Below, piece by piece: positions 1-64,000 of a stretch of DNA of 64,000 nucleotides. Position numbers and translations under genes: made by a program. Position 1 is the first letter of the stretch. Every line of letters begins with the position of its first letter. Source of the stretch: an uncultured Neomegalonema sp. (GTDB lineage Bacteria; Pseudomonadota; Alphaproteobacteria; Rhodobacterales; Rhodobacteraceae); contig CALLLP010000008.1 of the NCBI GenBank assembly GCA_938008165.1, positions 62,001 through 126,000 on the forward strand. The letters are read 5' to 3'. The notes under the pieces were generated by a model. That model searched no databases and had not been told where the DNA came from. It saw only the letters and a program-made list of their open reading frames with translations.

Positions 1-286
1 TGGGCTTGCTCTTGGCCTCCACGCCCTGCTTTGCCTCCAGCACAAAACAGCCCTTACGGTACAGGTCCAAGCGGCCCTTGCTCGTGGTGCCGTCCGGGCG
101 GCGCATATCGACGGCCCGCTCGAAAACGTAATCATTGAACGCATCGGAGGCGCTGGAGGGTTCCGGGCGCTCTACTCCGATCAGGTCGCATAACTCGGAC
201 AGAAAAAGCTGATAATTCGCCCGCTCGTTCGCCCCGCTCTCGGACCACCGCTCCAGAAGTTTTTCCACCGCGTGCGAATCGTTCAT
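1..286 (-). CDS. N-terminus of class I SAM-dependent DNA methyltransferase / type IIL (MmeI-like) restriction-modification protein, or DISARM DrmMI-like; truncated by window edge
   Basis: Reverse-strand translation MNDSHAVEKLLERWSESGANERANYQLFLSELCDLIGVERPEPSSASDAFNDYVFERAVDMRRPDGTTSKGRLDLYRKGCFVLEAKQGVEAKSKP matches the typical N-terminus of this family (ANYQLFLSELCDLLGV...RIDLYKRGCFVLEAKQG). Confidence 0.8.
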   Translation of the reverse strand, partial: MNDSHAVEKLLERWSESGANERANYQLFLSELCDLIGVERPEPSSASDAFNDYVFERAVDMRRPDGTTSKGRLDLYRKGCFVLEAKQGVEAKSKP

Positions 287-665
287 ATGACGTGTCCCGT
301 TTCCCTTCGCTATGGTTAACCCATCGCGACAAGCATGTGGAGGTTATGAACGCGCATTATCGACATGTTACCTCTCATTGGTTGAAGGTCATGGACTGCG
401 TGCGGTACGCCTGTATTCTACAGGAAGGTGTTTTCACCGATTAATCCACCATAGAGGCGATACGCACATTTTCAAAAACGGTGGGTTTTTTGGTGGGTAT
501 TCATATTTTTATTTTCTTTAAACAATTGATAAAATTTATTTTTTGCAATTTTGATAGCAGACACCCTGTCCGCCAATGCACACTTTCCCATTACCCCTTG
601 CAGACCTGCTTAAAGCTGGGCGCGGGGCTTACGGTCGAAATTGTGGAGGGGGGAATAGAAAATAA

Positions 666-742
666 TGGCGCGGTTGACGGGGCTCGAACCCGCGACCCCC
701 GGCGTGACAGGCCGGTACTCTAACCAACTGAGCTACAACCGC
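666..742 (-). tRNA. tRNA-Asp (GTC), 3' CCA encoded
   Basis: Reverse strand GCGGTTGTAGCTCAGTTGGTTAGAGTACCGGCCTGTCACGCCGGGGGTCGCGGGTTCGAGCCCCGTCAACCGCGCCA folds as a cloverleaf; GCGGTTG/CAACCGC acceptor, GTC anticodon. Confidence 0.96.
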
Positions 743-892
743 GCAGCGAACTATCGTTCGCGTCCGACGTCTGTATTGTCCGTCCCCGCGAAGGTCAAGC
801 GTCGTTTGCATTCCGATGGCCAAAAATCGACCCTCGCCGGGAGCGTTGAAACCGAGTACGGATGGATAGACACGTCGGAGGGGGTCGAGACC

Positions 893-1333
893 ATGAAATC
901 TGTGGCAATCGCGGTATCGGCCGCCTTGATTCTGGGGGCCTGCTCGAACTGGGTTCAATATACGCCCACCCCCGCCTCAGTGGTCGAGACCCCATCCGCC
1001 GCAGAATCGGCGATCTTCGCAAAAAGCCCTTTCACGAGGGCCTTCGATAAGATCAAGGCGGGCGATTATGCGGCTGCCGAACCGTTTCTGGTACAGCAAC
1101 TGGCCAATCGTCCGGAAGATCCCTATGCCCTTCTGGCGATGGGAACGGTGATGGAGCAGACCGACCGGCGACCCGATGCGCTGATCTATTATCGCCTTGC
1201 GGCCCGCTACGGCGATCTCTCGCCGCTTGGCGAAACGGTGGCGGGCGATAGCGCGGCTGACGCAAACGCGCGGACAGTCAAAGATCTCGCCGTGGCGAAT
1301 ATCAGGCGCCTGAAGGGGCCACAATCGGGATAA
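893..1333 (+). CDS. Tetratricopeptide-like lipoprotein
   Basis: MKSVAIAVSAALILGACSNW signal peptide with lipobox LGAC; TPR-like helical segment AGDYAAAEPFLVQQLANRPEDPYALLAMGTVMEQTDRRPDAL. Confidence 0.7.
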   Translation: MKSVAIAVSAALILGACSNWVQYTPTPASVVETPSAAESAIFAKSPFTRAFDKIKAGDYAAAEPFLVQQLANRPEDPYALLAMGTVMEQTDRRPDALIYYRLAARYGDLSPLGETVAGDSAADANARTVKDLAVANIRRLKGPQSG

Positions 1334-1351
1334 GTCGCCCGTTTCGCTCCT

Positions 1352-2044
1352 CTATGCCGCCCGCAACCGCCCACCGGACATGACGACAGCGCGATCCATG
1401 CGGCCCGCCAATTCCATGTCATGGGTCGCAATCAGGGCCGAGAGGCCCTGTGTCCGCGCCAAAGAGACCAGCTCCTCGAACACCTTGGTCGATGTATCGG
1501 GGTCGAGGTTTCCAGTCGGCTCATCGGCCAACAGGATATTCGGCTCCGTCACGACCCCCCGCGCGATGGCCACGCGTTGCTGTTCGCCGCCGGAGAGTTC
1601 GGACGGGCGATGATCGATGCGTTCAGCGAGGCCCAGCCGATCGAGAATCGCCAGCGACCGCTTGCGTGCATCCACATCCGGCATCCCACCGATTCGAAGA
1701 GGCATCATCACATTTTCGACGGCGGTGAATTCAGGCAGCAGATGATGGAACTGATAGACGAAGCCAACCGCCGTCCGGCGCAACATCGTGCGTTGATCCG
1801 CATCGAGCGCACCGCAGGGCGTACCCGAAATCAGCACCTCGCCCCGATCAGGACGATCGAGCAATCCGGCGATATGCAGCAGGGTCGACTTGCCCGATCC
1901 CGAAGGGCCGACAAGGGCGACAACCTCCCCCGGCTCCAGCGCCAGATCGACGCCACGCAGGACAGTGAGCCAACCGTCCCCTTCCTTGTAGCGCCGTCCA
2001 ATATCGCGCAATTCAAAGGCGGGGCCTGCCTTGGGCCTATTCAT
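1352..2044 (-). CDS. lolD: Lipoprotein-releasing ABC transporter ATP-binding protein LolD
   Basis: Walker [10 protein letters not shown], signature [14 protein letters not shown], overlaps the LolC gene. Confidence 0.92.
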   Translation of the reverse strand: MNRPKAGPAFELRDIGRRYKEGDGWLTVLRGVDLALEPGEVVALVGPSGSGKSTLLHIAGLLDRPDRGEVLISGTPCGALDADQRTMLRRTAVGFVYQFHHLLPEFTAVENVMMPLRIGGMPDVDARKRSLAILDRLGLAERIDHRPSELSGGEQQRVAIARGVVTEPNILLADEPTGNLDPDTSTKVFEELVSLARTQGLSALIATHDMELAGRMDRAVVMSGGRLRAA

Positions 2045-3866
2045 AGCGCAGGGCCTCGATCGGATCGAGATTGGCCGCTTTCCATGCCGGATAGAGCGTC
2101 GCGATGAAGGACAGGAACAGCGCCATGCCCAAGGTAAAGAGCACGTCGCCCGTCTCCAGACTGGCGGGCAATCCGGACAATCCATAAACATCCGAAGGGA
2201 AGACCGGCCCCACAACGCTTTCAACCGCGCTCTGGATCGGCCCGATATTGAGGCAGAACAATACGCCGAGAATCGTGCCCGCAACGGCCCCTACGACACC
2301 GATACTGGCCCCGCAAATGAAAAAGACGCGCAGCACCGCCCCGCGCGACATGCCCATGGTCCGCAGGATCGCAACATCGCGCGCCTTGTCCTTCACAAGC
2401 ATGACAAGCCCGGAAATGATGTTGAGCGCCGCGACAAGAATGATCAGCGTCAGAATCAGGAACATCACATTACGCTCGACATCGAGCGCCCCGATCAGAC
2501 TGCCTTGCAGATCCCTCCACGTATAGACCCCGACGCTCTGGCGCGCGGCCTGCCGGATCGGCTGAACGTATTCGGACACCGCTTCGGGATCGGCAACGGT
2601 GACCTCCAATGAGTCCACCACGCCTTTCTTGTTGAAGTAAAGCTGCGCCTGTCTCAGCGGCATATAGACAAAGGCCGCATCGTATTGCGACAGGCCCAGC
2701 TTGAAAATGTAGGTAACCGGATAACTCTTGGACCGGGGCGTGACGCCGAAGGGTGTCAGATCGCCGTCGGGCGAGACCAGCGTGACCCTGTCGCCAATGC
2801 GCAGACCCAGCTTACGCGCCACCCCGTCGCCCATCGCGATGCCATCGTCGTCAAGATAGTTATCCAGCGACCCGGCGCTGTCCTCCGGGTCGGTGACGAC
2901 CTTAAGCTTTGCCAGATCCTCGCGGCGCATCCCCCGCACGATCACGCCGGTATGGCGGTTTGCATTGCTGGCGAGAACCTGCCCTTCGATCGTCGGCGCG
3001 ACGTGCATCACGCCGTCGACCTGACGAATCGCGATGGCGAGCGCGTCGTAATCCTGGAATTTCTCCTGCTGCGAGGTGACGTTGATATGCGGGTTCACAC
3101 CGAGAATCTGCTCGATGAGGGTTTCGCGAAATCCCGTCATAACGGCCATGACGATGATCAACGTGGCCACGCCAAGCCCGATTCCGACCAGCGAAAATCC
3201 GGCGATAACCGAAATAAACCCCTCCTTGCGGCGGGCGCGCAGATACCGCGAGGCGATATCCCACTCAAACCCCGCAAACGCCTTGGTCCCGGCCTCGCGC
3301 AGCGGCTTGGGAACGAAGTTTCCACGCGGCATGGCATCGCGGGGCGGATGATTCGGGGGCGCCTGAGTGCCTTGTTCGGGGGTGACTTTCTCGGTTGCGC
3401 GTTGGCGGACCCGTTCGGCGGCGCGGCGCACCCGTTGAACGCGGTCATCGGGCGCATTGTCGAAGGCGCTTTCCAGTTCCGGCGAAGCGGGGATGCTCGC
3501 TTTCGTCTTGCGCGGGCGGCGGTCGGGCGCTGGCGAGATTCGCGGACGGGAGGACGGGGCTGGATTTTCGGCGGCAGACTTGTCGATATTACGCATCATC
3601 GACCGCACGAGCGAGGGCCGCTCAGGGGCCGGGGCGTCGGAAATGGACGGGGCCGGGGACTTGGCAGGGCGAGGATCGGGCGCGGAAACCGGCGCGGCGG
3701 GCGCGTCTTTCTTGGGTTGGGAATCGCGCGCATCCGCTGCGCGGGCAGCCAGATTGCGCAAGGCAGAGACCCGCTGAGACGCCTCGCCCACCGCTTTGGG
3801 TCGGGTCTTGCGATCCTTGTTGTCTTCTAGCGCCAATTCCCGGCCTTCCTCATGATGCCCGGCCAT
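2037..3866 (-). CDS. lolC: Lipoprotein-releasing ABC transporter permease LolC/LolE with long Pro/Ala-rich N-terminal extension
   Basis: Core [62 protein letters not shown] typical of LolC/E; about 180 aa of low-complexity sequence precede it (internal start possible at 3332). Confidence 0.85.
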
Positions 3867-5193
3867 AAATATCGGCGAGGCGGTTGATGGCGTCGTCGGG
3901 GGCGAGGTTCTGCGTCTCGCCCGTGCGGCGGCTGACCAGTTCCACGACACCTTCTTTCAGGCCCCGTGGACCGACCACGAGTTTCCACGGAATACCGATC
4001 AGATCGATGGTGGCGAATTTGGCACCGGCACGCTCGTCGCGGTCATCATAGAGAACGTCGAGACCCCGTGCCGTCAGCGTGGCATAGAGACTTTCACAGG
4101 CCGCATCCGCCGCCTCGTCACCCTGTCGCAGGTTGATGACCGCCACCTCGAAGGGGGCAACGGCCTCTGGCCAGATGATTCCCTTGTCGTCGTGGCTCGC
4201 CTCGATGATCGCCCCGGCAAGGCGCGAGACGCCGATGCCGTAAGACCCGCTCTCGAAAGGCACGGCCTCGCCGCCGGGGCCCATGACGGTCGCGTTGAGC
4301 GGCTTGGAATATTTCGACCCGAAATAAAAGATATGCCCGACTTCGATGCCCCGTGCCGTCAGGCGGCGATTTTCGGGGATTTCCGCCTCGAAAACCGCTT
4401 CTTCGTGGGTTTCGTCGGTGCGGGCATAGGAAGCGGTCCAGCGGTCCACAATGGCTTGCAGCGCGGGCGCATCCTCCCAATCGATCGCCCCCTCCCCGAG
4501 CGACAATTCGGCAAGATCACGGTCGAGAAACACACCCGATTCGCCGGTCTCCGCAAGGATGAGGAATTCGTGGGTCATATCTCCGCCGATCGGTCCGCTA
4601 TCAGCCCGCATTGGGACTGCTTTCAAGCCCATACGCTCAAATGTTCGTAAATAACTTACAAACATACGGTTATAGCTGTGCCGCGCACCCTCCTTGTCGA
4701 GATCGAAGGAATAGGCGTCTTTCATCAGGAATTCGCGCCCGCGCATCACACCGAAGCGGGGGCGCACCTCGTCGCGGAACTTCCACTGGATATGATAGAG
4801 AATACGCGGCAGATCGCGATAGCTGCGGATGCCCGCGCCCGCGATCTCGGTAATCTGCTCCTCGTTGGTCGGACCATAGAGCATTTCGCGGCCCTGCCGA
4901 TCCTCGATTCGCAGCATTTCGGCACCGTAATCGTCGTAGCGTCCGCTCTCGCGCCACAAATCCGCCGATTGGATCGTGGGCATCAGGACGGGAATGGCCC
5001 CCGCGCGCTGCTGCTCCTCATGGACGATGTTCTCGATCTTGCGCAGGACTTTATATCCCAGCGGCAACCAGGAATAGATGCCCGCCGACGCCTGACGGAT
5101 CATCCCTCCGCGCAGCATAAGACGGTGGGAAACGATCTCCGCCTCGGCGGGCGTTTCCTTTTGTACGGGCAGAAAGTAACGGGAAAGACGCAT
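3850..5193 (-). CDS. proS: Prolyl-tRNA synthetase, short alphaproteobacterial class
   Basis: [66 protein letters not shown], motif 2/3 regions [19 protein letters not shown]. Confidence 0.95.
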
Positions 5194-5494
5194 CAGTGGA
5201 GCCAATCTGAGTCTTGTTTTGCGACAAAGCGGGGTTCTGAACAAACAAACCGTTGCGTCTTCTAGACGATCCGGCAGGCAGGTTAAAGCGGCATTGCATG
5301 GACATTGTCCTGAATTCATCTTGCTTGATGGCTGTTTCCACCCCTTTCAACCCGCCTAATGGGGCCGTTATGCGACAATTCGACCCCTCATACAGCCCCG
5401 GTTTCCCCCATTTATCTGTGGACAACAATCGTCGCCCGCCCTATCAACGAAGCCAGAAGGGCCGCAGAGCCTAGGTCCGGGGAGACCAAAATTG

Positions 5495-5526
5495 AAAAGG
5501 CGCGCCCTATGAGGGGCGCGCCTTTT
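5495..5526. terminator. Bidirectional terminator-like hairpin
   Basis: AAAAGGCGCGCCC-ctatga-GGGGCGCGCCTTTT, near-perfect inverted repeat with A and T tracts on both sides. Confidence 0.75.
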
Positions 5527-5749
5527 CCATGTGTGCACAGTGTTTTAAGTGAACCGGAAGCGATGGGTCGTAAAAAGGGGGCGACGATCTTACGGTTATC
5601 CATCGTCCCGGTTCGGGGTTATATCTGCAAACTGCGGGCCAGTTTTGTACAATGCTGGTTTTTATTCCAAACTTTTTGCTCTAGCCTCCCCGCATCACCG
5701 ACAGGCAAAGCGCATTCCGCCGTGATTTCTGGAGTGAGCGCCGATCACC

Positions 5750-6937
5750 CTACAGCAAAATGACCGCGACCCGCTCCCCCGCCTTGCGCGGAGGATCATC
5801 GACCGGGCGCATCATCAGGGCATTCGCCTGCGACAGCAGGGCCAGACGCGAACTGTCCTGACTGTCGAAGGGCGTAACCGCGAGGGTGCCGCCCTGCGCG
5901 ACACAGCGGGCGCGCATGTAATGCTCGCGCGGGCCATTCTTCGGCAGATCGACCGCCAACACCGCATCGCGCATCTCCGGGGCACTCGCCGCCATACCTG
6001 ACAGCACCATCAAGGCAGGCGCGAGAAAAATCCGCCCGCAGACCATGGCGGAGACCGGATTGCCCGGCAAGCCCAGCATCGGCGTGCCGTTCAGGCGACC
6101 GGCCATCAGCGGCTTTCCGGGCCGCATGGCAACCTTGTAGAGATCAAGGTCGAGACCATGACCGGTCAGGGCCGGGCGGATCAGATCATGATCGCCGACC
6201 GATGCCCCGCCAAGGGTGACGAACAAATCCGATTCCGCCCCCTCCAGCGCCAAACGGCGCAGGGCCTCCGGCTCGTCAAGCGCGATGGGCAGGATGTCGG
6301 CAACCCCGCCCAAGGTCTCGATCAGCGCCGCCAGACCGAAATTATTCGATGAGACGATCCCGCCCTCTCCCACCGGATCGCCGGGCATGGCCAGCTCGTC
6401 ACCTGTGGCCAGCAAAGCGACACGCGGCTTGCGGTGGATGGCGATGAAGGCATGACCCGCCGCCGCAAGCAGGGCGATATTTTCCGGCGACAGGCGATGC
6501 CCCGCCCGCAGCAACCTGTCGCCCTCGGAAAAATCCAGCCCCGCCCGGCGCAGATAGGGGGCGGAATCGAGCGTGTCGTTCAGAACGATCCGATCGCCGT
6601 CGCGGATCGCATCCTCCTGAATGACGATGCGGTCCAGCCCATCGGGCACCGGCGCTCCCGTGAAGATGCGGATCGTCTCACCCGGACCGACCGACCCATC
6701 GAAGGGATGCCCCGCCGCCGCTTCGCCCACAACCGTAAAGGACGCGCCGGGCTGCACCGCATCACCCCGCACGGCATAGCCATCCATCGCCGAGGCGTTG
6801 AAGGGGGGTTGCGTATGCCGGGCAATGATGTCCTGTGCCAGCACCCGGCCCACCGCACCCGTGATCGCCACCGTCTCGCGCCCCACGGGCACCATCAGCG
6901 ACAGAATGCGGTCGCGGGCCTCCTCGACCGAAATCAT
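5750..6937 (-). CDS. moeA: Molybdopterin molybdotransferase MoeA
   Basis: [73 protein letters not shown]. Confidence 0.95.
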
Positions 6938-7410
6938 GCCGCCTCGAACGGGCCGGAGACGCCGCCATCCTTATGGGTCAGGCGGATGGCCTCGATCCGC
7001 ATGCCCTTATCGACCGCCTTGCACATGTCATAGATTGTCAGGGCCGAGACGCTTACCGCCGTCAAGGCCTCCATCTCCACACCCGTCTGCCCCGTCACCT
7101 TGGCCGTCGCCTCGATCTCGATGGCGTTCTCGGCCTCGATGGGGTGAAAATCGACCGAGACTTTCGACAGACCGAGGGGGTGGCAGAGCGGGATCAGATC
7201 GCTGGTGCGCTTGGCCCCCATGATCCCGGCGAGCCGCGCAACGCCCAGCACATCGCCTTTCTTGTGACCTTTTTCGAGTATCATCGACAGCGTTGTTCCC
7301 TGCATCACAATGCGACCGCGAGCGGTGGCCGTGCGCGATGTCACGTCCTTGGTGGAGACATCGACCATCGCCGCCGCCCCTGTCTCGTCAAAATGCGTGA
7401 ACCCAGCCAT
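6934..7410 (-). CDS. moaC: Cyclic pyranopterin monophosphate synthase MoaC
   Basis: [32 protein letters not shown]...[18 protein letters not shown]; overlaps moeA by 4 bp. Confidence 0.95.
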
Positions 7411-7476
7411 GCGCCTTTCCCCCCCGAATGTTTGGCCGCGAGATAAAGCCAAAGGCGCGCGCGGGGCAAGGGGATG

Positions 7477-8268
7477 TCATGGAGCGGGAAAATCCTCCGT
7501 ATGCACCATGACCCCGCTGTCATGCGCGATCACGATCCCGAAGGCGGGCGGATCATGGCATTCGACCGAGGTATCGTCGCCCGCGAAGATCAGTGGCATT
7601 TGCCCCACAGGGCTTTTGAACACCGCATAGGGCGTGCCGCGATACGAACCGAAGATCGTGCGATGGATATGGCCGCAGAGAATCTGCTGCACCGTGCCAT
7701 GGCGCGCGATCAGGTCGTGGAATGCCTCGCCATCGCGCAGCATGATCCCGTCCATCGCCTCAAAGCCGGTGGCATGGGGCGGATGGTGCATCGCGACGAT
7801 GCAGGGCGCATCCCCCGCCTCCGTCAGCGCCGCATCGAGCCACGCCAGACGCGCGGGGCACAGCTCCCCCGCATGGCTGAAGGCATCGCCCTCGCGCGGC
7901 GCGATCAGCGTATCGAGGGTAATCAGGCGATGGGCACCAAGGGGAATCACCCGCTGCACGAACCCCGACCCATCGACCGGCGTTTCGGGAAAAATCTCGC
8001 GAAACTTGGCGCGGTTGTCATGATTGCCAAGCATCGGCACGACCGGCAGCGGCACATCCTCCAGCACCGCGCGCAGCTTGCGATAGGACCCCCGGTCGCC
8101 CCAATGGGTCAGATCGCCCATCAGCAGGATCATATCCGCATCGGGCACCGACGAGAGCGCGTGGGCCAGCCCCGCCCGCAATCGCGATTCCGGCTCCGGG
8201 CATCCCGCGCGGAGCTTTACGGTCATATGAATATCGGTGAAGACGATGAGTTTGGAGGCATGCTGCAT
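7477..8268 (-). CDS. Metallophosphoesterase (CpdA-like 3',5'-cyclic nucleotide phosphodiesterase family)
   Basis: FTDIHMTV...LMGDLTHWGDRGSY...PMLGNHDNR...MHHPPHATG...CGHIHR. Confidence 0.85.
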   Translation of the reverse strand: MQHASKLIVFTDIHMTVKLRAGCPEPESRLRAGLAHALSSVPDADMILLMGDLTHWGDRGSYRKLRAVLEDVPLPVVPMLGNHDNRAKFREIFPETPVDGSGFVQRVIPLGAHRLITLDTLIAPREGDAFSHAGELCPARLAWLDAALTEAGDAPCIVAMHHPPHATGFEAMDGIMLRDGEAFHDLIARHGTVQQILCGHIHRTIFGSYRGTPYAVFKSPVGQMPLIFAGDDTSVECHDPPAFGIVIAHDSGVMVHTEDFPAP

Positions 8269-8364
8269 GGTCGTCGCTCGCCGGGTTTCGGTTTTCGATT
8301 TTGTTCTCCAGCCTAGCGGTGCATATCTGCTCACGAAACGAAAAATCAGCGAGGGGAGAGAACC

Positions 8365-9345
8365 ATGACCGATGTAAAATGCGTGCAGATCGAGCAACCC
8401 GGCGGTCCGGAGGCGATGCAGATCGTTCACCGCGAGGTCGGCGCACCGGGAGAAGGAGAAATCCGGGTGCGGCACCATGCCTGCGGGCTGAACTTTATCG
8501 ATGTCTATCAGCGCGAGGGTCTGTATCCCCTGCCCTTGCCCGCAACGCTGGGCATGGAGGCGGCGGGCGTGGTCGAGGCGGTCGGCGCGGGCGTATCGCA
8601 TCTGAAAGAAGGCGACCGCGTCGCCTATGCCGCCGCCCCTCCCGGTTCATATTCCGAAGCGCGGGTAATGCCCGCCCAGAACGTTTGCAGCCTGCCCGAA
8701 GGAATCGATTTCGAGACCGGGGCGGCGATGATGCTGAAGGGATTGACGGTCGAATACCTGTTCAACCGCACCGCAAAGCTCAAGGCGGGCGACACGATCC
8801 TGTTTCATGCGGCAGCGGGGGGCGTGGGCCTGATCGCCTGTCAATGGGCGCGGGCGGCAGGGATTACCCTGATCGGCACGGCGGGCACCGATGAGAAATG
8901 CGCCCTCGCAAAGAATCACGGCGCGGCCCATGTCATCAATTACCGCTCGGAAGATTTCGCCGCGCGCGTCAAGGATATCACCGCAGGCAAGGGCGTCAGT
9001 GCCGTTCTGGATTCGGTCGGAAAGGATACGTGGGAAGGCTCGCTCGACTGCCTCGCCCCGTTCGGCCTGATGGTCACATTCGGGAATGCATCGGGCAAAG
9101 TGCCCCCCTTCGATCCGGGGATTCTGGGGCCGAAAGGGTGCCTCTATGTCACCCGCCCGACCCTGTTTGGCCACCTGACGAGCCGCGAAAAGACGCAGGA
9201 GATGGCCGATAACCTCTTTGCCAAGGTCAAGAGCGGCGATGTGACAATCCGCATCGATCAACGCTTTGCCCTCGATGACGTCGCCGAAGCGCATCGCGCA
9301 TTGGAAGCGCGCAAGACGACCGGCGCGACTGTGCTGACCGTCTGA
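8365..9345 (+). CDS. Quinone oxidoreductase (NADPH:quinone reductase, MDR superfamily)
   Basis: LNFIDVYQREGLYPLPLPATLGMEAAGVVEAVG, LFHAAAGGVGLIACQWARAAG. Confidence 0.9.
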   Translation: MTDVKCVQIEQPGGPEAMQIVHREVGAPGEGEIRVRHHACGLNFIDVYQREGLYPLPLPATLGMEAAGVVEAVGAGVSHLKEGDRVAYAAAPPGSYSEARVMPAQNVCSLPEGIDFETGAAMMLKGLTVEYLFNRTAKLKAGDTILFHAAAGGVGLIACQWARAAGITLIGTAGTDEKCALAKNHGAAHVINYRSEDFAARVKDITAGKGVSAVLDSVGKDTWEGSLDCLAPFGLMVTFGNASGKVPPFDPGILGPKGCLYVTRPTLFGHLTSREKTQEMADNLFAKVKSGDVTIRIDQRFALDDVAEAHRALEARKTTGATVLTV

Positions 9346-9551
9346 CACCGCGTCGCTTGTCGTCCCGCTTGGAGGGGTCGGATCGGGCGGGCCTGTGCCA
9401 TCGGGGCCTGTCCGTAACCCCGATAAATGAGCGTATCGCTTGTTCGACACGGGCTCGCCGTGTATATCTTCGGCAGAAGGCACCGGGGGGAGGCTTGGCC
9501 GTCTTCGGCTGCGCCCTATATCGGGTCAAAGGCCTTTAAAACACGCGTGCA

Positions 9552-10715
9552 ATGAGGATCGCGATGACCCCGATTTCCCCGTTCCGGATGGCTCTGGCGG
9601 CTTTATTTGTGCCTCTCCTGACAATGGGCTGTTCCCAGTACCTTCAGCCCGACCCCCTGAACAAGACGACCTCCATCGTCAATGGAACGCAGGTCACGCG
9701 CGGCCCCTCCACCGGCCCGATTGCTTCGGGCTTTGCCGCCACCGCCGCCCCCGCGGGCAGCAGCTTTGAGCCTGCCCTTGGCGAGCCGTTCGATGTGGAA
9801 GCGTTGGTTGGCCTATCCGACAATGATACGGCCCTGCCCGAATTGCAGGGCATCGATTTCGGTGTGGAGCAGAGCGGCATCTCGGATATCATCGCTTCGG
9901 GCGCGGTATCGCAGGGGGGCGATCCTGCCTCCTATTCCCTGTCGGATATTGGCCAGACGATCTATTTCGCGACCGATAGTTCGGAGCTGACCGACCGCGC
10001 CCGCGAGACGCTGCGCCGTCAGGCCGCATGGCTGAATGTCAACGAAAGCGCCCGTGTCATCATCGAAGGTCACACGGATGAACGGGGCACCCGCGAATAC
10101 AACCTCGCCCTTGGAGATCGCCGGGCGAGCGCCACGCGCGGCTATCTGATTGCCGTAGGCGTCGATGAAGCGCGGCTCGACAAGACCTCCTACGGCAAGG
10201 AACGCCCGGTCGCCCTTGGCTCCGACGAGCAGGCATGGGCACAGAACCGGCGCACCGAAACCCTGATCGAAGGCGGCAACAGCTTTTCGGAGATTCCCCC
10301 CCCTTCGGCTCCCTTCCTCTCGGAAGTGACGACGAGCGCACTCGAAACGGCCCCGTTGCTACAGACCGGCATCACGGATGAGACGATCTTCCCGCTCCAG
10401 CCACTGAATTCGGACACGTCGGACAGCCTGACCCTCGATCCGCTGTTCCCGGATCAAAGCACGCCCCCCGGCACCATCAGCTACGGGACCACCACGGATT
10501 TCTACAGCCCTGCGAGCCAGGGCGCCACATCCCAGGGCTTCGACAGCACGACCATCGCCCCCACCGTCTTTGACACCGGAACGACCACCCCCTTGCCGCC
10601 CGTCACCGCGACATCACCGACGCGAATCGAGGATGTGAGCGTCGATGACCTGCTGCGCGACCCCAGCCTGATCGACCGGATCGGCACGCCGGGGCAGACG
10701 ACGCCCAGCTCCTGA
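9552..10715 (+). CDS. OmpA/Pal-family lipoprotein with long Thr/Ser/Pro-rich C-terminal tail
   Basis: Lipobox LTMGC; OmpA domain IYFATDSSELTDRARETLRRQAAWL...VIIEGHTDERGTREYNLALGDRRASATRGYL...NRRTE; about 150 aa low-complexity tail. Confidence 0.8.
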   Translation: MRIAMTPISPFRMALAALFVPLLTMGCSQYLQPDPLNKTTSIVNGTQVTRGPSTGPIASGFAATAAPAGSSFEPALGEPFDVEALVGLSDNDTALPELQGIDFGVEQSGISDIIASGAVSQGGDPASYSLSDIGQTIYFATDSSELTDRARETLRRQAAWLNVNESARVIIEGHTDERGTREYNLALGDRRASATRGYLIAVGVDEARLDKTSYGKERPVALGSDEQAWAQNRRTETLIEGGNSFSEIPPPSAPFLSEVTTSALETAPLLQTGITDETIFPLQPLNSDTSDSLTLDPLFPDQSTPPGTISYGTTTDFYSPASQGATSQGFDSTTIAPTVFDTGTTTPLPPVTATSPTRIEDVSVDDLLRDPSLIDRIGTPGQTTPSS

Positions 10716-10808
10716 GGGCCGCGCAATAAGCGCATGGAGATCACTCCGGCATAGAAAAAATCGGCGTATTGGAACCCATCGGGCAGGCTCGCATTGATAG
10801 GGCCTGTC

Positions 10809-12101
10809 ATGAATAACCGGATGCCCGCCATGCTCGCCGAACGACTTCATGCGTTGGTTGCGAATACCGACGGGGATTCCGATACGGGCGAAGCGCGCCG
10901 CTTTTCGGTGCATTTCACGGCGCTATCGCTGACAAAGGTTGCGGATGGCCTGATCAATCCGAAAATCATTCTCTCATGGCTTTTATCGACCCTTGGCGCG
11001 CCGGGATACCTGATCGGTGCTCTGGTGCCGGTACGCGAAGCGGGGGCCTTGCTGCCGCAACTGATCCTCGCCCGCTCGATCCAGCGCGCCCCCCGGCGCA
11101 AGGGATTCTGGGCGACCGGATCGCTGGTGCAGGGCATCGCCGCCCTTGGCATCGCGGCGGCGGCGCTCCTGACATCGGGGGCAAAGGCAGGATGGATCAT
11201 CCTCGGCTGCCTTGCGATGCTGGCGGTTGCGCGCTCGGCCTGCTCGGCCAGTCATAAGGATATTCTGGCCCGCACCGTCGAAAAAGGCACGCGCGGCGCT
11301 TTATCCGGCGCGGCGGGCACGATCGGGGCCGGGGCAGTGTTTGCCTTTGCCGCGATGTTGAGTACCGGCGCAATTCCCCGCGATCCCCAGACCATCGCGC
11401 TGGTGATCGCCTTGGCCGGGGCACTCTGGCTCATCGCCGGATCGGTCTTCGCAACGCTGGACGAACCAGCCGACGATACGGCGCGGGATGAACGCAACAC
11501 GCTTGCCAGTCTCATCGCTCCCTTGCGGGACGACCGGCAATTTCGTCTTTATGTGCTGACGCGCGGCCTGTTGATCGCCACCGCTCTCGCACCGCCATTT
11601 CTGGTCATGATGTCGGCTGCATCATCCGATGGCATTCAAGCGGGAGGTCTTGGCCCCCTGATGATCGCCTCTGCCGGGGCGACGATCCTGTCATCCTATG
11701 TCTGGGGGCGATTGTCGGATCGCTCCAGCCGGAAAACGCTGATGGCGGCGGGGGGCTTGGCGGCGGCGGTCTTGGGCAGTGCGTCGGTGCTCGGCACAAT
11801 CGCTTCGGGTGGGATCGGGACAGCAATGGCCGCCGTCTTGCTGTTCATCGCGCAAATCGCCTATGAGGGCGCGCGGGCGGGGCGCAAGATCCATCTGACC
11901 GATATGGATACCGGCGGGCGCAAGACGATCTATACCGCGCTCTCGAATACCTTGATCGGGATTTTGCTGCTCCTCGGCGCGGGGTTTGGCCTGCTCGCCG
12001 ATGCCTATGGCCCGCCCCTCGTGCTCGCGCTCTTTGCCATCATGGCTGCGCTGGGCGCGGCGGTCGCCTCTCGGTTATCCGAAGTTCAGGGGACGGCATA
12101 A
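10809..12101 (+). CDS. Major facilitator superfamily transporter
   Basis: Twelve-TM-like hydrophobic pattern; ATG at 10809 preferred over upstream TTG. Confidence 0.75.
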   Translation: MNNRMPAMLAERLHALVANTDGDSDTGEARRFSVHFTALSLTKVADGLINPKIILSWLLSTLGAPGYLIGALVPVREAGALLPQLILARSIQRAPRRKGFWATGSLVQGIAALGIAAAALLTSGAKAGWIILGCLAMLAVARSACSASHKDILARTVEKGTRGALSGAAGTIGAGAVFAFAAMLSTGAIPRDPQTIALVIALAGALWLIAGSVFATLDEPADDTARDERNTLASLIAPLRDDRQFRLYVLTRGLLIATALAPPFLVMMSAASSDGIQAGGLGPLMIASAGATILSSYVWGRLSDRSSRKTLMAAGGLAAAVLGSASVLGTIASGGIGTAMAAVLLFIAQIAYEGARAGRKIHLTDMDTGGRKTIYTALSNTLIGILLLLGAGFGLLADAYGPPLVLALFAIMAALGAAVASRLSEVQGTA

Positions 12102-12103
12102 AA

Positions 12104-12135
12104 CAGGGTGCGTCCCGTTTCCGGCACGCACCCTG
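12104..12135. terminator. Terminator-like hairpin downstream of the MFS gene
   Basis: CAGGGTGCGT-cccgtttccggc-ACGCACCCTG perfect 10-bp stem. Confidence 0.65.
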
Positions 12136-12146
12136 CATCGGTCAGC

Positions 12147-12167
12147 ACCGCTCTTTGACAGAGCGGT
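12147..12167. terminator. Second hairpin in the convergent MFS/puc intergenic region
   Basis: ACCGCTCT-ttgac-AGAGCGGT perfect 8-bp stem. Confidence 0.5.
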
Positions 12168-12182
12168 TCAGGCCCCCCCGGA

Positions 12183-12848
12183 TCAATCCAGATCGGTCAG
12201 CGTGGGCAGGCCCAGCGCCGAGGAAAACGGGGTCGGATTGTTGCGGATGATGGACTTTTTGGCGCTGGGTTGCTTGACCAGCTTCAAGCCCATCTTTTCC
12301 GAGATCGTCGAGGTTCCCACCTTGGCCTTGCCCCGTTGATTGCTCGACAGCATCCGCATGCCGAATTTCGACGAGATCGTCGAGGTATCCACGCTGGCTT
12401 TACCGCGCTGATTGCGCGACAGCAGGCGCATGCCGAAGGTGTCGGAGAACCCGGTGCCCGACCCGACGGCGCTTTCCATCGTCAGGAATTTCTTGTTTCC
12501 GGGGATGATGCTTTTTGCATATCGGGGGTCGGTTTCGGCGCGGATATGGGTTTCTTCGGCGACATCGACCTCGATGGGGTCGAACCGGTCGAATACCGTC
12601 ATCGCACTACCGGCCCGGCCAAAAGGCGCACGAACCGCGACCAGCGCATTGCCGCCCGCCATCTTGCTGGCATAGGCCTCCGCCGCCGCCCCGCTGATGC
12701 CCATATCGGCCATCGCATCGCGCGCCGCAGAATCGCCGCCTTCAATGGCGCGCACTGCTCTCTTGTTGAATCCGTCGGAAAGCAATGCCTCCGATACCTG
12801 CGAAGCCGTGCCTTTATCGGCGAACAGCCGGGTGATGAGCGTCGTCAT
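12183..12848 (-). CDS. Uncharacterised puc-operon protein: N-terminal GSP17M/YflT-like domain plus C-terminal 24-aa repeats
   Basis: N-terminal pattern (ITRLFADKGTASQVSEALLSDGFNKRAVRAIEGG...GISGAAAEAYASKMAGGNALVAVRAPFGRAGSAMTVFDRFDPIEVD) resembles general stress protein 17M domains; C-terminal repeats FGMRLLSRNQRGKASVDTSTIS / FGMRMLSSNQRGKAKVGTSTIS; 10 bp downstream of pucC. Confidence 0.65.
   Translation of the reverse strand: MTTLITRLFADKGTASQVSEALLSDGFNKRAVRAIEGGDSAARDAMADMGISGAAAEAYASKMAGGNALVAVRAPFGRAGSAMTVFDRFDPIEVDVAEETHIRAETDPRYAKSIIPGNKKFLTMESAVGSGTGFSDTFGMRLLSRNQRGKASVDTSTISSKFGMRMLSSNQRGKAKVGTSTISEKMGLKLVKQPSAKKSIIRNNPTPFSSALGLPTLTDLD
12301..12444. repeat. Two tandem 72-bp in-frame repeats
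   Basis: gagatcgtcgaggt...gattgc.cgacagca..cgcatgccgaa repeated at 12301 and 12373 with 72-bp period (24 aa). Confidence 0.9.
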
Positions 12849-12857
12849 GGTTGCCTC

Positions 12858-14288
12858 CTATGATCCTTCCGGGATCGATACCACCGCCGTAGCGGGTCTT
12901 TGCGCCTGTCGTCCCTGTCCCTGACGCAGCGGTATCACCGCCACCAGAGCCAGAACGAGGAGCGCGATTTCCAACCCGAAAACGACCATATAGGCCGTTC
13001 CCGGTCCAAACCAATCCGCATCGGGCGTATTGACGATGATGTCCCGAATGACACCCCCGATCGCGATGGCGATCCCCGCCGCCGTCGCCTGTACCGCCCC
13101 CCAAGCCCCAAGGGCGAGGCCGGTCTGTTCCTTGGGCGCCATTCGCATGGTCGCGGTCAGCGTGCCGTGGCTGAACAGCCCTGCGCCAAAGCCGATTCCG
13201 AGCACACCGGCAATGAACAGCGCAGGCATCTGCGCCGTCGCCGACAGGATGATCGCCGCAAAAGCGGGAATACCGGCCAGCGCCCCGTAGCGGACCATCG
13301 ATAGCGGGTCGCCCCCCCGGCTGAGAAGGCGCGAGGCCAGACCGAACCCGATGATCCCCCCACAGGCCATGGTCGCCGTCAGGCGGGTCGTCTCGCTGAC
13401 GGACAAGCCCAGAACCTGCCCGCCATAAGGCTCCAGCAGAACATCGGCCATCCCGAATGCCGCCGTTCCCAGCCCGATCACGATCAGGCGTTGCAGCGCC
13501 CCTTCGCCCCGGATGAACATCCGCCACGCATCGCTGAATTCCGGCTGGGGCGCCGCGGCAAGCGCACGGCTGCGATCGCGGGATTCCTGTTTCCAGATCG
13601 CGAAGATATTGACAAAGACCGTCACAACCGCCGCGCCCTGAATGACCTGAATCAGCCGACCGGCGGAATAATTCTCAAGCAAAGCCCCGAAGACCATCGC
13701 GCTGACCCCCATGCCGACCAGCAGCATGACATACATCAGCCCCACGACATTGGGTTGATCGCGGGGAGGCACCAAATCGGTGGCAAGCGCCAGCCCGACC
13801 GTCTGCACCATATGCACCCCTGCCCCGACCAGTAAAAACGCCAGCGCCGCGCTGCCATGGCCCAGCCATAGGGGCGCATCATGCGATTCGCCAAAACCGG
13901 ACAGGACCAGCAGCGCCATCGGCATGATCGCGAATCCGCCGAACTGAAGCAGCGTCCCCTTCCAGATATAGGGAATGCGCCGCCAGCCCAGCGCCGACCG
14001 ATGCGTATCGGAGCGATAGCCAATCAGCGCCCGGAACGGCGCGAAAAGCAGGGGGAGGGCAAGCATGATGCTCACCAGCGAGGCGGGGACGTTCAACTCG
14101 ACGATCATCACGCGGTTCAGCGTGCCGACGAGCAGGACCAGCGCCATGCCGACCGTGAATTGGAACAGCGACAATCGCATCAGGCGCCGCAAAGGCAAAT
14201 CATCCGACGCGACATCCGCGAATGGCAGATATTTCGGTGCCAGAGTCGCCAGCTTCGTCAGTGCAAAATGCCGATAGCGCTTGATCAC
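12858..14288 (-). CDS. pucC: PucC-family light-harvesting complex assembly transporter (BCD/PucC MFS family)
   Basis: LRLSLFQFTVGMALVLLVGTLNRVMIVELNVPASLVSIMLALPLLFAPFRALIGYRSDTHRSALGWRRIPYIWKGTLLQFGGFAIMP. Confidence 0.95.
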   Translation of the reverse strand: MIKRYRHFALTKLATLAPKYLPFADVASDDLPLRRLMRLSLFQFTVGMALVLLVGTLNRVMIVELNVPASLVSIMLALPLLFAPFRALIGYRSDTHRSALGWRRIPYIWKGTLLQFGGFAIMPMALLVLSGFGESHDAPLWLGHGSAALAFLLVGAGVHMVQTVGLALATDLVPPRDQPNVVGLMYVMLLVGMGVSAMVFGALLENYSAGRLIQVIQGAAVVTVFVNIFAIWKQESRDRSRALAAAPQPEFSDAWRMFIRGEGALQRLIVIGLGTAAFGMADVLLEPYGGQVLGLSVSETTRLTATMACGGIIGFGLASRLLSRGGDPLSMVRYGALAGIPAFAAIILSATAQMPALFIAGVLGIGFGAGLFSHGTLTATMRMAPKEQTGLALGAWGAVQATAAGIAIAIGGVIRDIIVNTPDADWFGPGTAYMVVFGLEIALLVLALVAVIPLRQGQGRQAQRPATAVVSIPEGS

Positions 14289-14370
14289 GACCAGCCTCGA
14301 AATCCTTTGGGGTGGGAATAAAGTTCAAGATCGCCGCCTAAGCGGCGACCCTGACTGTCGCAGCCGAAAG

Positions 14371-14679
14371 TCAATCGGCGGGTGGCGGAACTGTTCCATC
14401 GACCGAAGCCAGCGTTACCGGCGCATCGAATACGACACGGCCCGTGCGGCCATCGGGCAGCACGATAAACGCTTCGCCCGAATTGATGCTCGCGGTCTTC
14501 ACGTCACTATCGACGTCAACATTCGCAGCCATTTCCTGACCCGAGAAGAACTGCGCCACAAAGGCGGAATTCGTCATCACGGATGTGTGGACGATGAGCG
14601 AAGTCGCGGCGACACCGACGAAGAAAAGCGGAATTCCGACAGTCGGATTAACGACTGTCCACATTCTTGCGTTGTTCAT
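14371..14679 (-). CDS. pucA: Light-harvesting complex 2 (LH2) alpha subunit with extended C-terminus (102 aa)
   Basis: MNNARMWTVVNPTVGIPLFFVGVAATSLIVHTSVMTNSAFVAQFF; His31 BChl ligand; about 50 extra C-terminal residues. Confidence 0.93.
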   Translation of the reverse strand: MNNARMWTVVNPTVGIPLFFVGVAATSLIVHTSVMTNSAFVAQFFSGQEMAANVDVDSDVKTASINSGEAFIVLPDGRTGRVVFDAPVTLASVDGTVPPPAD

Positions 14680-14689
14680 GGGTCCCCTC

Positions 14690-14845
14690 CTATCCGAGCC
14701 ACGGCGTGGCGACGGCAACGAGAATATGAGCCACAAGCGCAATCGCACCGAAGACACGCGTACCGTCGATGAGCTGGCTGTGAATCTCTTCTGACTCGGC
14801 AATGGTCAGGCCGGTTGGCCAGACTTTATCCGGATCGTCTGTCAT
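14690..14845 (-). CDS. pucB: Light-harvesting complex 2 beta subunit
   Basis: [51 protein letters not shown]; canonical beta-antenna AH..........PW signature. Confidence 0.95.
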
Positions 14846-14959
14846 GGTTTTTACCTCCGTATCCTTCTCAAACAGACCGGGTTCCCGATCCATTTTCGGC
14901 AAATGACGCATGTCGAAGGGCACTACGCAGTGAATATTCAACATCGCCGAAACCGAGAG

Positions 14960-14977
14960 TGTCACATAAAACTGACA
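14960..14977. promoter_or_regulatory. Putative PpsR/CrtJ-type repressor site upstream of pucB
   Basis: TGTCA-cataaaac-TGACA: matches TGT-N12-ACA with a perfect 5-bp inverted repeat, 115 bp upstream of pucB start. Confidence 0.75.
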
Positions 14978-14992
14978 TTTTCAAATGTAAAC

Positions 14993-15027
14993 TTGACGTT
15001 GCACTTCACAGAAAAGGCCGACGTCAA
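14993..15027. promoter_or_regulatory. Inverted repeat in the puc upstream region
   Basis: TTGACGT (14993-14999) and ACGTCAA (15021-15027), perfect 7-bp arms, 21-bp spacer. Confidence 0.45.
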
Positions 15028-15199
15028 GCCGTCAAAAAGTCACGGCCAAATCCGCAGTTTTCAGGAAAACAGCACAAAATAAGCGATTGATTTTAGGAAG
15101 TTAAAATAAGCATCATATTGCGGCCGCAGGACAGGGACACCCGCAAGGGCGGCTTATTCCGCATAATGACGAGATCGCAAAACCGTGAGCGCCGGAGAT

Positions 15200-16591
15200 T
15201 TATTTAAATCGAATCGCTGAGTTGCCAGCGATGCTGCCGAAGGCAAGGGCGGTCAACAGGCCGTTGCCGGACAGATAGCCGGAAAGCGCCGGACCCGAAA
15301 CGCCGCACGCCGCGCCACCCCCTGCAAAGAGATTGGGAAAAGCGCCCCCGGTTTTGCGCAAAACCCGCGCGGTGGCGTCGATCATCAAGCCACCCTGCGT
15401 ATGGAACAACGCGCCGGTGACCTTCACAGCGAAAAAGGGCGCGCGGAACGACCGCTCCCCCTCGAAGGCACGCCCAAACGGGTCATTCGCCGCACCGCCG
15501 CGCATTCGCTCGATCCCGGTCAGGGTATCGCCAAGGGCCGTTGCCGGAACACGCAGGGCGCTGGCGAGGCCATCCACATCATCCCCCGACATGATGGCCC
15601 CCGCCGCCACGGCTTCGCGAAAATCGGGGAAGTCCTGCGCCATAGTATAGAGATCGGCATCGAAGACCGCCCAAGCGATGGCACCGGGCTGGGCCAAGAC
15701 ATCGAGCGATTGTTCGGAATATCCGCGATGCTCGTTGGAAAAGCGATGCCCTTCCCGGTTGACCTGAATACCGCCCTGCATCATCAGCGCCCAAGTGATG
15801 AGGATGCCATGGGGAGACGATAACGATCCGTGCCCCTGACAGGCGGCAAGGCATCCGGTTCGCGCCCCCAGGGCCTCGCCCCAGAGAAGCGCCTCACCAC
15901 GATTGCCGGGATGGGCATAGACGGGCGCGCGCGCCATGCGGGGAATATGGGTGGCGACCAGATCGGCATTGCCCGCGAATCCGCTGCTGGCAAGGATCAA
16001 CGCCTTGCACGCGATGGTCTCGCTGTGGCCATCGGGGCGCATCACGCCCACCCCTGCAATGCGGTCACCTTCGGTGTAGAGCGTCTCGACACGCGCATCG
16101 GTGACGACAGGCACGCCCGCATTCTCGACCGCCGCAAGCAGGCGCGCAAGCAGGCCCACGCCGGTCTTTTCCGGCACCGCATGCATCCGGGCACAGGTAT
16201 GACCGGGATAGAGAAATCCCTCCAACACCCGCCATTCGATACCGTGGCGGTCGGCCAGCCATTCGAGAGTCGGGCCAATGGTCTCGGTGGCAAGGCGAGT
16301 CAGCGCCGGATCGGCCTGCCCTTCCGCCTTTGCCTGAATATCCCCGGCGAATCGCAGGGGCGTATCCTCCACGGCGATGGCGCGCTGAAACCGCGTTCCG
16401 GCGGCGGGGACAAAGCCGGAGGACATCGATGTCGAGCCACTCGGCGAGGCGTCGCGCTCCAGCACGACCACCTCTGCCCCCCCATCGGCGGCGCGCAGCG
16501 CAGCGGTCAGACCGCAGGCCCCGGCCCCGACCACGAGCACCTGCACGACGCTTTCGAAGCGGACCGAAGAGGCGGGGCGAATCTCGGCCAT
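15200..16591 (-). CDS. FAD-dependent oxidoreductase, fumarate reductase/3-ketosteroid dehydrogenase-like flavoprotein
   Basis: VLVVGAGACGLTAALRAADGGAEVVVLERDASPSGSTSMSSGFVPAAGT...GALFHTQGGLMIDATARVL...NLFAGGGAACGVSG. Confidence 0.85.
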   Translation of the reverse strand: MAEIRPASSVRFESVVQVLVVGAGACGLTAALRAADGGAEVVVLERDASPSGSTSMSSGFVPAAGTRFQRAIAVEDTPLRFAGDIQAKAEGQADPALTRLATETIGPTLEWLADRHGIEWRVLEGFLYPGHTCARMHAVPEKTGVGLLARLLAAVENAGVPVVTDARVETLYTEGDRIAGVGVMRPDGHSETIACKALILASSGFAGNADLVATHIPRMARAPVYAHPGNRGEALLWGEALGARTGCLAACQGHGSLSSPHGILITWALMMQGGIQVNREGHRFSNEHRGYSEQSLDVLAQPGAIAWAVFDADLYTMAQDFPDFREAVAAGAIMSGDDVDGLASALRVPATALGDTLTGIERMRGGAANDPFGRAFEGERSFRAPFFAVKVTGALFHTQGGLMIDATARVLRKTGGAFPNLFAGGGAACGVSGPALSGYLSGNGLLTALAFGSIAGNSAIRFK

Positions 16592-16592
16592 C

Positions 16593-17189
16593 TCAGGGGC
16601 GGATTTTCGCCAGCGCCTCGGAACAGGTCATCACGGGTGAGATCGTGGCAAGCGAGGCGATCGCCGCATCATGGGCCGCCTCCGAAAACGCCGCGCATCC
16701 ATCGCTGAGAACTACCGTACCAAAGTCGCGCACATGGGCATCGCGCACCGTCGAGGCGACCCCCCCATTCGTGACGATGCCGCCGACGATCAGTGTCTCG
16801 ATCCCCGCGCGCGACAGGGCAAATTCGAGCCGCGACATATAAAAGGCGGAATAGGCGACCTTTTCCACGGCGATATCGACGGGCTGAAACGGATCGATGG
16901 TCTGGTTGCCCCATGATCCGGGCGCAAAATCGCCCTTGCCCAGAAACGGGCGCATCGCTTTGAGATGCGGCGAGATAAACGGCTCGCCCCCCTTACCCGG
17001 CACCAATGTGAACTGGGTCGAGACGATCCAGCCCCCCCCGGCGCGCATCGCTTCGGCCAGCGGCAGCAGGCGCGCGGGCAAGGCGGCGATGGCGGCGCTC
17101 GATTGCCCGCCCCGTGCATAGGCCCCTTGGGGATGCAGGAAATCGTTTTGCATATCCACGAGCAAAAGCGCGGTTTTTCCAAGGATCAT
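16593..17189 (-). CDS. Isochorismatase-fold hydrolase lacking the catalytic Cys
   Basis: ALLLVDMQNDFLHPQGAYARGG...EKVAYSAFYMSRLEFALSRAGIETLIVGGIVTNGGVASTVRDA; Gly occupies the usual nucleophile Cys position. Confidence 0.85.
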   Translation of the reverse strand: MILGKTALLLVDMQNDFLHPQGAYARGGQSSAAIAALPARLLPLAEAMRAGGGWIVSTQFTLVPGKGGEPFISPHLKAMRPFLGKGDFAPGSWGNQTIDPFQPVDIAVEKVAYSAFYMSRLEFALSRAGIETLIVGGIVTNGGVASTVRDAHVRDFGTVVLSDGCAAFSEAAHDAAIASLATISPVMTCSEALAKIRP

Positions 17190-19232
17190 TCAGCCCTCCC
17201 GTCGCAGAATCAGATTTCCAAATCCATCGACCTCGCCCGCAAGGCCGGGATCGATAAAGATGGTCGTATCGGCTTGCTCTAGCAAGGCCGGGCCGCCGAT
17301 TCGCTCGCCGATGGCCAGCGACAGACGATCATAGACCGGCGCATCGACAAAGGCCCCGGCGCAAAAGACCCGCCGCATCCCAAGCAGGCAATCGGATGCG
17401 CAGCGACCGGCTTTCGGGGCCAGCGCCGTCATGTCGAATTTACGGCGGCGTCCGATCACCGTCACGCGCAGATTGACGATTCGGGCGGGAGCACCGTCGA
17501 GAATCCGGCCATAAGTCGCCCGGTAAGCGCCCTCGAATGCCGCCCGAACCGATGGCTCGTCCAGCGTATCCGGTGCAGATATCGGCACGGCAACCGTATG
17601 GGTCTGGCCTTCATAGAGCATGTCCAGCTCCACGGCCCGATCCACCGCTTCGAAATCGGTGCCCGCTTCGGTCAATTGTGCCGAGAGACCCGCTTCCACA
17701 TCGGCGATGGCGGCCTGAAGCGCGGTGAAATCGGCATTGGCGAGACCCGCATTCACCGTTTGCACCCGGTCATAGCGCATATCCGCCACCACACAGCCCA
17801 GCGCAGAGGTCACCCCCGGAAAGCGCGGGATCAGCGCAGCATCCAGCCCGACCTCCAGCATCAGCGCCCCGGTATGCAGCGACCCGCCGCCCCCAAAAGG
17901 CATCGCCGCAAAACGGGCCGGATCATGCCCGCGCTCGATGGAGACAAGCCGGATCGCCCCGGCCATCTTCGCATTCGCGACCCGGATCATCGCCTCCGCC
18001 GCCGCTTCGGGTGACAAGCCCAGCGGCGTTCCCACATGCGCGGCAATGGCATCGCGCGAGGCATCCACATCCAGTCGCTCCAGCCCGCCGCCGATGGGGC
18101 GTTCGGGATTGATGCGCCCCAGGACGAGATTGGCATCCGTCACCGTCGGCCGCGTTCCCCCCTGACCATAACAGACCGGCCCCGGCATCGACCCAGCGGA
18201 TTCAGGGCCGACCTGCAACAATCCACTGGCATCGAGACCGGCAATGGAGCCGCCACCCGCCCCGATGGTCGTGATCTCGATCATCGGCATTCGGATCGTC
18301 ATCCCGAAATCGACGGCGTTCTGCGCGGCCAGGGCCGCTTCACCCTCCGCAATCAGGCTGACATCGAAAGACGTGCCGCCCATATCGCAGGTAATGACAT
18401 TCGCAAAACCCGCCGCCGCCGCGATCTCGCGTGCCGCCGTCACCCCGGCGGCAGGGCCGGAGAGAGCCGTGCGCACGGGCTGGCGTTTGGTTGTCTCGAC
18501 AGTCATCAAACCGCCATTCGACTGCACGATCAGCAGATCGCCGCCCGATTGCCGCGCCCGCAACGCGTGATCGAGGCGATCGACATATTCCGAGACAAGC
18601 GGTTGCAGATAGGCATTGAGTGTCGCGGTGGAGAGCCGCTCAAATTCGCGGATTTCCGGCAGGATTTCGGCGGCCGCCGTTACATGGGCATTGGGCCAGA
18701 CGGCGCGCACGGCCTCTACCGCCGCGCGCTCGTTCACCTGATTGGCATAGCTGTTTATGAAGAAAATGCAGACGGCCTCGCACCCTTCGGCCATCAATGC
18801 GCGGGCCTGCGCAGCCACATCCGCCGCATCGATCCCCTCCAGCACCCGCCCATCGGCCAGCACCCGTTCAGGCGTTTCACGCCGCAGGTTGCGCGGCACG
18901 ACCGGCTCATAATTCCCCCACAGGCCCCAGGTCGTCGGGCGGTCCCGACGGCGCATTTCCAACACATCGCGGAACCCTTCCGTAGTGATGATGCCGGTCT
19001 TTGCGCCCTTGCGTTCAAGCAGGGCATTGGTGCCGGTGGTCGTCCCGTGGACGATGGCGGCAATCTGCGAGAAATCCTCGACCAGCCCCGCAATCCCCGC
19101 CACGAAGCCACGCGATTGGTCATCCAGTGTCGAGGGCGTCTTGGCGGTGGCGACCGCGCCCGTCTCGGTATCGAGCAGGAAAATATCGGTGAAGGTGCCC
19201 CCGACATCGACGCCGATCAGATAGCGACTCAT
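17190..19232 (-). CDS. Hydantoinase/5-oxoprolinase family protein, subunit A (HyuA-like)
   Basis: MSRYLIGVDVGGTFTDIFLLDTETGAVATAKTPST...VHGTTTGTNALLERKGAKTGIITTEGFRDVLEMRRRDRP...DMGGTSFDVSLI. Confidence 0.92.
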   Translation of the reverse strand: MSRYLIGVDVGGTFTDIFLLDTETGAVATAKTPSTLDDQSRGFVAGIAGLVEDFSQIAAIVHGTTTGTNALLERKGAKTGIITTEGFRDVLEMRRRDRPTTWGLWGNYEPVVPRNLRRETPERVLADGRVLEGIDAADVAAQARALMAEGCEAVCIFFINSYANQVNERAAVEAVRAVWPNAHVTAAAEILPEIREFERLSTATLNAYLQPLVSEYVDRLDHALRARQSGGDLLIVQSNGGLMTVETTKRQPVRTALSGPAAGVTAAREIAAAAGFANVITCDMGGTSFDVSLIAEGEAALAAQNAVDFGMTIRMPMIEITTIGAGGGSIAGLDASGLLQVGPESAGSMPGPVCYGQGGTRPTVTDANLVLGRINPERPIGGGLERLDVDASRDAIAAHVGTPLGLSPEAAAEAMIRVANAKMAGAIRLVSIERGHDPARFAAMPFGGGGSLHTGALMLEVGLDAALIPRFPGVTSALGCVVADMRYDRVQTVNAGLANADFTALQAAIADVEAGLSAQLTEAGTDFEAVDRAVELDMLYEGQTHTVAVPISAPDTLDEPSVRAAFEGAYRATYGRILDGAPARIVNLRVTVIGRRRKFDMTALAPKAGRCASDCLLGMRRVFCAGAFVDAPVYDRLSLAIGERIGGPALLEQADTTIFIDPGLAGEVDGFGNLILRREG

Positions 19233-20866
19233 GCGATATACCCCAAGGCACGGTCGCGGATGATGGCATCGGCATCGCGTTCGGACGCGGCACCATAGCC
19301 GCCGCCGCCGGGTGTCTCCAACCGCAATCGCTGGCCTTGTGCAAGGCGCGCATCGACCAGTTTCGAGGCCATGGGCGGGGCCTTCGCGCCTTTTTCGGTT
19401 TCCCATGAAAAGCGCGTCATCGCCCCCGCACCGCCCCCGGCCACACCCGGCGGGGCAAAGCGTCCGCGCTCGCCAAAGAGGGTCAGGTCCGCCTCGCCCT
19501 CCAGCAATTCGATCTCATACACCGCGCCAAGCCCGCCACGATGCCGCCCCTCGCCGCCCGAATCCGGACGCAAGGCCCATTGGGTAAAGCGGATGGGATA
19601 GGCCGCCTCCATAATCTCCAACGGCGGAATCGTGGCGGTCGAGATCGGCGCATTGCCGTGATTCAACCCATCGCCCAGCGGATGCCCGCCATGCCCGCCG
19701 CCAAAGAACGAAAACATCACCCACCGCGCGCCACTATCCCGATACCCCGACAGGGACAGGGCATTGATGGTGCCATAGGCACAGCCATTCGAGCGCTCCG
19801 GCGCGATGCGGGCAATGGCCTGAAACACCACATCGATCAGGCGCATGATCGTCTCGGTATAGCCCCCCGTAGGCTTGGGCGCACGGACGCTGAGGATCGA
19901 ATCGGGATCGACGGTCACGATCACCGGCTCCAAAACCCCGGCATTGGCGGGCACATCGCTGAAGATATGTTTCAGCGCGACATAGCAGGCGGCAACGGTC
20001 GTCGCCTCGCTGATATTCACCGGGCCTTTGCATGCGGGGGCCGAGCGCGACCAGTCGAGCGTCAGCGCATCCCCCGCGATGGTCATGTCGAGCGCGATTT
20101 TCAGCGGCTCATCCGTCACCCCGTCATTGTCCAGCCAATCCTCGACCGAGACGGTCCCATCGGGCAAGTCGGCAATCTGGGCGCGCATCAGGGTTTCGGC
20201 ACGGGATTTCAGGGCGCCCATCGCCTCCGCAACGATCCTATCGCCATACTCATCCAGCAGAGCGGTCATCCGCCTGACGCCCAGATCCAGCGCATTGATC
20301 TGGGCATTGAGATCGCCAAACAGCGAGTCCGGCAGGCGGGAATTGGCCAGAAGGATATCGACGATATCCTGTTGATAGACGCCCCCGTCAAACAGCTTCA
20401 CGGGCGGAATCAGCACCGCTTCCTGAAAGATTTCGGTGGCTTTGGGATTGTAATTCCCCGGCACAGCCCCGCCCACATCGCGCCAATGGCCGACCGAGGC
20501 GAGATAGCAGAACACCTCGCCCCCGCGCATCAACGGACGCACGAGGCGAAAATCGCTGGGATGGGTGCCGCCGTCATAGGGATCGTTGAAAATCCACGTA
20601 TCGCCCTCGCGCGGGCCGCCCTGCCCTTCGGCCTTGGCGATGACGGCCTTTACCGCAAAGGCCATCACCCCGACAAAGATCGGCAGGCCGGATTTACCTT
20701 GCGCAAGGGTATCGCCGGTCACGGCGTCATAAATGCCATGGGAGGCGTCATGCGCCTCGGCGATGATCGGGTTGAAGGCAGAGCGAAACAGCGTCGCGTC
20801 CATCTCGTCGGCGATCTGCTCCAGCCGCCCTTTCAGGATCGCGAGGGTGATGGAATCAAGGCTCAT
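19229..20866 (-). CDS. Hydantoinase B/5-oxoprolinase family protein, subunit B (HyuB-like)
   Basis: MSLDSITLAILKGRLEQIADEMDATLFRSAFNPIIAEAHDASHGIYDAVTG...PGNYNPKATEIFQEAVLIPPVKLF; 4-bp overlaps with both neighbours. Confidence 0.92.
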   Translation of the reverse strand: MSLDSITLAILKGRLEQIADEMDATLFRSAFNPIIAEAHDASHGIYDAVTGDTLAQGKSGLPIFVGVMAFAVKAVIAKAEGQGGPREGDTWIFNDPYDGGTHPSDFRLVRPLMRGGEVFCYLASVGHWRDVGGAVPGNYNPKATEIFQEAVLIPPVKLFDGGVYQQDIVDILLANSRLPDSLFGDLNAQINALDLGVRRMTALLDEYGDRIVAEAMGALKSRAETLMRAQIADLPDGTVSVEDWLDNDGVTDEPLKIALDMTIAGDALTLDWSRSAPACKGPVNISEATTVAACYVALKHIFSDVPANAGVLEPVIVTVDPDSILSVRAPKPTGGYTETIMRLIDVVFQAIARIAPERSNGCAYGTINALSLSGYRDSGARWVMFSFFGGGHGGHPLGDGLNHGNAPISTATIPPLEIMEAAYPIRFTQWALRPDSGGEGRHRGGLGAVYEIELLEGEADLTLFGERGRFAPPGVAGGGAGAMTRFSWETEKGAKAPPMASKLVDARLAQGQRLRLETPGGGGYGAASERDADAIIRDRALGYIA

Positions 20867-21729
20867 GGCTTGCCCTCGTATAATTGGGCCGCATCCAACA
20901 ACGCTTGGGTGCCGATCACCTCGTTCAACCCGTCGAAATCGAGCATTCGGTCCGCAAAGGGCGCATTCGTGCCGTGGGCCAGAAGACTGGCATAGTAATC
21001 GCGCGTCGCCGCCGCCTGCGCCCGGATGATCCCACCGGGAAAGATGACGAGGGCAAAGCCGATCTCCTGCAACGCATCGGCGCTGCGCGCGGGGGTTTTG
21101 CCCCCCTCGACCATATTGGCCATCACCGGCACACGGCCCGCAAACACCCGTGTCGCGATGCGCATCTGGTCTTCGCTCTCCAGCGCATCCATGAAGATCA
21201 TATCGGCCCCCGCTTCGGCAAAGGCATTCGCGCGATCGAGTGCAGCGTCGAAACCCTCGACGGCTATGGCATCGGTGCGGGCGATCACGAGAGTCTCGCC
21301 AGAGGTCCGCGCATCGAGCGCCGCCTTGATCCGGCCCACCGCTTCGGCTTTGGGAACGACCGCCTTGCCCGCCAGATGGCCGCAACGCTTGGGGTTCGTT
21401 TGATCCTCGATCTGCAACGCATTCGCCCCCGCGCGCTCGAAACTGCGCATGGTGCGCTGGGTATTCAGGGCATTGCCGAATCCCGCATCCGCATCGACAA
21501 TCAGCGGCAGGGAGACCCGATCGCGAACGATGGCGATGGTATCGACCACCTCGCTCATGCTGACCAAGCCCAGATCGGGCCGCCCGAACCGGCCATAGGC
21601 GATGGCCGCCCCCGACAGGTAGAGCGCTTCGGCACCCGCAGCCTCGGCCACCGCCGCCGTCAGGCCATCGGCCACACCGGGAGCGAGCACAATGGGCGGT
21701 GCGGCGGCGAGGCGGTCTTTGAGGCTCAT
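20863..21729 (-). CDS. Isocitrate lyase/PEP mutase family C-C lyase (methylisocitrate / 2,3-dimethylmalate lyase-like)
   Basis: ALYLSGAAIAYGRFGRPDLGLVSMSEV, LPLIVDADAGFGNALNTQRTMRSFERAGANALQIEDQTNPKRCGHLAGKAVVP; KRCGH with catalytic Cys present. Confidence 0.9.
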   Translation of the reverse strand: MSLKDRLAAAPPIVLAPGVADGLTAAVAEAAGAEALYLSGAAIAYGRFGRPDLGLVSMSEVVDTIAIVRDRVSLPLIVDADAGFGNALNTQRTMRSFERAGANALQIEDQTNPKRCGHLAGKAVVPKAEAVGRIKAALDARTSGETLVIARTDAIAVEGFDAALDRANAFAEAGADMIFMDALESEDQMRIATRVFAGRVPVMANMVEGGKTPARSADALQEIGFALVIFPGGIIRAQAAATRDYYASLLAHGTNAPFADRMLDFDGLNEVIGTQALLDAAQLYEGKP

Positions 21730-22223
21730 GCAGAGGCTCCCTTGAGGCGATTTTCCAGATGCGGGACCAGCCCCCCCGCCGCAAGCATGGGCAGCAGACC
21801 GGCGGGGACCGGCTCGGCCTGCCGCTCGGTGCCTTGGGCGAGTTTGACGCGGCCCGTTGCCGGATCGAGGGTCACGCGGTCATGCGCCCCGATGCCCGCG
21901 CGCTGATCCTTGGGCAGCACAAGGGCGGGCAGGCCAAGATTGAGGGCGTTACGGTAGAAGATACCGGCGAAGCTTTCCGCCAGCACAGCGGCGATGCCCA
22001 GAACCTTCAGCGCCTCCGCCGCCTGCTCGCGCGAGGAACCCATGCCGAAATTACGCCCTGCAATCAGCACGTCGCCAGCCGCGACATGAGCGGCGAAATC
22101 GGGATCGACGGTTTCGAGGCAATGGCGCGCCAGCACCTCGATCGGTTGCTTGATATAGGCGCCGGGCGCAAGGGCGTCGGTATCGATATCATCGCCGAAT
22201 AACCAGACCCTGCCGCCCCTCAT
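21726..22223 (-). CDS. 3-isopropylmalate dehydratase small subunit-like (LeuD/DmdB-type)
   Basis: VWLFGDDIDTDALAPGAYIKQP...VLIAGRNFGMGSSREQAAEALKVLGIAAVLAESFAGIFYRNALNLGLPAL. Confidence 0.92.
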   Translation of the reverse strand: MRGGRVWLFGDDIDTDALAPGAYIKQPIEVLARHCLETVDPDFAAHVAAGDVLIAGRNFGMGSSREQAAEALKVLGIAAVLAESFAGIFYRNALNLGLPALVLPKDQRAGIGAHDRVTLDPATGRVKLAQGTERQAEPVPAGLLPMLAAGGLVPHLENRLKGASA

Positions 22224-23479
22224 GCCATCACCTCGCGCGGATCGATGATACGCCCGGCCACCGCCGCCGCCGCGACCGACAGGGGCGAGCCGAGATAGAC
22301 CTGCGAGGTCGCGTCGCCCATCCGCCCCTTGAAATTGCGCGCGGTGGAGGAGATGCAGACCGTCCCCGCCGCCAGCCGCTCGTCGCCATAGCCCGCACAG
22401 ATACCGCAGGCCGAAGGCAGGATGCGCGCCCCGGCCCGCTCGAAGACCGCCATGACCCCCTCATCCTGCGCCCGCTCCGTCTCGCGCACGGAGGCCGGGG
22501 CGACAAGCAGCTCGACACCCTTCGCAAGCGGTCGGTCACCGATCACCGCCGCCGCCGCGCGCAGATCGTCGAGCTTCGCGCCGGTGCAGGCGCCGATATA
22601 GGCGACATGGGGCGTAACAGCGGCAAATTCCCCCACCGCCGCCGCATTGGCGGGCGAATGAGGGGCTGCAATCTGAGGAGCGAGGGTGGCCGCGTCAAAG
22701 CGGTGACGCTCATGGGCTGGCGCAGTCGGATCGAACCGCCACGGATCGATCTCAACCCCCTGCGCCCCATGCCTCATAAGCCAGTCGCCGGTGACATCAT
22801 CCGCAGCGATCAAACCCGTTTGCCCGCCGAGTTCGGCGGTCATATTGGCCAGCGTCATGCGCTCAGGCATGGCCAGCGCCCCGATGGCCGATCCCGCGTA
22901 TTGAACCGCCTGATACCGTCCACCATCCATACCCATCCGGCCACAGAGGAACAGCATCACATCCTTGGCCATCACCCCCGGCCCGAAGGCCCCGCTCCAT
23001 TCGATCAGGATGGTTTCGGGCACCTTGATCCAGATTTCCCCGGTGGCCAGAACCCCCGCCATTTCGGTCGAGCCGACCCCGAACATATAGGCGCCAAAAG
23101 CCCCGCCCGTGGGCGAATGACTGTCGCCGCCCACCGCGAATAATCCCGGCTTCAGATGCCCGCGCTCAGGGGTGACGACATGGCAAATGCCCTGTTCCTC
23201 GTAATAGGCGCGGATCGCCTGTGCTTTTACCCACTCGCGGGTAAGGTTCTGGATTTGACGGGTTTGCGCATCGAAGACCGGCACGAAATGATCCGTCGCG
23301 ACCACCACACGATCCGGGTTCCACACCCCGACGCCCAGACGCTCAAGGATCGGTTTCACGCGCCTAGGCCCGCCGGAATCGTGGATCATGGCCAGATCGA
23401 CCGCGCAGGTGACGACCTCGCCCGGCGTTACGCGATCCCGTCCCGCTGCCCGTGCGATGATCTTTTCCGCCAGCGTCAT
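22220..23479 (-). CDS. 3-isopropylmalate dehydratase large subunit-like (LeuC/DmdA-type aconitase family)
   Basis: MTLAEKIIARAAGRDRVTPGEVV...FAVGGDSHSPTGGAFGAYMFGVGSTEMAGVLATGEIWIKVPE...YIGACTGAKLDDL...PSACGICAGYG (4Fe-4S Cys). Confidence 0.93.
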   Translation of the reverse strand: MTLAEKIIARAAGRDRVTPGEVVTCAVDLAMIHDSGGPRRVKPILERLGVGVWNPDRVVVATDHFVPVFDAQTRQIQNLTREWVKAQAIRAYYEEQGICHVVTPERGHLKPGLFAVGGDSHSPTGGAFGAYMFGVGSTEMAGVLATGEIWIKVPETILIEWSGAFGPGVMAKDVMLFLCGRMGMDGGRYQAVQYAGSAIGALAMPERMTLANMTAELGGQTGLIAADDVTGDWLMRHGAQGVEIDPWRFDPTAPAHERHRFDAATLAPQIAAPHSPANAAAVGEFAAVTPHVAYIGACTGAKLDDLRAAAAVIGDRPLAKGVELLVAPASVRETERAQDEGVMAVFERAGARILPSACGICAGYGDERLAAGTVCISSTARNFKGRMGDATSQVYLGSPLSVAAAAVAGRIIDPREVMA

Positions 23480-23482
23480 CCC

Positions 23483-24184
23483 CTAGACCCCCAGATACGA
23501 TTTGCGCAGGTCATCGCGGGCCAGAAGATCGCCGGGCAGGCCCTGCATCGCGACCTCGCCATTTTCCAGCACATAGGCCCGCGCAGCGATCTCCAGCGAT
23601 TGCGCGACATTTTGCTCGACCAGCAGGATCGACAACCCTTCCCCGGCAAGGCGCGCGATCAGCGTAAACATCTCCTCCACCAGCTTGGGCGACAGGCCCA
23701 GCGACGGCTCGTCAAGGATCAACAATTTCGGCTCGGCCATCATCCCCCGCCCGATGGCGAGCATCTGTTGCTCGCCCCCCGACAGGGTGCCCGCAAACTG
23801 ACGGCGGCGCTCCGCAAGGCGGGGGAAGATCTCGTAGACATGGGCCATATTGGCCGCGCGGTTCGCCTTGCCCCGGCGGTATCCGCCCAGCAGCAGGTTT
23901 TTCTCGACATTGAGATTCGGAAAGACGCGCCGACCCTCCGGCACATGGATCAATCCGGCCTCCACGATGGCGGTTGGACGCCCGCCCGTGATGTCGGCAC
24001 CATCCAGCATCACCCGGCCAGACCCGGCGGGAATCACACCGGACAGCACGTTGTTGAGGGTCGATTTCCCCGCCCCGTTCGCGCCCAGAACCGCGATGAT
24101 CTCGCCGGGGGCCACATCGATATCGATGCCGCGCAACACCTCCATCGATCCATAGCCCGCGCGGATGCCCCTGACCTCAAGCAT
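23483..24184 (-). CDS. Branched-chain amino acid-type ABC transporter ATP-binding protein LivF
   Basis: [54 protein letters not shown]. Confidence 0.93.
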   Translation of the reverse strand: MLEVRGIRAGYGSMEVLRGIDIDVAPGEIIAVLGANGAGKSTLNNVLSGVIPAGSGRVMLDGADITGGRPTAIVEAGLIHVPEGRRVFPNLNVEKNLLLGGYRRGKANRAANMAHVYEIFPRLAERRRQFAGTLSGGEQQMLAIGRGMMAEPKLLILDEPSLGLSPKLVEEMFTLIARLAGEGLSILLVEQNVAQSLEIAARAYVLENGEVAMQGLPGDLLARDDLRKSYLGV

Positions 24185-24917
24185 CGGCGGTCCCCTTCAG
24201 GCGCTGTGCCATGCCGGGGCCGAGATACGCCTCGACAACCGCCGGGTTCTCGACAACCGCCTGCGGCGCACCTGAGGCGATGATCGCCCCCGAATTGAGC
24301 ACATAGGCGCGATCCGACAGGGTCATGACCGCACGCATCACATGCTCGATCAGCAGCACCGTAACGCCGCCCTCCCGGATCGTGCGGATCATGGGCGTTA
24401 CCTCGTCGATCTCCGACGGGTTCAGACCCGCCATCACCTCGTCGAGCAACAGCAGCTTTGGCCCGGTCGCCACCGCCCGCGCCACCTCCAGCCGCTTGCG
24501 TCCCGCGATGGGCAGATCGCCCGCCAGCCGATCCAGCAGCGCGCCCATCCCAAGCGCCTGCCCCACCGCATCGGCTTTTTCCAGCGCCTCGCGGCGGGGA
24601 ACGATGCGGGTATGCGCACCGGTCGCGATATTCTCGCGTACCGTCAGATTGGCGAAGGGGCGCACGATCTGAAAAGTGCGAACCAGCCCGGTCTGCGCCA
24701 GTTGATGCGGTCGTCGCCCAAGGATGTCCTGCCCCTCGAAGCGGACCGCCCCGGCATCGGGCCGCAGAAATCCGGAAATCAGCGCGAACAGGGTCGTCTT
24801 GCCCGCACCATTCGGACCAATCAGCGAGACGATCTCGCCTTGATCGACCCGAAGCGACGCCCCATCCACCGCGACCAGCCCGCCAAAGCGCTTTGTCAGA
24901 TCCGAGACGATCAGCAT
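24177..24917 (-). CDS. Branched-chain amino acid-type ABC transporter ATP-binding protein LivG
   Basis: MLIVSDLTKRFGGLVAVDGASLRVDQGEIVSLIGPNGAGKTTLFALISGF...RTFQIVRPF. Confidence 0.93.
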   Translation of the reverse strand: MLIVSDLTKRFGGLVAVDGASLRVDQGEIVSLIGPNGAGKTTLFALISGFLRPDAGAVRFEGQDILGRRPHQLAQTGLVRTFQIVRPFANLTVRENIATGAHTRIVPRREALEKADAVGQALGMGALLDRLAGDLPIAGRKRLEVARAVATGPKLLLLDEVMAGLNPSEIDEVTPMIRTIREGGVTVLLIEHVMRAVMTLSDRAYVLNSGAIIASGAPQAVVENPAVVEAYLGPGMAQRLKGTADA

Positions 24918-25927
24918 CAGCGCCCCCCGCCCAAACGCCGCCATGCGCTGTCCAGCAATCCCGCCAGACCGCGCGGCAGATAGCCGAGCACCAGCACGAG
25001 GATCATGCCATAGAGGATCAGATCAAGCCCCGGACGCGGGCCGATCAGCGCGCCGATCGCCTCCTTCGCGACCTCGCCGATACTGTGCAGGAACGCGGCC
25101 CCCAGCAGTGGCCCGATCACCGTGCCCAGCCCGCCGATAATCGGCGCGACCAGCGCCTCGACCGATTTGGCGGGGCCATAGGCGATCTCCGGGTCCACGA
25201 ACAGGTATTTCTGCACATAATAGACCCCCGCCGCCGCCGCGATCATACCCGACAGGCAAATCGCCTTCATCTTGACGCGAAAGGCATCGACGCCCAGCGC
25301 CGCCGCCGCATCCTCGTTCTCGCGCACGGAGATGAGCTGCGCCCCGAACCGGCTGCGCTCCATCCGCCAGACGGCGATATAGGCGAGGATCAGCACCGTG
25401 AGGATCATGTAGTAATAGCCCGCATGGCGCAAAAACGGCTCGGCAAAGGTGAATTGCAAGGTCGTCCAGACCTCGCCGCTATCCTGATTGAGCGGCAAGC
25501 TGACACCGCGCCCTCCTTCGGTCACGCTGACGATGGACCGGGCAAGCACGCGAAACGCCTCGGCAAAGGCCAGCGTGATCAGGGCAAAATACGACCCGCG
25601 CAGGCCATATCGAAAACTCAGATACCCGATCATCGCCCCGACCCCCGCCCCCGACGCGATGGCAAAGGGCAGGGCGAGCCACGGGCTGAACCCAAAGCGG
25701 AATTGCAACAGCGCCTGCACATACGCTCCCGTGCCGAAAAAGACCGCATGGCCGAAGCTGTACTGCCCGCCATAGCCGCCGAGGATGTTCCACGCCTGAC
25801 CCAGCACAGCAACGAACAGCGTCAATTCGATGAATTCGAGCCACCGCCCGGATGAGATCAGAAAAGGCGCAGCAATGCCCAGCGCGGCAAGGACGACCCA
25901 GCCAGTGATGCGCAGCGTATCGCTCAT
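24917..25927 (-). CDS. Branched-chain amino acid-type ABC transporter permease LivM
   Basis: Multi-TM protein, GQAWNILGGYGGQYSFGHAVFFGTGAY; GGLGTVIGPLLGAAFL. Confidence 0.93.
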   Translation of the reverse strand: MSDTLRITGWVVLAALGIAAPFLISSGRWLEFIELTLFVAVLGQAWNILGGYGGQYSFGHAVFFGTGAYVQALLQFRFGFSPWLALPFAIASGAGVGAMIGYLSFRYGLRGSYFALITLAFAEAFRVLARSIVSVTEGGRGVSLPLNQDSGEVWTTLQFTFAEPFLRHAGYYYMILTVLILAYIAVWRMERSRFGAQLISVRENEDAAAALGVDAFRVKMKAICLSGMIAAAAGVYYVQKYLFVDPEIAYGPAKSVEALVAPIIGGLGTVIGPLLGAAFLHSIGEVAKEAIGALIGPRPGLDLILYGMILVLVLGYLPRGLAGLLDSAWRRLGGGR

Positions 25928-26820
25928 CCCGATGCCTGCCCGAACAGGCCCGTGGGGCGAAACAACAGGACGAGGATGAAGATCGCCGAAATGGTGATCA
26001 ATCCGAGGCTCTCTCCCAGATACAGCCGCCCAAGTTGCTCCGTAATGCCGATCAGGAAGCCGCCGACCAGCGCGCCGACAAAGCTGCCCATCCCGCCCAG
26101 CACCACCACGGTAAAGGCGATCAGCACGAACAGATATCCGAATTGCGGCGACACCGCATAGGTCGGCGCGAGCAGGCAGGCCGCCACCGCCACACAGGCC
26201 GCCCCGATACCAAAGGTAACGCCATAGATATGCTCGACATCGATCCCGACCAATTCGGCCCCGCGACGCTCCTTCGCCACCGCCTGAATCGCGTGACCCA
26301 TATCCGTGCGGGTCATGAACAGCCACAGCGCCAGCGTCACCACCAGCGATCCGGCCAGCGCCGCGATCTCTGGCCAGACCGCGAAAGTCACGCCAAAATC
26401 GATCCCGTCGAAATCATAGGGCACCTGCACCTGACGCTCCGTCGCGCTGAAGGCAAAGAGCGCGCCGTTCTCGATCATGATCGCGATGCCCAGCGTGACG
26501 AGCAGGGTGATTTCATCGCGCCCGTGGCTGAACCGCCCGATCACGCCGCGTTGCAGCGCATAGCCAAAGACGAATCCGGCGGGCACGACGATCAACAGGG
26601 CCAGATACGGGTCGATGCCCAGCGCGCTCCACAGGAAGAACACAGCATACATCGCCAGCATCAACATCGCGCCATGGGCGAAATTGATGATGTGCAGCAC
26701 ACCGTAGATCAGCGTCAGGCCCAGCGCCACCAGCGCATAGACCGATCCGAGGAATACCCCCGAAATCGCCGAACCGAGCACGGTTTCCCACGAATAGGAT
26801 GGTAGGCCAAGGAAATCCAT
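25924..26820 (-). CDS. Branched-chain amino acid-type ABC transporter permease LivH
   Basis: GSVYALVALGLTLIYGVLHIINFAHGAMLMLAMYAVFF; VVLGGMGSFVGALVGGFLIG. Confidence 0.93.
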   Translation of the reverse strand: MDFLGLPSYSWETVLGSAISGVFLGSVYALVALGLTLIYGVLHIINFAHGAMLMLAMYAVFFLWSALGIDPYLALLIVVPAGFVFGYALQRGVIGRFSHGRDEITLLVTLGIAIMIENGALFAFSATERQVQVPYDFDGIDFGVTFAVWPEIAALAGSLVVTLALWLFMTRTDMGHAIQAVAKERRGAELVGIDVEHIYGVTFGIGAACVAVAACLLAPTYAVSPQFGYLFVLIAFTVVVLGGMGSFVGALVGGFLIGITEQLGRLYLGESLGLITISAIFILVLLFRPTGLFGQASG

Positions 26821-26870
26821 GGATGCCTTTCAGGATCAGATCACGGGTTATAGACGCAAGGGGCAAGGCC

Positions 26871-26923
26871 CCCCGCCCCACCTGCCCCACCCCGGATACC
26901 GATGCGCGGCAGGCGGGGCGGGG
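26871..26923. terminator. Large GC-rich stem-loop between livK and livH (intercistronic attenuator/stabiliser candidate)
   Basis: CCCCGCCCCACCTGCC (26871-26886) pairs with GGCAGGCGGGGCGGGG (26908-26923), 16-bp stem, one mismatch. Confidence 0.75.
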
Positions 26924-26939
26924 ATCAAACGGTGCCCGA

Positions 26940-28160
26940 TCAGCCGAACTTGGCCTTCGCTTGGGCATATTCGGCGGGCGCAATCACGTTGATATCCTCG
27001 CCCGATACCTGCGTTACCAACGGCACGGCGGCCATGTTCTGACCGTTCTCCATCTTCGTCGGACCATAGGGCATGAAATGCCCATCCCATTCAGAGACCG
27101 CCAGCGCGTCGATGATCGCTTTCCGGTCCGGCGAGGCGGCGCGCTCCATCCCGTCGGCGAGAAACTTCATCGCGGTATAGGCGAGGAAGACCTCGTAGGA
27201 ATAAGTCTTGCCATCCGCCTCCGTCTTGTCCTTGAGCGCCAGCGCGGCCTTGTTGGAGGGATCGAACCAGTGATTGCAATCCATCACGCCCTGCGCCGCA
27301 TCCTCGAATTCATTGACAAAGCGGTATTGCGACGATGCCCCGCCCAGCACCGAATAGATCACTTTCGGCGAGACCCGCTGCCGCTGTAGCGTGCGCAGGA
27401 ACAGGACGCCCTCGTTATAGTAATGCGACGGGATCACGACGTCGGGGTTCAGTTCCTTGATCTTCAGCGCGATATTGCGGAAATCCTTGTTCGGGGTCGG
27501 ATGGGGCAGGATTTCGAGCACCTCAAAGCCCGCCGGTTCCAGCCCGTCTTTCATCAGGCCCGCCATATACGACCCGAAGGGCGTGGTGTTTTCATGCACA
27601 ATGACGCATGTTTTTGCCGGATTGCCCGCCGCTTCGTTCAGATCGATCAGCGATTGGATGCCGGTCTTGGTGATGACGCCAAAGCCGGGACCGAAGCGGA
27701 ATGTGTTGTCCAGATCGCGCCCGACGATCTTGTCGTTCACGCCGACATCGACGATGTGGGGAATACCGTATTTCGCCGCCGCCTGCGTAGTCGCAAGGCT
27801 GATGCCGGAAGAATAGGCCCCGACGATGGCGGAGACGCCCTCGGATTCGAATTTCTCGACCTCGCTCGCGCCGATTTCGGCCTTCGATTGCGCGTCTCCG
27901 AGAACCGCCTCGATCATCGCCCCGTCCAGCGCTTTGATCCCGCCAGAAGCGTTGATCTCCTCGATCGCGGCCTGAGCGCCATAGCGGCATTGCGTGCCTG
28001 AAAATTGCAAAAAGCCGGTCACGGGATGGACCACCCCGACCTTGACCGTCTTCCCCGCCGCATGCAGGATTCCGGGGGCGGCGAGCATACCCGTTGCAGC
28101 GGCTCCCCCGGCGAGAACGGAGCGGCGGGTCGTGCTGGTCCCGAAAAGTCGATATGTCAT
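26940..28160 (-). CDS. Branched-chain amino acid-type ABC transporter substrate-binding protein LivK
   Basis: Signal RRSVLAGGAAATGMLAAPGILHAAGKTVKVGVVHPVTG; periplasmic-binding type 1 fold. Confidence 0.92.
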   Translation of the reverse strand: MTYRLFGTSTTRRSVLAGGAAATGMLAAPGILHAAGKTVKVGVVHPVTGFLQFSGTQCRYGAQAAIEEINASGGIKALDGAMIEAVLGDAQSKAEIGASEVEKFESEGVSAIVGAYSSGISLATTQAAAKYGIPHIVDVGVNDKIVGRDLDNTFRFGPGFGVITKTGIQSLIDLNEAAGNPAKTCVIVHENTTPFGSYMAGLMKDGLEPAGFEVLEILPHPTPNKDFRNIALKIKELNPDVVIPSHYYNEGVLFLRTLQRQRVSPKVIYSVLGGASSQYRFVNEFEDAAQGVMDCNHWFDPSNKAALALKDKTEADGKTYSYEVFLAYTAMKFLADGMERAASPDRKAIIDALAVSEWDGHFMPYGPTKMENGQNMAAVPLVTQVSGEDINVIAPAEYAQAKAKFG

Positions 28161-28289
28161 GGATCTCTCTCCCCTAGTCTATGTCGGCGTCTTTCGATCG
28201 GATGCCGAAACGCACCCCCCGTTTGCCTTGCCCCTATACTTTTAGTACGAATTCCTGCGCTGTCGCCCAGAATATACCGAGGACACCTT

Positions 28290-28850
28290 ATGCCCGTCAT
28301 CGCGGTGACATTGATCGAAGGATATCCCGCCGATGTGCGGCAACGCCTGTGCGAGCGGTTGACCGATGCGGCGATGGCCGTGATCGCGGCCCCGGCGGAG
28401 GGCGTAACCGTCTTCATCAACGAGGTCGCCCCCGCCAGCTACATGCGCGGGCGCACGGCAAAAACCCCCGGCGCAGCCCCGCGCCCGCCCGCCGACATAT
28501 GCCTCGATTTTCTGGATCGCATCGGCGCACGGGATATGGAGGCGGCGCAGGCGATGGTGTCGGACGGGTTCACGATGACCTTCCCCGGCGGAGCGCGCTT
28601 TACCCGGCTCGAAGACCTCGCCGATTGGGCAGCGGGACGCTATCGCCACATCGAGAAAACCATCCTTCGGGTCGAGGAATGCCCGCTTGGCGCGACGGTC
28701 AGCGTCTATGTCTCAGGCACCCTCAGCGGGATGTGGCCAGATGGCGCGCCCTTCTCAGGCATCCGCTTCCTCGACAGGTTCGACGTCGCCGCAGGACAGA
28801 TCACGCAGCAGGATGTCTGGAACGACCTGACGCCCCCTCAAACAACCTGA
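28290..28850 (+). CDS. 4-oxalocrotonate tautomerase-like domain fused to SnoaL/NTF2-like domain
   Basis: MPVIAVTLIEGYPADVRQRLCERLTDAAMAVIAAPAEGVTVFINEVAPASYMRG (Pro1 tautomerase) then DICLDFLDRIGARDMEAAQAMVSDGFTMTFPGGARFTRLEDLADWAAGRYRHIEKTI...GTLSGMWPDGAPFSGIRFLDRFDVAAGQITQQDVWND (NTF2-like). Confidence 0.8.
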   Translation: MPVIAVTLIEGYPADVRQRLCERLTDAAMAVIAAPAEGVTVFINEVAPASYMRGRTAKTPGAAPRPPADICLDFLDRIGARDMEAAQAMVSDGFTMTFPGGARFTRLEDLADWAAGRYRHIEKTILRVEECPLGATVSVYVSGTLSGMWPDGAPFSGIRFLDRFDVAAGQITQQDVWNDLTPPQTT

Positions 28851-28949
28851 ATATAATGGCAAAGGCGGCATGGTGCCCCGACTTCCAAGCGCGGGCAACG
28901 CACCCATTACCCTCAGGATCGCCAGAGAGCTTTTTCGAGCCGCCTACGC

Positions 28950-30461
28950 CTAGCCCGTAAACACATCTGCATAGCGCTCACGCAGGATATTTTTCTGCAC
29001 TTTGCCCATCGTATTGCGGGGCAAACTATCGAGGACGATCAGCTTTTTCGGTTGCTTGAACCGCGCCAGCGACTCGCCAAGACGGGCCGCGATGGCATCA
29101 AGATCGGGGGTTTCGCCCGCTGCGGGCACCACCACCCCCAGCACCGTCTCGCCGAAATCGGGATGCGGCACGCCCACAACCGCGCTTTCCAGCACGCCGG
29201 GGGCATCGTCCAACAATAATTCGATTTCCTTGGGATAGATGTTGTAGCCGCCAGAGATAATCAGATCCTTGTTACGCCCCACAATATGGACATAGCCATC
29301 CTGATCGATCCGCCCCAGATCGCCGGTGATGAAAAAGCCGTCCGCGCGCAGCTCCTCCGCCGTTTTTTCGGGCATCTGCCAATAGCCCTTGAAGACATTC
29401 GGGCCGCGCACCTCGATCTGACCGACCGCACCTTGGGTCAGCGTTTCGCCGGTGACCGGATCGGTGATCTTCAGCTCCACACCCGGCAGGGCGAACCCCA
29501 CCGCACCGGGTCGGCGCTCGCCGTCATAGGGGTTGGAGGTGTTCATATTCGTTTCGGTCATGCCATAGCGTTCGAGGATGCGGTGCCCCGTGCGCGCCTC
29601 GAACCGCGTATGCGTCTCGGCCAGCAGGGGCGCGGACCCTGAAATGAACAGACGCATATGACGCGCGATATCGCCGGTGAACCGCGCATCGTCCAGCAGC
29701 CGGGTATAGAAGGTCGGCACCCCCATCATCGTCGTCGCGCGGGGCATGACCGCCAGCGCCGTATCGAGATCGAATTTGGGCAAAAAGATCATCGATCCAC
29801 CCGTGGCCAGCGTGACATTCGTGGCGACGAACAATCCATGCGTATGAAAGATCGGCAAGGCGTGGAGCAATACATCCGCATCCGTAAACCGCCAATACTC
29901 GACCAGCGTTTCGGCGTTGGAGAGCAGGTTGCCTTGAGTCAGCATCGCTCCTTTCGAGCGGCCCGTCGTGCCCGATGTATACAGGAACGCGGCCAGATCA
30001 TCCGCCCCGCGCGGCGCGGTCGGGAACACCCCGTCCATCGCCCCTGCGCGATCCGTCAGCGAGCCACCCCCCGCCGCATCCAGCGTGTGCAGCCCCACGC
30101 CCAGCCGCGCGGCAAGGGGCGCAAGCCCTTCCTTGCCCGCCGGATCGCATACGACCATTCGCGCGCCGCTATCCTCGATGAAATAGCTCAGCTCACCGAT
30201 CGTATAGGCAGTGTTGAGCGGCAGGAACACGAGGCCCGCCTGCGCACAGGCGGCATAGAGGGCCAGCGCCTGTGGCGATTTCTCGACCTGCACCGCCACC
30301 CGATCGCCGGGCACAAGGCCCTCCGCCGTCAGCGCATGGGCAAATTGCGCGGCCATCCCCAGAAAGCCCGCATAGCCGAGGCTCGACCCATCCGCAAAAT
30401 GCAGGAATGGGGCATCACTGCCCGCATGACGCCCGAAAAGATGATCGTAAAGCGGGTTCAT
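28950..30461 (-). CDS. matB: Malonyl-CoA synthetase (MatB-like acyl-CoA ligase)
   Basis: AMP-binding motifs AFLYTSGTTGRSKGAMLTQGNL, ERYGMTETNMNTSNPYDGERRPGAVGFALPGVE, FFITGDLGRIDQDGYVHIVGRNKDLIISGGYNIYPKEIE. Confidence 0.88.
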   Translation of the reverse strand: MNPLYDHLFGRHAGSDAPFLHFADGSSLGYAGFLGMAAQFAHALTAEGLVPGDRVAVQVEKSPQALALYAACAQAGLVFLPLNTAYTIGELSYFIEDSGARMVVCDPAGKEGLAPLAARLGVGLHTLDAAGGGSLTDRAGAMDGVFPTAPRGADDLAAFLYTSGTTGRSKGAMLTQGNLLSNAETLVEYWRFTDADVLLHALPIFHTHGLFVATNVTLATGGSMIFLPKFDLDTALAVMPRATTMMGVPTFYTRLLDDARFTGDIARHMRLFISGSAPLLAETHTRFEARTGHRILERYGMTETNMNTSNPYDGERRPGAVGFALPGVELKITDPVTGETLTQGAVGQIEVRGPNVFKGYWQMPEKTAEELRADGFFITGDLGRIDQDGYVHIVGRNKDLIISGGYNIYPKEIELLLDDAPGVLESAVVGVPHPDFGETVLGVVVPAAGETPDLDAIAARLGESLARFKQPKKLIVLDSLPRNTMGKVQKNILRERYADVFTG

Positions 30462-31759
30462 ACCGCCCCTCCCATGACCGCATTCGGCAACCATGTCGCA
30501 ATGCCGGGAAACACGCAAAGCAGCAGGATCGCAATAACCATGCAGGCCACATAGGGCAATGACCCCATCAGGATCGTCTTGAGCGAAATATCCGGCGCGA
30601 TGCCGTTGATGACATAGAGGTTCAGACCCACGGGCGGCGAGATCAAGCCGATCTCCATATTGATCGTCAGGATCACCGCAAACCAGATCGGATCGAACCC
30701 CGCCGCCGTGATGATCGGCAACAGGATCGGCGCCGCCATCAGGATCACCGCCACCGGCGGCAAGAAGAACCCGGCAATCAGCAAAAACACATTCACCGCC
30801 GCCATCAGCACCCAGCGCGAGACATCCAGCGTGCCGATCCACTCGGCGATGGATTGGGTGATGAACAGGGACGACAGCATGTAGGAGAACACGCCCGCAG
30901 CGGCAATGATGAACAGGATCATCACCGATTCCCGCGTCGAATCCCGCAGCACGACCCACAGGTCGCGCGGATTCCACAGCCGATAGATCACCATCGCGAT
31001 GACGAGGCACATCAGCGCGCCGACGGCGGCGGTCTCGGATGGCGTGGCAATACCACCATACATGGCATAGAGCACGCCGATAATGATGACGATAAACGGC
31101 AGAACCCGTGGCAGGATTTCGAATTTTTCCTTCCACGTATAACTGCCCGCGCCCAATACCGCCGCATTGCCCGAACGCCATGTCGAATAGAGCGACCAGG
31201 CCATGAACAGGCTGACCAGCAGCAATCCGGGAAAGACCCCCGCAAGGAACAATCGCCCGATCGAGGTTTCCGTCGCGATGCCATAGACGATCATGGTCAC
31301 CGAGGGCGGGATAAGAATGCCCAGTGTGCCCCCCGCCGCAACCGAGTCGGGATAGCCGCGCTTGCGCATCTCCGGAATGCCCATCTTGCCGATGGCGGCA
31401 CAGGTGGCCGGAGACGACCCCGACATCGCGGAAAACAGCGCGCAGGCCCCCAGATTCGAGATGACCAGCCCGCCCGGCACGCGGGTCAGCCACCGCTCCA
31501 GCGCTTCGTAAAGATCGGCCCCCGCGCGGGTCGACGCGATGGACGCCCCCATGATGATAAACATCGGAATCGACAGCAACGCGAAGTTGTCAAGCTTGCC
31601 GAACAGGATTTCGGGCATCAGCTCCAGCGAGCGCGGGCCATCGAAAACGAGCAGGAAACCGGCGGAAACGATCAGCAGGCCAAGGGCGACCGACACGCCC
31701 GAAAACAGGACAAGGATCGTGACGAGCGCGACAAGCGCGCCGAGAAGGAGCGGGTCCAT
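30458..31759 (-). CDS. TRAP transporter large permease (DctM)
   Basis: LSIPMFIIMGASIASTRAGADLYEALERWLTRVPGGLVISNLGACALFSAMSGSSPATCAAIGKMGIPEM. Confidence 0.93.
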   Translation of the reverse strand: MDPLLLGALVALVTILVLFSGVSVALGLLIVSAGFLLVFDGPRSLELMPEILFGKLDNFALLSIPMFIIMGASIASTRAGADLYEALERWLTRVPGGLVISNLGACALFSAMSGSSPATCAAIGKMGIPEMRKRGYPDSVAAGGTLGILIPPSVTMIVYGIATETSIGRLFLAGVFPGLLLVSLFMAWSLYSTWRSGNAAVLGAGSYTWKEKFEILPRVLPFIVIIIGVLYAMYGGIATPSETAAVGALMCLVIAMVIYRLWNPRDLWVVLRDSTRESVMILFIIAAAGVFSYMLSSLFITQSIAEWIGTLDVSRWVLMAAVNVFLLIAGFFLPPVAVILMAAPILLPIITAAGFDPIWFAVILTINMEIGLISPPVGLNLYVINGIAPDISLKTILMGSLPYVACMVIAILLLCVFPGIATWLPNAVMGGAV

Positions 31760-32308
31760 TTACGTATCCTGCAATCCGAAGGGAGGGTCCACATCCGTCC
31801 ACATCGCGATAAAATCCGCGATCAATTGCAGCAACAGCAATCCAAAACCGATGGGCAGCGAGAGATAGGGAATCCAGAGCGGCGGTCCCCAGACCGTATC
31901 CGACCGCCAGCCGCGCTCCCATGCGAAATGCCAGTAATCATAGCCGTAATACAGCATGATCGCGACGATCACGATCGACAGGCTCAGCGTGATCGTGGCC
32001 AGCACCTTACGCGCCTTCATCGGCAGGGCGAGGGGGATCAGATCGACATTCACATGGCCGCGCAACCGCTGCACATAGGGCAATCCGATCAGCGTGGCGG
32101 CAATGACGAGGTAAATGACCGCTTCGGTCTGCCATACGGTCGAGCCGTTGAGAACAAAGCGGACATAGATCATCTGGCAGGTAATCCCCACCGCCGACAC
32201 GATCATCGTCGCCGACACCCAACCCGCCACCGTGGAGATGGCGGCCACCGCCCGCAGAAAGGGATTGCCGCCAGTCTGTGCGACCACTGCGTTGCTTTCA
32301 ATCGCCAT
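31760..32308 (-). CDS. TRAP transporter small permease (DctQ)
   Basis: Four-TM protein adjacent to DctM; AVIYLVIAATLIGLPYVQRLRGHVNVDLI. Confidence 0.9.
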   Translation of the reverse strand: MAIESNAVVAQTGGNPFLRAVAAISTVAGWVSATMIVSAVGITCQMIYVRFVLNGSTVWQTEAVIYLVIAATLIGLPYVQRLRGHVNVDLIPLALPMKARKVLATITLSLSIVIVAIMLYYGYDYWHFAWERGWRSDTVWGPPLWIPYLSLPIGFGLLLLQLIADFIAMWTDVDPPFGLQDT

Positions 32309-32421
32309 GGGGACTCCGGTCGTTGGGGGGGATCAAAGGGAGGATGTCAAAAGGATGGGCCTGCCCCGAACACTACGATGTTCTCCCGGAAACCCATTGC
32401 CCGTTCATGTCGGCACCAAAC

Positions 32422-32454
32422 CCCGTCACACCCGGCTTGCGCGGGGTATGACGG
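32422..32454. repeat. REP-like imperfect palindrome between dctP and dctQ
   Basis: CCCGTCACACCCGGCTTGCGCGGGGTATGACGG, arms CCGTCA-c-ACCC and GGGT-a-TGACGG. Confidence 0.55.
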
Positions 32455-32564
32455 TGCTTTTGTCGACAGTCTGTTCACCAGAACCGACAATCGCGATGGG
32501 CCTGAAACGAGGGGGGCGACTCCAGTGTGGCACGCATCCGGGGCAGGCACAGAACGGCGTCAGA

Positions 32565-33554
32565 TCACTCGACGGACAGCGCCATGTCGAGCAGTTCCTG
32601 ACCGCCCTCGACCTCGTTCACGAATTTCTTCAACGAGGTTTCCTTGGCGACCGTCAGCCATGCTTCGAAATCTTCCGGGGTCATCTTGGCGATCTCGACC
32701 CCGGCTTCCTCGAAGACGGTGACCGAGGCGGCGTCCTGTTTCTTGGCTTCGGCCAGATAATAGGCTTCGGCCTTCTCGGCACCGGCCAGAAGGGCGGCCT
32801 GTTGTTTTTCGTTCAGGCCCTCGAAGGTCGATTTGTTCATCATCAGAGGCTGATACATGAACCACAACGCCACATCGCCCGCCGGGGTATAGCACGCGAC
32901 CTGCTCGTAAATGCGATACGAGACGAAGGAGGATGACGAAGTATTCGCGGCATCCAGAACGCCTGTCTGCATGGCATTGTAGATTTCCGACGACGCCATC
33001 GAGGCAATCGAGGCACCGGCGCCCGCCAGCATCTGCTCAAAGGCCTTTCCGGCGGCGCGGGATTGGAGACCCTTCACGTCATCGGGCTTCGTGATGCATT
33101 TTTCCTTACCCACGAATCCACCCGCAAGATAGCCGTGTACCAGCACCATCACATCATCGGCGGCCATCTTCTCTTCCAGCGCCGCCATGAAATCGCTTTC
33201 GTTCAGGCGGGCCGCATGGTCATGGTTCTTCACGAGGCCGGGCATCAGCGTCAGGTTATAGGCAGGTTGCTGACCCCCCGCATAGGCCAGCGGAAAGACC
33301 GTCATATCGAGCTGACCGCGCGACAACGGCTTATATTGCTCCCGCGGCTTGAACAGGGATTTCGATGGGAAAATCTTGATCTCAAGATCCACATCGGCGG
33401 CGGCGACCTCTTCGGCGACGATCTCGGCGACCTTGTGGCGCACATCGCTGGTCGACCATTGATGCGAGAGGCGCAATTCCTCCGCCCCTGCCATCGATGT
33501 CGTGGCAAGCAACGCAGCGGCGGCGGCAAGGCCAGTAAAACGAGACGATTTCAT
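32565..33554 (-). CDS. TRAP transporter substrate-binding protein (DctP)
   Basis: Signal peptide, AEELRLSHQWSTSDVRHKVAEIVAEEVAAADVDLEIKIFPSKSLFKPREQYKPLSRGQLDM; ...EIYNAMQTGVLDAANTSSSSFVSYRIYEQ. Confidence 0.92.
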   Translation of the reverse strand: MKSSRFTGLAAAAALLATTSMAGAEELRLSHQWSTSDVRHKVAEIVAEEVAAADVDLEIKIFPSKSLFKPREQYKPLSRGQLDMTVFPLAYAGGQQPAYNLTLMPGLVKNHDHAARLNESDFMAALEEKMAADDVMVLVHGYLAGGFVGKEKCITKPDDVKGLQSRAAGKAFEQMLAGAGASIASMASSEIYNAMQTGVLDAANTSSSSFVSYRIYEQVACYTPAGDVALWFMYQPLMMNKSTFEGLNEKQQAALLAGAEKAEAYYLAEAKKQDAASVTVFEEAGVEIAKMTPEDFEAWLTVAKETSLKKFVNEVEGGQELLDMALSVE

Positions 33555-33664
33555 GGAAATTTCCTCCGATTGTTTTATCCGATTCTCGATCGGTTACCGT
33601 ACTGGTTCCATATTTCGGGCAAGCGATCAATGATCGCGCCCAAGGCCGGATACCCGCGCCTCGC

Positions 33665-34438
33665 TCAGATCATCCCCCCATCAACGATGAAATCCTGCGC
33701 GGTACAGGCCGCCGAGGCATCCGATGCCAAAAACAGCGCCATCTGCGCCACATCGCGCCCACACAACTCACGCGGCAGACATTGGCGCGCAACAACCGCA
33801 TCGATCGCCGCCTGATCCGTGAGCCATAAGGCCCTCTGGCGCGCGGTCAGAATGGCCCCCGGCATAATCGTATTCGCCCGGATGCCATAGCGCCCCATAT
33901 CCCGCGCGATGGAGCGCGTCAGACCCCGGATCGCGGCCTTGCAGGCGTTATACAAGACGAGAGTCTCGACCATAATCTCCGGCGCGGTCGAGCCGAGATT
34001 GATGATCGAACCGCGCCCGCGCCCCTTCATCCAGCCGCAGACCGTTTGCGCGGCAAAGAACTGATGCTTCAGGTTCACATCGACTGCCTGGGACCATTGC
34101 GCCTCGGTCACATCGGCCAGATCGATGCGGGTATCGTTGGCGGCATTATTGAGCAGAACGTCAATGCCCGCGCCCCGTGCTTCGGCGGCTTCCAGCGCCG
34201 CCCTGAGCTGCGCGATATCCGTCACGTCACAGGGCAGGAACAGCGGAGCGCGCCCCTTTTCTGAAAGCGCAGCCTCCAGCGCCCGCCCCGCCGTCTCGTC
34301 AATATCGACGAAGACAACCATACTGCCCTGTTCATGAAATGCCGCGACAAGATCGGCTCCGATGCCGGATGCCCCGCCCGAAATAAAAACGGTACGGTCC
34401 GCAAGATCGGCATAGCGGGCAAGAGATATTTCGTTCAT
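33665..34438 (-). CDS. SDR family dehydrogenase, D-xylose 1-dehydrogenase-like
   Basis: [31 protein letters not shown]...[39 protein letters not shown]...[22 protein letters not shown]; resembles Caulobacter-type XylB; divergent from xylF. Confidence 0.8.
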
Positions 34439-34531
34439 TGTAGCTTTCAATTTTTCGGGATAGCCCTTCGACGGACTATTCTCGGCATCAAAAGCCCGGT
34501 CAATCGGGCTGATTACTCGGGGAGACGAAAA

Positions 34532-35578
34532 GTGACCTTCAGGAACCTCTTGACCGCCGCCGCCCTCGCGACCGGCTTCGCTGCCACCGCCCCTATCGCC
34601 CATGCCGACGGCCATGGCGGCACCGTGGTCGGTGTCAGTTGGTCCAATTTTCAGGAAGAACGCTGGAAAACCGACGAAACGGCCATCAAGGCCGCATTGG
34701 AAGCGGCGGGCGCGACCTATCTGTCGGCGGATGCGCAATCCTCCTCGGCCAAGCAATTATCGGATATCGAAAGCCTGATCGCCCAAGGCGCCGATGCGCT
34801 CATCATTCTCGCACAGGATGCAAAGGCCATCGGCCCCGCAGTTCAGGCCGCCGCCGATGAGGGGATTCCGGTTGTCGGCTATGACCGTCTGATCGAGGAC
34901 GAGCGCTCCTTCTACCTGACATTCGACAATGTCGAGGTTGGGCGGATGCAGGCCCGCGCGGTCTTTGCGGCGCAGCCAAAGGGCAATTATGTCATGATCA
35001 AAGGCTCGCCCACGGATCCGAATGCCGATTTTCTGCGCGGTGGACAGCAGGAAATCATTCAGGCCGCCATCGATTCAGGCGATATCACCATCGTCGGCGA
35101 AGCCTATACCGATGGCTGGCTTCCCGCGAATGCCCAGCGCAACATGGAACAGATTCTGACCGCGCAGGATAACGAGGTCGATGCCGTTGTCGCCTCGAAT
35201 GACGGAACGGCGGGCGGCGTCGTCGCGGCGCTGACGGCACAGGGCATGGACGGCCTGCCCGTTTCGGGACAAGATGGCGACCATGCCGCCCTGAACCGCG
35301 TCGCGAAGGGCACGCAAACCGTTTCGGTCTGGAAAGACGCACGCGAATTGGGCAAGGCAGCGGGACAAATCGCCGTGACGCTGGCCAAGGGCGTGCCGAT
35401 GGGGTCGGTCTATGGCTCCTCCGACTGGACCTCCCCCGCCGGAACGACGATGACGGCGATCTTCCTGTCGCCTAATCCGATCACGGCGGCAAACCTCGAC
35501 ATGGTGGTCGATGCAGGCTGGATCACGAAGGACAAGCTGTGTCAGGGCGTCTCCAACGGCCCCTCGCCCTGTAACTGA
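34532..35578 (+). CDS. xylF: D-xylose/sugar ABC transporter substrate-binding protein (GTG start)
   Basis: [90 protein letters not shown]. Confidence 0.92.
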
Positions 35579-35592
35579 TCGCAGCGGACAGC

Positions 35593-36894
35593 ATGACCCA
35601 CACCCCGGATCACGGCGCGGCGAAACCGGCACCGAAGGGCGCCCTCGCCTCGCTCGATCTCGATACACGCCTTCTGGGCATGATCGGCGCGTTCGTGGTG
35701 TTATGCCTTGTATTCGATCTTATGACCGGCGGACGGTTCCTGACGCCGCGCAATATCTTCAACCTGACGATCCAGACCGTCTCGGTCGCGATCATGGCGA
35801 CGGGGATGGTGTTCATCATCGTCTGTCGCCATATCGATCTCAGCGTCGGGGCGCTGCTCGCCACCTGTTCGGCGGCGATGGCGATGATGCAGACGGTGGT
35901 TCTGCCGCATTATCTGGGGATGACGCTTGGCGGTCCGGCCCTGTGGATCGTGGCGATCTTGGGCGGCGTGGTGATCGGCACGGCGATCGGCGCCTTTCAG
36001 GGATGGATGATCGGTTATCTGACGATCCCTGCCTTCATCGTTACGCTCGGAGGATTGCTGATCTGGCGCAATGTCGGGTGGTATATGACCGATGGCCAGA
36101 CCATCGGCCCGCTCGACCCGACCTTTATGATGTTCGGCGGCACGAATGGCACGCTGGGGGTTGAGGCGTCGTGGGGTGTGGGCATCCTCTGCGCCCTCGG
36201 CGCGGTCCTTGCGTTGTGGCAGGCGCGCCGCCGAAAGCGGAAACACGGGTTCTCGGTCAAACCTGTCTGGGCCGAACTGACGATGATGGGCCTCGCGGCG
36301 GGGGCCATTTTGGGCTTTGTCGCCATCCTCAACGCCTATGAAATTCCCCCCCGTCGCCTCGCACGGATGTTCGAGGCGCGCGGCGAGGTGATGCCGGAGG
36401 GGTATCGAGAGGGCTATGGACTGCCGGTTTCGGTACTGGTGCTGATCGTCGTGGCGGTGGCCATGACCCTGATCGCCCGGCGTACGCGGTTCGGGCGCTA
36501 TATCTTCGCCACGGGTGGCAACCCCGATGCGGCGGAGTTGTCGGGGGTCAATACGCGCCTGCTGACCGTCAAGATCTTCGCATTGATGGGCGCGCTCTGC
36601 GCGATTTCGGCGGTGGTCGCCTCGGCGCGCCTGTCGAACCATTCCAACGATATCGGCACGCTGGACGAATTGCGCGTTATCGCGGCGGCGGTGATCGGGG
36701 GGACGGCCCTGTCAGGCGGGATCGGCACGATCTACGGCGCGATCCTTGGGGCGCTGGTGATGCAATCCCTGCAATCGGGCATGGCGATGATCGGGGTGGA
36801 TGCGCCTCTCCAGAACATCGTGGTCGGCGCGGTTCTCGTGCTCGCGGTGCTGGTCGATATTCTCTATCGTCGCCGGGCGGAGGGCACGCGATGA
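35593..36894 (+). CDS. xylH: Sugar (xylose) ABC transporter permease
   Basis: [85 protein letters not shown]. Confidence 0.93.
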
Positions 36895-37637
36895 CCCCCC
36901 TCGTGGAGATGCGCGACATTTCGATCGCCTTTGGCGGTGTGAAGGCGGTCGATCATGTGTCGGTCGATCTCTATCCCGGCGAAGTGGTCGGCTTGCTCGG
37001 CCATAACGGGGCGGGAAAATCGACGCTCATCAAGATTCTCTCAGGGGCGTATCGCGCCGATAGCGGCGAGATATACGTCAACGGCCAGCGCGCCGATATC
37101 CGCAGCCCCCGCGACGCCCGCGCGCTGAATATCGAGACGATCTACCAGACACTCGCGCTCGCAGACAATCTGGACGCCGCCGCCAATCTCTTTCTCGGGC
37201 GCGAGCTGACCACATCGCTGGGCTTTGTGGATGATGACGCGATGGAGGCGGAAACCCGGCGCATCATGGGCCGCCTCAACCCCAATTTCACGAAATTCGC
37301 CGATCCGGTCAAAGCCTTGTCAGGCGGGCAGCGCCAATCGGTCGCCATCGCCCGTGCCGTCTATTTCAACGCGAAAATCCTGATCATGGACGAGCCGACC
37401 GCCGCCCTCGGACCGCAGGAGACGAAGATGGTCGCGGAATTGATCGAGGAGCTGAAGGCCCAAGGTCTCGGCATCTTTCTCATCAGCCATGACGTGCATG
37501 ACGTGATGGCCCTGTGCGACCGAATTTCCGTGATGAAAAACGGGGCCTTGGTCGGCACGGAGCGGGTGGAGGATGTCACCGATGACGATATTCTCGGCAT
37601 GATCATTCTGGGAAAGAAGCCGGAGCGGGCCTTGTAA
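36891..37637 (+). CDS. xylG: Sugar (xylose) ABC transporter ATP-binding protein
   Basis: [26 protein letters not shown]...[32 protein letters not shown]. Confidence 0.93.
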
Positions 37638-37668
37638 GCCGCCCCCGCCCGCTTCGACCGCGCGCCAA

Positions 37669-38409
37669 TCAGTCCCGCTCATCCGCCTGCAACCGCCGCT
37701 CCAGCCGCCGCACAAGGGCGGAGACGATCAGGATCAGGACAAGATATTCCAGTACCAGCACGGTGTAGATTTCGAGCGGCCTGTATTCCGTGACCACCAA
37801 TTCATTCGCCCGGCGGGTCAGCTCCTGCATCCCGATGACGGAGACGAGCGACGACATCTTGAGCATATACACAAGCTGATTGCCCAGCGCGGGCAGGATA
37901 CGCCGGATCGCTTGGGGCAGAATCACGAAACGCATCGTATCGGCATAACTGAGCGAAACCGACTGGGCCGCCTCGTATTGCCCGCGATTGATCGACTGAA
38001 TCCCGGCGCGGAAAATCTCGGCCTGAAAGGCACTGTCCGACAAAGCCAGCGCGATCACTCCAGCCCAGAAAACCCCGATGGAAATATCCATCACCTGCGG
38101 CAACCCGTAATAGACCCACAGAATCAACACGAGGATCGGCACGGCCCGCACGATCTCGACATAGACCCGGTTAAAGGCCCTCAGCGCCCGATTCTGCGAC
38201 AGGCCCGGCAAGGCGACCAGCAGACCGACCACGACCGAAATCGAAATGGCGGTCAAGGAGAGCAAAACCGTGTAATACAGCCCCCCAAACAGAAATTTCA
38301 GGTTCGACCACCCTGAGGCGGTGGAGGGATTGACCACATACCACCCCCATTCTCCCGAACACCCGGCGAGCACGATGGCGAGGGCGACGAACAGCGACGC
38401 GCGTTTCAT
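37669..38409 (-). CDS. Polar amino acid ABC transporter permease (HisM/GltK-like)
   Basis: GGLYYTVLLSLTAISISVVVGLLVALPGLSQNRALRAFNRVYVEIVRAVPILVLILWVYYGLP; FRAGIQSINRGQYEAAQSVSLSY. Confidence 0.9.
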   Translation of the reverse strand: MKRASLFVALAIVLAGCSGEWGWYVVNPSTASGWSNLKFLFGGLYYTVLLSLTAISISVVVGLLVALPGLSQNRALRAFNRVYVEIVRAVPILVLILWVYYGLPQVMDISIGVFWAGVIALALSDSAFQAEIFRAGIQSINRGQYEAAQSVSLSYADTMRFVILPQAIRRILPALGNQLVYMLKMSSLVSVIGMQELTRRANELVVTEYRPLEIYTVLVLEYLVLILIVSALVRRLERRLQADERD

Positions 38410-38419
38410 TCGTGCCCCC

Positions 38420-39172
38420 TCAATGGTGCAGGATTTTCTGAAGGAAATCGCGGCATCGCGCGGTCTTGGGCGCCGCGAAGAAAGCTTCGGGCGGGGCCGT
38501 CTCGACGATTTCTCCATGATCCATGAAGACCATCGTATCCGCGACCCCCCGCGCAAAGCCCATCTCATGGGTGACGCAGATCATCGTCATGCCGCTTTCG
38601 GCGAGTTCTGTCATGACCTCCAGTACCTCCGAGATCATTTCGGGGTCGAGGGCCGAGGTCGGCTCGTCGAACAGCATGATCTTGGGTTCCATACACAGGC
38701 TGCGCGCGATGGCCACGCGCTGCTGCTGACCGCCCGAAAGCTGACGCGGATATTTCGCGGCCTGTTCGGGAATGCGCACGCGGGTCAGGTAGCGCATGGC
38801 CAGTTCCTGCGCCTCCTCCGGCGATTTGCGACGGGCGCGCAAGGGACCGAGGGTCAGGTTCTCAAGGACCGTCAGATGCGGGAACAGGTTGAATTGTTGA
38901 AAGACCATCCCGACCTGCGCCCGGATGGCATCGAGGCTGCGGCGACTGTCATCGAGCGTCACACCATCGACGGTGATACGCCCGCTTTCATGCTTTTCCA
39001 GCCGGTTGATACAGCGGATCAGGGTGGATTTACCCGATCCCGACGGGCCGCAGACCACGACCCGCTCGCCCAGCGACACGTCGAGCGAAACCGAATTCAG
39101 CGCCCGAAAATCCCCGAAGGATTTTGTGACATCCCTGACCGATATGACGGGATTCGTATGTTCAGCGACCAT
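38420..39172 (-). CDS. Polar amino acid ABC transporter ATP-binding protein (GlnQ-like)
   Basis: [30 protein letters not shown]...[36 protein letters not shown]. Confidence 0.93.
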
Positions 39173-39407
39173 CAAGACTCCCCTTCATTCGCTGGCCTTG
39201 AAGCACGCGGCCCGCCCGCATGCAACCGCCTGCATGACGCAGCGGGCCGATCCATCTTTCGCCATGATCCTGCCTATCCTAACCCGTTCTCTGGCAGGCG
39301 CAGGCAATGCCCGGCGGATGGCAGGTCAGACAAATCAGCGATTTGTGATGGGGGTCATTCGGCCCTTTACTTGCATGCTAAAGCTTGAACAGTGTATGGA
39401 ATACAGC

Positions 39408-40640
39408 ATGGTTAAAAGAATTCCTTCAATCGTTGCTGCGGCAATGATGCTGATGGCTGGCAGCGGTGCCGCGCTGGCCGAAGGCGACCTTTTCATCCGC
39501 AATCTGATGCTGACACCGGAGCAGGTCGCCCTCAACGCCCCGCGCCCTGCCGATCCGTTCGCGCTGGAGGAGGCGCTTGCCGAGGCGGTGATCCGCGAAA
39601 GCAATGCGCGCCGGGCCGAAGCGGGCCTTGCCCCCCTCAGCCCCGATCCCGATCTGGCCATTTCGGCGCGGCGATTCAGCCAGAAAATGCGCGATCTCGC
39701 CTTCTTCGCGCATGATGCGCCCGATGGCGAAGGTCTGGAACAGCGCTTGCCGGAGGATCTGCGCTATCGATATGCCCGGCTGGGCGAAAACCTGTGGTCG
39801 GGCAAAGGCGCGCTGGATTGGCGCGCAAGCAGCCTGTCGGAACAGGCGACCGCAGACTGGATTCTCAGCCCCAGCCATCGCGACAATCTGCTGGAACCGC
39901 TGTATGATGTGGCCGGGGTCGGGGTCGCGGTCGATACGGATCAGGTCTTCATCACCATGCTCTATGCCAAGCCGCAAATAGACGCGGCATCGGCGCGGCT
40001 CGGAGCGATCTACAATGCGCCGCCCTCCGATCTTTATACCCTGACGACCGATCTGGAGCGGTCCACGCTTCAGACCCTCAACATCGCGCGGGGTGAGATT
40101 GCCCTGCCCGGTTTCCTCGCGGATAACGCTCTCGCGCAGGAAGCGCGCCTCCATGCCCAAGCGACCCTCGATGCCGGTGGCCTGTCCGCCGCCGCCGATC
40201 AGGGCGAGCCTGTCCTGCGCCGGGTACTGGATAATCCCGCAAACCGGACGAGCCGCCTCACGATGCTGGTCTGGGAAGCGCGCGGCGGCGTGATCTGGCA
40301 AGGCAACGCCCTCGCCGAAGCCGCCCTCGCCTCGTGGCGCAAGCAAGGCACGACGATGCAGGATGTCTTCGATGCCGGTTATGCCCGTGCGGGAATCGGG
40401 GCGGCGACGGATGGTCGCCGGGTCTTCATCACGGCGCTTCTGAGCGAAACGAGCGACCCGGTGACTCAGGTGATTTCGGGCCTGACTCCGGCGATTCCCG
40501 CCGCGCTCAGCCCCGTTCCCGCAAGCTCTGACACCCTTATTGCGACGGTGCCGGTGCTGAGCGGCGCCGAACCGTTATCGAGCCTGAATGACGCCGTGAT
40601 CGGCACCGTGACCGGGGGCAGCTATATCACGCTCGAATAG
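39408..40640 (+). CDS. Secreted CAP/SCP (PR1)-domain protein, probably two tandem CAP-like domains
   Basis: Signal peptide; LAEAVIRESNARRAEAGLAPLSPDPDLAISARRFSQKMRDLAFFAHDAPDGEGLEQRL...GENLWSG...DWILSPSHRDNLLEPLYDVAGVGVA; second weaker copy from about residue 215. Confidence 0.8.
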   Translation: MVKRIPSIVAAAMMLMAGSGAALAEGDLFIRNLMLTPEQVALNAPRPADPFALEEALAEAVIRESNARRAEAGLAPLSPDPDLAISARRFSQKMRDLAFFAHDAPDGEGLEQRLPEDLRYRYARLGENLWSGKGALDWRASSLSEQATADWILSPSHRDNLLEPLYDVAGVGVAVDTDQVFITMLYAKPQIDAASARLGAIYNAPPSDLYTLTTDLERSTLQTLNIARGEIALPGFLADNALAQEARLHAQATLDAGGLSAAADQGEPVLRRVLDNPANRTSRLTMLVWEARGGVIWQGNALAEAALASWRKQGTTMQDVFDAGYARAGIGAATDGRRVFITALLSETSDPVTQVISGLTPAIPAALSPVPASSDTLIATVPVLSGAEPLSSLNDAVIGTVTGGSYITLE

Positions 40641-40685
40641 GCCCTTTCGGCCTTTGGCGGCCATCGGGGCGGCCGGATAGCAGGC

Positions 40686-41291
40686 TCAAAAACTCTTTCG
40701 CGCCCTAAGCGCCGCCATGATCGTGCCATCATCCAGATAGTCCAGCTCTCCCCCAATCGGCACGCCCTGCGCCAATGTACTCAAGGTCGCGCCGGTATCT
40801 TCTAGGGCATCGGCGATGTAATGGGCGGTTGTGGTGCCGTCGATCGTGGCATTGAGGGCGAGAATCACTTCCTCGACCCCCTCGGCCCGCACCCGTGCAG
40901 CAAGGTCGGGGATGCGCAAATCCTCCGGGGCAACCCCATCGAGCGCCGAGAGAACCCCGCCGAGCACATGATAACGGCCCTTGAACGCCCCTGCCCGCTC
41001 CATCGCCCACAGATCACCCGCCTGCTCGACAACGCAGAGCATCGTCCGGTTGCGCGACGGATCGCAGCAGATGCCGCAGGGATCGCGCGTATCGATCGCC
41101 CCGCAGACCGAACATTCCGTCACCGTTTCGGCGACCTCGGCCATCGCTTTGGCCAACGGTCCCAGCAATGTCTCACGCTTGCGGATCAGCGCCAGCGCCA
41201 CCCGCCGCCCGGAGCGCGGCCCCAGACCCGGCAATTTTGCCAGCAGGTCGATCAGGCGCTGGATCTCGTCGCCACTATGATTGGAATTCAC
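40686..41291 (-). CDS. recR: Recombination mediator protein RecR (GTG start)
   Basis: [32 protein letters not shown]...[61 protein letters not shown]. Confidence 0.95.
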
Positions 41292-41404
41292 GCAAAAGGC
41301 TTTCTGGTTCGGGCAATCCTGTCCGTATGACCCTAATGCGTCATATCCTGTTTTGACAGGGCGCACATGATCGATGACGGTAAGCGCAACCCAAGGAGCC
41401 GCCG

Positions 41405-42571
41405 ATGACCCCCCGCCTGAATCCCGCCATCGATGCCCTCGCCTTTCCCGCGATCCCCGCCGTACAGGCCTGGGCGCGGGAATATGACGGCGCGCGGGGA
41501 CCGCTGCTCGATCTGTCGCAGGCGGTGCCGGGCTACCCCCCACCGCCCGATATGCTGCGCTGGCTGGGCGAGGCGGCGGCCTCCACGGCGGCGACAGGAT
41601 ACGGCAATATCGAAGGCGAGCAATGCCTGCGCGAAGCCTATGCCGCCCATGTCACGGCGCTCTATCACGCGCCGGTCAGCGCGGCGCAGACGCAGATCAC
41701 CGCCGGGTGCAATCAGGCGTTCGTCGCGGCGGCGATGGCGGTTGCCGGGGCGGGGGATGCGGTATTGATGACGACGCCGTGCTATTTCAACCATGAAAGC
41801 ACCCTGTCGATGCTGGGGATCGGCGCCCGGTTCGTCGATTGCGCCCCGGAAAACGGCTTTCTGCCCGATATCGACGCCCTGCGCGCGGCCCTGACCCCTC
41901 AAGTGCGCGCCTTTGCCCTTGTCTCGCCCAATAACCCGACGGGCCGCATCTATCCACCCGCCCTGCTCGATGCGATCTTCGAGATGTGCCGGGAGGCGGG
42001 CATCTGGTTGATCCTCGACGAGACCTATCGTGATTTTGCCGACGCATCGACGCGGCACGCCCTGCTCTCCCGGCCCGATTGGCACGAGGGATTGATCCAA
42101 CTCTACAGTTTCTCGAAAAGCTTCTGCATTCCCGGCCATCGCCTTGGGGCGGTCGTGGCCAGCGAACGGATGATCGGGGCCATGGCGAAGGTGATGGACA
42201 ACCTGCAAATCTGCGCCCCGCGCGCGGCTCAGATCGCGGTGACACAGGCCATCGAGCCGCTCGCGGAGTGGCGCGCCGCGAACCGGATCGAAATCGAGCG
42301 ACGGGCCGAAGCCCTGCGCGCGACGATGGCGGAGGCTCCGGCATGGGAAATCGGGGCAATGGGCGCGTATTTCGCCTATCTGCGCCATCCCTTTACCGAA
42401 CAAGGCTCGGTCGACATTGCCAGAAGACTGGCCCATGAAGCGGGGGTTTCCTGCCTGCCCGGAGCGTTTTTCGGGGCCGGGCAAGACGCCTATCTGCGCC
42501 TTGCCTTTGCCAATGCCGATGCGGCGACAATCGCGCAACTCGGCGGGCGGTTGACCCTGCTGACATCCTGA
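41405..42571 (+). CDS. PLP-dependent aminotransferase, class I/II
   Basis: [40 protein letters not shown]...[11 protein letters not shown]...[10 protein letters not shown]...[16 protein letters not shown]. Confidence 0.9.
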
Positions 42572-42603
42572 CATTCCTTCAAGATTTTCAAGAAAGCGCC
42601 CCG

Positions 42604-42801
42604 ATGCCCTCACCCACCGCTCTCGAAGAACACCTCGCCCATAACAGCGCCGCCATCGACGACATCTCCGAACAGATGGCGCGGCAATGGGCGGCGATAC
42701 GGCGGCTGGAAGCTCAGGTGGAGCGCCTCGCGGGGCTGATACAGGCCATCGGCGACGATGGCCCCGGCGCCCCCGACGAAGCGCCTCCACCCCATTATTG
42801 A
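42604..42801 (+). CDS. slyX: SlyX family protein
   Basis: LEEHLAHNSAAIDDISEQMARQWAAIRRLEAQVERLAGLIQAI...APDEAPPPHY, C-terminal PPHY. Confidence 0.85.
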   Translation: MPSPTALEEHLAHNSAAIDDISEQMARQWAAIRRLEAQVERLAGLIQAIGDDGPGAPDEAPPPHY

Positions 42802-42908
42802 CTATCACGAACCCGCGAGAAAACCGCGCTCCTATCTCGCGTAGGAGTGTTTTGCTGCATCGATTAGGCCGCTCCATATCCCCTTAACATCAAAAAAAGG
42901 ATCGCCCT

Positions 42909-43355
42909 ATGAAATCGACGCCTCTCTTCGCTGCCGCCCTGCTTGCCTTGTCCGCCTGCTCCTCGACCGGCACAAGCACAACGCCGCAGCCCGTTGCCGC
43001 CACACCGAAGGCCGCCTTCACCCACGCAATCGAGGGACGCGAAACGGCGAAGGGAAGCTTCATCGGCACCACGAAACACACCACCACCGGCCATGCGAGC
43101 GTATTTCGCTCCAACGGGCAATGGTTTGTCAGCCTTGCCAGCGATTTCAGCTTTAGCGGCGCGCCCTCACCCAAAGTCGCTTTTGGAGCCAACGGATACC
43201 GCCCGGATGCGGTCATCGCGCCCCTGTCATCCAATAATGGCGCATCGGTCTACGCCGTGCCCGCCTCGCTCGATGTGGGCGATTTCAACGAAATCTGGAT
43301 CTGGTGCGATCAGGTCGGCATCCCCCTTGGCCTCGCCGAATTGAGCCTGACCTAA
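42909..43355 (+). CDS. DM13-domain lipoprotein
   Basis: Lipobox LSACSS; GSFIGTTKHTTTGHASVFRSNGQWFVSLASDFSFSGAPSPKVAFGANGY...VYAVPASLDVGDFNEIWIWCDQVGIPLGLAEL matches DM13 pattern incl. IWC. Confidence 0.8.
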   Translation: MKSTPLFAAALLALSACSSTGTSTTPQPVAATPKAAFTHAIEGRETAKGSFIGTTKHTTTGHASVFRSNGQWFVSLASDFSFSGAPSPKVAFGANGYRPDAVIAPLSSNNGASVYAVPASLDVGDFNEIWIWCDQVGIPLGLAELSLT

Positions 43356-43393
43356 AACCCCAAGCGCAATCACGGGTGTCACACCCCCCTCAG

Positions 43394-43427
43394 CCGCCCC
43401 GAAGGGTTCTTTTATCCTTCGGAGCGG
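43394..43427 (+). terminator. Rho-independent-like terminator
   Basis: CCGCCCCGAAGG-gttcttttat-CCTTCGGAGCGG followed by TTTGAATATTTTT. Confidence 0.75.
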
Positions 43428-43529
43428 TTTGAATATTTTTCAGTGACTTATGACCCGCCGACGGATCAAGGATGGTGTCAGGACCGGCGATGCATGTCCT
43501 GACATTCTTTGGCCCAATCGCCGATCGCC

Positions 43530-43895
43530 CTAATCCAGAATATCCGGCTGTGTCAGGATCACCTCCTCGCCCTCGCGGATCGCCGTATAGAAACACGACC
43601 GACGATTGGTGTGACAGGCGGGGCCGGTTTGATCGACGGTCAGAAGCAGGCAATCGCGGTCGCAATCCACGCGCATGTCGACCAAGCGCTGGATATGACC
43701 CGAAGTCTCGCCCTTGCGCCAATAGGCTTGGCGTGAGCGTGACCAATAGGTCACCCGGCCCGTGCGCAGGGTTTCGGCCACGCTATCCGCGTTCATCCAT
43801 GCCAGCATCAAGACCTCGCCGGTGTCATGCTGCTGCGCGATGGCAGGCAGCAGGCCGTCAGTATTGAATGTCAGGGTTGTGGGGTCAAAAGGCAT
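43530..43895 (-). CDS. hisI: Phosphoribosyl-AMP cyclohydrolase
   Basis: LPAIAQQHDTGEVLMLAWMNADSVAETLRTGRVTYWSRSRQAYWRKGETSGHIQRLVDMRVDCDRDCLLLTVDQTGPACHTNRRSCFY. Confidence 0.96.
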   Translation of the reverse strand: MPFDPTTLTFNTDGLLPAIAQQHDTGEVLMLAWMNADSVAETLRTGRVTYWSRSRQAYWRKGETSGHIQRLVDMRVDCDRDCLLLTVDQTGPACHTNRRSCFYTAIREGEEVILTQPDILD

Positions 43896-43996
43896 GGCAG
43901 CTCCCGCTATGGTCCCCTGCGACTTATAGCCATGGGTTTTCGAAACGCCAGTCCTGCGCTATATTAGAGTGCTGAACACTCCGGGGGAGACGATCA

Positions 43997-44458
43997 ATGG
44001 CGGATGCAGCGGACCTCATCAGTCTCTATTCCAAGCGCATCCTTGCGCTGGCGGCGGATATTCCCCATGCCGACCGCCTCGCCGACCCGCAGGGCAGCGC
44101 GATGAAGCGCTCGCCGCTTTGTGGCTCGACCGTCACGGTGGATGTGCGCATGGATCGCAGCCGGGTGTCGGACTACGGACAAGACGTCAAAGCCTGTGCG
44201 CTGGGGCAGGCATCGGCGGCGATTCTCGGCGAAAAGGTCGTCGGGGCCAGCCGCGCAGAACTGGTCGCGGGACGCGATGCCCTGCGCGCCATGCTCAAGC
44301 AGGGGGCCGATGCGCCCAGCGGCATGTGGTCGGGGCTGGAAGTGCTGACCCCGGCAAAGGATTACAAGAACCGCCACGCCTCGATCCTGCTGGCATGGGA
44401 CGGGGTGATCGAGGCCATCGATGGAATTGGCGCGGTGGATGCCTGCGCCGAGGGGTAA
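43997..44458 (+). CDS. Iron-sulfur cluster assembly scaffold-like (NifU N-terminal-like) protein
   Basis: LISLYSKRILALAADIPHADRLADPQGSAMKRSPLCGSTVTVDVRMDRSRVSDYGQDVKACALGQASAAIL. Confidence 0.85.
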   Translation: MADAADLISLYSKRILALAADIPHADRLADPQGSAMKRSPLCGSTVTVDVRMDRSRVSDYGQDVKACALGQASAAILGEKVVGASRAELVAGRDALRAMLKQGADAPSGMWSGLEVLTPAKDYKNRHASILLAWDGVIEAIDGIGAVDACAEG

Positions 44459-44482
44459 CGCTCATCGGCCTGACGGCATCGC

Positions 44483-45004
44483 TCAGCCGACCGCCGATAA
44501 TCCCGCCCGGAACCGCTCTGCATTGGCGACGTAGTGTTTCGCCGTCGCGCGGCATCGCTGGATTTCGGCCTCCGACAGATCGCGGATGGCCTTTGCGGGC
44601 GCGCCAATCGCCAGCTTGCCCGCCTCTATCTCGCGCCCCTCCGGCACCAGCGCCCCTGCCCCCACGAGCGCCCCGCGCCCGATCCGTGCGCCATTGAGTA
44701 CCGTCGCCTTCATCCCGATCAGCGCTCCCTCGCCCACATGGCATCCATGGACCATCGCCATATGCCCAAGGGTCACATCTGCGTCCAGCGTCAGGGGAAA
44801 ACCGGGATCGGAATGCAGGACGCAGCCCTCCTGAATATTGCATCGCGGCCCGATCACCATCGGCTCGTTATCCCCGCGCAGGACCGCATTGAACCAGACG
44901 CTTGCGCCCTCGCCCAGATGAACATTGCCGATCACCTGCGCCCCCGGCGCGATCCAAACGCTTGGGTGGATTTGCGGGGCGATTCCATCGAGGGCATAGA
45001 TCAT
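44483..45004 (-). CDS. Gamma-carbonic anhydrase family protein
   Basis: Left-handed beta-helix hexapeptides; [93 protein letters not shown]. Confidence 0.93.
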
Positions 45005-45693
45005 GTCCGCTCCGCCTCAAGCCCTGAGACAAACCCATCGAGTCCGGGATTACGGCGATGGAGGCGCAGGCGCTCCGCCGTCAGTATCGCCGCAAGCTGG
45101 GTCGCACATTTCGATAGATCGTCATTGACGAGGACGTAATCGTATTCGCGCCAATGGCTGATTTCATCCATCGCCTTGGCCATGCGGCGCGCGACGGTGG
45201 CATCGTCATCCTGCGCACGGGTTTTCAGGCGGCGCTCAAGCGCCTCGATGGAGGGGGGCAGGATAAAGACGCTGACCACATCGCCCTGCATCGCCAGCTT
45301 GATCTGTTGTGCGCCCTGCCAATCGACATCGAACAGGACATCGCGCCCCGCCGCCAAGGCCCTCTCGACCGGCGCGCGGGGCGAGCCATACTGGTTATCG
45401 AATACCCGCGCATGTTCGAGCATCGCGCCGGTATCGACCATCTCACCAAAGACCTCTGCCGTGACGAAATGATAATCGACCCCGTCGCGTTCACTGGGAC
45501 GGGCGGGCCGGGTCGTGGCCGAAACGGACAGGTTCAGCGCATCATCCGCCGCCAGCAAATGCCTCGACAGCGTCGTCTTGCCCGCCCCTGATGGCGAGGA
45601 CAGGATGAACAGCAGGCCCCGCCGGGGCAGCGTATCGAACGCTTCAACGGCGGCCAGAACGGGCAGCATGGCGGCGGAAGGGTCATTCGACAT
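45001..45693 (-). CDS. gmk: Guanylate kinase
   Basis: [54 protein letters not shown]...[14 protein letters not shown]. Confidence 0.96.
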
Positions 45694-46573
45694 TGGCGGC
45701 CTGCTCCCGAAGTTGATCGATCGTGGTTTTCAGGTCGAGACCGATGCGGGTTAGCGCGTCAGTCGCGGATTTCGAACATAGCGTATTCGCCTCCCGGTTG
45801 AATTCCTGTGTCAGAAAATCCAGCTTGCGTCCGACCGACACCTCCGCCGACAGCAGGTCATGCGCCGCCGCGATATGCGCCTTGAGCCGGTCGATCTCCT
45901 CCCGGACATCGGCGCGCGTGGCAAGGACTGCCACTTCCTGCTCCAAGCGACCGGCATCGAGCGTCGTCTCATCGGCCACCAGATCGCGGATTTGGCGGCG
46001 CACACGCTCGCGCAGCACATGCACAGCTTCCGTGGCGCAGGCTTCGGCGTCCCGCACCAGTGATTCAATCTGACTCAGGTGTCCGGCGATGATACGCTTC
46101 AACCGCGCGCCCTCTCCCTGCCGCGCATCGACGAGGCGGGACAGCGCGACCGCGAAGCCCGTTCGGATCGGTTCGGCAAGGGCTTCGGCATCGGGGGCGG
46201 CGCGATGATCCGGCGCTGCCGACAAAAGGGCGGGAACCAGCGATTCTCCGGTGACCGGAGCAAGGGGCAGGCCCGTATCTGCCGCCGTTTCGCGCACTTC
46301 ACGCAGCAATTCGATCGCCGCGCGAATGGCCTGCGGGTCCGGCCGCATCCGGGCCGTCTCACGCGCCTGAAAAACCGAGAGCGACGCACTCACCGATCCA
46401 CGGGCCAGAGCCTCCCGCGCGCGGGCGCGCAAGGGAGCATCCAGACTCTCAAAACCCGCAGGAAGCCTGAGTTTCAGGTCCAATCCACGTGCATTGACAC
46501 TGCGTATCTCCCAGCGCCAACCCAGGTCATCTTCCGTGCCGTCCAGAGCGGCGAATCCCGTCATACTTTTCAT
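45683..46573 (-). CDS. yicC: YicC family endoribonuclease-like protein
   Basis: [38 protein letters not shown]...[42 protein letters not shown]. Confidence 0.93.
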
Positions 46574-46860
46574 CGCGCGAGTCTTAGCCTGCGGGTCGCG
46601 CCGCGTCCATCCGTACAACCGGGTCGGAACCGGCGAAACTTAACCGATTAACGGTAAGAATTTTATCCGTGCACTGTACTAAAATGACATGGCACAGGGG
46701 TTGCGATCCGCATTTGAAGTTTCGTTTCACACCAACTTGTCCTATCTTAAGGGCATGTCGAAGGTGGATCAGGCCGAGGGGGTCGGATCGAGGGTGACGT
46801 ATGGTTGCCAGTGTGAGGCGTTTTAATCCTTGGCTGAAGACCCGACGAGGCAGATCGAGC

Positions 46861-47580
46861 ATGAAACATCCGAAAACCCGCGCCCTCTACGATTACTGGA
46901 ACTCCATTCGCGATGGGCGTCTCGCGCCTTTTCGCAGCGAAATCGAACCGCGCGAGATTGCGGCACTCCTCGACAGTACCTTTATCCTCGAAGCGCAAAG
47001 CCGTGATTCGGTGCGCTTTCGCCTTGCCGGAACGCGGCTTTGCGAAAACTTCGGCATGGAATTGCGCGGGATGAGCGCTCTGGCGCTCTGGCATGGGGAA
47101 TGCCGCTCGAAGGTGCGCGATGTGATGCATCGGGTCGTTGCCGAACCCTGCATCGGGCATGTGACCTGCACGGTCGAGAACCGGGGCGGCTTTCATTATC
47201 AGGCCGAATTTCTCTATCTGCCGCTGCGCTCGGATATGGGCGAGATGACGCGGGTTCTGGGCTGCGGATATTACATGGGCGAGGAAAAAGCCTTCGCCCG
47301 CCTCTATGATCCGATCCATCACTGGGTTGACCGGGTGCGCCTGTTCGAGCTGACGGGCGACAGCTTCGAAGGCGTCGGAACCGGGCCGCTATTCGGACGC
47401 CGCTCCAGCGATTCCAATGGGCGCGAAACCCAGCTGGAGCCGCTCGCATTGGTCGGGACGTCGGGACGGCAGCCCCCCGAACTCAAGGCCATCGACGGCG
47501 GCGCCCCCCGCCGCATCGCCCGAGACGAGGAGGACCGTGAGCGCGGGCATCTGCGACTCGTGAAATCCGACGTGGGATAA
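46861..47580 (+). CDS. PAS-domain (PAS_5/DUF1488-type) containing protein
   Basis: MKHPKTRALYDYWNSIRDGRLAPFRSEIEPREIAALLDSTFILEAQSRDSVRFRLAGTRLCENFGMELRGMSALALW; ORF open to 46801. Confidence 0.7.
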   Translation: MKHPKTRALYDYWNSIRDGRLAPFRSEIEPREIAALLDSTFILEAQSRDSVRFRLAGTRLCENFGMELRGMSALALWHGECRSKVRDVMHRVVAEPCIGHVTCTVENRGGFHYQAEFLYLPLRSDMGEMTRVLGCGYYMGEEKAFARLYDPIHHWVDRVRLFELTGDSFEGVGTGPLFGRRSSDSNGRETQLEPLALVGTSGRQPPELKAIDGGAPRRIARDEEDRERGHLRLVKSDVG

Positions 47581-47591
47581 GGCGAAAAGCG

Positions 47592-47636
47592 TGATCCCCT
47601 TCGGAGAGGGATGCTTCCCGTCCCGAAGGGGTATCA
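47592..47636. terminator. Hairpin between convergent PAS and DUF1638 genes
   Basis: TGATCCCCTTCGG ... CCGAAGGGGTATCA inverted repeat. Confidence 0.5.
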
Positions 47637-48305
47637 GCACCCGGACGACGCGGCCCGCTGCACAAAATCCGCAAGCGCGCCATACCCCGTCTTGCGCCGC
47701 TCATACCGCAGGCCAAGACGATCAGCGGCGGCGCGCGCCTTCGCATCGAGGGCCGGATCATCGGTTTGGGCGAGATAGACCACCCGGTCGTAATGCGCGA
47801 AATACAGGTCGCGAAGATCGGGGTGTCGATCCATCCCCATGCCCTTCCAGATCAGCGTCTCGAATTGACGCGCCAGAAAATCCGTCAGGAAAAATGCGCC
47901 GATCTCCTCGTCGGCGCGGGCCGCAAAATCATCGAGACCATCGAAGAACGCGTAGCAATGCGGCCCGGCGATGCGGGTAACGCCCTCCTCCTCGCAGACC
48001 CGGTCGAGCCGCCCCCCGGTGCCGCAATCGGCATAGACGACATGCACCGTCTCGATGCCCCGGCCCCGCGCGGCGCGTATCTTTTCACGCACCGCTTCGG
48101 GGATGTGCTCCGGGCGATTATGCAGCGTAGCAGGCAGGCATTCGAGCGCCATGCCCGTCAGGCCATTGCATTCGATCACCGCAAGGATTTCACGGGCAAG
48201 CGCACCGCAGGCGATGAGCAGTATGGTCGGGGTGGTGCTGTGCGGGATCGACACCGTTACGGCGGATTCCGCAAGGGCCGTATCGGCGAGCATCGCGGGG
48301 GGCAT
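47634..48305 (-). CDS. DUF1638 family protein
   Basis: TPTILLIACGALAREILAVIECNGLTGMALECLPATLHNRPEHIPEAVREKIRAAR...VYADCGTGGRLDRVCEEEGVTRIAGPHCYAFFDG. Confidence 0.85.
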   Translation of the reverse strand: MPPAMLADTALAESAVTVSIPHSTTPTILLIACGALAREILAVIECNGLTGMALECLPATLHNRPEHIPEAVREKIRAARGRGIETVHVVYADCGTGGRLDRVCEEEGVTRIAGPHCYAFFDGLDDFAARADEEIGAFFLTDFLARQFETLIWKGMGMDRHPDLRDLYFAHYDRVVYLAQTDDPALDAKARAAADRLGLRYERRKTGYGALADFVQRAASSGC

Positions 48306-48495
48306 CGAAATCGCCTCCGGCACCGCCCGCGCCCGTCGCCCCCCGCGCCTCATCCGAGCCGATCCATTGACGATATGACGGCACACGCCAAACCCACCGA
48401 CCGAGCGGCAGCCCCGCGCCCATGGGGCGCATCGGGGATCTTCCGGGTGCCATCCATGCCGCTATCGTATCGCAAGTAGGGGTCCATGTCACTTT

Positions 48496-48525
48496 GCGCC
48501 CCGGATAGCGGACCATCCGGGGCGC
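48496..48525 (-). terminator. Strong hairpin downstream of the corrinoid protein gene
   Basis: GCGCCCCGGAT-agcggacc-ATCCGGGGCGC perfect 11-bp stem, no clear U-tract. Confidence 0.55.
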
Positions 48526-48530
48526 GACTG

Positions 48531-49226
48531 CTATTGATTATGCATCCGCTGAGACATGTATTCCTTCGCCGTTTCGACAGCGACCGCCGCATCGCGGCAA
48601 TAGGCATCGGCCCCGATCGCTTTGCCGAATTCCTCGTTAAGCGGCGCGCCGCCGACAAGCACGACGTAATTATCGCGAACGCCCTTGGCCTTCAGCTCGT
48701 CAATGACGACCTTCATATAAGGCATCGTGGTCGTCAATAGCGCCGACATGCCCAGAATATCCGCATCCTCTTTCTCAAGAGCCTCCAGATAATTCTCGGC
48801 CGGATTGTTGATCCCCAGATCAACCACCTCAAAGCCCGCGCCCTCCATCATCATGGAGACGAGGTTCTTGCCGATATCGTGGATATCGCCCTTGACGGTG
48901 CCGATGACCATCTTGCCCTGTTTGGGCGCGCCGGTTTCGGCCAGCAGCGGCTTGAGGATGCCCATGCCCGCCTTCATCGCATTGGCGGCCAGCAGCACCT
49001 CCGGCACAAAGAGAATGCCGTCGCGGAAATCGATCCCGACGATTCGCATCCCCTCGACCAGCGCTTCGGTCAACACCTTGTACGGTGCCCACCCCCGTTC
49101 GAGCAGGATATTGACCCCTTCCAGAATCTCATCCTTGAGACCGTCATACAGATCATCGTGCATCTGCTGGACAAGTTCCTCGTTGCTCAGCTCGCTGAGA
49201 ACGATGTCATCTTCTTCGTCGGACAT
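48531..49226 (-). CDS. Corrinoid (B12-binding) methyltransferase protein, MtbC/MetH-cap type
   Basis: GTVKGDIHDIGKNLVSMMMEGAGFEVVDLGINNPAENYLEAL (DxHxxG cobalamin motif), GMSALLTTTMPYMKVVI, VLVGGAPL. Confidence 0.95.
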   Translation of the reverse strand: MSDEEDDIVLSELSNEELVQQMHDDLYDGLKDEILEGVNILLERGWAPYKVLTEALVEGMRIVGIDFRDGILFVPEVLLAANAMKAGMGILKPLLAETGAPKQGKMVIGTVKGDIHDIGKNLVSMMMEGAGFEVVDLGINNPAENYLEALEKEDADILGMSALLTTTMPYMKVVIDELKAKGVRDNYVVLVGGAPLNEEFGKAIGADAYCRDAAVAVETAKEYMSQRMHNQ

Positions 49227-49414
49227 GCTCGCTCCATAGGCATCGCCGGGCACAGGGGCGTGCCGCAGCATCGAAACGCTAGAATAGTCAGACCATAAAA
49301 CTGTGCCATGCGCGACCCCTCGTCGCGATAAATCGACCGGAAGCGCCATGGCGCTTGGCGCGGCGGTGAGAGGCGTGTAACGGTTTAGTCAACGCAACCG
49401 CAACAGGAAGCCCT

Positions 49415-50005
49415 ATGCCGCTCGACCGTGACAGCTTGACGATGGAGCGGCTGCGCCCCGTTTTCACCTTTGTCGTCGTGATCTGGGTCATTCAACTGGC
49501 CAATTTCGCGCTCGGATACAGGCCGAATCTGTGGCTGGGGTTAGAGCCGCGCGATTTTGGCGGATTGATCGGCATCCCCATGTCACCCTTGCTACATGCC
49601 GGATTCAAGCATGCGGCGGCCAATACCGTACCTCTGCTGATGTTGGGCGGCATGGCGGCGATGGCGTCGCCGAAACGCTTTATCGAAGCGAGTGTGATCA
49701 TCGTCTTGGTCGGCGGCGCGCTCGTGTGGTTGCTGGCACGGGGGGGCAACCGGGTGCATGTGGGGGCCAGCGGGCTGGTCTTCGGCTATTTCGGATATAT
49801 CGTGGCGCTGGGCTTCGTCGATCGCAGTTTCCGGGCGATTCTGGCGGCGGCGGCGGCGGCGATGCTCTATGGCGGATTGATCGTCGGGGTCTTGCCGACA
49901 GATTCGCGCATTTCGTGGGAATCGCATCTGTTCGGGGCGCTTGCCGGAGCGGCGGCGGCGTGGATGCTGCGCAAGGATAACGGCGCAACCCCCCACGTCA
50001 CCTAG
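49415..50005 (+). CDS. Rhomboid family intramembrane serine protease
   Basis: SPLLHAGFKHAAANTVPLLMLG, VHVGASGLVFGYFGYIVALG, SWESHLFGALAGAAAAW. Confidence 0.9.
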   Translation: MPLDRDSLTMERLRPVFTFVVVIWVIQLANFALGYRPNLWLGLEPRDFGGLIGIPMSPLLHAGFKHAAANTVPLLMLGGMAAMASPKRFIEASVIIVLVGGALVWLLARGGNRVHVGASGLVFGYFGYIVALGFVDRSFRAILAAAAAAMLYGGLIVGVLPTDSRISWESHLFGALAGAAAAWMLRKDNGATPHVT

Positions 50006-50239
50006 AGTGACACGCGATCAAGTCGGGGCAGAAATCACGCCAAGAGCGGCGCATTTCCTGACAGTTTGTGGCTTAACCTGATCGCATTTCACTCCAGAGG
50101 GATGTCGAGGGATAGTGACAAGCATTCCAACTCGGAACCTACACCAGAGCAAAGACAAGAGAGTTTTTTCGGTGGATCAACAGTCACGGGAAAAGCTCTC
50201 CGTTAGGAAGGGCCGCTAAATATGCGCCCTAGGCACGGT

Positions 50240-51256
50240 TCAACCGCGCCTGCGCCGGGATCGGCGCTCACGCGTGGGGGTCGGGGCGTCGCCGGTTCCA
50301 TCATCCTGTGACGAGAAATCGCCCAGAGCATTGCGAATTGTCTCAAGGGAGGGGCGCTCGCCGGGCGTATGGTTCTCCAGCGCCGCGCGCATCGCTTTCA
50401 AATGCGGGTTCCGGGTTCCACAGCATCCACCGATCAGCCGTGCCCCGGAATCGCGGGCAAGCGTGGCGTATTCGGCCATCGTCTCAGGGGTGCCATCATA
50501 TTCGATGGCCCCGTCCACATATTTCGGAATGCCCGCATTCGCCTTGGCGATCACGATGGCATCGGGGGCCGCTTCGGTCAGGCCCAGAACCGTGCGCAGC
50601 AGATCGGATGCGCCCGTGCCGCAATTGGCCCCAAAGGCCAGCGGCTTCGCGGCGAAAGTATCCTGCATGGCGGCATAGGCCGAGGACGTCACGCCCATCA
50701 TCGTGCGTCCGGCACTGTCAAAACTGAGCGTCGCGCAGAGGGTGGCGCCGATATTGGCGGCGGCTTCGGCGATGGCCGCCATTTCTTCTTGCGAGGAAAT
50801 CGTCTCGGCCCAGAGGACATCCGCCCCGCCCTCGATCAATGCGCGGCCCTGTTCCTCGAAGGCGGCAACGGCATCGGCATGGGTCAGAGGGCCGACCGGC
50901 ACCAGCAGCTCGCCCGTCGGGCCGATCGACCCGGCCACGATGATCTCGCGATCCGCTGCATCGGCCACCTCGCGCGCGATCTCGGCGGCGCGCTTGTTGA
51001 TCTCATGAACCCGGCCCTGCGCGTCGTGCAGCTTCAGACGATACGAGGTGCCCCCGAAACTATTGGTCAGGATCACATCCGACCCGCTATCGATAAACCC
51101 CTGATGCAGCGCGCGAATACGGTCCGGAAAGTCGAAATTCCACAATTCCGGCGCATTCCCCGCCTCCAGCCCCATGGCGAAAAGATTGGTGCCGGTCGCG
51201 CCGTCGAGCAGCAACCAGTCACGGGTTTCCAGCAGACGTGTCAGGCGATCGGTCAC
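50240..51256 (-). CDS. Homocysteine S-methyltransferase family protein (betaine-homocysteine methyltransferase-like)
   Basis: LLDGATGTNLFAMGLEAGNAPELWNFDFPDRIRALHQGFIDSGSDVILTNSFGGTSYRLKLH; FGANCGTGASDLLRT; LIGGCCGTRNPHLKAM (zinc Cys ligands). Confidence 0.93.
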   Translation of the reverse strand: MTDRLTRLLETRDWLLLDGATGTNLFAMGLEAGNAPELWNFDFPDRIRALHQGFIDSGSDVILTNSFGGTSYRLKLHDAQGRVHEINKRAAEIAREVADAADREIIVAGSIGPTGELLVPVGPLTHADAVAAFEEQGRALIEGGADVLWAETISSQEEMAAIAEAAANIGATLCATLSFDSAGRTMMGVTSSAYAAMQDTFAAKPLAFGANCGTGASDLLRTVLGLTEAAPDAIVIAKANAGIPKYVDGAIEYDGTPETMAEYATLARDSGARLIGGCCGTRNPHLKAMRAALENHTPGERPSLETIRNALGDFSSQDDGTGDAPTPTRERRSRRRRG

Positions 51257-51299
51257 GGGTTCCTCCGGAGGGTAATGACGATATAAGAAAATCTTTATT

Positions 51300-51539
51300 T
51301 CATTCTGACGTGTTACGCAACCGTACCTGAAGATCCTCCAGAATATGAAGGCGTATGGCCGCGGAGAGATTCATGTCGCTTTGCCCCGCGCGCAGGCGCG
51401 CCGCATCGATCCGTTCAGCCAAAGCATTGACGGAAATCCCTTCCCGCTCTGCGCATTCCTGAAATGCCCGCCAGAATGCGGGTTCGAGGGAAACGCTGGT
51501 CCGATGACCGGCGAGGGTAAGGGAATGCTTTCGGGTCAT
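51300..51539 (-). CDS. Ribbon-helix-helix domain protein
   Basis: MTRKHSLTLAGHRTSVSLEPAFWRAFQECAEREGISVNALAERIDAARLRAGQSDMNLSAAIRLHILEDLQ. Confidence 0.82.
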   Translation of the reverse strand: MTRKHSLTLAGHRTSVSLEPAFWRAFQECAEREGISVNALAERIDAARLRAGQSDMNLSAAIRLHILEDLQVRLRNTSE

Positions 51540-51636
51540 GCCTTGCATTGCGCCGGGGTAGGCGAGGCGGACGGCGCGGTCAATTTCCGATCCAGCTGCA
51601 TGGCCGTTTTCCCGATCCGGACGCCCTGCTCCCGTG

Positions 51637-52635
51637 TCAGGATCGCAGCATCCGCGCAACCTCAAGCGCGTAATAGGTCAGGATGCCATCGCATCCGGCC
51701 CGCCGAAAGGCGACGAGACTTTCCACGATGGCCTTTTCCCGATCAATCCAGCCATTGGCCGCCGCTGCCTCGATCATCGCGTATTCGCCACTGACCTGAT
51801 AGGCATAGGTCGGCACATGGAAGGTCTGCTTGATCCGCTGGCAAATATCCAGATAGGCCAGCCCCGGCTTGACCATCACCATATCTGCCCCTTCGGCGAG
51901 ATCGAGGGCCACTTCGCGCAGGGCTTCTTCGGTATTGCCCGCATCCATCTGATAGGTCTTCTTGTCGCCCTTGAGAGTGGCATCCGCGCCCACTGCCTCG
52001 CGGAACGGGCCATAGAATGACGAGGCGTATTTCGCCGCATAGGATAGCAGCATCACATCCTGATGCCCCGCCGCCTCCAGCGCATCGCGAATCGCCCCGA
52101 TTCGCCCATCCATCATGTCGGATGGTCCGATCACATTGGCCCCGGCCTCGGCCTGTACCAGCGCCTGTTTGACCAATGCCTCGACGCTCTCATCATTGAC
52201 GATGCGCCCGTCGCGAACGATCCCGTCATGCCCGGTCGCGCTGTAAGGATCGAGCGCCACATCCTCCATCACCCCGATTTCAGGGACAGCGGCCCGGATC
52301 GCGCGGGTCGCCCGACAAACGAGATTATCGGGGTTCCACGCCTCGGCACATTCCTCGGTCCTCAGCGAACGGTCGATATTGGGAAACAGCGCGATACAGG
52401 GAACCCCCAGATCCGCCGCCTCGCGCGCCCGCTCGACCGCAATATCGATGCTCAGGCGCTCGACACCGGGCATTGAGGCGATCGGCTCGACCCGTCCTTC
52501 GCCCTCAACGACGAAGATGGGCCAGATCAGGTCACCCGCATGCAACATCGTCTCGCGCACCAGATCGCGCGCCCATGGCGCCTGACGGGTGCGGCGCATT
52601 CGTGTGCGCGGAAAATGCTGCGATCCGTGTACCAT
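51637..52635 (-). CDS. hemB: Porphobilinogen synthase (delta-aminolevulinic acid dehydratase)
   Basis: RMRRTRQAPWARDLVRETMLHAGDLIWPIFVVEG...GANVIGPSDMMDGRIGAIRDALEAAGHQDVMLLSYAAKYASSFYGPFREAV. Confidence 0.97.
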   Translation of the reverse strand: MVHGSQHFPRTRMRRTRQAPWARDLVRETMLHAGDLIWPIFVVEGEGRVEPIASMPGVERLSIDIAVERAREAADLGVPCIALFPNIDRSLRTEECAEAWNPDNLVCRATRAIRAAVPEIGVMEDVALDPYSATGHDGIVRDGRIVNDESVEALVKQALVQAEAGANVIGPSDMMDGRIGAIRDALEAAGHQDVMLLSYAAKYASSFYGPFREAVGADATLKGDKKTYQMDAGNTEEALREVALDLAEGADMVMVKPGLAYLDICQRIKQTFHVPTYAYQVSGEYAMIEAAAANGWIDREKAIVESLVAFRRAGCDGILTYYALEVARMLRS

Positions 52636-52813
52636 GACGTCTATCCCCCCGGTTTTTAAGCGTCTATCGACCCCAGTTCCCTAAACTTGTCAACAATACG
52701 CTGTAGGGTGCCTTACGTCGTATTAACAGGTCTCCGCTACCATCCTGTTCCAGCGCGGGCACAATGTCTTGCATTCTTCTTGCATCGCGCGATCAGGATT
52801 CAGGGGATTCCTC

Positions 52814-53389
52814 ATGCGTAAAGTGCTTATCGTCGCGTTGTTGATGCTGCCATCGGCCTGCGCCTATCGCGCCGATCCGTCGGTTATTCAGCCGGTGCAG
52901 GGCATCCCCGGCGCGATGAACGCGCCTCTTGTGCTTGAGGTACAGCCCGTCCAGCCCGTCGTCGCGCCCGCCCCGCGCTTCGTGCCCAAAAGCCGGACGC
53001 GCAGCGCCAAGGGCACGACGGAGAAATGGGGTGCGCGGATCGATTACGACGACCGCATCGACCGGCCCGACCTGCTCGCCGGAGCGACCCGGAACCACGA
53101 AATCTCCCGCCCCATCTTCGCCACGCTGAAACGCAGCTTTGGCGAGGGCGATTTTCAGCCCTATATCGGGGTCGGAATAGGACAGGCATCCTCCCGCTTC
53201 GACGCCGTCGATCCGGGCGAGCAGGATGGATTGGCGGTCAAGGGTGTCGTTGGCGGCAATCTGACATTCACCGACGCCGTTGGCGGATACGTCCAGTACG
53301 ACTACGCCATCGCCTCCGAAAATCCAGCCCTTGCCGATAACGACAAATCCCACGGCATCAGCTTTGGCATCAACATCTCGCTGAACTAG
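52814..53389 (+). CDS. Outer-membrane beta-barrel-like lipoprotein
   Basis: MRKVLIVALLMLPSACAYRADPS; C-terminal QPYIGVGIGQASSRF...GVVGGNLTFTDAVGGYVQYDYAI...HGISFGINISLN. Confidence 0.65.
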   Translation: MRKVLIVALLMLPSACAYRADPSVIQPVQGIPGAMNAPLVLEVQPVQPVVAPAPRFVPKSRTRSAKGTTEKWGARIDYDDRIDRPDLLAGATRNHEISRPIFATLKRSFGEGDFQPYIGVGIGQASSRFDAVDPGEQDGLAVKGVVGGNLTFTDAVGGYVQYDYAIASENPALADNDKSHGISFGINISLN

Positions 53390-53455
53390 GCCGCACCAAA
53401 AAGTGTCAGGCAAGGCGCGCGTCTAGGCGCATTTCCTGAATTGCCCTTCGCTGTA

Positions 53456-53965
53456 TCAAGCCGCCCTGCGGCCAGTCAGCCACCGCCTGCCCATGCCTAT
53501 CGCGGCCAGCACCATGCGCATCATGCCGCCACCCAGCAGAAAGCCAAAGGCGGCGTAGACTGCCCCTTCGGGCGTGGTCGGCACGGCGGGCCGATATTCG
53601 GCAAGGGTCCCCGCGACCAATTCACGATCCCCGTATTGCATGAGCAAGGCGGGTCGCTCGAATGCCGTCGAATCGATCAGGGCCTGTCGATGGTCCGAAA
53701 TTCGATCAAACCGCACGAGCGTGCGCGTCATCGATGTTCCGCGCTTATGAATAAAAGGGTCGGCCGAGGCGCCGTATCGATCAAGCGCCAGATCGCGGGT
53801 CAGGCCCTCGCTCGCCACATCCGCGTCAAAATCCTCGACCACGCGCCTCAGCTCATCGACAGCACCACCGAGGCGTTGTCGATATTGCTGCATGAATTCA
53901 GGAATTTGCGAAGTGGCGACCGCTCCGCCCAGAGCCGCAGTCAAAACGAGGACGCGCACTATCAT
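53456..53965 (-). CDS. DUF2937 family protein
   Basis: ALGGAVATSQIPEFMQQYRQRLGGAVDELRRVVEDFDADVASEGLTRDLALDRY. Confidence 0.75.
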   Translation of the reverse strand: MIVRVLVLTAALGGAVATSQIPEFMQQYRQRLGGAVDELRRVVEDFDADVASEGLTRDLALDRYGASADPFIHKRGTSMTRTLVRFDRISDHRQALIDSTAFERPALLMQYGDRELVAGTLAEYRPAVPTTPEGAVYAAFGFLLGGGMMRMVLAAIGMGRRWLTGRRAA

Positions 53966-54050
53966 CGCCGGTCTCTCCCGTTGTTATCGGGATTCAATAT
54001 CGGGCACGCCCTGAGCGGTTTCAAGCCGCCCGCGATGACCCCTCCAGCGA

Positions 54051-54662
54051 TCAGGCCCGTTTGAGCGCCGCCATCCACAGCCCTCCACCGATCAGCAGCG
54101 TCCCACTGATACGCTCCACGATCCTCACCCGGCCCTTGGTCAACAGCCGTCCGGCGCGCCCCGCCAATAACGCATAGCCCAGATCGCAGGCCGTCGCGAT
54201 GACCATGAAGGTTCCGCCCAGCGCCAGCGTTTGCCAGAATGCACTGCCCGTCGGATCGATGAAATTCGGCACGATGGCGCCCAAAAGCAGCAAGACCTTA
54301 GGGTTAGACCAGATGACCAGAACGCCTTGCCAGAAATATCCGCCCTTTGGCGGGGCTGCGCCGCCCGATCCGATCTCGCCGCCCGAACGCCACAGCTTGA
54401 TCCCCAGCCATACGAGATAGGCGGCCCCCAGCATCTTCACGATAAAGAACCATTCGGCCATCAAGGCCACGACCGTCTCAAGCCCCGCCGCAACGATCAG
54501 GACCATCGGCGCCAGCCCCGCCTGCGTCCCCGCGATATTCAGAAGGCCCGCCCGCGTACCGGCGCGCAGGCTGTTGGCGACGATCACGGTCACGGTCGGG
54601 CCGGGAACCACGGCAATCAGGAAGGATGTAGCGGCAAATGCCAGCAAGGTCGCGAGGGTCAT
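54051..54662 (-). CDS. LysE family translocator
   Basis: AVVPGPTVTVIVANSLRAGTRAGLLNIAGTQAGL...LGAAYLVWLGIKLWRSG. Confidence 0.9.
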   Translation of the reverse strand: MTLATLLAFAATSFLIAVVPGPTVTVIVANSLRAGTRAGLLNIAGTQAGLAPMVLIVAAGLETVVALMAEWFFIVKMLGAAYLVWLGIKLWRSGGEIGSGGAAPPKGGYFWQGVLVIWSNPKVLLLLGAIVPNFIDPTGSAFWQTLALGGTFMVIATACDLGYALLAGRAGRLLTKGRVRIVERISGTLLIGGGLWMAALKRA

Positions 54663-54896
54663 AGCGCATCATCCTTCTTGTGGCCTTCGCAGATGCAATA
54701 TCACGCCCGGCCACGGATAGAACAGGCCGGAATTCTGCCGGTAACAATCCCGTGTTGCAAAAACAAAAAATCCAAACTACCCTGAGGCGAGTAGTGTTTT
54801 AGTTTAGTTTCAGTTAGTTACTTGCAACATACGCCTGCACTGGAAAAATCGCGACCGTCGCCCAGCATCGGGATTACCGATCCCTTTGCAGGCACG

Positions 54897-55706
54897 ATGA
54901 CCTTGCCTCTCATCGCGTGTCAGCGACTTGAAATCAACGCCCCGGCCATTGTCCGGCGAGGTGGCGTCACACCACTGACAACGCCGCGCGGCACCGTATG
55001 GGTCAAGACGGTCGAACCACCCCGCCGGACGATGAACAGCATGATCCTGCCGACCATCGGCATGATTGCCCCATGGCCCATCCTGCGGCGCAGCAAGACG
55101 GGCAAAGGCGGCGATACATTGCGGCGACAAACGGAACGGATCATCGACCTGAAGCGCCTCGGGATGCCCGTTGCCGAAATCATCTATACAGACCGGGATT
55201 TCCTGATTACCGCCGATAGCGGTCACACGGTCGAGCGGGCGATCCGATATCCGGATATTCGCTATCAAAGCAGGTTCAGCGACGAAACCTTACGCTCCAT
55301 CCTGCTCCAGATGACCCGAACCCTTGCGGAGCTTCACCGCCATAACACGGCCCATGGACGCCCCAAAATGCGGGATTTCGCATGGCGGGACGGGCATGTC
55401 ACCATCCTCGATCTGGAAGAGCGGCCTTGGGAGGTGATGCCCATGGCCGATGCTCAGGCCCGCGATGCCTTTCTCTGGTTACACGATCTGTGCAGCGCCC
55501 CGTTCTCACGGCGCATCGCGCCGCAGGCTGCGGCCATTCTATGCCAGACGATGATGCCGGAAACGCGCGACAGCCTGCGGCGGTTCCTTCGATTGCTGGA
55601 CGTCGCGGCACCCCCCGCACGCCTGCTGCTGCGCCTCATGCCGGGCAACCGCGAATTGACGGCGGGGATCGCTGCACAAGATGTTTTGAAACGCGCAGTA
55701 CGGTAA
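54897..55706 (+). CDS. Atypical kinase-like protein (WaaP/Kdo kinase-like)
   Basis: HRHNTAHGRPKMRDFAWRDGHVTILDLEERPW resembles catalytic loop plus metal-binding motif of WaaP/RIO-type kinases; upstream TTG start at 54822 also possible. Confidence 0.6.
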   Translation: MTLPLIACQRLEINAPAIVRRGGVTPLTTPRGTVWVKTVEPPRRTMNSMILPTIGMIAPWPILRRSKTGKGGDTLRRQTERIIDLKRLGMPVAEIIYTDRDFLITADSGHTVERAIRYPDIRYQSRFSDETLRSILLQMTRTLAELHRHNTAHGRPKMRDFAWRDGHVTILDLEERPWEVMPMADAQARDAFLWLHDLCSAPFSRRIAPQAAAILCQTMMPETRDSLRRFLRLLDVAAPPARLLLRLMPGNRELTAGIAAQDVLKRAVR

Positions 55707-55712
55707 AGCCGC

Positions 55713-57332
55713 TTACCCTGCGCGCCAATCCTTGCCCGGCACCGCAGCGAGCAGGGCACGGGTGTATTCGTGCCTTGGATCGCGGAAGATTTCCGCCGTC
55801 GGGCCGGTCTCGACCACCTCGCCATAGCGCATGACCGCAAGCCGGTCGCAAACCTGCGCCGCAACCCGCAAATCATGGGTGATGAAGATCATCGACAGGG
55901 TCATTCGTTCACGGATTTCATCGAGCAGCCGCAGAATCTGCGCCTGAATCGATACATCGAGCGCGGAGACCGGCTCATCGGCGACCAGCACATCCGGGCC
56001 GAGAACCAATGCGCGGGCGATGCCGATGCGCTGGCGCTGACCACCCGAAAATTCATGCGGATAGCGGTCATAGGCCCGCTCGTCGAGACCGACGACCTTC
56101 AGCAATTCGCGGGTTTTCGCCTCCGCTTCCTCGCGGGGCACGCCTTGAATAATCGGGCCTTGCGAGATAATCGCGCCAACCTTCGTGCGCGGATTGAGCG
56201 AGGCGAAAGGGTCTTGAAACACCATCTGGATTCGCGCCCGGTGGGGGCGCATAGCGGCGCGGCCCAAGGGGCGCAAATCGGTATCGCCGAGCAGGATCTT
56301 GCCCTCCTCCGCCTCGATCAACCGCACGATACAGCGCGCTACCGTCGACTTGCCCGATCCACTTTCGCCGACAATGCCCAAGGTTTCCCCATGGCGCAGC
56401 TCCAGCGTCACATCCTTCGCGGCGTGAACGATCCGCTCCTCGCCGCCAAACCCCAGAAACCCGCCGCCACTGCGAAAAGTCTTCGTGAGGTTCTTCACCT
56501 CCAGTACCGGCTTTGCCGCCTGAACGCGCGGGGGCCGGGGGGTCAGGCTTGGGACGGCTTCGATCAGACGTTGGGTATAGGGGTGCTGTGGATTGTTGAG
56601 CACCTCCGCCGCCGTACCCGCCTCGACCATCTGACCGCCCTGCATCACGGCCACACGATCGGCGATATCGGCAACGACCCCGAAATCATGGGTGATGAAC
56701 AGGACGCCCGTATCGTGCTTTTCCTGCATCTCCTTGATCAGTTTGAGAATCTGCGCCTGTGTCGTCACATCGAGCGCCGTGGTCGGCTCATCCGCAATCA
56801 GGATTTTCGGGTCGAGCGCAAGGGCCATCGCGATCATCGCGCGCTGCCGCTGCCCCCCCGACAACTCATGCGGATAAGCGCGCATCGACGCCGCCGGATC
56901 GGGCAAATGCACGTCATCAAGCAAGCCGATGGCCCGTTCGCGGCGCTCCCGTCGGCTCATCTTTTCGTGGAAGCGGAACACCTCGTCGATCTGATCGCCG
57001 ATGGTCATGACGGGGTTCAGGGCCGTCATCGGCTCCTGAAAGATCATCGAAATATCGCTGCCCCGTATCTGACGCAGCCGCGCGTCGGGGATGGTGACAA
57101 GGTCTTCCTCGCCAAAGCGGATCGACCCTTTCGCCACATGAACATGCGGTTTGGGCAACAGGCCCATCACGGCGCGGGACATCAGCGATTTGCCCGATCC
57201 ACTCTCGCCAACGATACACAGAATTTCGTTCGGCGCGAGATCGGCATTGACCGCCTCGACCGCATAGGGCCGCTCGGACCCCGCCGGAAGCGCCACGTGA
57301 AGATCGCGGATTTCGAGAAGAGGGGCGCTCAT
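55713..57332 (-). CDS. Dipeptide/oligopeptide ABC transporter, fused tandem ATP-binding protein (DppD-DppF / YejF-like)
   Basis: Two Walker A (GESGSGKSLMSRAVMG; GESGSGKSTVARCIV) and two signature motifs (ELSGGQRQRAMIAMA; EFSGGQRQRIGIARA). Confidence 0.95.
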   Translation of the reverse strand: MSAPLLEIRDLHVALPAGSERPYAVEAVNADLAPNEILCIVGESGSGKSLMSRAVMGLLPKPHVHVAKGSIRFGEEDLVTIPDARLRQIRGSDISMIFQEPMTALNPVMTIGDQIDEVFRFHEKMSRRERRERAIGLLDDVHLPDPAASMRAYPHELSGGQRQRAMIAMALALDPKILIADEPTTALDVTTQAQILKLIKEMQEKHDTGVLFITHDFGVVADIADRVAVMQGGQMVEAGTAAEVLNNPQHPYTQRLIEAVPSLTPRPPRVQAAKPVLEVKNLTKTFRSGGGFLGFGGEERIVHAAKDVTLELRHGETLGIVGESGSGKSTVARCIVRLIEAEEGKILLGDTDLRPLGRAAMRPHRARIQMVFQDPFASLNPRTKVGAIISQGPIIQGVPREEAEAKTRELLKVVGLDERAYDRYPHEFSGGQRQRIGIARALVLGPDVLVADEPVSALDVSIQAQILRLLDEIRERMTLSMIFITHDLRVAAQVCDRLAVMRYGEVVETGPTAEIFRDPRHEYTRALLAAVPGKDWRAG

Positions 57333-58162
57333 GTGCGTTCCCGCAGACGCGGGTTCAGGGCATCGTTCAGGCCCTCACCGACAAGATTGATGGCCAGCAC
57401 GGTAATCAGGATCGCAATACCGGGAAAGGTGCAGACCCACCATGCCGAGCGCAACAGCGTGCGCCCTGCCCCGATCTGAAAGCCCCAGGACATGATATTC
57501 GGATCACCAAGGCCAAGAAAGGCAAGCCCGCTTTCAATCAGGATAGCGGTCGCGACCATCAGCGAGCCAATGACGATGATCGGCGACAGGCAGTTAGGCA
57601 GGATTTCGCGCAGGATAATCCGCGCATCACTCATGCCTAAAGTATGACATGCCTGCACAAATTCCCGGCCCCGCAGGCTGAGAAATTCGCCCCGAACCAG
57701 CCGCGCCACGGCGGGCCAGCTGACCACCGCAATGGCGATGACGATGCTCTCGATCGAGGGCTTCATGATCGCAACCAGCAGGATCGCGAAGACGAAGGAC
57801 GGGATCGTCTGGAACATCTCGGTCACACGCATCAGGATATCGTCGATCAAGCCGCCGTAATACCCGGCCAATCCGCCCATCAACGTCCCCAGACCCACCG
57901 CCACGAGGGTGGCCATCAGCCCGATCAACAGGGACGTTTTCGCCCCATGCGCGATGCCCGCCGCCACATCGCGGCCCAGACTGTCACTGCCCAGCAAAAA
58001 GCCGTTCTCCCCCGGCGGCGACATGCTGCGCCCCGCGAGACGGAAGGGATCGTCCGGAAAGATCAAATGCGCCGTAGCGGCCATCAGGATCACCAGACCA
58101 AGGATCACGAGGCCCAGAACGGCCGAGCGATTGCGTCTGAAAAGACGCCAGAACTGGACCAT
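57329..58162 (-). CDS. Peptide ABC transporter permease (DppC-like)
   Basis: SPPGENGFLLGSDSLGRDVAAGIAHGAKTSLLIGLMATLVAVGLGTLMGGLAGYYGG. Confidence 0.93.
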   Translation of the reverse strand: MVQFWRLFRRNRSAVLGLVILGLVILMAATAHLIFPDDPFRLAGRSMSPPGENGFLLGSDSLGRDVAAGIAHGAKTSLLIGLMATLVAVGLGTLMGGLAGYYGGLIDDILMRVTEMFQTIPSFVFAILLVAIMKPSIESIVIAIAVVSWPAVARLVRGEFLSLRGREFVQACHTLGMSDARIILREILPNCLSPIIVIGSLMVATAILIESGLAFLGLGDPNIMSWGFQIGAGRTLLRSAWWVCTFPGIAILITVLAINLVGEGLNDALNPRLRERT

Positions 58163-58165
58163 GGA

Positions 58166-59158
58166 TCAACTCACCTCGATGCGGGGGTCGAGCGACGAAT
58201 AGATGATGTCGACCACCAGATTGACCGCGACCACCAAGAGCGCGGAAAGAAGAAAAATGCCAAGAAGCAGGTTCAGGTCACGGGCGAACAGCGCCTCGAA
58301 GGCCAGCATCCCAAGGCCCGGCCATGCAAAGACCGATTCCACGATCACCGACCCCCCGATCAGCGCGCCGACCTGCACCCCGGCCATCGTCACGACCGGC
58401 AGCAGAGCATTGCGCAGGACATGGACGAACATAATCCGGTTTTCCGTCAGGCCCTTGGCCCGCGCCGTGGTCACGTAATCCATGCCCGCCTGTTCCAGCA
58501 TCGAAGCGCGCATCAGCCGCGTATAAAGCGCAAGGTAAAACAGCGACAACGTAATCGTCGGCAAGACCAGATGATGCGCAACATCCTTGATATTCGCCCA
58601 GCTCCAAGTGTCGTTAAAGGCGGCGACGTTTTTCATGCCGCTGGTCGGGAACCAGCCCAGATTCAGCGCAAAGATGACGATAAACATCAATCCGACCCAG
58701 AATAGCGGGGTCGCATAGGTCACCAGCGCGAAGATCGAAATCAGCGTATCGCGCCATGTATTCAGCCCCGTCGCAGCGAGCAGGCCAAGCACGATGCCAA
58801 AGCCCACGGCCAGCAGGATGGTCGAGACCATCAACAGCAACGTTGGCCAGAACCGGTCCATCACCAATTCGAGCACCGGCATTTCATGGCGAAAGGAATA
58901 GCCCAGATCGAAGCTCAGAACATTCTTGAGATAGACAAATAGCTGAACCGGCAATGGCTGATCCAACCCGAATTTAGCGCGCAGTTCCGCCATGTATTCC
59001 GGCGTCGCCGAACCCGCTTCACCCGCCAGCACATCGACGGCGTCACCCTCGGCCATATGCAGCAAAAAGAAATTCACCACGACGATCATCAGCACGATGG
59101 GAATCGCCTGAAGCAGTCGTTTGAGAACGTAGCGCAGGCGCTTGGCGGTGCGGCTCAT
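58166..59158 (-). CDS. Peptide ABC transporter permease (DppB-like)
   Basis: LLQAIPIVLMIVVVNFFLLHMAEGDAVDVLAGEAG...GGSVIVESVFAWPGLGMLAFEALFARD. Confidence 0.93.
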   Translation of the reverse strand: MSRTAKRLRYVLKRLLQAIPIVLMIVVVNFFLLHMAEGDAVDVLAGEAGSATPEYMAELRAKFGLDQPLPVQLFVYLKNVLSFDLGYSFRHEMPVLELVMDRFWPTLLLMVSTILLAVGFGIVLGLLAATGLNTWRDTLISIFALVTYATPLFWVGLMFIVIFALNLGWFPTSGMKNVAAFNDTWSWANIKDVAHHLVLPTITLSLFYLALYTRLMRASMLEQAGMDYVTTARAKGLTENRIMFVHVLRNALLPVVTMAGVQVGALIGGSVIVESVFAWPGLGMLAFEALFARDLNLLLGIFLLSALLVVAVNLVVDIIYSSLDPRIEVS

Positions 59159-59191
59159 GGGCTATCCTGCTTTTAAAAAAGACAATGGAAT

Positions 59192-59228
59192 GCCCCCTGC
59201 CCCGCAACAGACAGGCGGGACAGGGGGC
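59192..59228 (-). terminator. Intercistronic stem-loop between the peptide SBP gene and dppB
   Basis: GCCCCCTGcCCCGC-aacagacag-GCGGGaCAGGGGGC, followed in the minus direction by a T-tract (TTTTTT). Confidence 0.75.
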
Positions 59229-59247
59229 GGGGGCTATGAGGGGTCGA

Positions 59248-60834
59248 TCACTCCTCGAAATACGCCTTGTTGAACGAGCCATATGCGCCCAGACCCGATG
59301 TATCGTGGTCTTTCAGCTTCGAATTGAAGACCGTCAGGAACTTCATCTCGAACAGGTTGGCGACCGGCAGGTCATTCGCGAGGATGTTCTGAATCTCAGC
59401 ATAATATTCGCTGCGCTTCTTCGCATCCGGCTCCTGTGCCCCTTTCGCCAGCAGCGCGTCGAGATCCTCGTTCGAGTAGCGCGACGAGTTCACGAAATGC
59501 GTGCCCTGACGGATCTGATCGGTGCCGTAGTGACGGTGAACGCCCAGCACCGGATCGGGAAGCTGGTAGAAGTAGTTGACGTTCATGCTGAAATCGTAAT
59601 CGGCATAGATCCGCTTCAGCCAGGTCGGCACGTCTTCATAGCGCAGCTCGATATCGATGCCGACATCGCCGAGCGCCTGCTTCATGTACTCACCCGCCCG
59701 GCGCCAGTCTTCGCCATAGGGGATCAGATCGAGCGTGATGCTGGCGCGTTCGCCATCGCCATCGGCTTTCAGACCGGCTTCGTCCAACAGCTTTTTGGCG
59801 GCATCGAGATTGGGTTTGCCGGGATAATTCGGCAGACCTTCGGCATAGAGACCCGTGGCGGCAAAGCTGCTCGACAGGGCACTAGTCGCGGGATTGCCGT
59901 AGCCGAACCAGATATTGTCGATCAGGAACTGACGGTCGAGGACCATCGAGATCGCCTGACGGACCTTCGGATTATCAAAGGGCGGCTTGGTCGTGTTGAA
60001 CTCGATCAGCGAGACCGGGTTGATCATGGCATAGCCATCGGTGGTCACACCGATACTGTCCATCTCGCGCAGGCGCACGACGTCGATATTCGGAATCGCG
60101 CCATAGGCCCCGTAATGGACCTCGCCATTTTCCATCGCCGCCGTTCGGGTGGAGGCGTCGGGAATGAAGCGACCGACGATCCGGTCGAGCTTTGGCAGGC
60201 CCTCCTGCCAGTAATTCTCGTTCTTATCGAGGCGGATATACTGACCCTTCTTCCACTCGACGAACGTGAAGGGGCCGGTCCCGACGGGATTGTTCACCAG
60301 ATCGGCGGAGCGGTAATCCTTCCCTTCAAGCAGATGCTTTGGCACCATCGGCGATTCATAGCCGGACAGGGCGCGCATCATGTAGGGCGCAGGATTCTTG
60401 AGGTTGAAGACCGCCGTATGATCGTCGGGCGTATCGATGGATTCGACTTCGCGGAACGAATTCGGGCCTCGGGGGTGAATCTTGCTCAGCAATTCCATCA
60501 CCGTGAACTGAACGTCCTCGGAGGTGAAATCTTCGCCATCATGCCATTTGACACCCTTCTGAAGATTGAAGGTGACGGTCTTGCCATCCTCGCTGACATC
60601 CCAGCTTTCGGCAAGAGAGGGGATGGCCTGCAAATCGTTATCGTAATCGAGCAAACCCTCGTAGATCTTCGGCGCGACCAGCCCGATGGGACCAGAGGTC
60701 GACAAATACGACGCGAGCGAAGGCGGTTCTGGCTGAACGAGCATGACGAGCGTCCCGCCATCTTTGGCAGCAAGAGGGGCAAGTCCCCCCAATGCCATCG
60801 TTGCGGCAAATGTTGCGCCGCCTATGAAATGCAT
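59248..60834 (-). CDS. Peptide ABC transporter substrate-binding protein (SBP_bac_5)
   Basis: KIYEGLLDYDNDLQAIPSLAESWDVSEDGKTVTFNLQKGVKWHDGEDFTSEDVQFTV. Confidence 0.95.
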   Translation of the reverse strand: MHFIGGATFAATMALGGLAPLAAKDGGTLVMLVQPEPPSLASYLSTSGPIGLVAPKIYEGLLDYDNDLQAIPSLAESWDVSEDGKTVTFNLQKGVKWHDGEDFTSEDVQFTVMELLSKIHPRGPNSFREVESIDTPDDHTAVFNLKNPAPYMMRALSGYESPMVPKHLLEGKDYRSADLVNNPVGTGPFTFVEWKKGQYIRLDKNENYWQEGLPKLDRIVGRFIPDASTRTAAMENGEVHYGAYGAIPNIDVVRLREMDSIGVTTDGYAMINPVSLIEFNTTKPPFDNPKVRQAISMVLDRQFLIDNIWFGYGNPATSALSSSFAATGLYAEGLPNYPGKPNLDAAKKLLDEAGLKADGDGERASITLDLIPYGEDWRRAGEYMKQALGDVGIDIELRYEDVPTWLKRIYADYDFSMNVNYFYQLPDPVLGVHRHYGTDQIRQGTHFVNSSRYSNEDLDALLAKGAQEPDAKKRSEYYAEIQNILANDLPVANLFEMKFLTVFNSKLKDHDTSGLGAYGSFNKAYFEE

Positions 60835-60990
60835 GAGTTTCAAGCTGTCTCTCCCGGTTGATCGGCGACCCAAGGGTCACCCTTCATTGATCGTTAACCT
60901 TACGACAGACTCAAGCCTGCAACCTTTTCCGAAGACGCTCAACCCCCTTGTGTGCATTGCGGCATCGCACAATTCCTCAAGGTGAGTGAT

Positions 60991-61770
60991 TTACGCCCCT
61001 GCACCGCCCTTTCCCTGCGCGAGAAAATCGCCCAATGCCGCGTGAAACGCATCCGGCGCTTCCAGATGGGCGGCATGGGCGCAGCCCTCCAACAGCGCGA
61101 GCCGCGATCCCGATATTCCGGCCAGCAAGGCGTCGATCTGGGGCCGGGGATAGGATCGATCCCGGTCTCCCCACAGAATCAGCGTCGGGATCGCGATTCG
61201 CCCAAGATTGGGCGTGCCGTTCCACGTTTCCCATGCCGACAGGGCCGCAAGGGCCGCCTGTTCGGTCGCGGCGCGTCCCACCTCCAGACAGGTCGCGAAA
61301 CCCGGCGCTTTCTCGCCATCGACAAACCATGTTGCGGCAATCTGGCGCAAGGTTGCCTCCATGCCTTGGGTCAGGATGCGCTGACGCGATTGCTCCAGCG
61401 TTTCGAATCGCCCCGGCAACAGGCCGACCGACCCGGTGCCATAGAGAACAAGCCGCTCGACGCGCTCAGGCTGCTGCGCCGTCATCTCCTGCACGACCAT
61501 GCCGCCCATCGAATGCCCCAACAGGGCAATCCGGTCGATCCCTTCGGCATCGAGCGCATCCCAGACCAGCGCGGCATTGCCCGCGATGCTGTCCGGTGCC
61601 TTGACCGCCGCGCTTTCGCCAAACCCGGCCAAGGCAGGCGCGATCACTTCGTAGCGATCGGCAAAGGCCGCACATTCCCCGCGCCAATGCCCCGCACCGC
61701 CGAAATAGCCATGCACCAGCACGAGCGGCGCGCCGCTACCCTGCCGTGTCACCGTCAATCGTGATGTCAT
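60991..61770 (-). CDS. Alpha/beta hydrolase
   Basis: PLVLVHGYFGGAGHWRGE...IALLGHSMGGMVVQEMTAQQPERVERLVLYGT. Confidence 0.9.
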   Translation of the reverse strand: MTSRLTVTRQGSGAPLVLVHGYFGGAGHWRGECAAFADRYEVIAPALAGFGESAAVKAPDSIAGNAALVWDALDAEGIDRIALLGHSMGGMVVQEMTAQQPERVERLVLYGTGSVGLLPGRFETLEQSRQRILTQGMEATLRQIAATWFVDGEKAPGFATCLEVGRAATEQAALAALSAWETWNGTPNLGRIAIPTLILWGDRDRSYPRPQIDALLAGISGSRLALLEGCAHAAHLEAPDAFHAALGDFLAQGKGGAGA

Positions 61771-61843
61771 CCCTGCCCCCCGCGCTTTGCTTCATAGCGT
61801 CAGTATGGGCGATGACGGCGAGGGAGCAAGGCGGATGGCAGAT

Positions 61844-62569
61844 TTATCCGCTGACCTGTGCGCGCAACGCCCGTCCGCGCCTCTTCGGCAAAGCCAATCT
61901 GCCGCTAAAGGTGGTGATGCGCAGATAGAATTCCGCGAGGATCAGGTTTGGCACCCAACAGGCCCAGCTTGCCAGACTGACCCATTCCGAGACCGAAAAA
62001 CCCTCGGCAGGCCCGAACCATAGCAAGGGCCGCACGCTCACGACCGCCAGCGTCGTGGCATAGCTGCGGATCATCCAGACCCGATGGGCGGGGATCATGC
62101 CCGGCTTTGCGGTGCGATATGCCTGCGTCGTCGTGGCAAACCACACGACCCCCAACATCCCGAATCCCCATTGCGCCCAAATCCCCGACACATTGGCCGA
62201 GGCAAGCAGGATGCCCGTCAGGCTGCTGACCCAGATACAGATGCAATAAATCTGACCCAAGGATCGATGGGTTCCGATGCTCCGCCTGCGCAAAACGGGG
62301 TTGAAGGCGATCAACCCGATGAGCAAGGGCGGCAAAGCCGCAAAAGCGTGCACCAGCAGGATCGCAAAATTCACATGCGGTTTTCCCGGCACGGCATCGG
62401 ATGCCGTATGAAGGCCGGGAATGATCGACAGCACCACATAGGCAAAGGTGCCCGCGACGAGCAGATGCAGGATGACGAAACAGATATTGCGGAACGCTGT
62501 CCACAATTCCTGTATGTCGAGGACCGCGCCACGGGGCGCAATACCTGCCCTATTGCTGTCGACTGCCAT
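61844..62569 (-). CDS. DUF2306 membrane protein
   Basis: TM-rich; LRRRSIGTHRSLGQIYCICIWVSSLTGILLA...MIPAHRVWMIRSYATTLAVVSVRPLLW. Confidence 0.78.
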   Translation of the reverse strand: MAVDSNRAGIAPRGAVLDIQELWTAFRNICFVILHLLVAGTFAYVVLSIIPGLHTASDAVPGKPHVNFAILLVHAFAALPPLLIGLIAFNPVLRRRSIGTHRSLGQIYCICIWVSSLTGILLASANVSGIWAQWGFGMLGVVWFATTTQAYRTAKPGMIPAHRVWMIRSYATTLAVVSVRPLLWFGPAEGFSVSEWVSLASWACWVPNLILAEFYLRITTFSGRLALPKRRGRALRAQVSG

Positions 62570-62609
62570 GGGGGCGAGCCTATCGCAGCAGGTTTAAGAA
62601 AGCGCGAAA

Positions 62610-63731
62610 TCAGCCTTCCGCATCGGATCGGCTCTTGCCCGATACTTCCGCCGCCAGCGCCGCGCCCATGAAGGCATCGAGATCGCCATCGAGCACACCG
62701 CCCGTATCAGAGGTCTCCAGACCCGTGCGCAGGTCTTTCACCATTTGATAGGGCTGCAACACATAGGAGCGGATCTGATGGCCCCAGCCGATATCGGATT
62801 GTTCGGCTCTCTGTTCGTTCGCCGCCTCCATCCGCTTGTTCATCTCCATGTCATAGAGACGCGCGCGCAGCATCTTCATCGCGATATCGCGGTTCTGGTG
62901 CTGGGATTTTTCGGAGGAGGTGACGACGATGCCGCTGGGCGCATGGGTGATGCGCACCGCCGAGTCGGTGGTGTTCACGTGCTGACCGCCCGCGCCGGAT
63001 GACCTGTAGGTATCGATCCGGATGTCCTTATCCTGAATATCAATCTCGATGGTATCGTCGATAACGGGCGTTACCTGCACGGAGGAAAACGACGTATGCC
63101 GCCGCGCCGCCGAATCGAAGGGCGAAATCCGCACGAGGCGATGTACACCCGATTCCGCCTTCATCCAGCCAAAGGCATTCTCGCCCTTGACCTGATAGGT
63201 CACGGATTTGATGCCCGCTTCGTCCCCGGCGGAATGCTCCATCACGTCGACCTTGAACCCGCGCTTTTCGGCCCAGCGCGTATACATCCGCGCGAGCATC
63301 GACGCCCAGTCGCAGGATTCCGTTCCCCCTGCGCCCGAATTGATCTCGATAAAGGCATCCATGCCGTCCATCTCGCCCGATAGCAGTGCCTCAAGCTCTG
63401 CCGTCTCTGCGCGGGCCTTGAGATCGGCGAGGGCCGCTTCGGCCTCGGCCACGACATCGGCATCGTTCTCCGCCTCACCCATCTCGATCAATTCGACATT
63501 GTCGGTCAGATCAGTTTCCAGCGCGCGATAGCGATCGATGGCATCCGAGAGCTGTTGACGCTCGCGCATGATCTTCTGGGCATTGGCCGGGTCGTCCCAC
63601 AGGGTCGGGTCTTCGGCGCGGGCGTCGAATTCCTCCAGCCGCGACAACGCCGTCTCCCAATCGAGGCGACGGCGCAGCAGCGTCAGCGATTCCTCGATGG
63701 TGGTGACGATGGACTGGATTTCGGCGCGCAT
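62610..63731 (-). CDS. prfB: Peptide chain release factor 2 (no frameshift needed)
   Basis: [31 protein letters not shown]...[29 protein letters not shown] (GGQ). Confidence 0.96.
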
Positions 63732-63802
63732 GGACGAACTCGTGTAAGGGATCTGGCGGGCTATTCTACCCGCGAACCCCCGATGTAGCGACTGCGCCCC
63801 GG

Positions 63803-64000
63803 TCAGTAAAGCCCGCGACCGCCGCCAACATCCTCCACACTGGGAATAACGGCCTGCCCCGCCGATGGCGCAACATTGGCCACCGAAGCCGGATCATAGG
63901 GCGCGATGCCCTGTCGCTGGAATTGCTGGCCCAGAGGCTGGGGCGTTGGCTGGTAGGCGCGGGTCTGGGGAGCGGGTTGCTGATAGACAATCCCCGGTGC
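63803..64000 (-). CDS. C-terminus of a protein, probably penicillin-binding protein 1A; truncated by window edge
   Basis: Reverse-strand [65 protein letters not shown]; Gln/Pro-rich PBP1A-like tail and conserved position upstream of prfB. Confidence 0.5.

What the first reader, a model, noticed from the sequence alone, without database searches (positions are those of the whole stretch)
12183..12848. Uncharacterised fourth gene of an LH2 (puc) operon: GSP17M-like domain plus tandem 24-aa 'FGMR-LS-NQRGKA-V-TSTIS' repeats
Seen: two near-identical 72-bp repeats and a degenerate third copy (EKMGLKLVKQPSAKKSIIRNN). The gene lies 10 bp after pucC on the same strand. The basic repeats look like a short linear binding motif repeated for multivalency. 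Inference: a cytoplasmic adaptor that binds LH2 subunits, PucC or the membrane, possibly controlling LH2 assembly or stress response. I know of no described function for such a protein.
Basis: partly seen in the sequence, partly recalled or inferred. Interest (0 to 1): 0.72.

Follow-up and report, generated by a model that had tools for sequence, protein, structure and literature searches.

The report
Repeat-tailed partner protein of LH2 antenna
Many photosynthetic Alphaproteobacteria, though not the laboratory species Rhodobacter sphaeroides, carry next to their light-harvesting (LH2) genes an undescribed gene for a small folded domain with a tail of evenly spaced repeats, which probably docks onto the antenna ring and was overlooked because the usual model lineage lost it.

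Summary
The ORF at 12183-12848 (-) encodes 221 aa and starts 9 nt after pucC in a pucB-A-C operon. It has two 24-aa repeats (19/24 aa, 57/72 nt identical), a diverged third and a C-terminal fourth core. No Pfam, NCBIfam or PDB entry matches it.

The genome is Rhodobacteraceae. In 397 genomes of the family, 46 of 54 with an LH2-type pucC have the gene, against 3 of 343 others (one a decayed operon, two stray hits). Homologues sit beside pucBA in other alphaproteobacterial families too. The gene was lost in the clade holding a Rba. sphaeroides-like PucA and once elsewhere.

The N-terminal ~100 aa is a folded GSP17M-like domain (hhalign 98.5%, AF2 pLDDT >90). The tail is predicted disordered. In the commonest long form it carries eight cores at almost exactly 25-aa spacing plus a ninth terminal core. 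Another long form has 12-14 cores, mostly at 15 aa.

Best reading: a cytoplasmic LH2 accessory subunit whose repeats dock on the ring, working like (not shown homologous to) the Rps. palustris LH2 gamma ribbon. It co-occurs with PucA that is F44-type and C-terminally extended, as in the ~805-nm "LH4" antennae. Binding, pigment and phenotype are untested.

The parts
12183..12848 (-). 4th gene of the puc operon: 221-aa protein, folded N-domain + repeat tail
   Evidence: purifying selection in N-domain and tail of homologue pairs, dN/dS 0.03-0.48
12549..12848 (-). N-terminal GSP17M-like domain (residues 1-100), ferredoxin-like alpha/beta
   Evidence: AF2 pLDDT mostly 93-98; hhalign to N-domains of DUF2382 stress proteins prob 98.5, E 1.7e-15
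12366..12437 (-). repeat unit 1 FGMRLLSRNQRGKASVDTSTISSK
12294..12365 (-). repeat unit 2 FGMRMLSSNQRGKAKVGTSTISEK
   Evidence: 19/24 aa, 57/72 nt identical to unit 1
12216..12293 (-). diverged repeat unit 3 MGLKLVKQPSAKKSIIRNNPTPFSSA
12186..12215 (-). C-terminal core LGLPTLTDLD, conserved in short and long homologues ('NPTPFSSALGLPTL', 'LGLPTLxRR')
12858..14288 (-). pucC (LH2-type)
   Evidence: PF03209 E 5e-152; separate from the PGC-type paralogue on contig C38
14325..14354 (-). 13-bp stem-loop between pucA and pucC, possible attenuator lowering pucC and 4th-gene expression relative to pucBA
   Evidence: structure only; function inferred
14371..14679 (-). pucA, LH2 alpha with ~50-aa C-terminal extension, residues 44/45 = FF
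14690..14845 (-). pucB, LH2 beta
14960..14977 (.). PpsR/CrtJ-like TGT-N12-ACA site upstream of pucB
   Evidence: 8 such sites in 64 kb, so weak

Best explanation
The protein is a soluble accessory subunit of the LH2 peripheral antenna. Its N-terminal GSP17M-like domain is a folded head. Its basic tail, disordered alone, carries regularly spaced core motifs ([FW]xxPL[IL]S[RK], in the window FGMR[LM]LS) that each dock on the cytoplasmic side of an LH2 alpha-beta pair, so that the tail runs around part or all of the ring, or bridges neighbouring rings. This is the way the unrelated-looking gamma ribbon of Rps. palustris LH2 works. Shown: the gene, the repeats, their fixed spacing, the specific linkage to LH2 genes, the domain architecture and purifying selection. 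Inferred: cytoplasmic location, binding to LH2, one core per alpha-beta pair, and any pigment binding.
For: Co-occurrence: 46 of 54 LH2-pucC genomes versus 3 of 343 others (Fisher p 4e-48, not corrected for phylogeny); the three others are a frameshifted puc remnant (G214) and two stray hits. Linkage: 24 of 25 first-found loci and most of 56 named loci follow pucB-A-C, often with a 4-nt overlap with pucC. Outside Rhodobacteraceae 8 homologues lie beside pucBA in another order (pucB-A-X-C, pucB-A-X-B-A-C, or divergent), so the constant partner is alpha/beta. Repeat ruler: in the 25-aa class (~48 proteins listed) eight cores recur at 25 aa with only occasional 24 or 26, and a ninth terminal core mostly follows at 20-27 aa; shuffled tails give 0.003 cores per tail against 5.9. 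Nine cores would match a nonameric LH2. AF2: folded head, disordered tail. Precedent: Rps. palustris gamma is an extended repeat polypeptide wrapped round six of nine alpha-beta pairs near the cytoplasmic side (PMC9618040). A stem-loop between pucA and pucC would make the protein substoichiometric to alpha/beta.
Against: No binding, purification or structural data. Resemblance of the core to gamma's 'SGxPLILK' is weak (within-unit permutation p about 0.05), and gamma lacks the head. The 15-aa class has 12-14 cores and short forms about 2-5, so 'one core per alpha-beta pair of a nonamer' is not general. Some homologues are not next to puc genes (L049, L093, L094, L142, L153, L154, L160, L164, L168, L170, L179, L180). 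Solved LH2 of Rba. sphaeroides and Rbl. acidophilus forms without such a subunit.
Confidence: 0.5

Rival explanations
1. It is an assembly factor: the tail captures several alpha/beta polypeptides, or delivers BChl or alpha/beta to the PucC assembly transporter, and is not part of finished LH2.
For: In Rhodobacteraceae it lies directly after pucC, often overlapping it by 4 nt; PucC is an LH2 assembly protein (knowledge of the PUCC family); the pucA-pucC stem-loop would express both at low level.
Against: In other families it lies between pucA and pucC or away from pucC; a fixed number of evenly spaced repeats fits a fixed geometry better than transient capture; Rba. sphaeroides-type lineages keep pucC but lack it.
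Confidence: 0.25
2. It is a supramolecular tether: the tail links different LH2 rings (or LH2 to RC-LH1) into arrays, like repeat linkers such as EPYC1 or CsoS2, without wrapping one ring.
For: Multivalent basic disordered tail; repeat number differs between lineages and classes (2-14), as for multivalent linkers.
Against: Within the 25-aa class the repeat number does not vary across many genera, unlike typical linker repeats.
Confidence: 0.15
3. It is a stress or regulatory protein that happens to be co-transcribed with puc genes.
For: The N-domain is homologous to that of GSP17M/DUF2382 stress proteins.
Against: Near-perfect restriction to LH2 genomes and a changing gene order around pucBA argue against passive co-transcription; no DNA-binding or catalytic feature seen.
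Confidence: 0.1

Closest known systems
LH2 gamma polypeptide of Rhodopseudomonas palustris (PDB 7zcu/7zdi/7ze3/7ze8 chain S; PMC9618040)
   Same: LH2-specific polypeptide of short tandem repeats with a xPL[IL] core; repeat number close to the number of alpha-beta pairs; extended or unstructured alone; said by its authors to bind near the cytoplasmic side.
   Different: gamma is 97 aa, repeats only, ~16-aa period, no folded head; no significant sequence similarity found; its repeat Ser (SGxPL) that ligates BChl is not at the same place here.
PF11181 YflT/GSP17M domain and DUF2382 stress proteins
   Same: N-terminal ~100-aa alpha/beta domain is homologous by profile-profile comparison.
   Different: Below Pfam cut-off; no DUF2382 or glycine-zipper part; instead a repeat tail; strictly linked to LH2 genes.
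PucD/PucE of Rhodobacter capsulatus (pucBACDE; PucE = 14-kDa LH2-gamma; own knowledge, operon named in PMC9231093)
   Same: Extra genes after pucC in an LH2 operon; PucE copurifies with LH2 (own knowledge).
   Different: Sequences not compared here; no R. capsulatus locus was in the data.
Multivalent repeat linkers (EPYC1, CsoS2; own knowledge)
   Same: Disordered tail with repeated short binding motifs.
   Different: Those organise Rubisco; repeat number is looser; no homology expected.

Membership tests
Rps. palustris LH2 gamma | significant sequence similarity to 7zcu_S | tested here: not met
   No hit of P0001 or of the A2 profile among PDB chains; motif test only marginal
Rps. palustris LH2 gamma | tandem ~16-aa repeats forming the whole protein | tested here: not met
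   Periods are 24-26 or 15 aa and a folded head precedes them
Rps. palustris LH2 gamma | bound to LH2 alpha-beta ring | not testable with these tools
   Only genomic linkage available
Rps. palustris LH2 gamma | repeat Ser ligates extra BChl | not testable with these tools
   Candidate residues S10 (70%) and H23 (78%) of the 25-aa unit; not tested chemically
GSP17M/YflT (PF11181) | Pfam gathering score | tested here: not met
   No PF11181 match in own genome or for P0001; best homologue 13 bits against 26.2
GSP17M/YflT superfamily | homologous N-domain by profile-profile | tested here: met
   hhalign prob 98.5, E 1.7e-15; A4 profile also finds DUF2382 and glycine-zipper GSP17M proteins. The A6 rows came from such profile hits, which favours a match
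LH2 puc operon member | adjacent to and co-distributed with pucBA(C) | tested here: met
R. capsulatus PucE/PucD | sequence similarity | not tested
   No R. capsulatus puc locus in hand

The most novel reading that the evidence does not exclude
The family is a widespread, unrecognised class of LH2 subunit that wraps the ring and carries extra ~800-nm bacteriochlorophylls, one per repeat, and so helps make the unusual single ~805-nm ('LH4', B806) antenna of Roseobacter-group aerobic phototrophs.
Probability: 0.15. Interest if true: 0.92.

Novelty: new variant of a known kind. Interest (0 to 1): 0.74.

Why it matters
LH2 is a textbook antenna, described mostly from lineages that lack this gene. 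If this is an LH2 subunit, then the LH2 of a large part of the marine aerobic phototrophs (Roseobacter group) and of several other alphaproteobacterial families is structurally incomplete as now known. The gene gives a direct handle on why the Roseobacter-group antenna absorbs at ~806 nm (PMC12654162) and on whether gamma-like ring-wrapping subunits are common, not a Rhodopseudomonas peculiarity.

Tried and rejected
PF11181 search of the own genome: nothing. PDB, PHROG and NCBIfam searches: no useful hit. Foldseek of both AF2 models: no significant hit, only generic ferredoxin-like / PII / CutA-like folds at E >= 0.03. Plasmid (tblastn) and viral collections: none. First genome-contig scan with P0001 alone found nothing. 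Gamma in the family of G556: nothing, but no positive control. 'Core repeats homologous to gamma' was tested and not accepted. My first guess that the genome is Sphingomonadaceae was wrong: the family is Rhodobacteraceae. Hits in G350 (a CysG-like protein) and G446/G458 (DUF2382 stress proteins) were rejected as family members. The idea 'nine cores = nonamer everywhere' was dropped because of the 15-aa class and the short forms.

Full report
Observation. The gene starts 9 nt after pucC. Two 24-aa units (19/24 aa, 57/72 nt identical) are followed by a diverged third and a short terminal core; 5000 shuffles never gave a self-match above 11 of 24. No Pfam, NCBIfam or PDB entry matches, and PHROGs gives only a chance-level hit.

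Identity of the genome. The window lies in a 3.1-Mb draft genome.

Distribution. In 397 genomes of the family the gene profile hits 49. LH2-type PucC (>=555 bits) is found in 54 genomes and is separated by a clear gap from the PGC-type PucC paralogue (<=499 bits) that other phototrophs carry. I counted 46 genomes with both, 8 with LH2-pucC only, 3 with a gene hit only and 340 with neither (Fisher p 4e-48; the genomes are related, so this is not a true probability). Of the 3, G214 is a frameshifted puc remnant, G350 a CysG-like protein and G446 a DUF2382 stress protein. All but one of the first 25 loci lie directly downstream of pucC or its remnant, as do most of 56 named loci from Marivita, Tateyamaria, Roseobacter, Yoonia, Jannaschia, Litoreibacter, a Dinoroseobacter MAG and others.

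Loss in the models. On the PucC tree the 8 loci without the gene need two changes: one clade of seven, which includes a locus whose PucA I recognise as the Rba. sphaeroides sequence (L087; own knowledge), and one single branch, L088. That would explain why the gene was not met in the classical LH2 work.

Beyond the family. A profile of the N-domain in 386 Alphaproteobacteria finds 15 further genomes. Eight of these homologues lie within about 1 kb of pucBA, with orders pucB-A-X-C, pucB-A-X-B-A-C or on the opposite strand, and have tails with motifs such as SSFGLPLLSK and NPAPLSSMFGLQLLS. The remaining hits are DUF2382 or glycine-zipper GSP17M stress proteins without such tails. The shared partner is therefore alpha/beta, not PucC.

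Architecture. The N-domain is homologous to the N-domain of those stress proteins (hhalign 98.5%, E 1.7e-15) and is predicted with high confidence as a ferredoxin-like alpha/beta domain (pLDDT mostly 93-98 in P0001; 85-92 in the Marivita protein). Foldseek gives only weak PII/CutA-like matches. Both tails are predicted disordered. The window tail has net charge +11 in 117 aa, and N-domain and tail are both under purifying selection (dN/dS 0.03-0.48).

Repeats. Short forms (190-233 aa) have about 2-5 cores at 24-26 aa by inspection; a strict pattern finds 0-5. The commonest long form has eight cores at 25 aa (rarely 24 or 26) with consensus MA[ND][FW]P[IL]PL[IL]SRRKPxxxS[AI]FPRHAR, a constantly different fifth unit (MANWPFPxLINGKTGTNALMPG), and a terminal LGLPTLxRR core, mostly 20-27 aa further on. 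Another long class has 12-14 cores, mostly at 15 aa (VPGHKFMAKFPFGHI). A repeat number that does not drift across many genera suggests a fixed geometry.

Partner features. PucA of carriers is C-terminally extended (>=75 aa in 54 of 56 carriers, 0 of 8 non-carriers) and has F at position 44 (52 of 56 against 1 of 8), mostly F44-L45. F44-L45 is reported for the single-peak ~800-nm 'LH4' of Roseobacter, Roseicyclus and Dinoroseobacter (PMC12654162). Because the absence of the gene traces to only two events, this association rests on few independent cases. The extension would be periplasmic by LH2 topology (own knowledge), so it is probably not a direct contact of a cytoplasmic protein.

Mechanism. 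Rps. palustris LH2 carries gamma, an extended repeat polypeptide lying near the cytoplasmic side around six of nine alpha-beta pairs, each repeat Ser binding a BChl (PMC9618040). The present family has the same logic: an LH2-linked, repeat-built polypeptide, unstructured alone, with a PL[IL] core. Homology was not shown (p about 0.05), and pigment binding is unsupported beyond candidate Ser/His positions. I therefore propose an LH2 ring-docking accessory subunit (0.5), with an assembly factor (0.25), an inter-ring tether (0.15) and a stress protein (0.1) as rivals.

Literature. Six of the eight paper searches aimed at this gene's context brought up related LH2 or puc work, and none of the passages I read describes this protein; only open-licence papers were searched and papers were read in part. 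The D. shibae puc operon is drawn as four loci, Dshi_2897-2900, co-regulated with the PGC (PMC10890935); I could not verify that the fourth is this gene.

Noticed in passing
window 14371-14679 and PucA of L026-L127: LH2 alpha has a 40-60-aa C-terminal extension with a conserved 'VILPDGTTARAIL' stretch, predicted periplasmic by LH2 topology, present in nearly all carriers of the fourth gene and absent in the 8 non-carriers.
   Followed up: partly
L049, L094, L172, L173, L176, L177, L179-L182: A second long class with 12-14 cores, mostly at 15-aa spacing (VPGHKFMAKFPFGHI); 15 aa is close to the 16-aa period of Rps. palustris gamma.
   Followed up: partly
L092 and L145 (Rhodobacteraceae bacterium HLUCCO18): Long and short forms stand in tandem after pucC, so they are paralogues.
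   Followed up: no
L049, L093, L094, L142, L153, L154, L160, L164, L168, L170, L179, L180: Copies without puc genes nearby, among unrelated genes where looked at (L154).
   Followed up: partly
L089/L184 (G214): Fragmentary pucC and frameshifted fourth gene: a decaying LH2 operon losing both together.
   Followed up: no
window 14325-14354 (-): 13-bp stem-loop between pucA and pucC, a possible attenuator setting subunit stoichiometry.
   Followed up: no
long-form unit 5 (A3 columns about 238-262): The fifth of the eight 25-aa units is always a distinct variant (MANWPFP..LINGKTGTNALMPG), so the units are not interchangeable.
   Followed up: no
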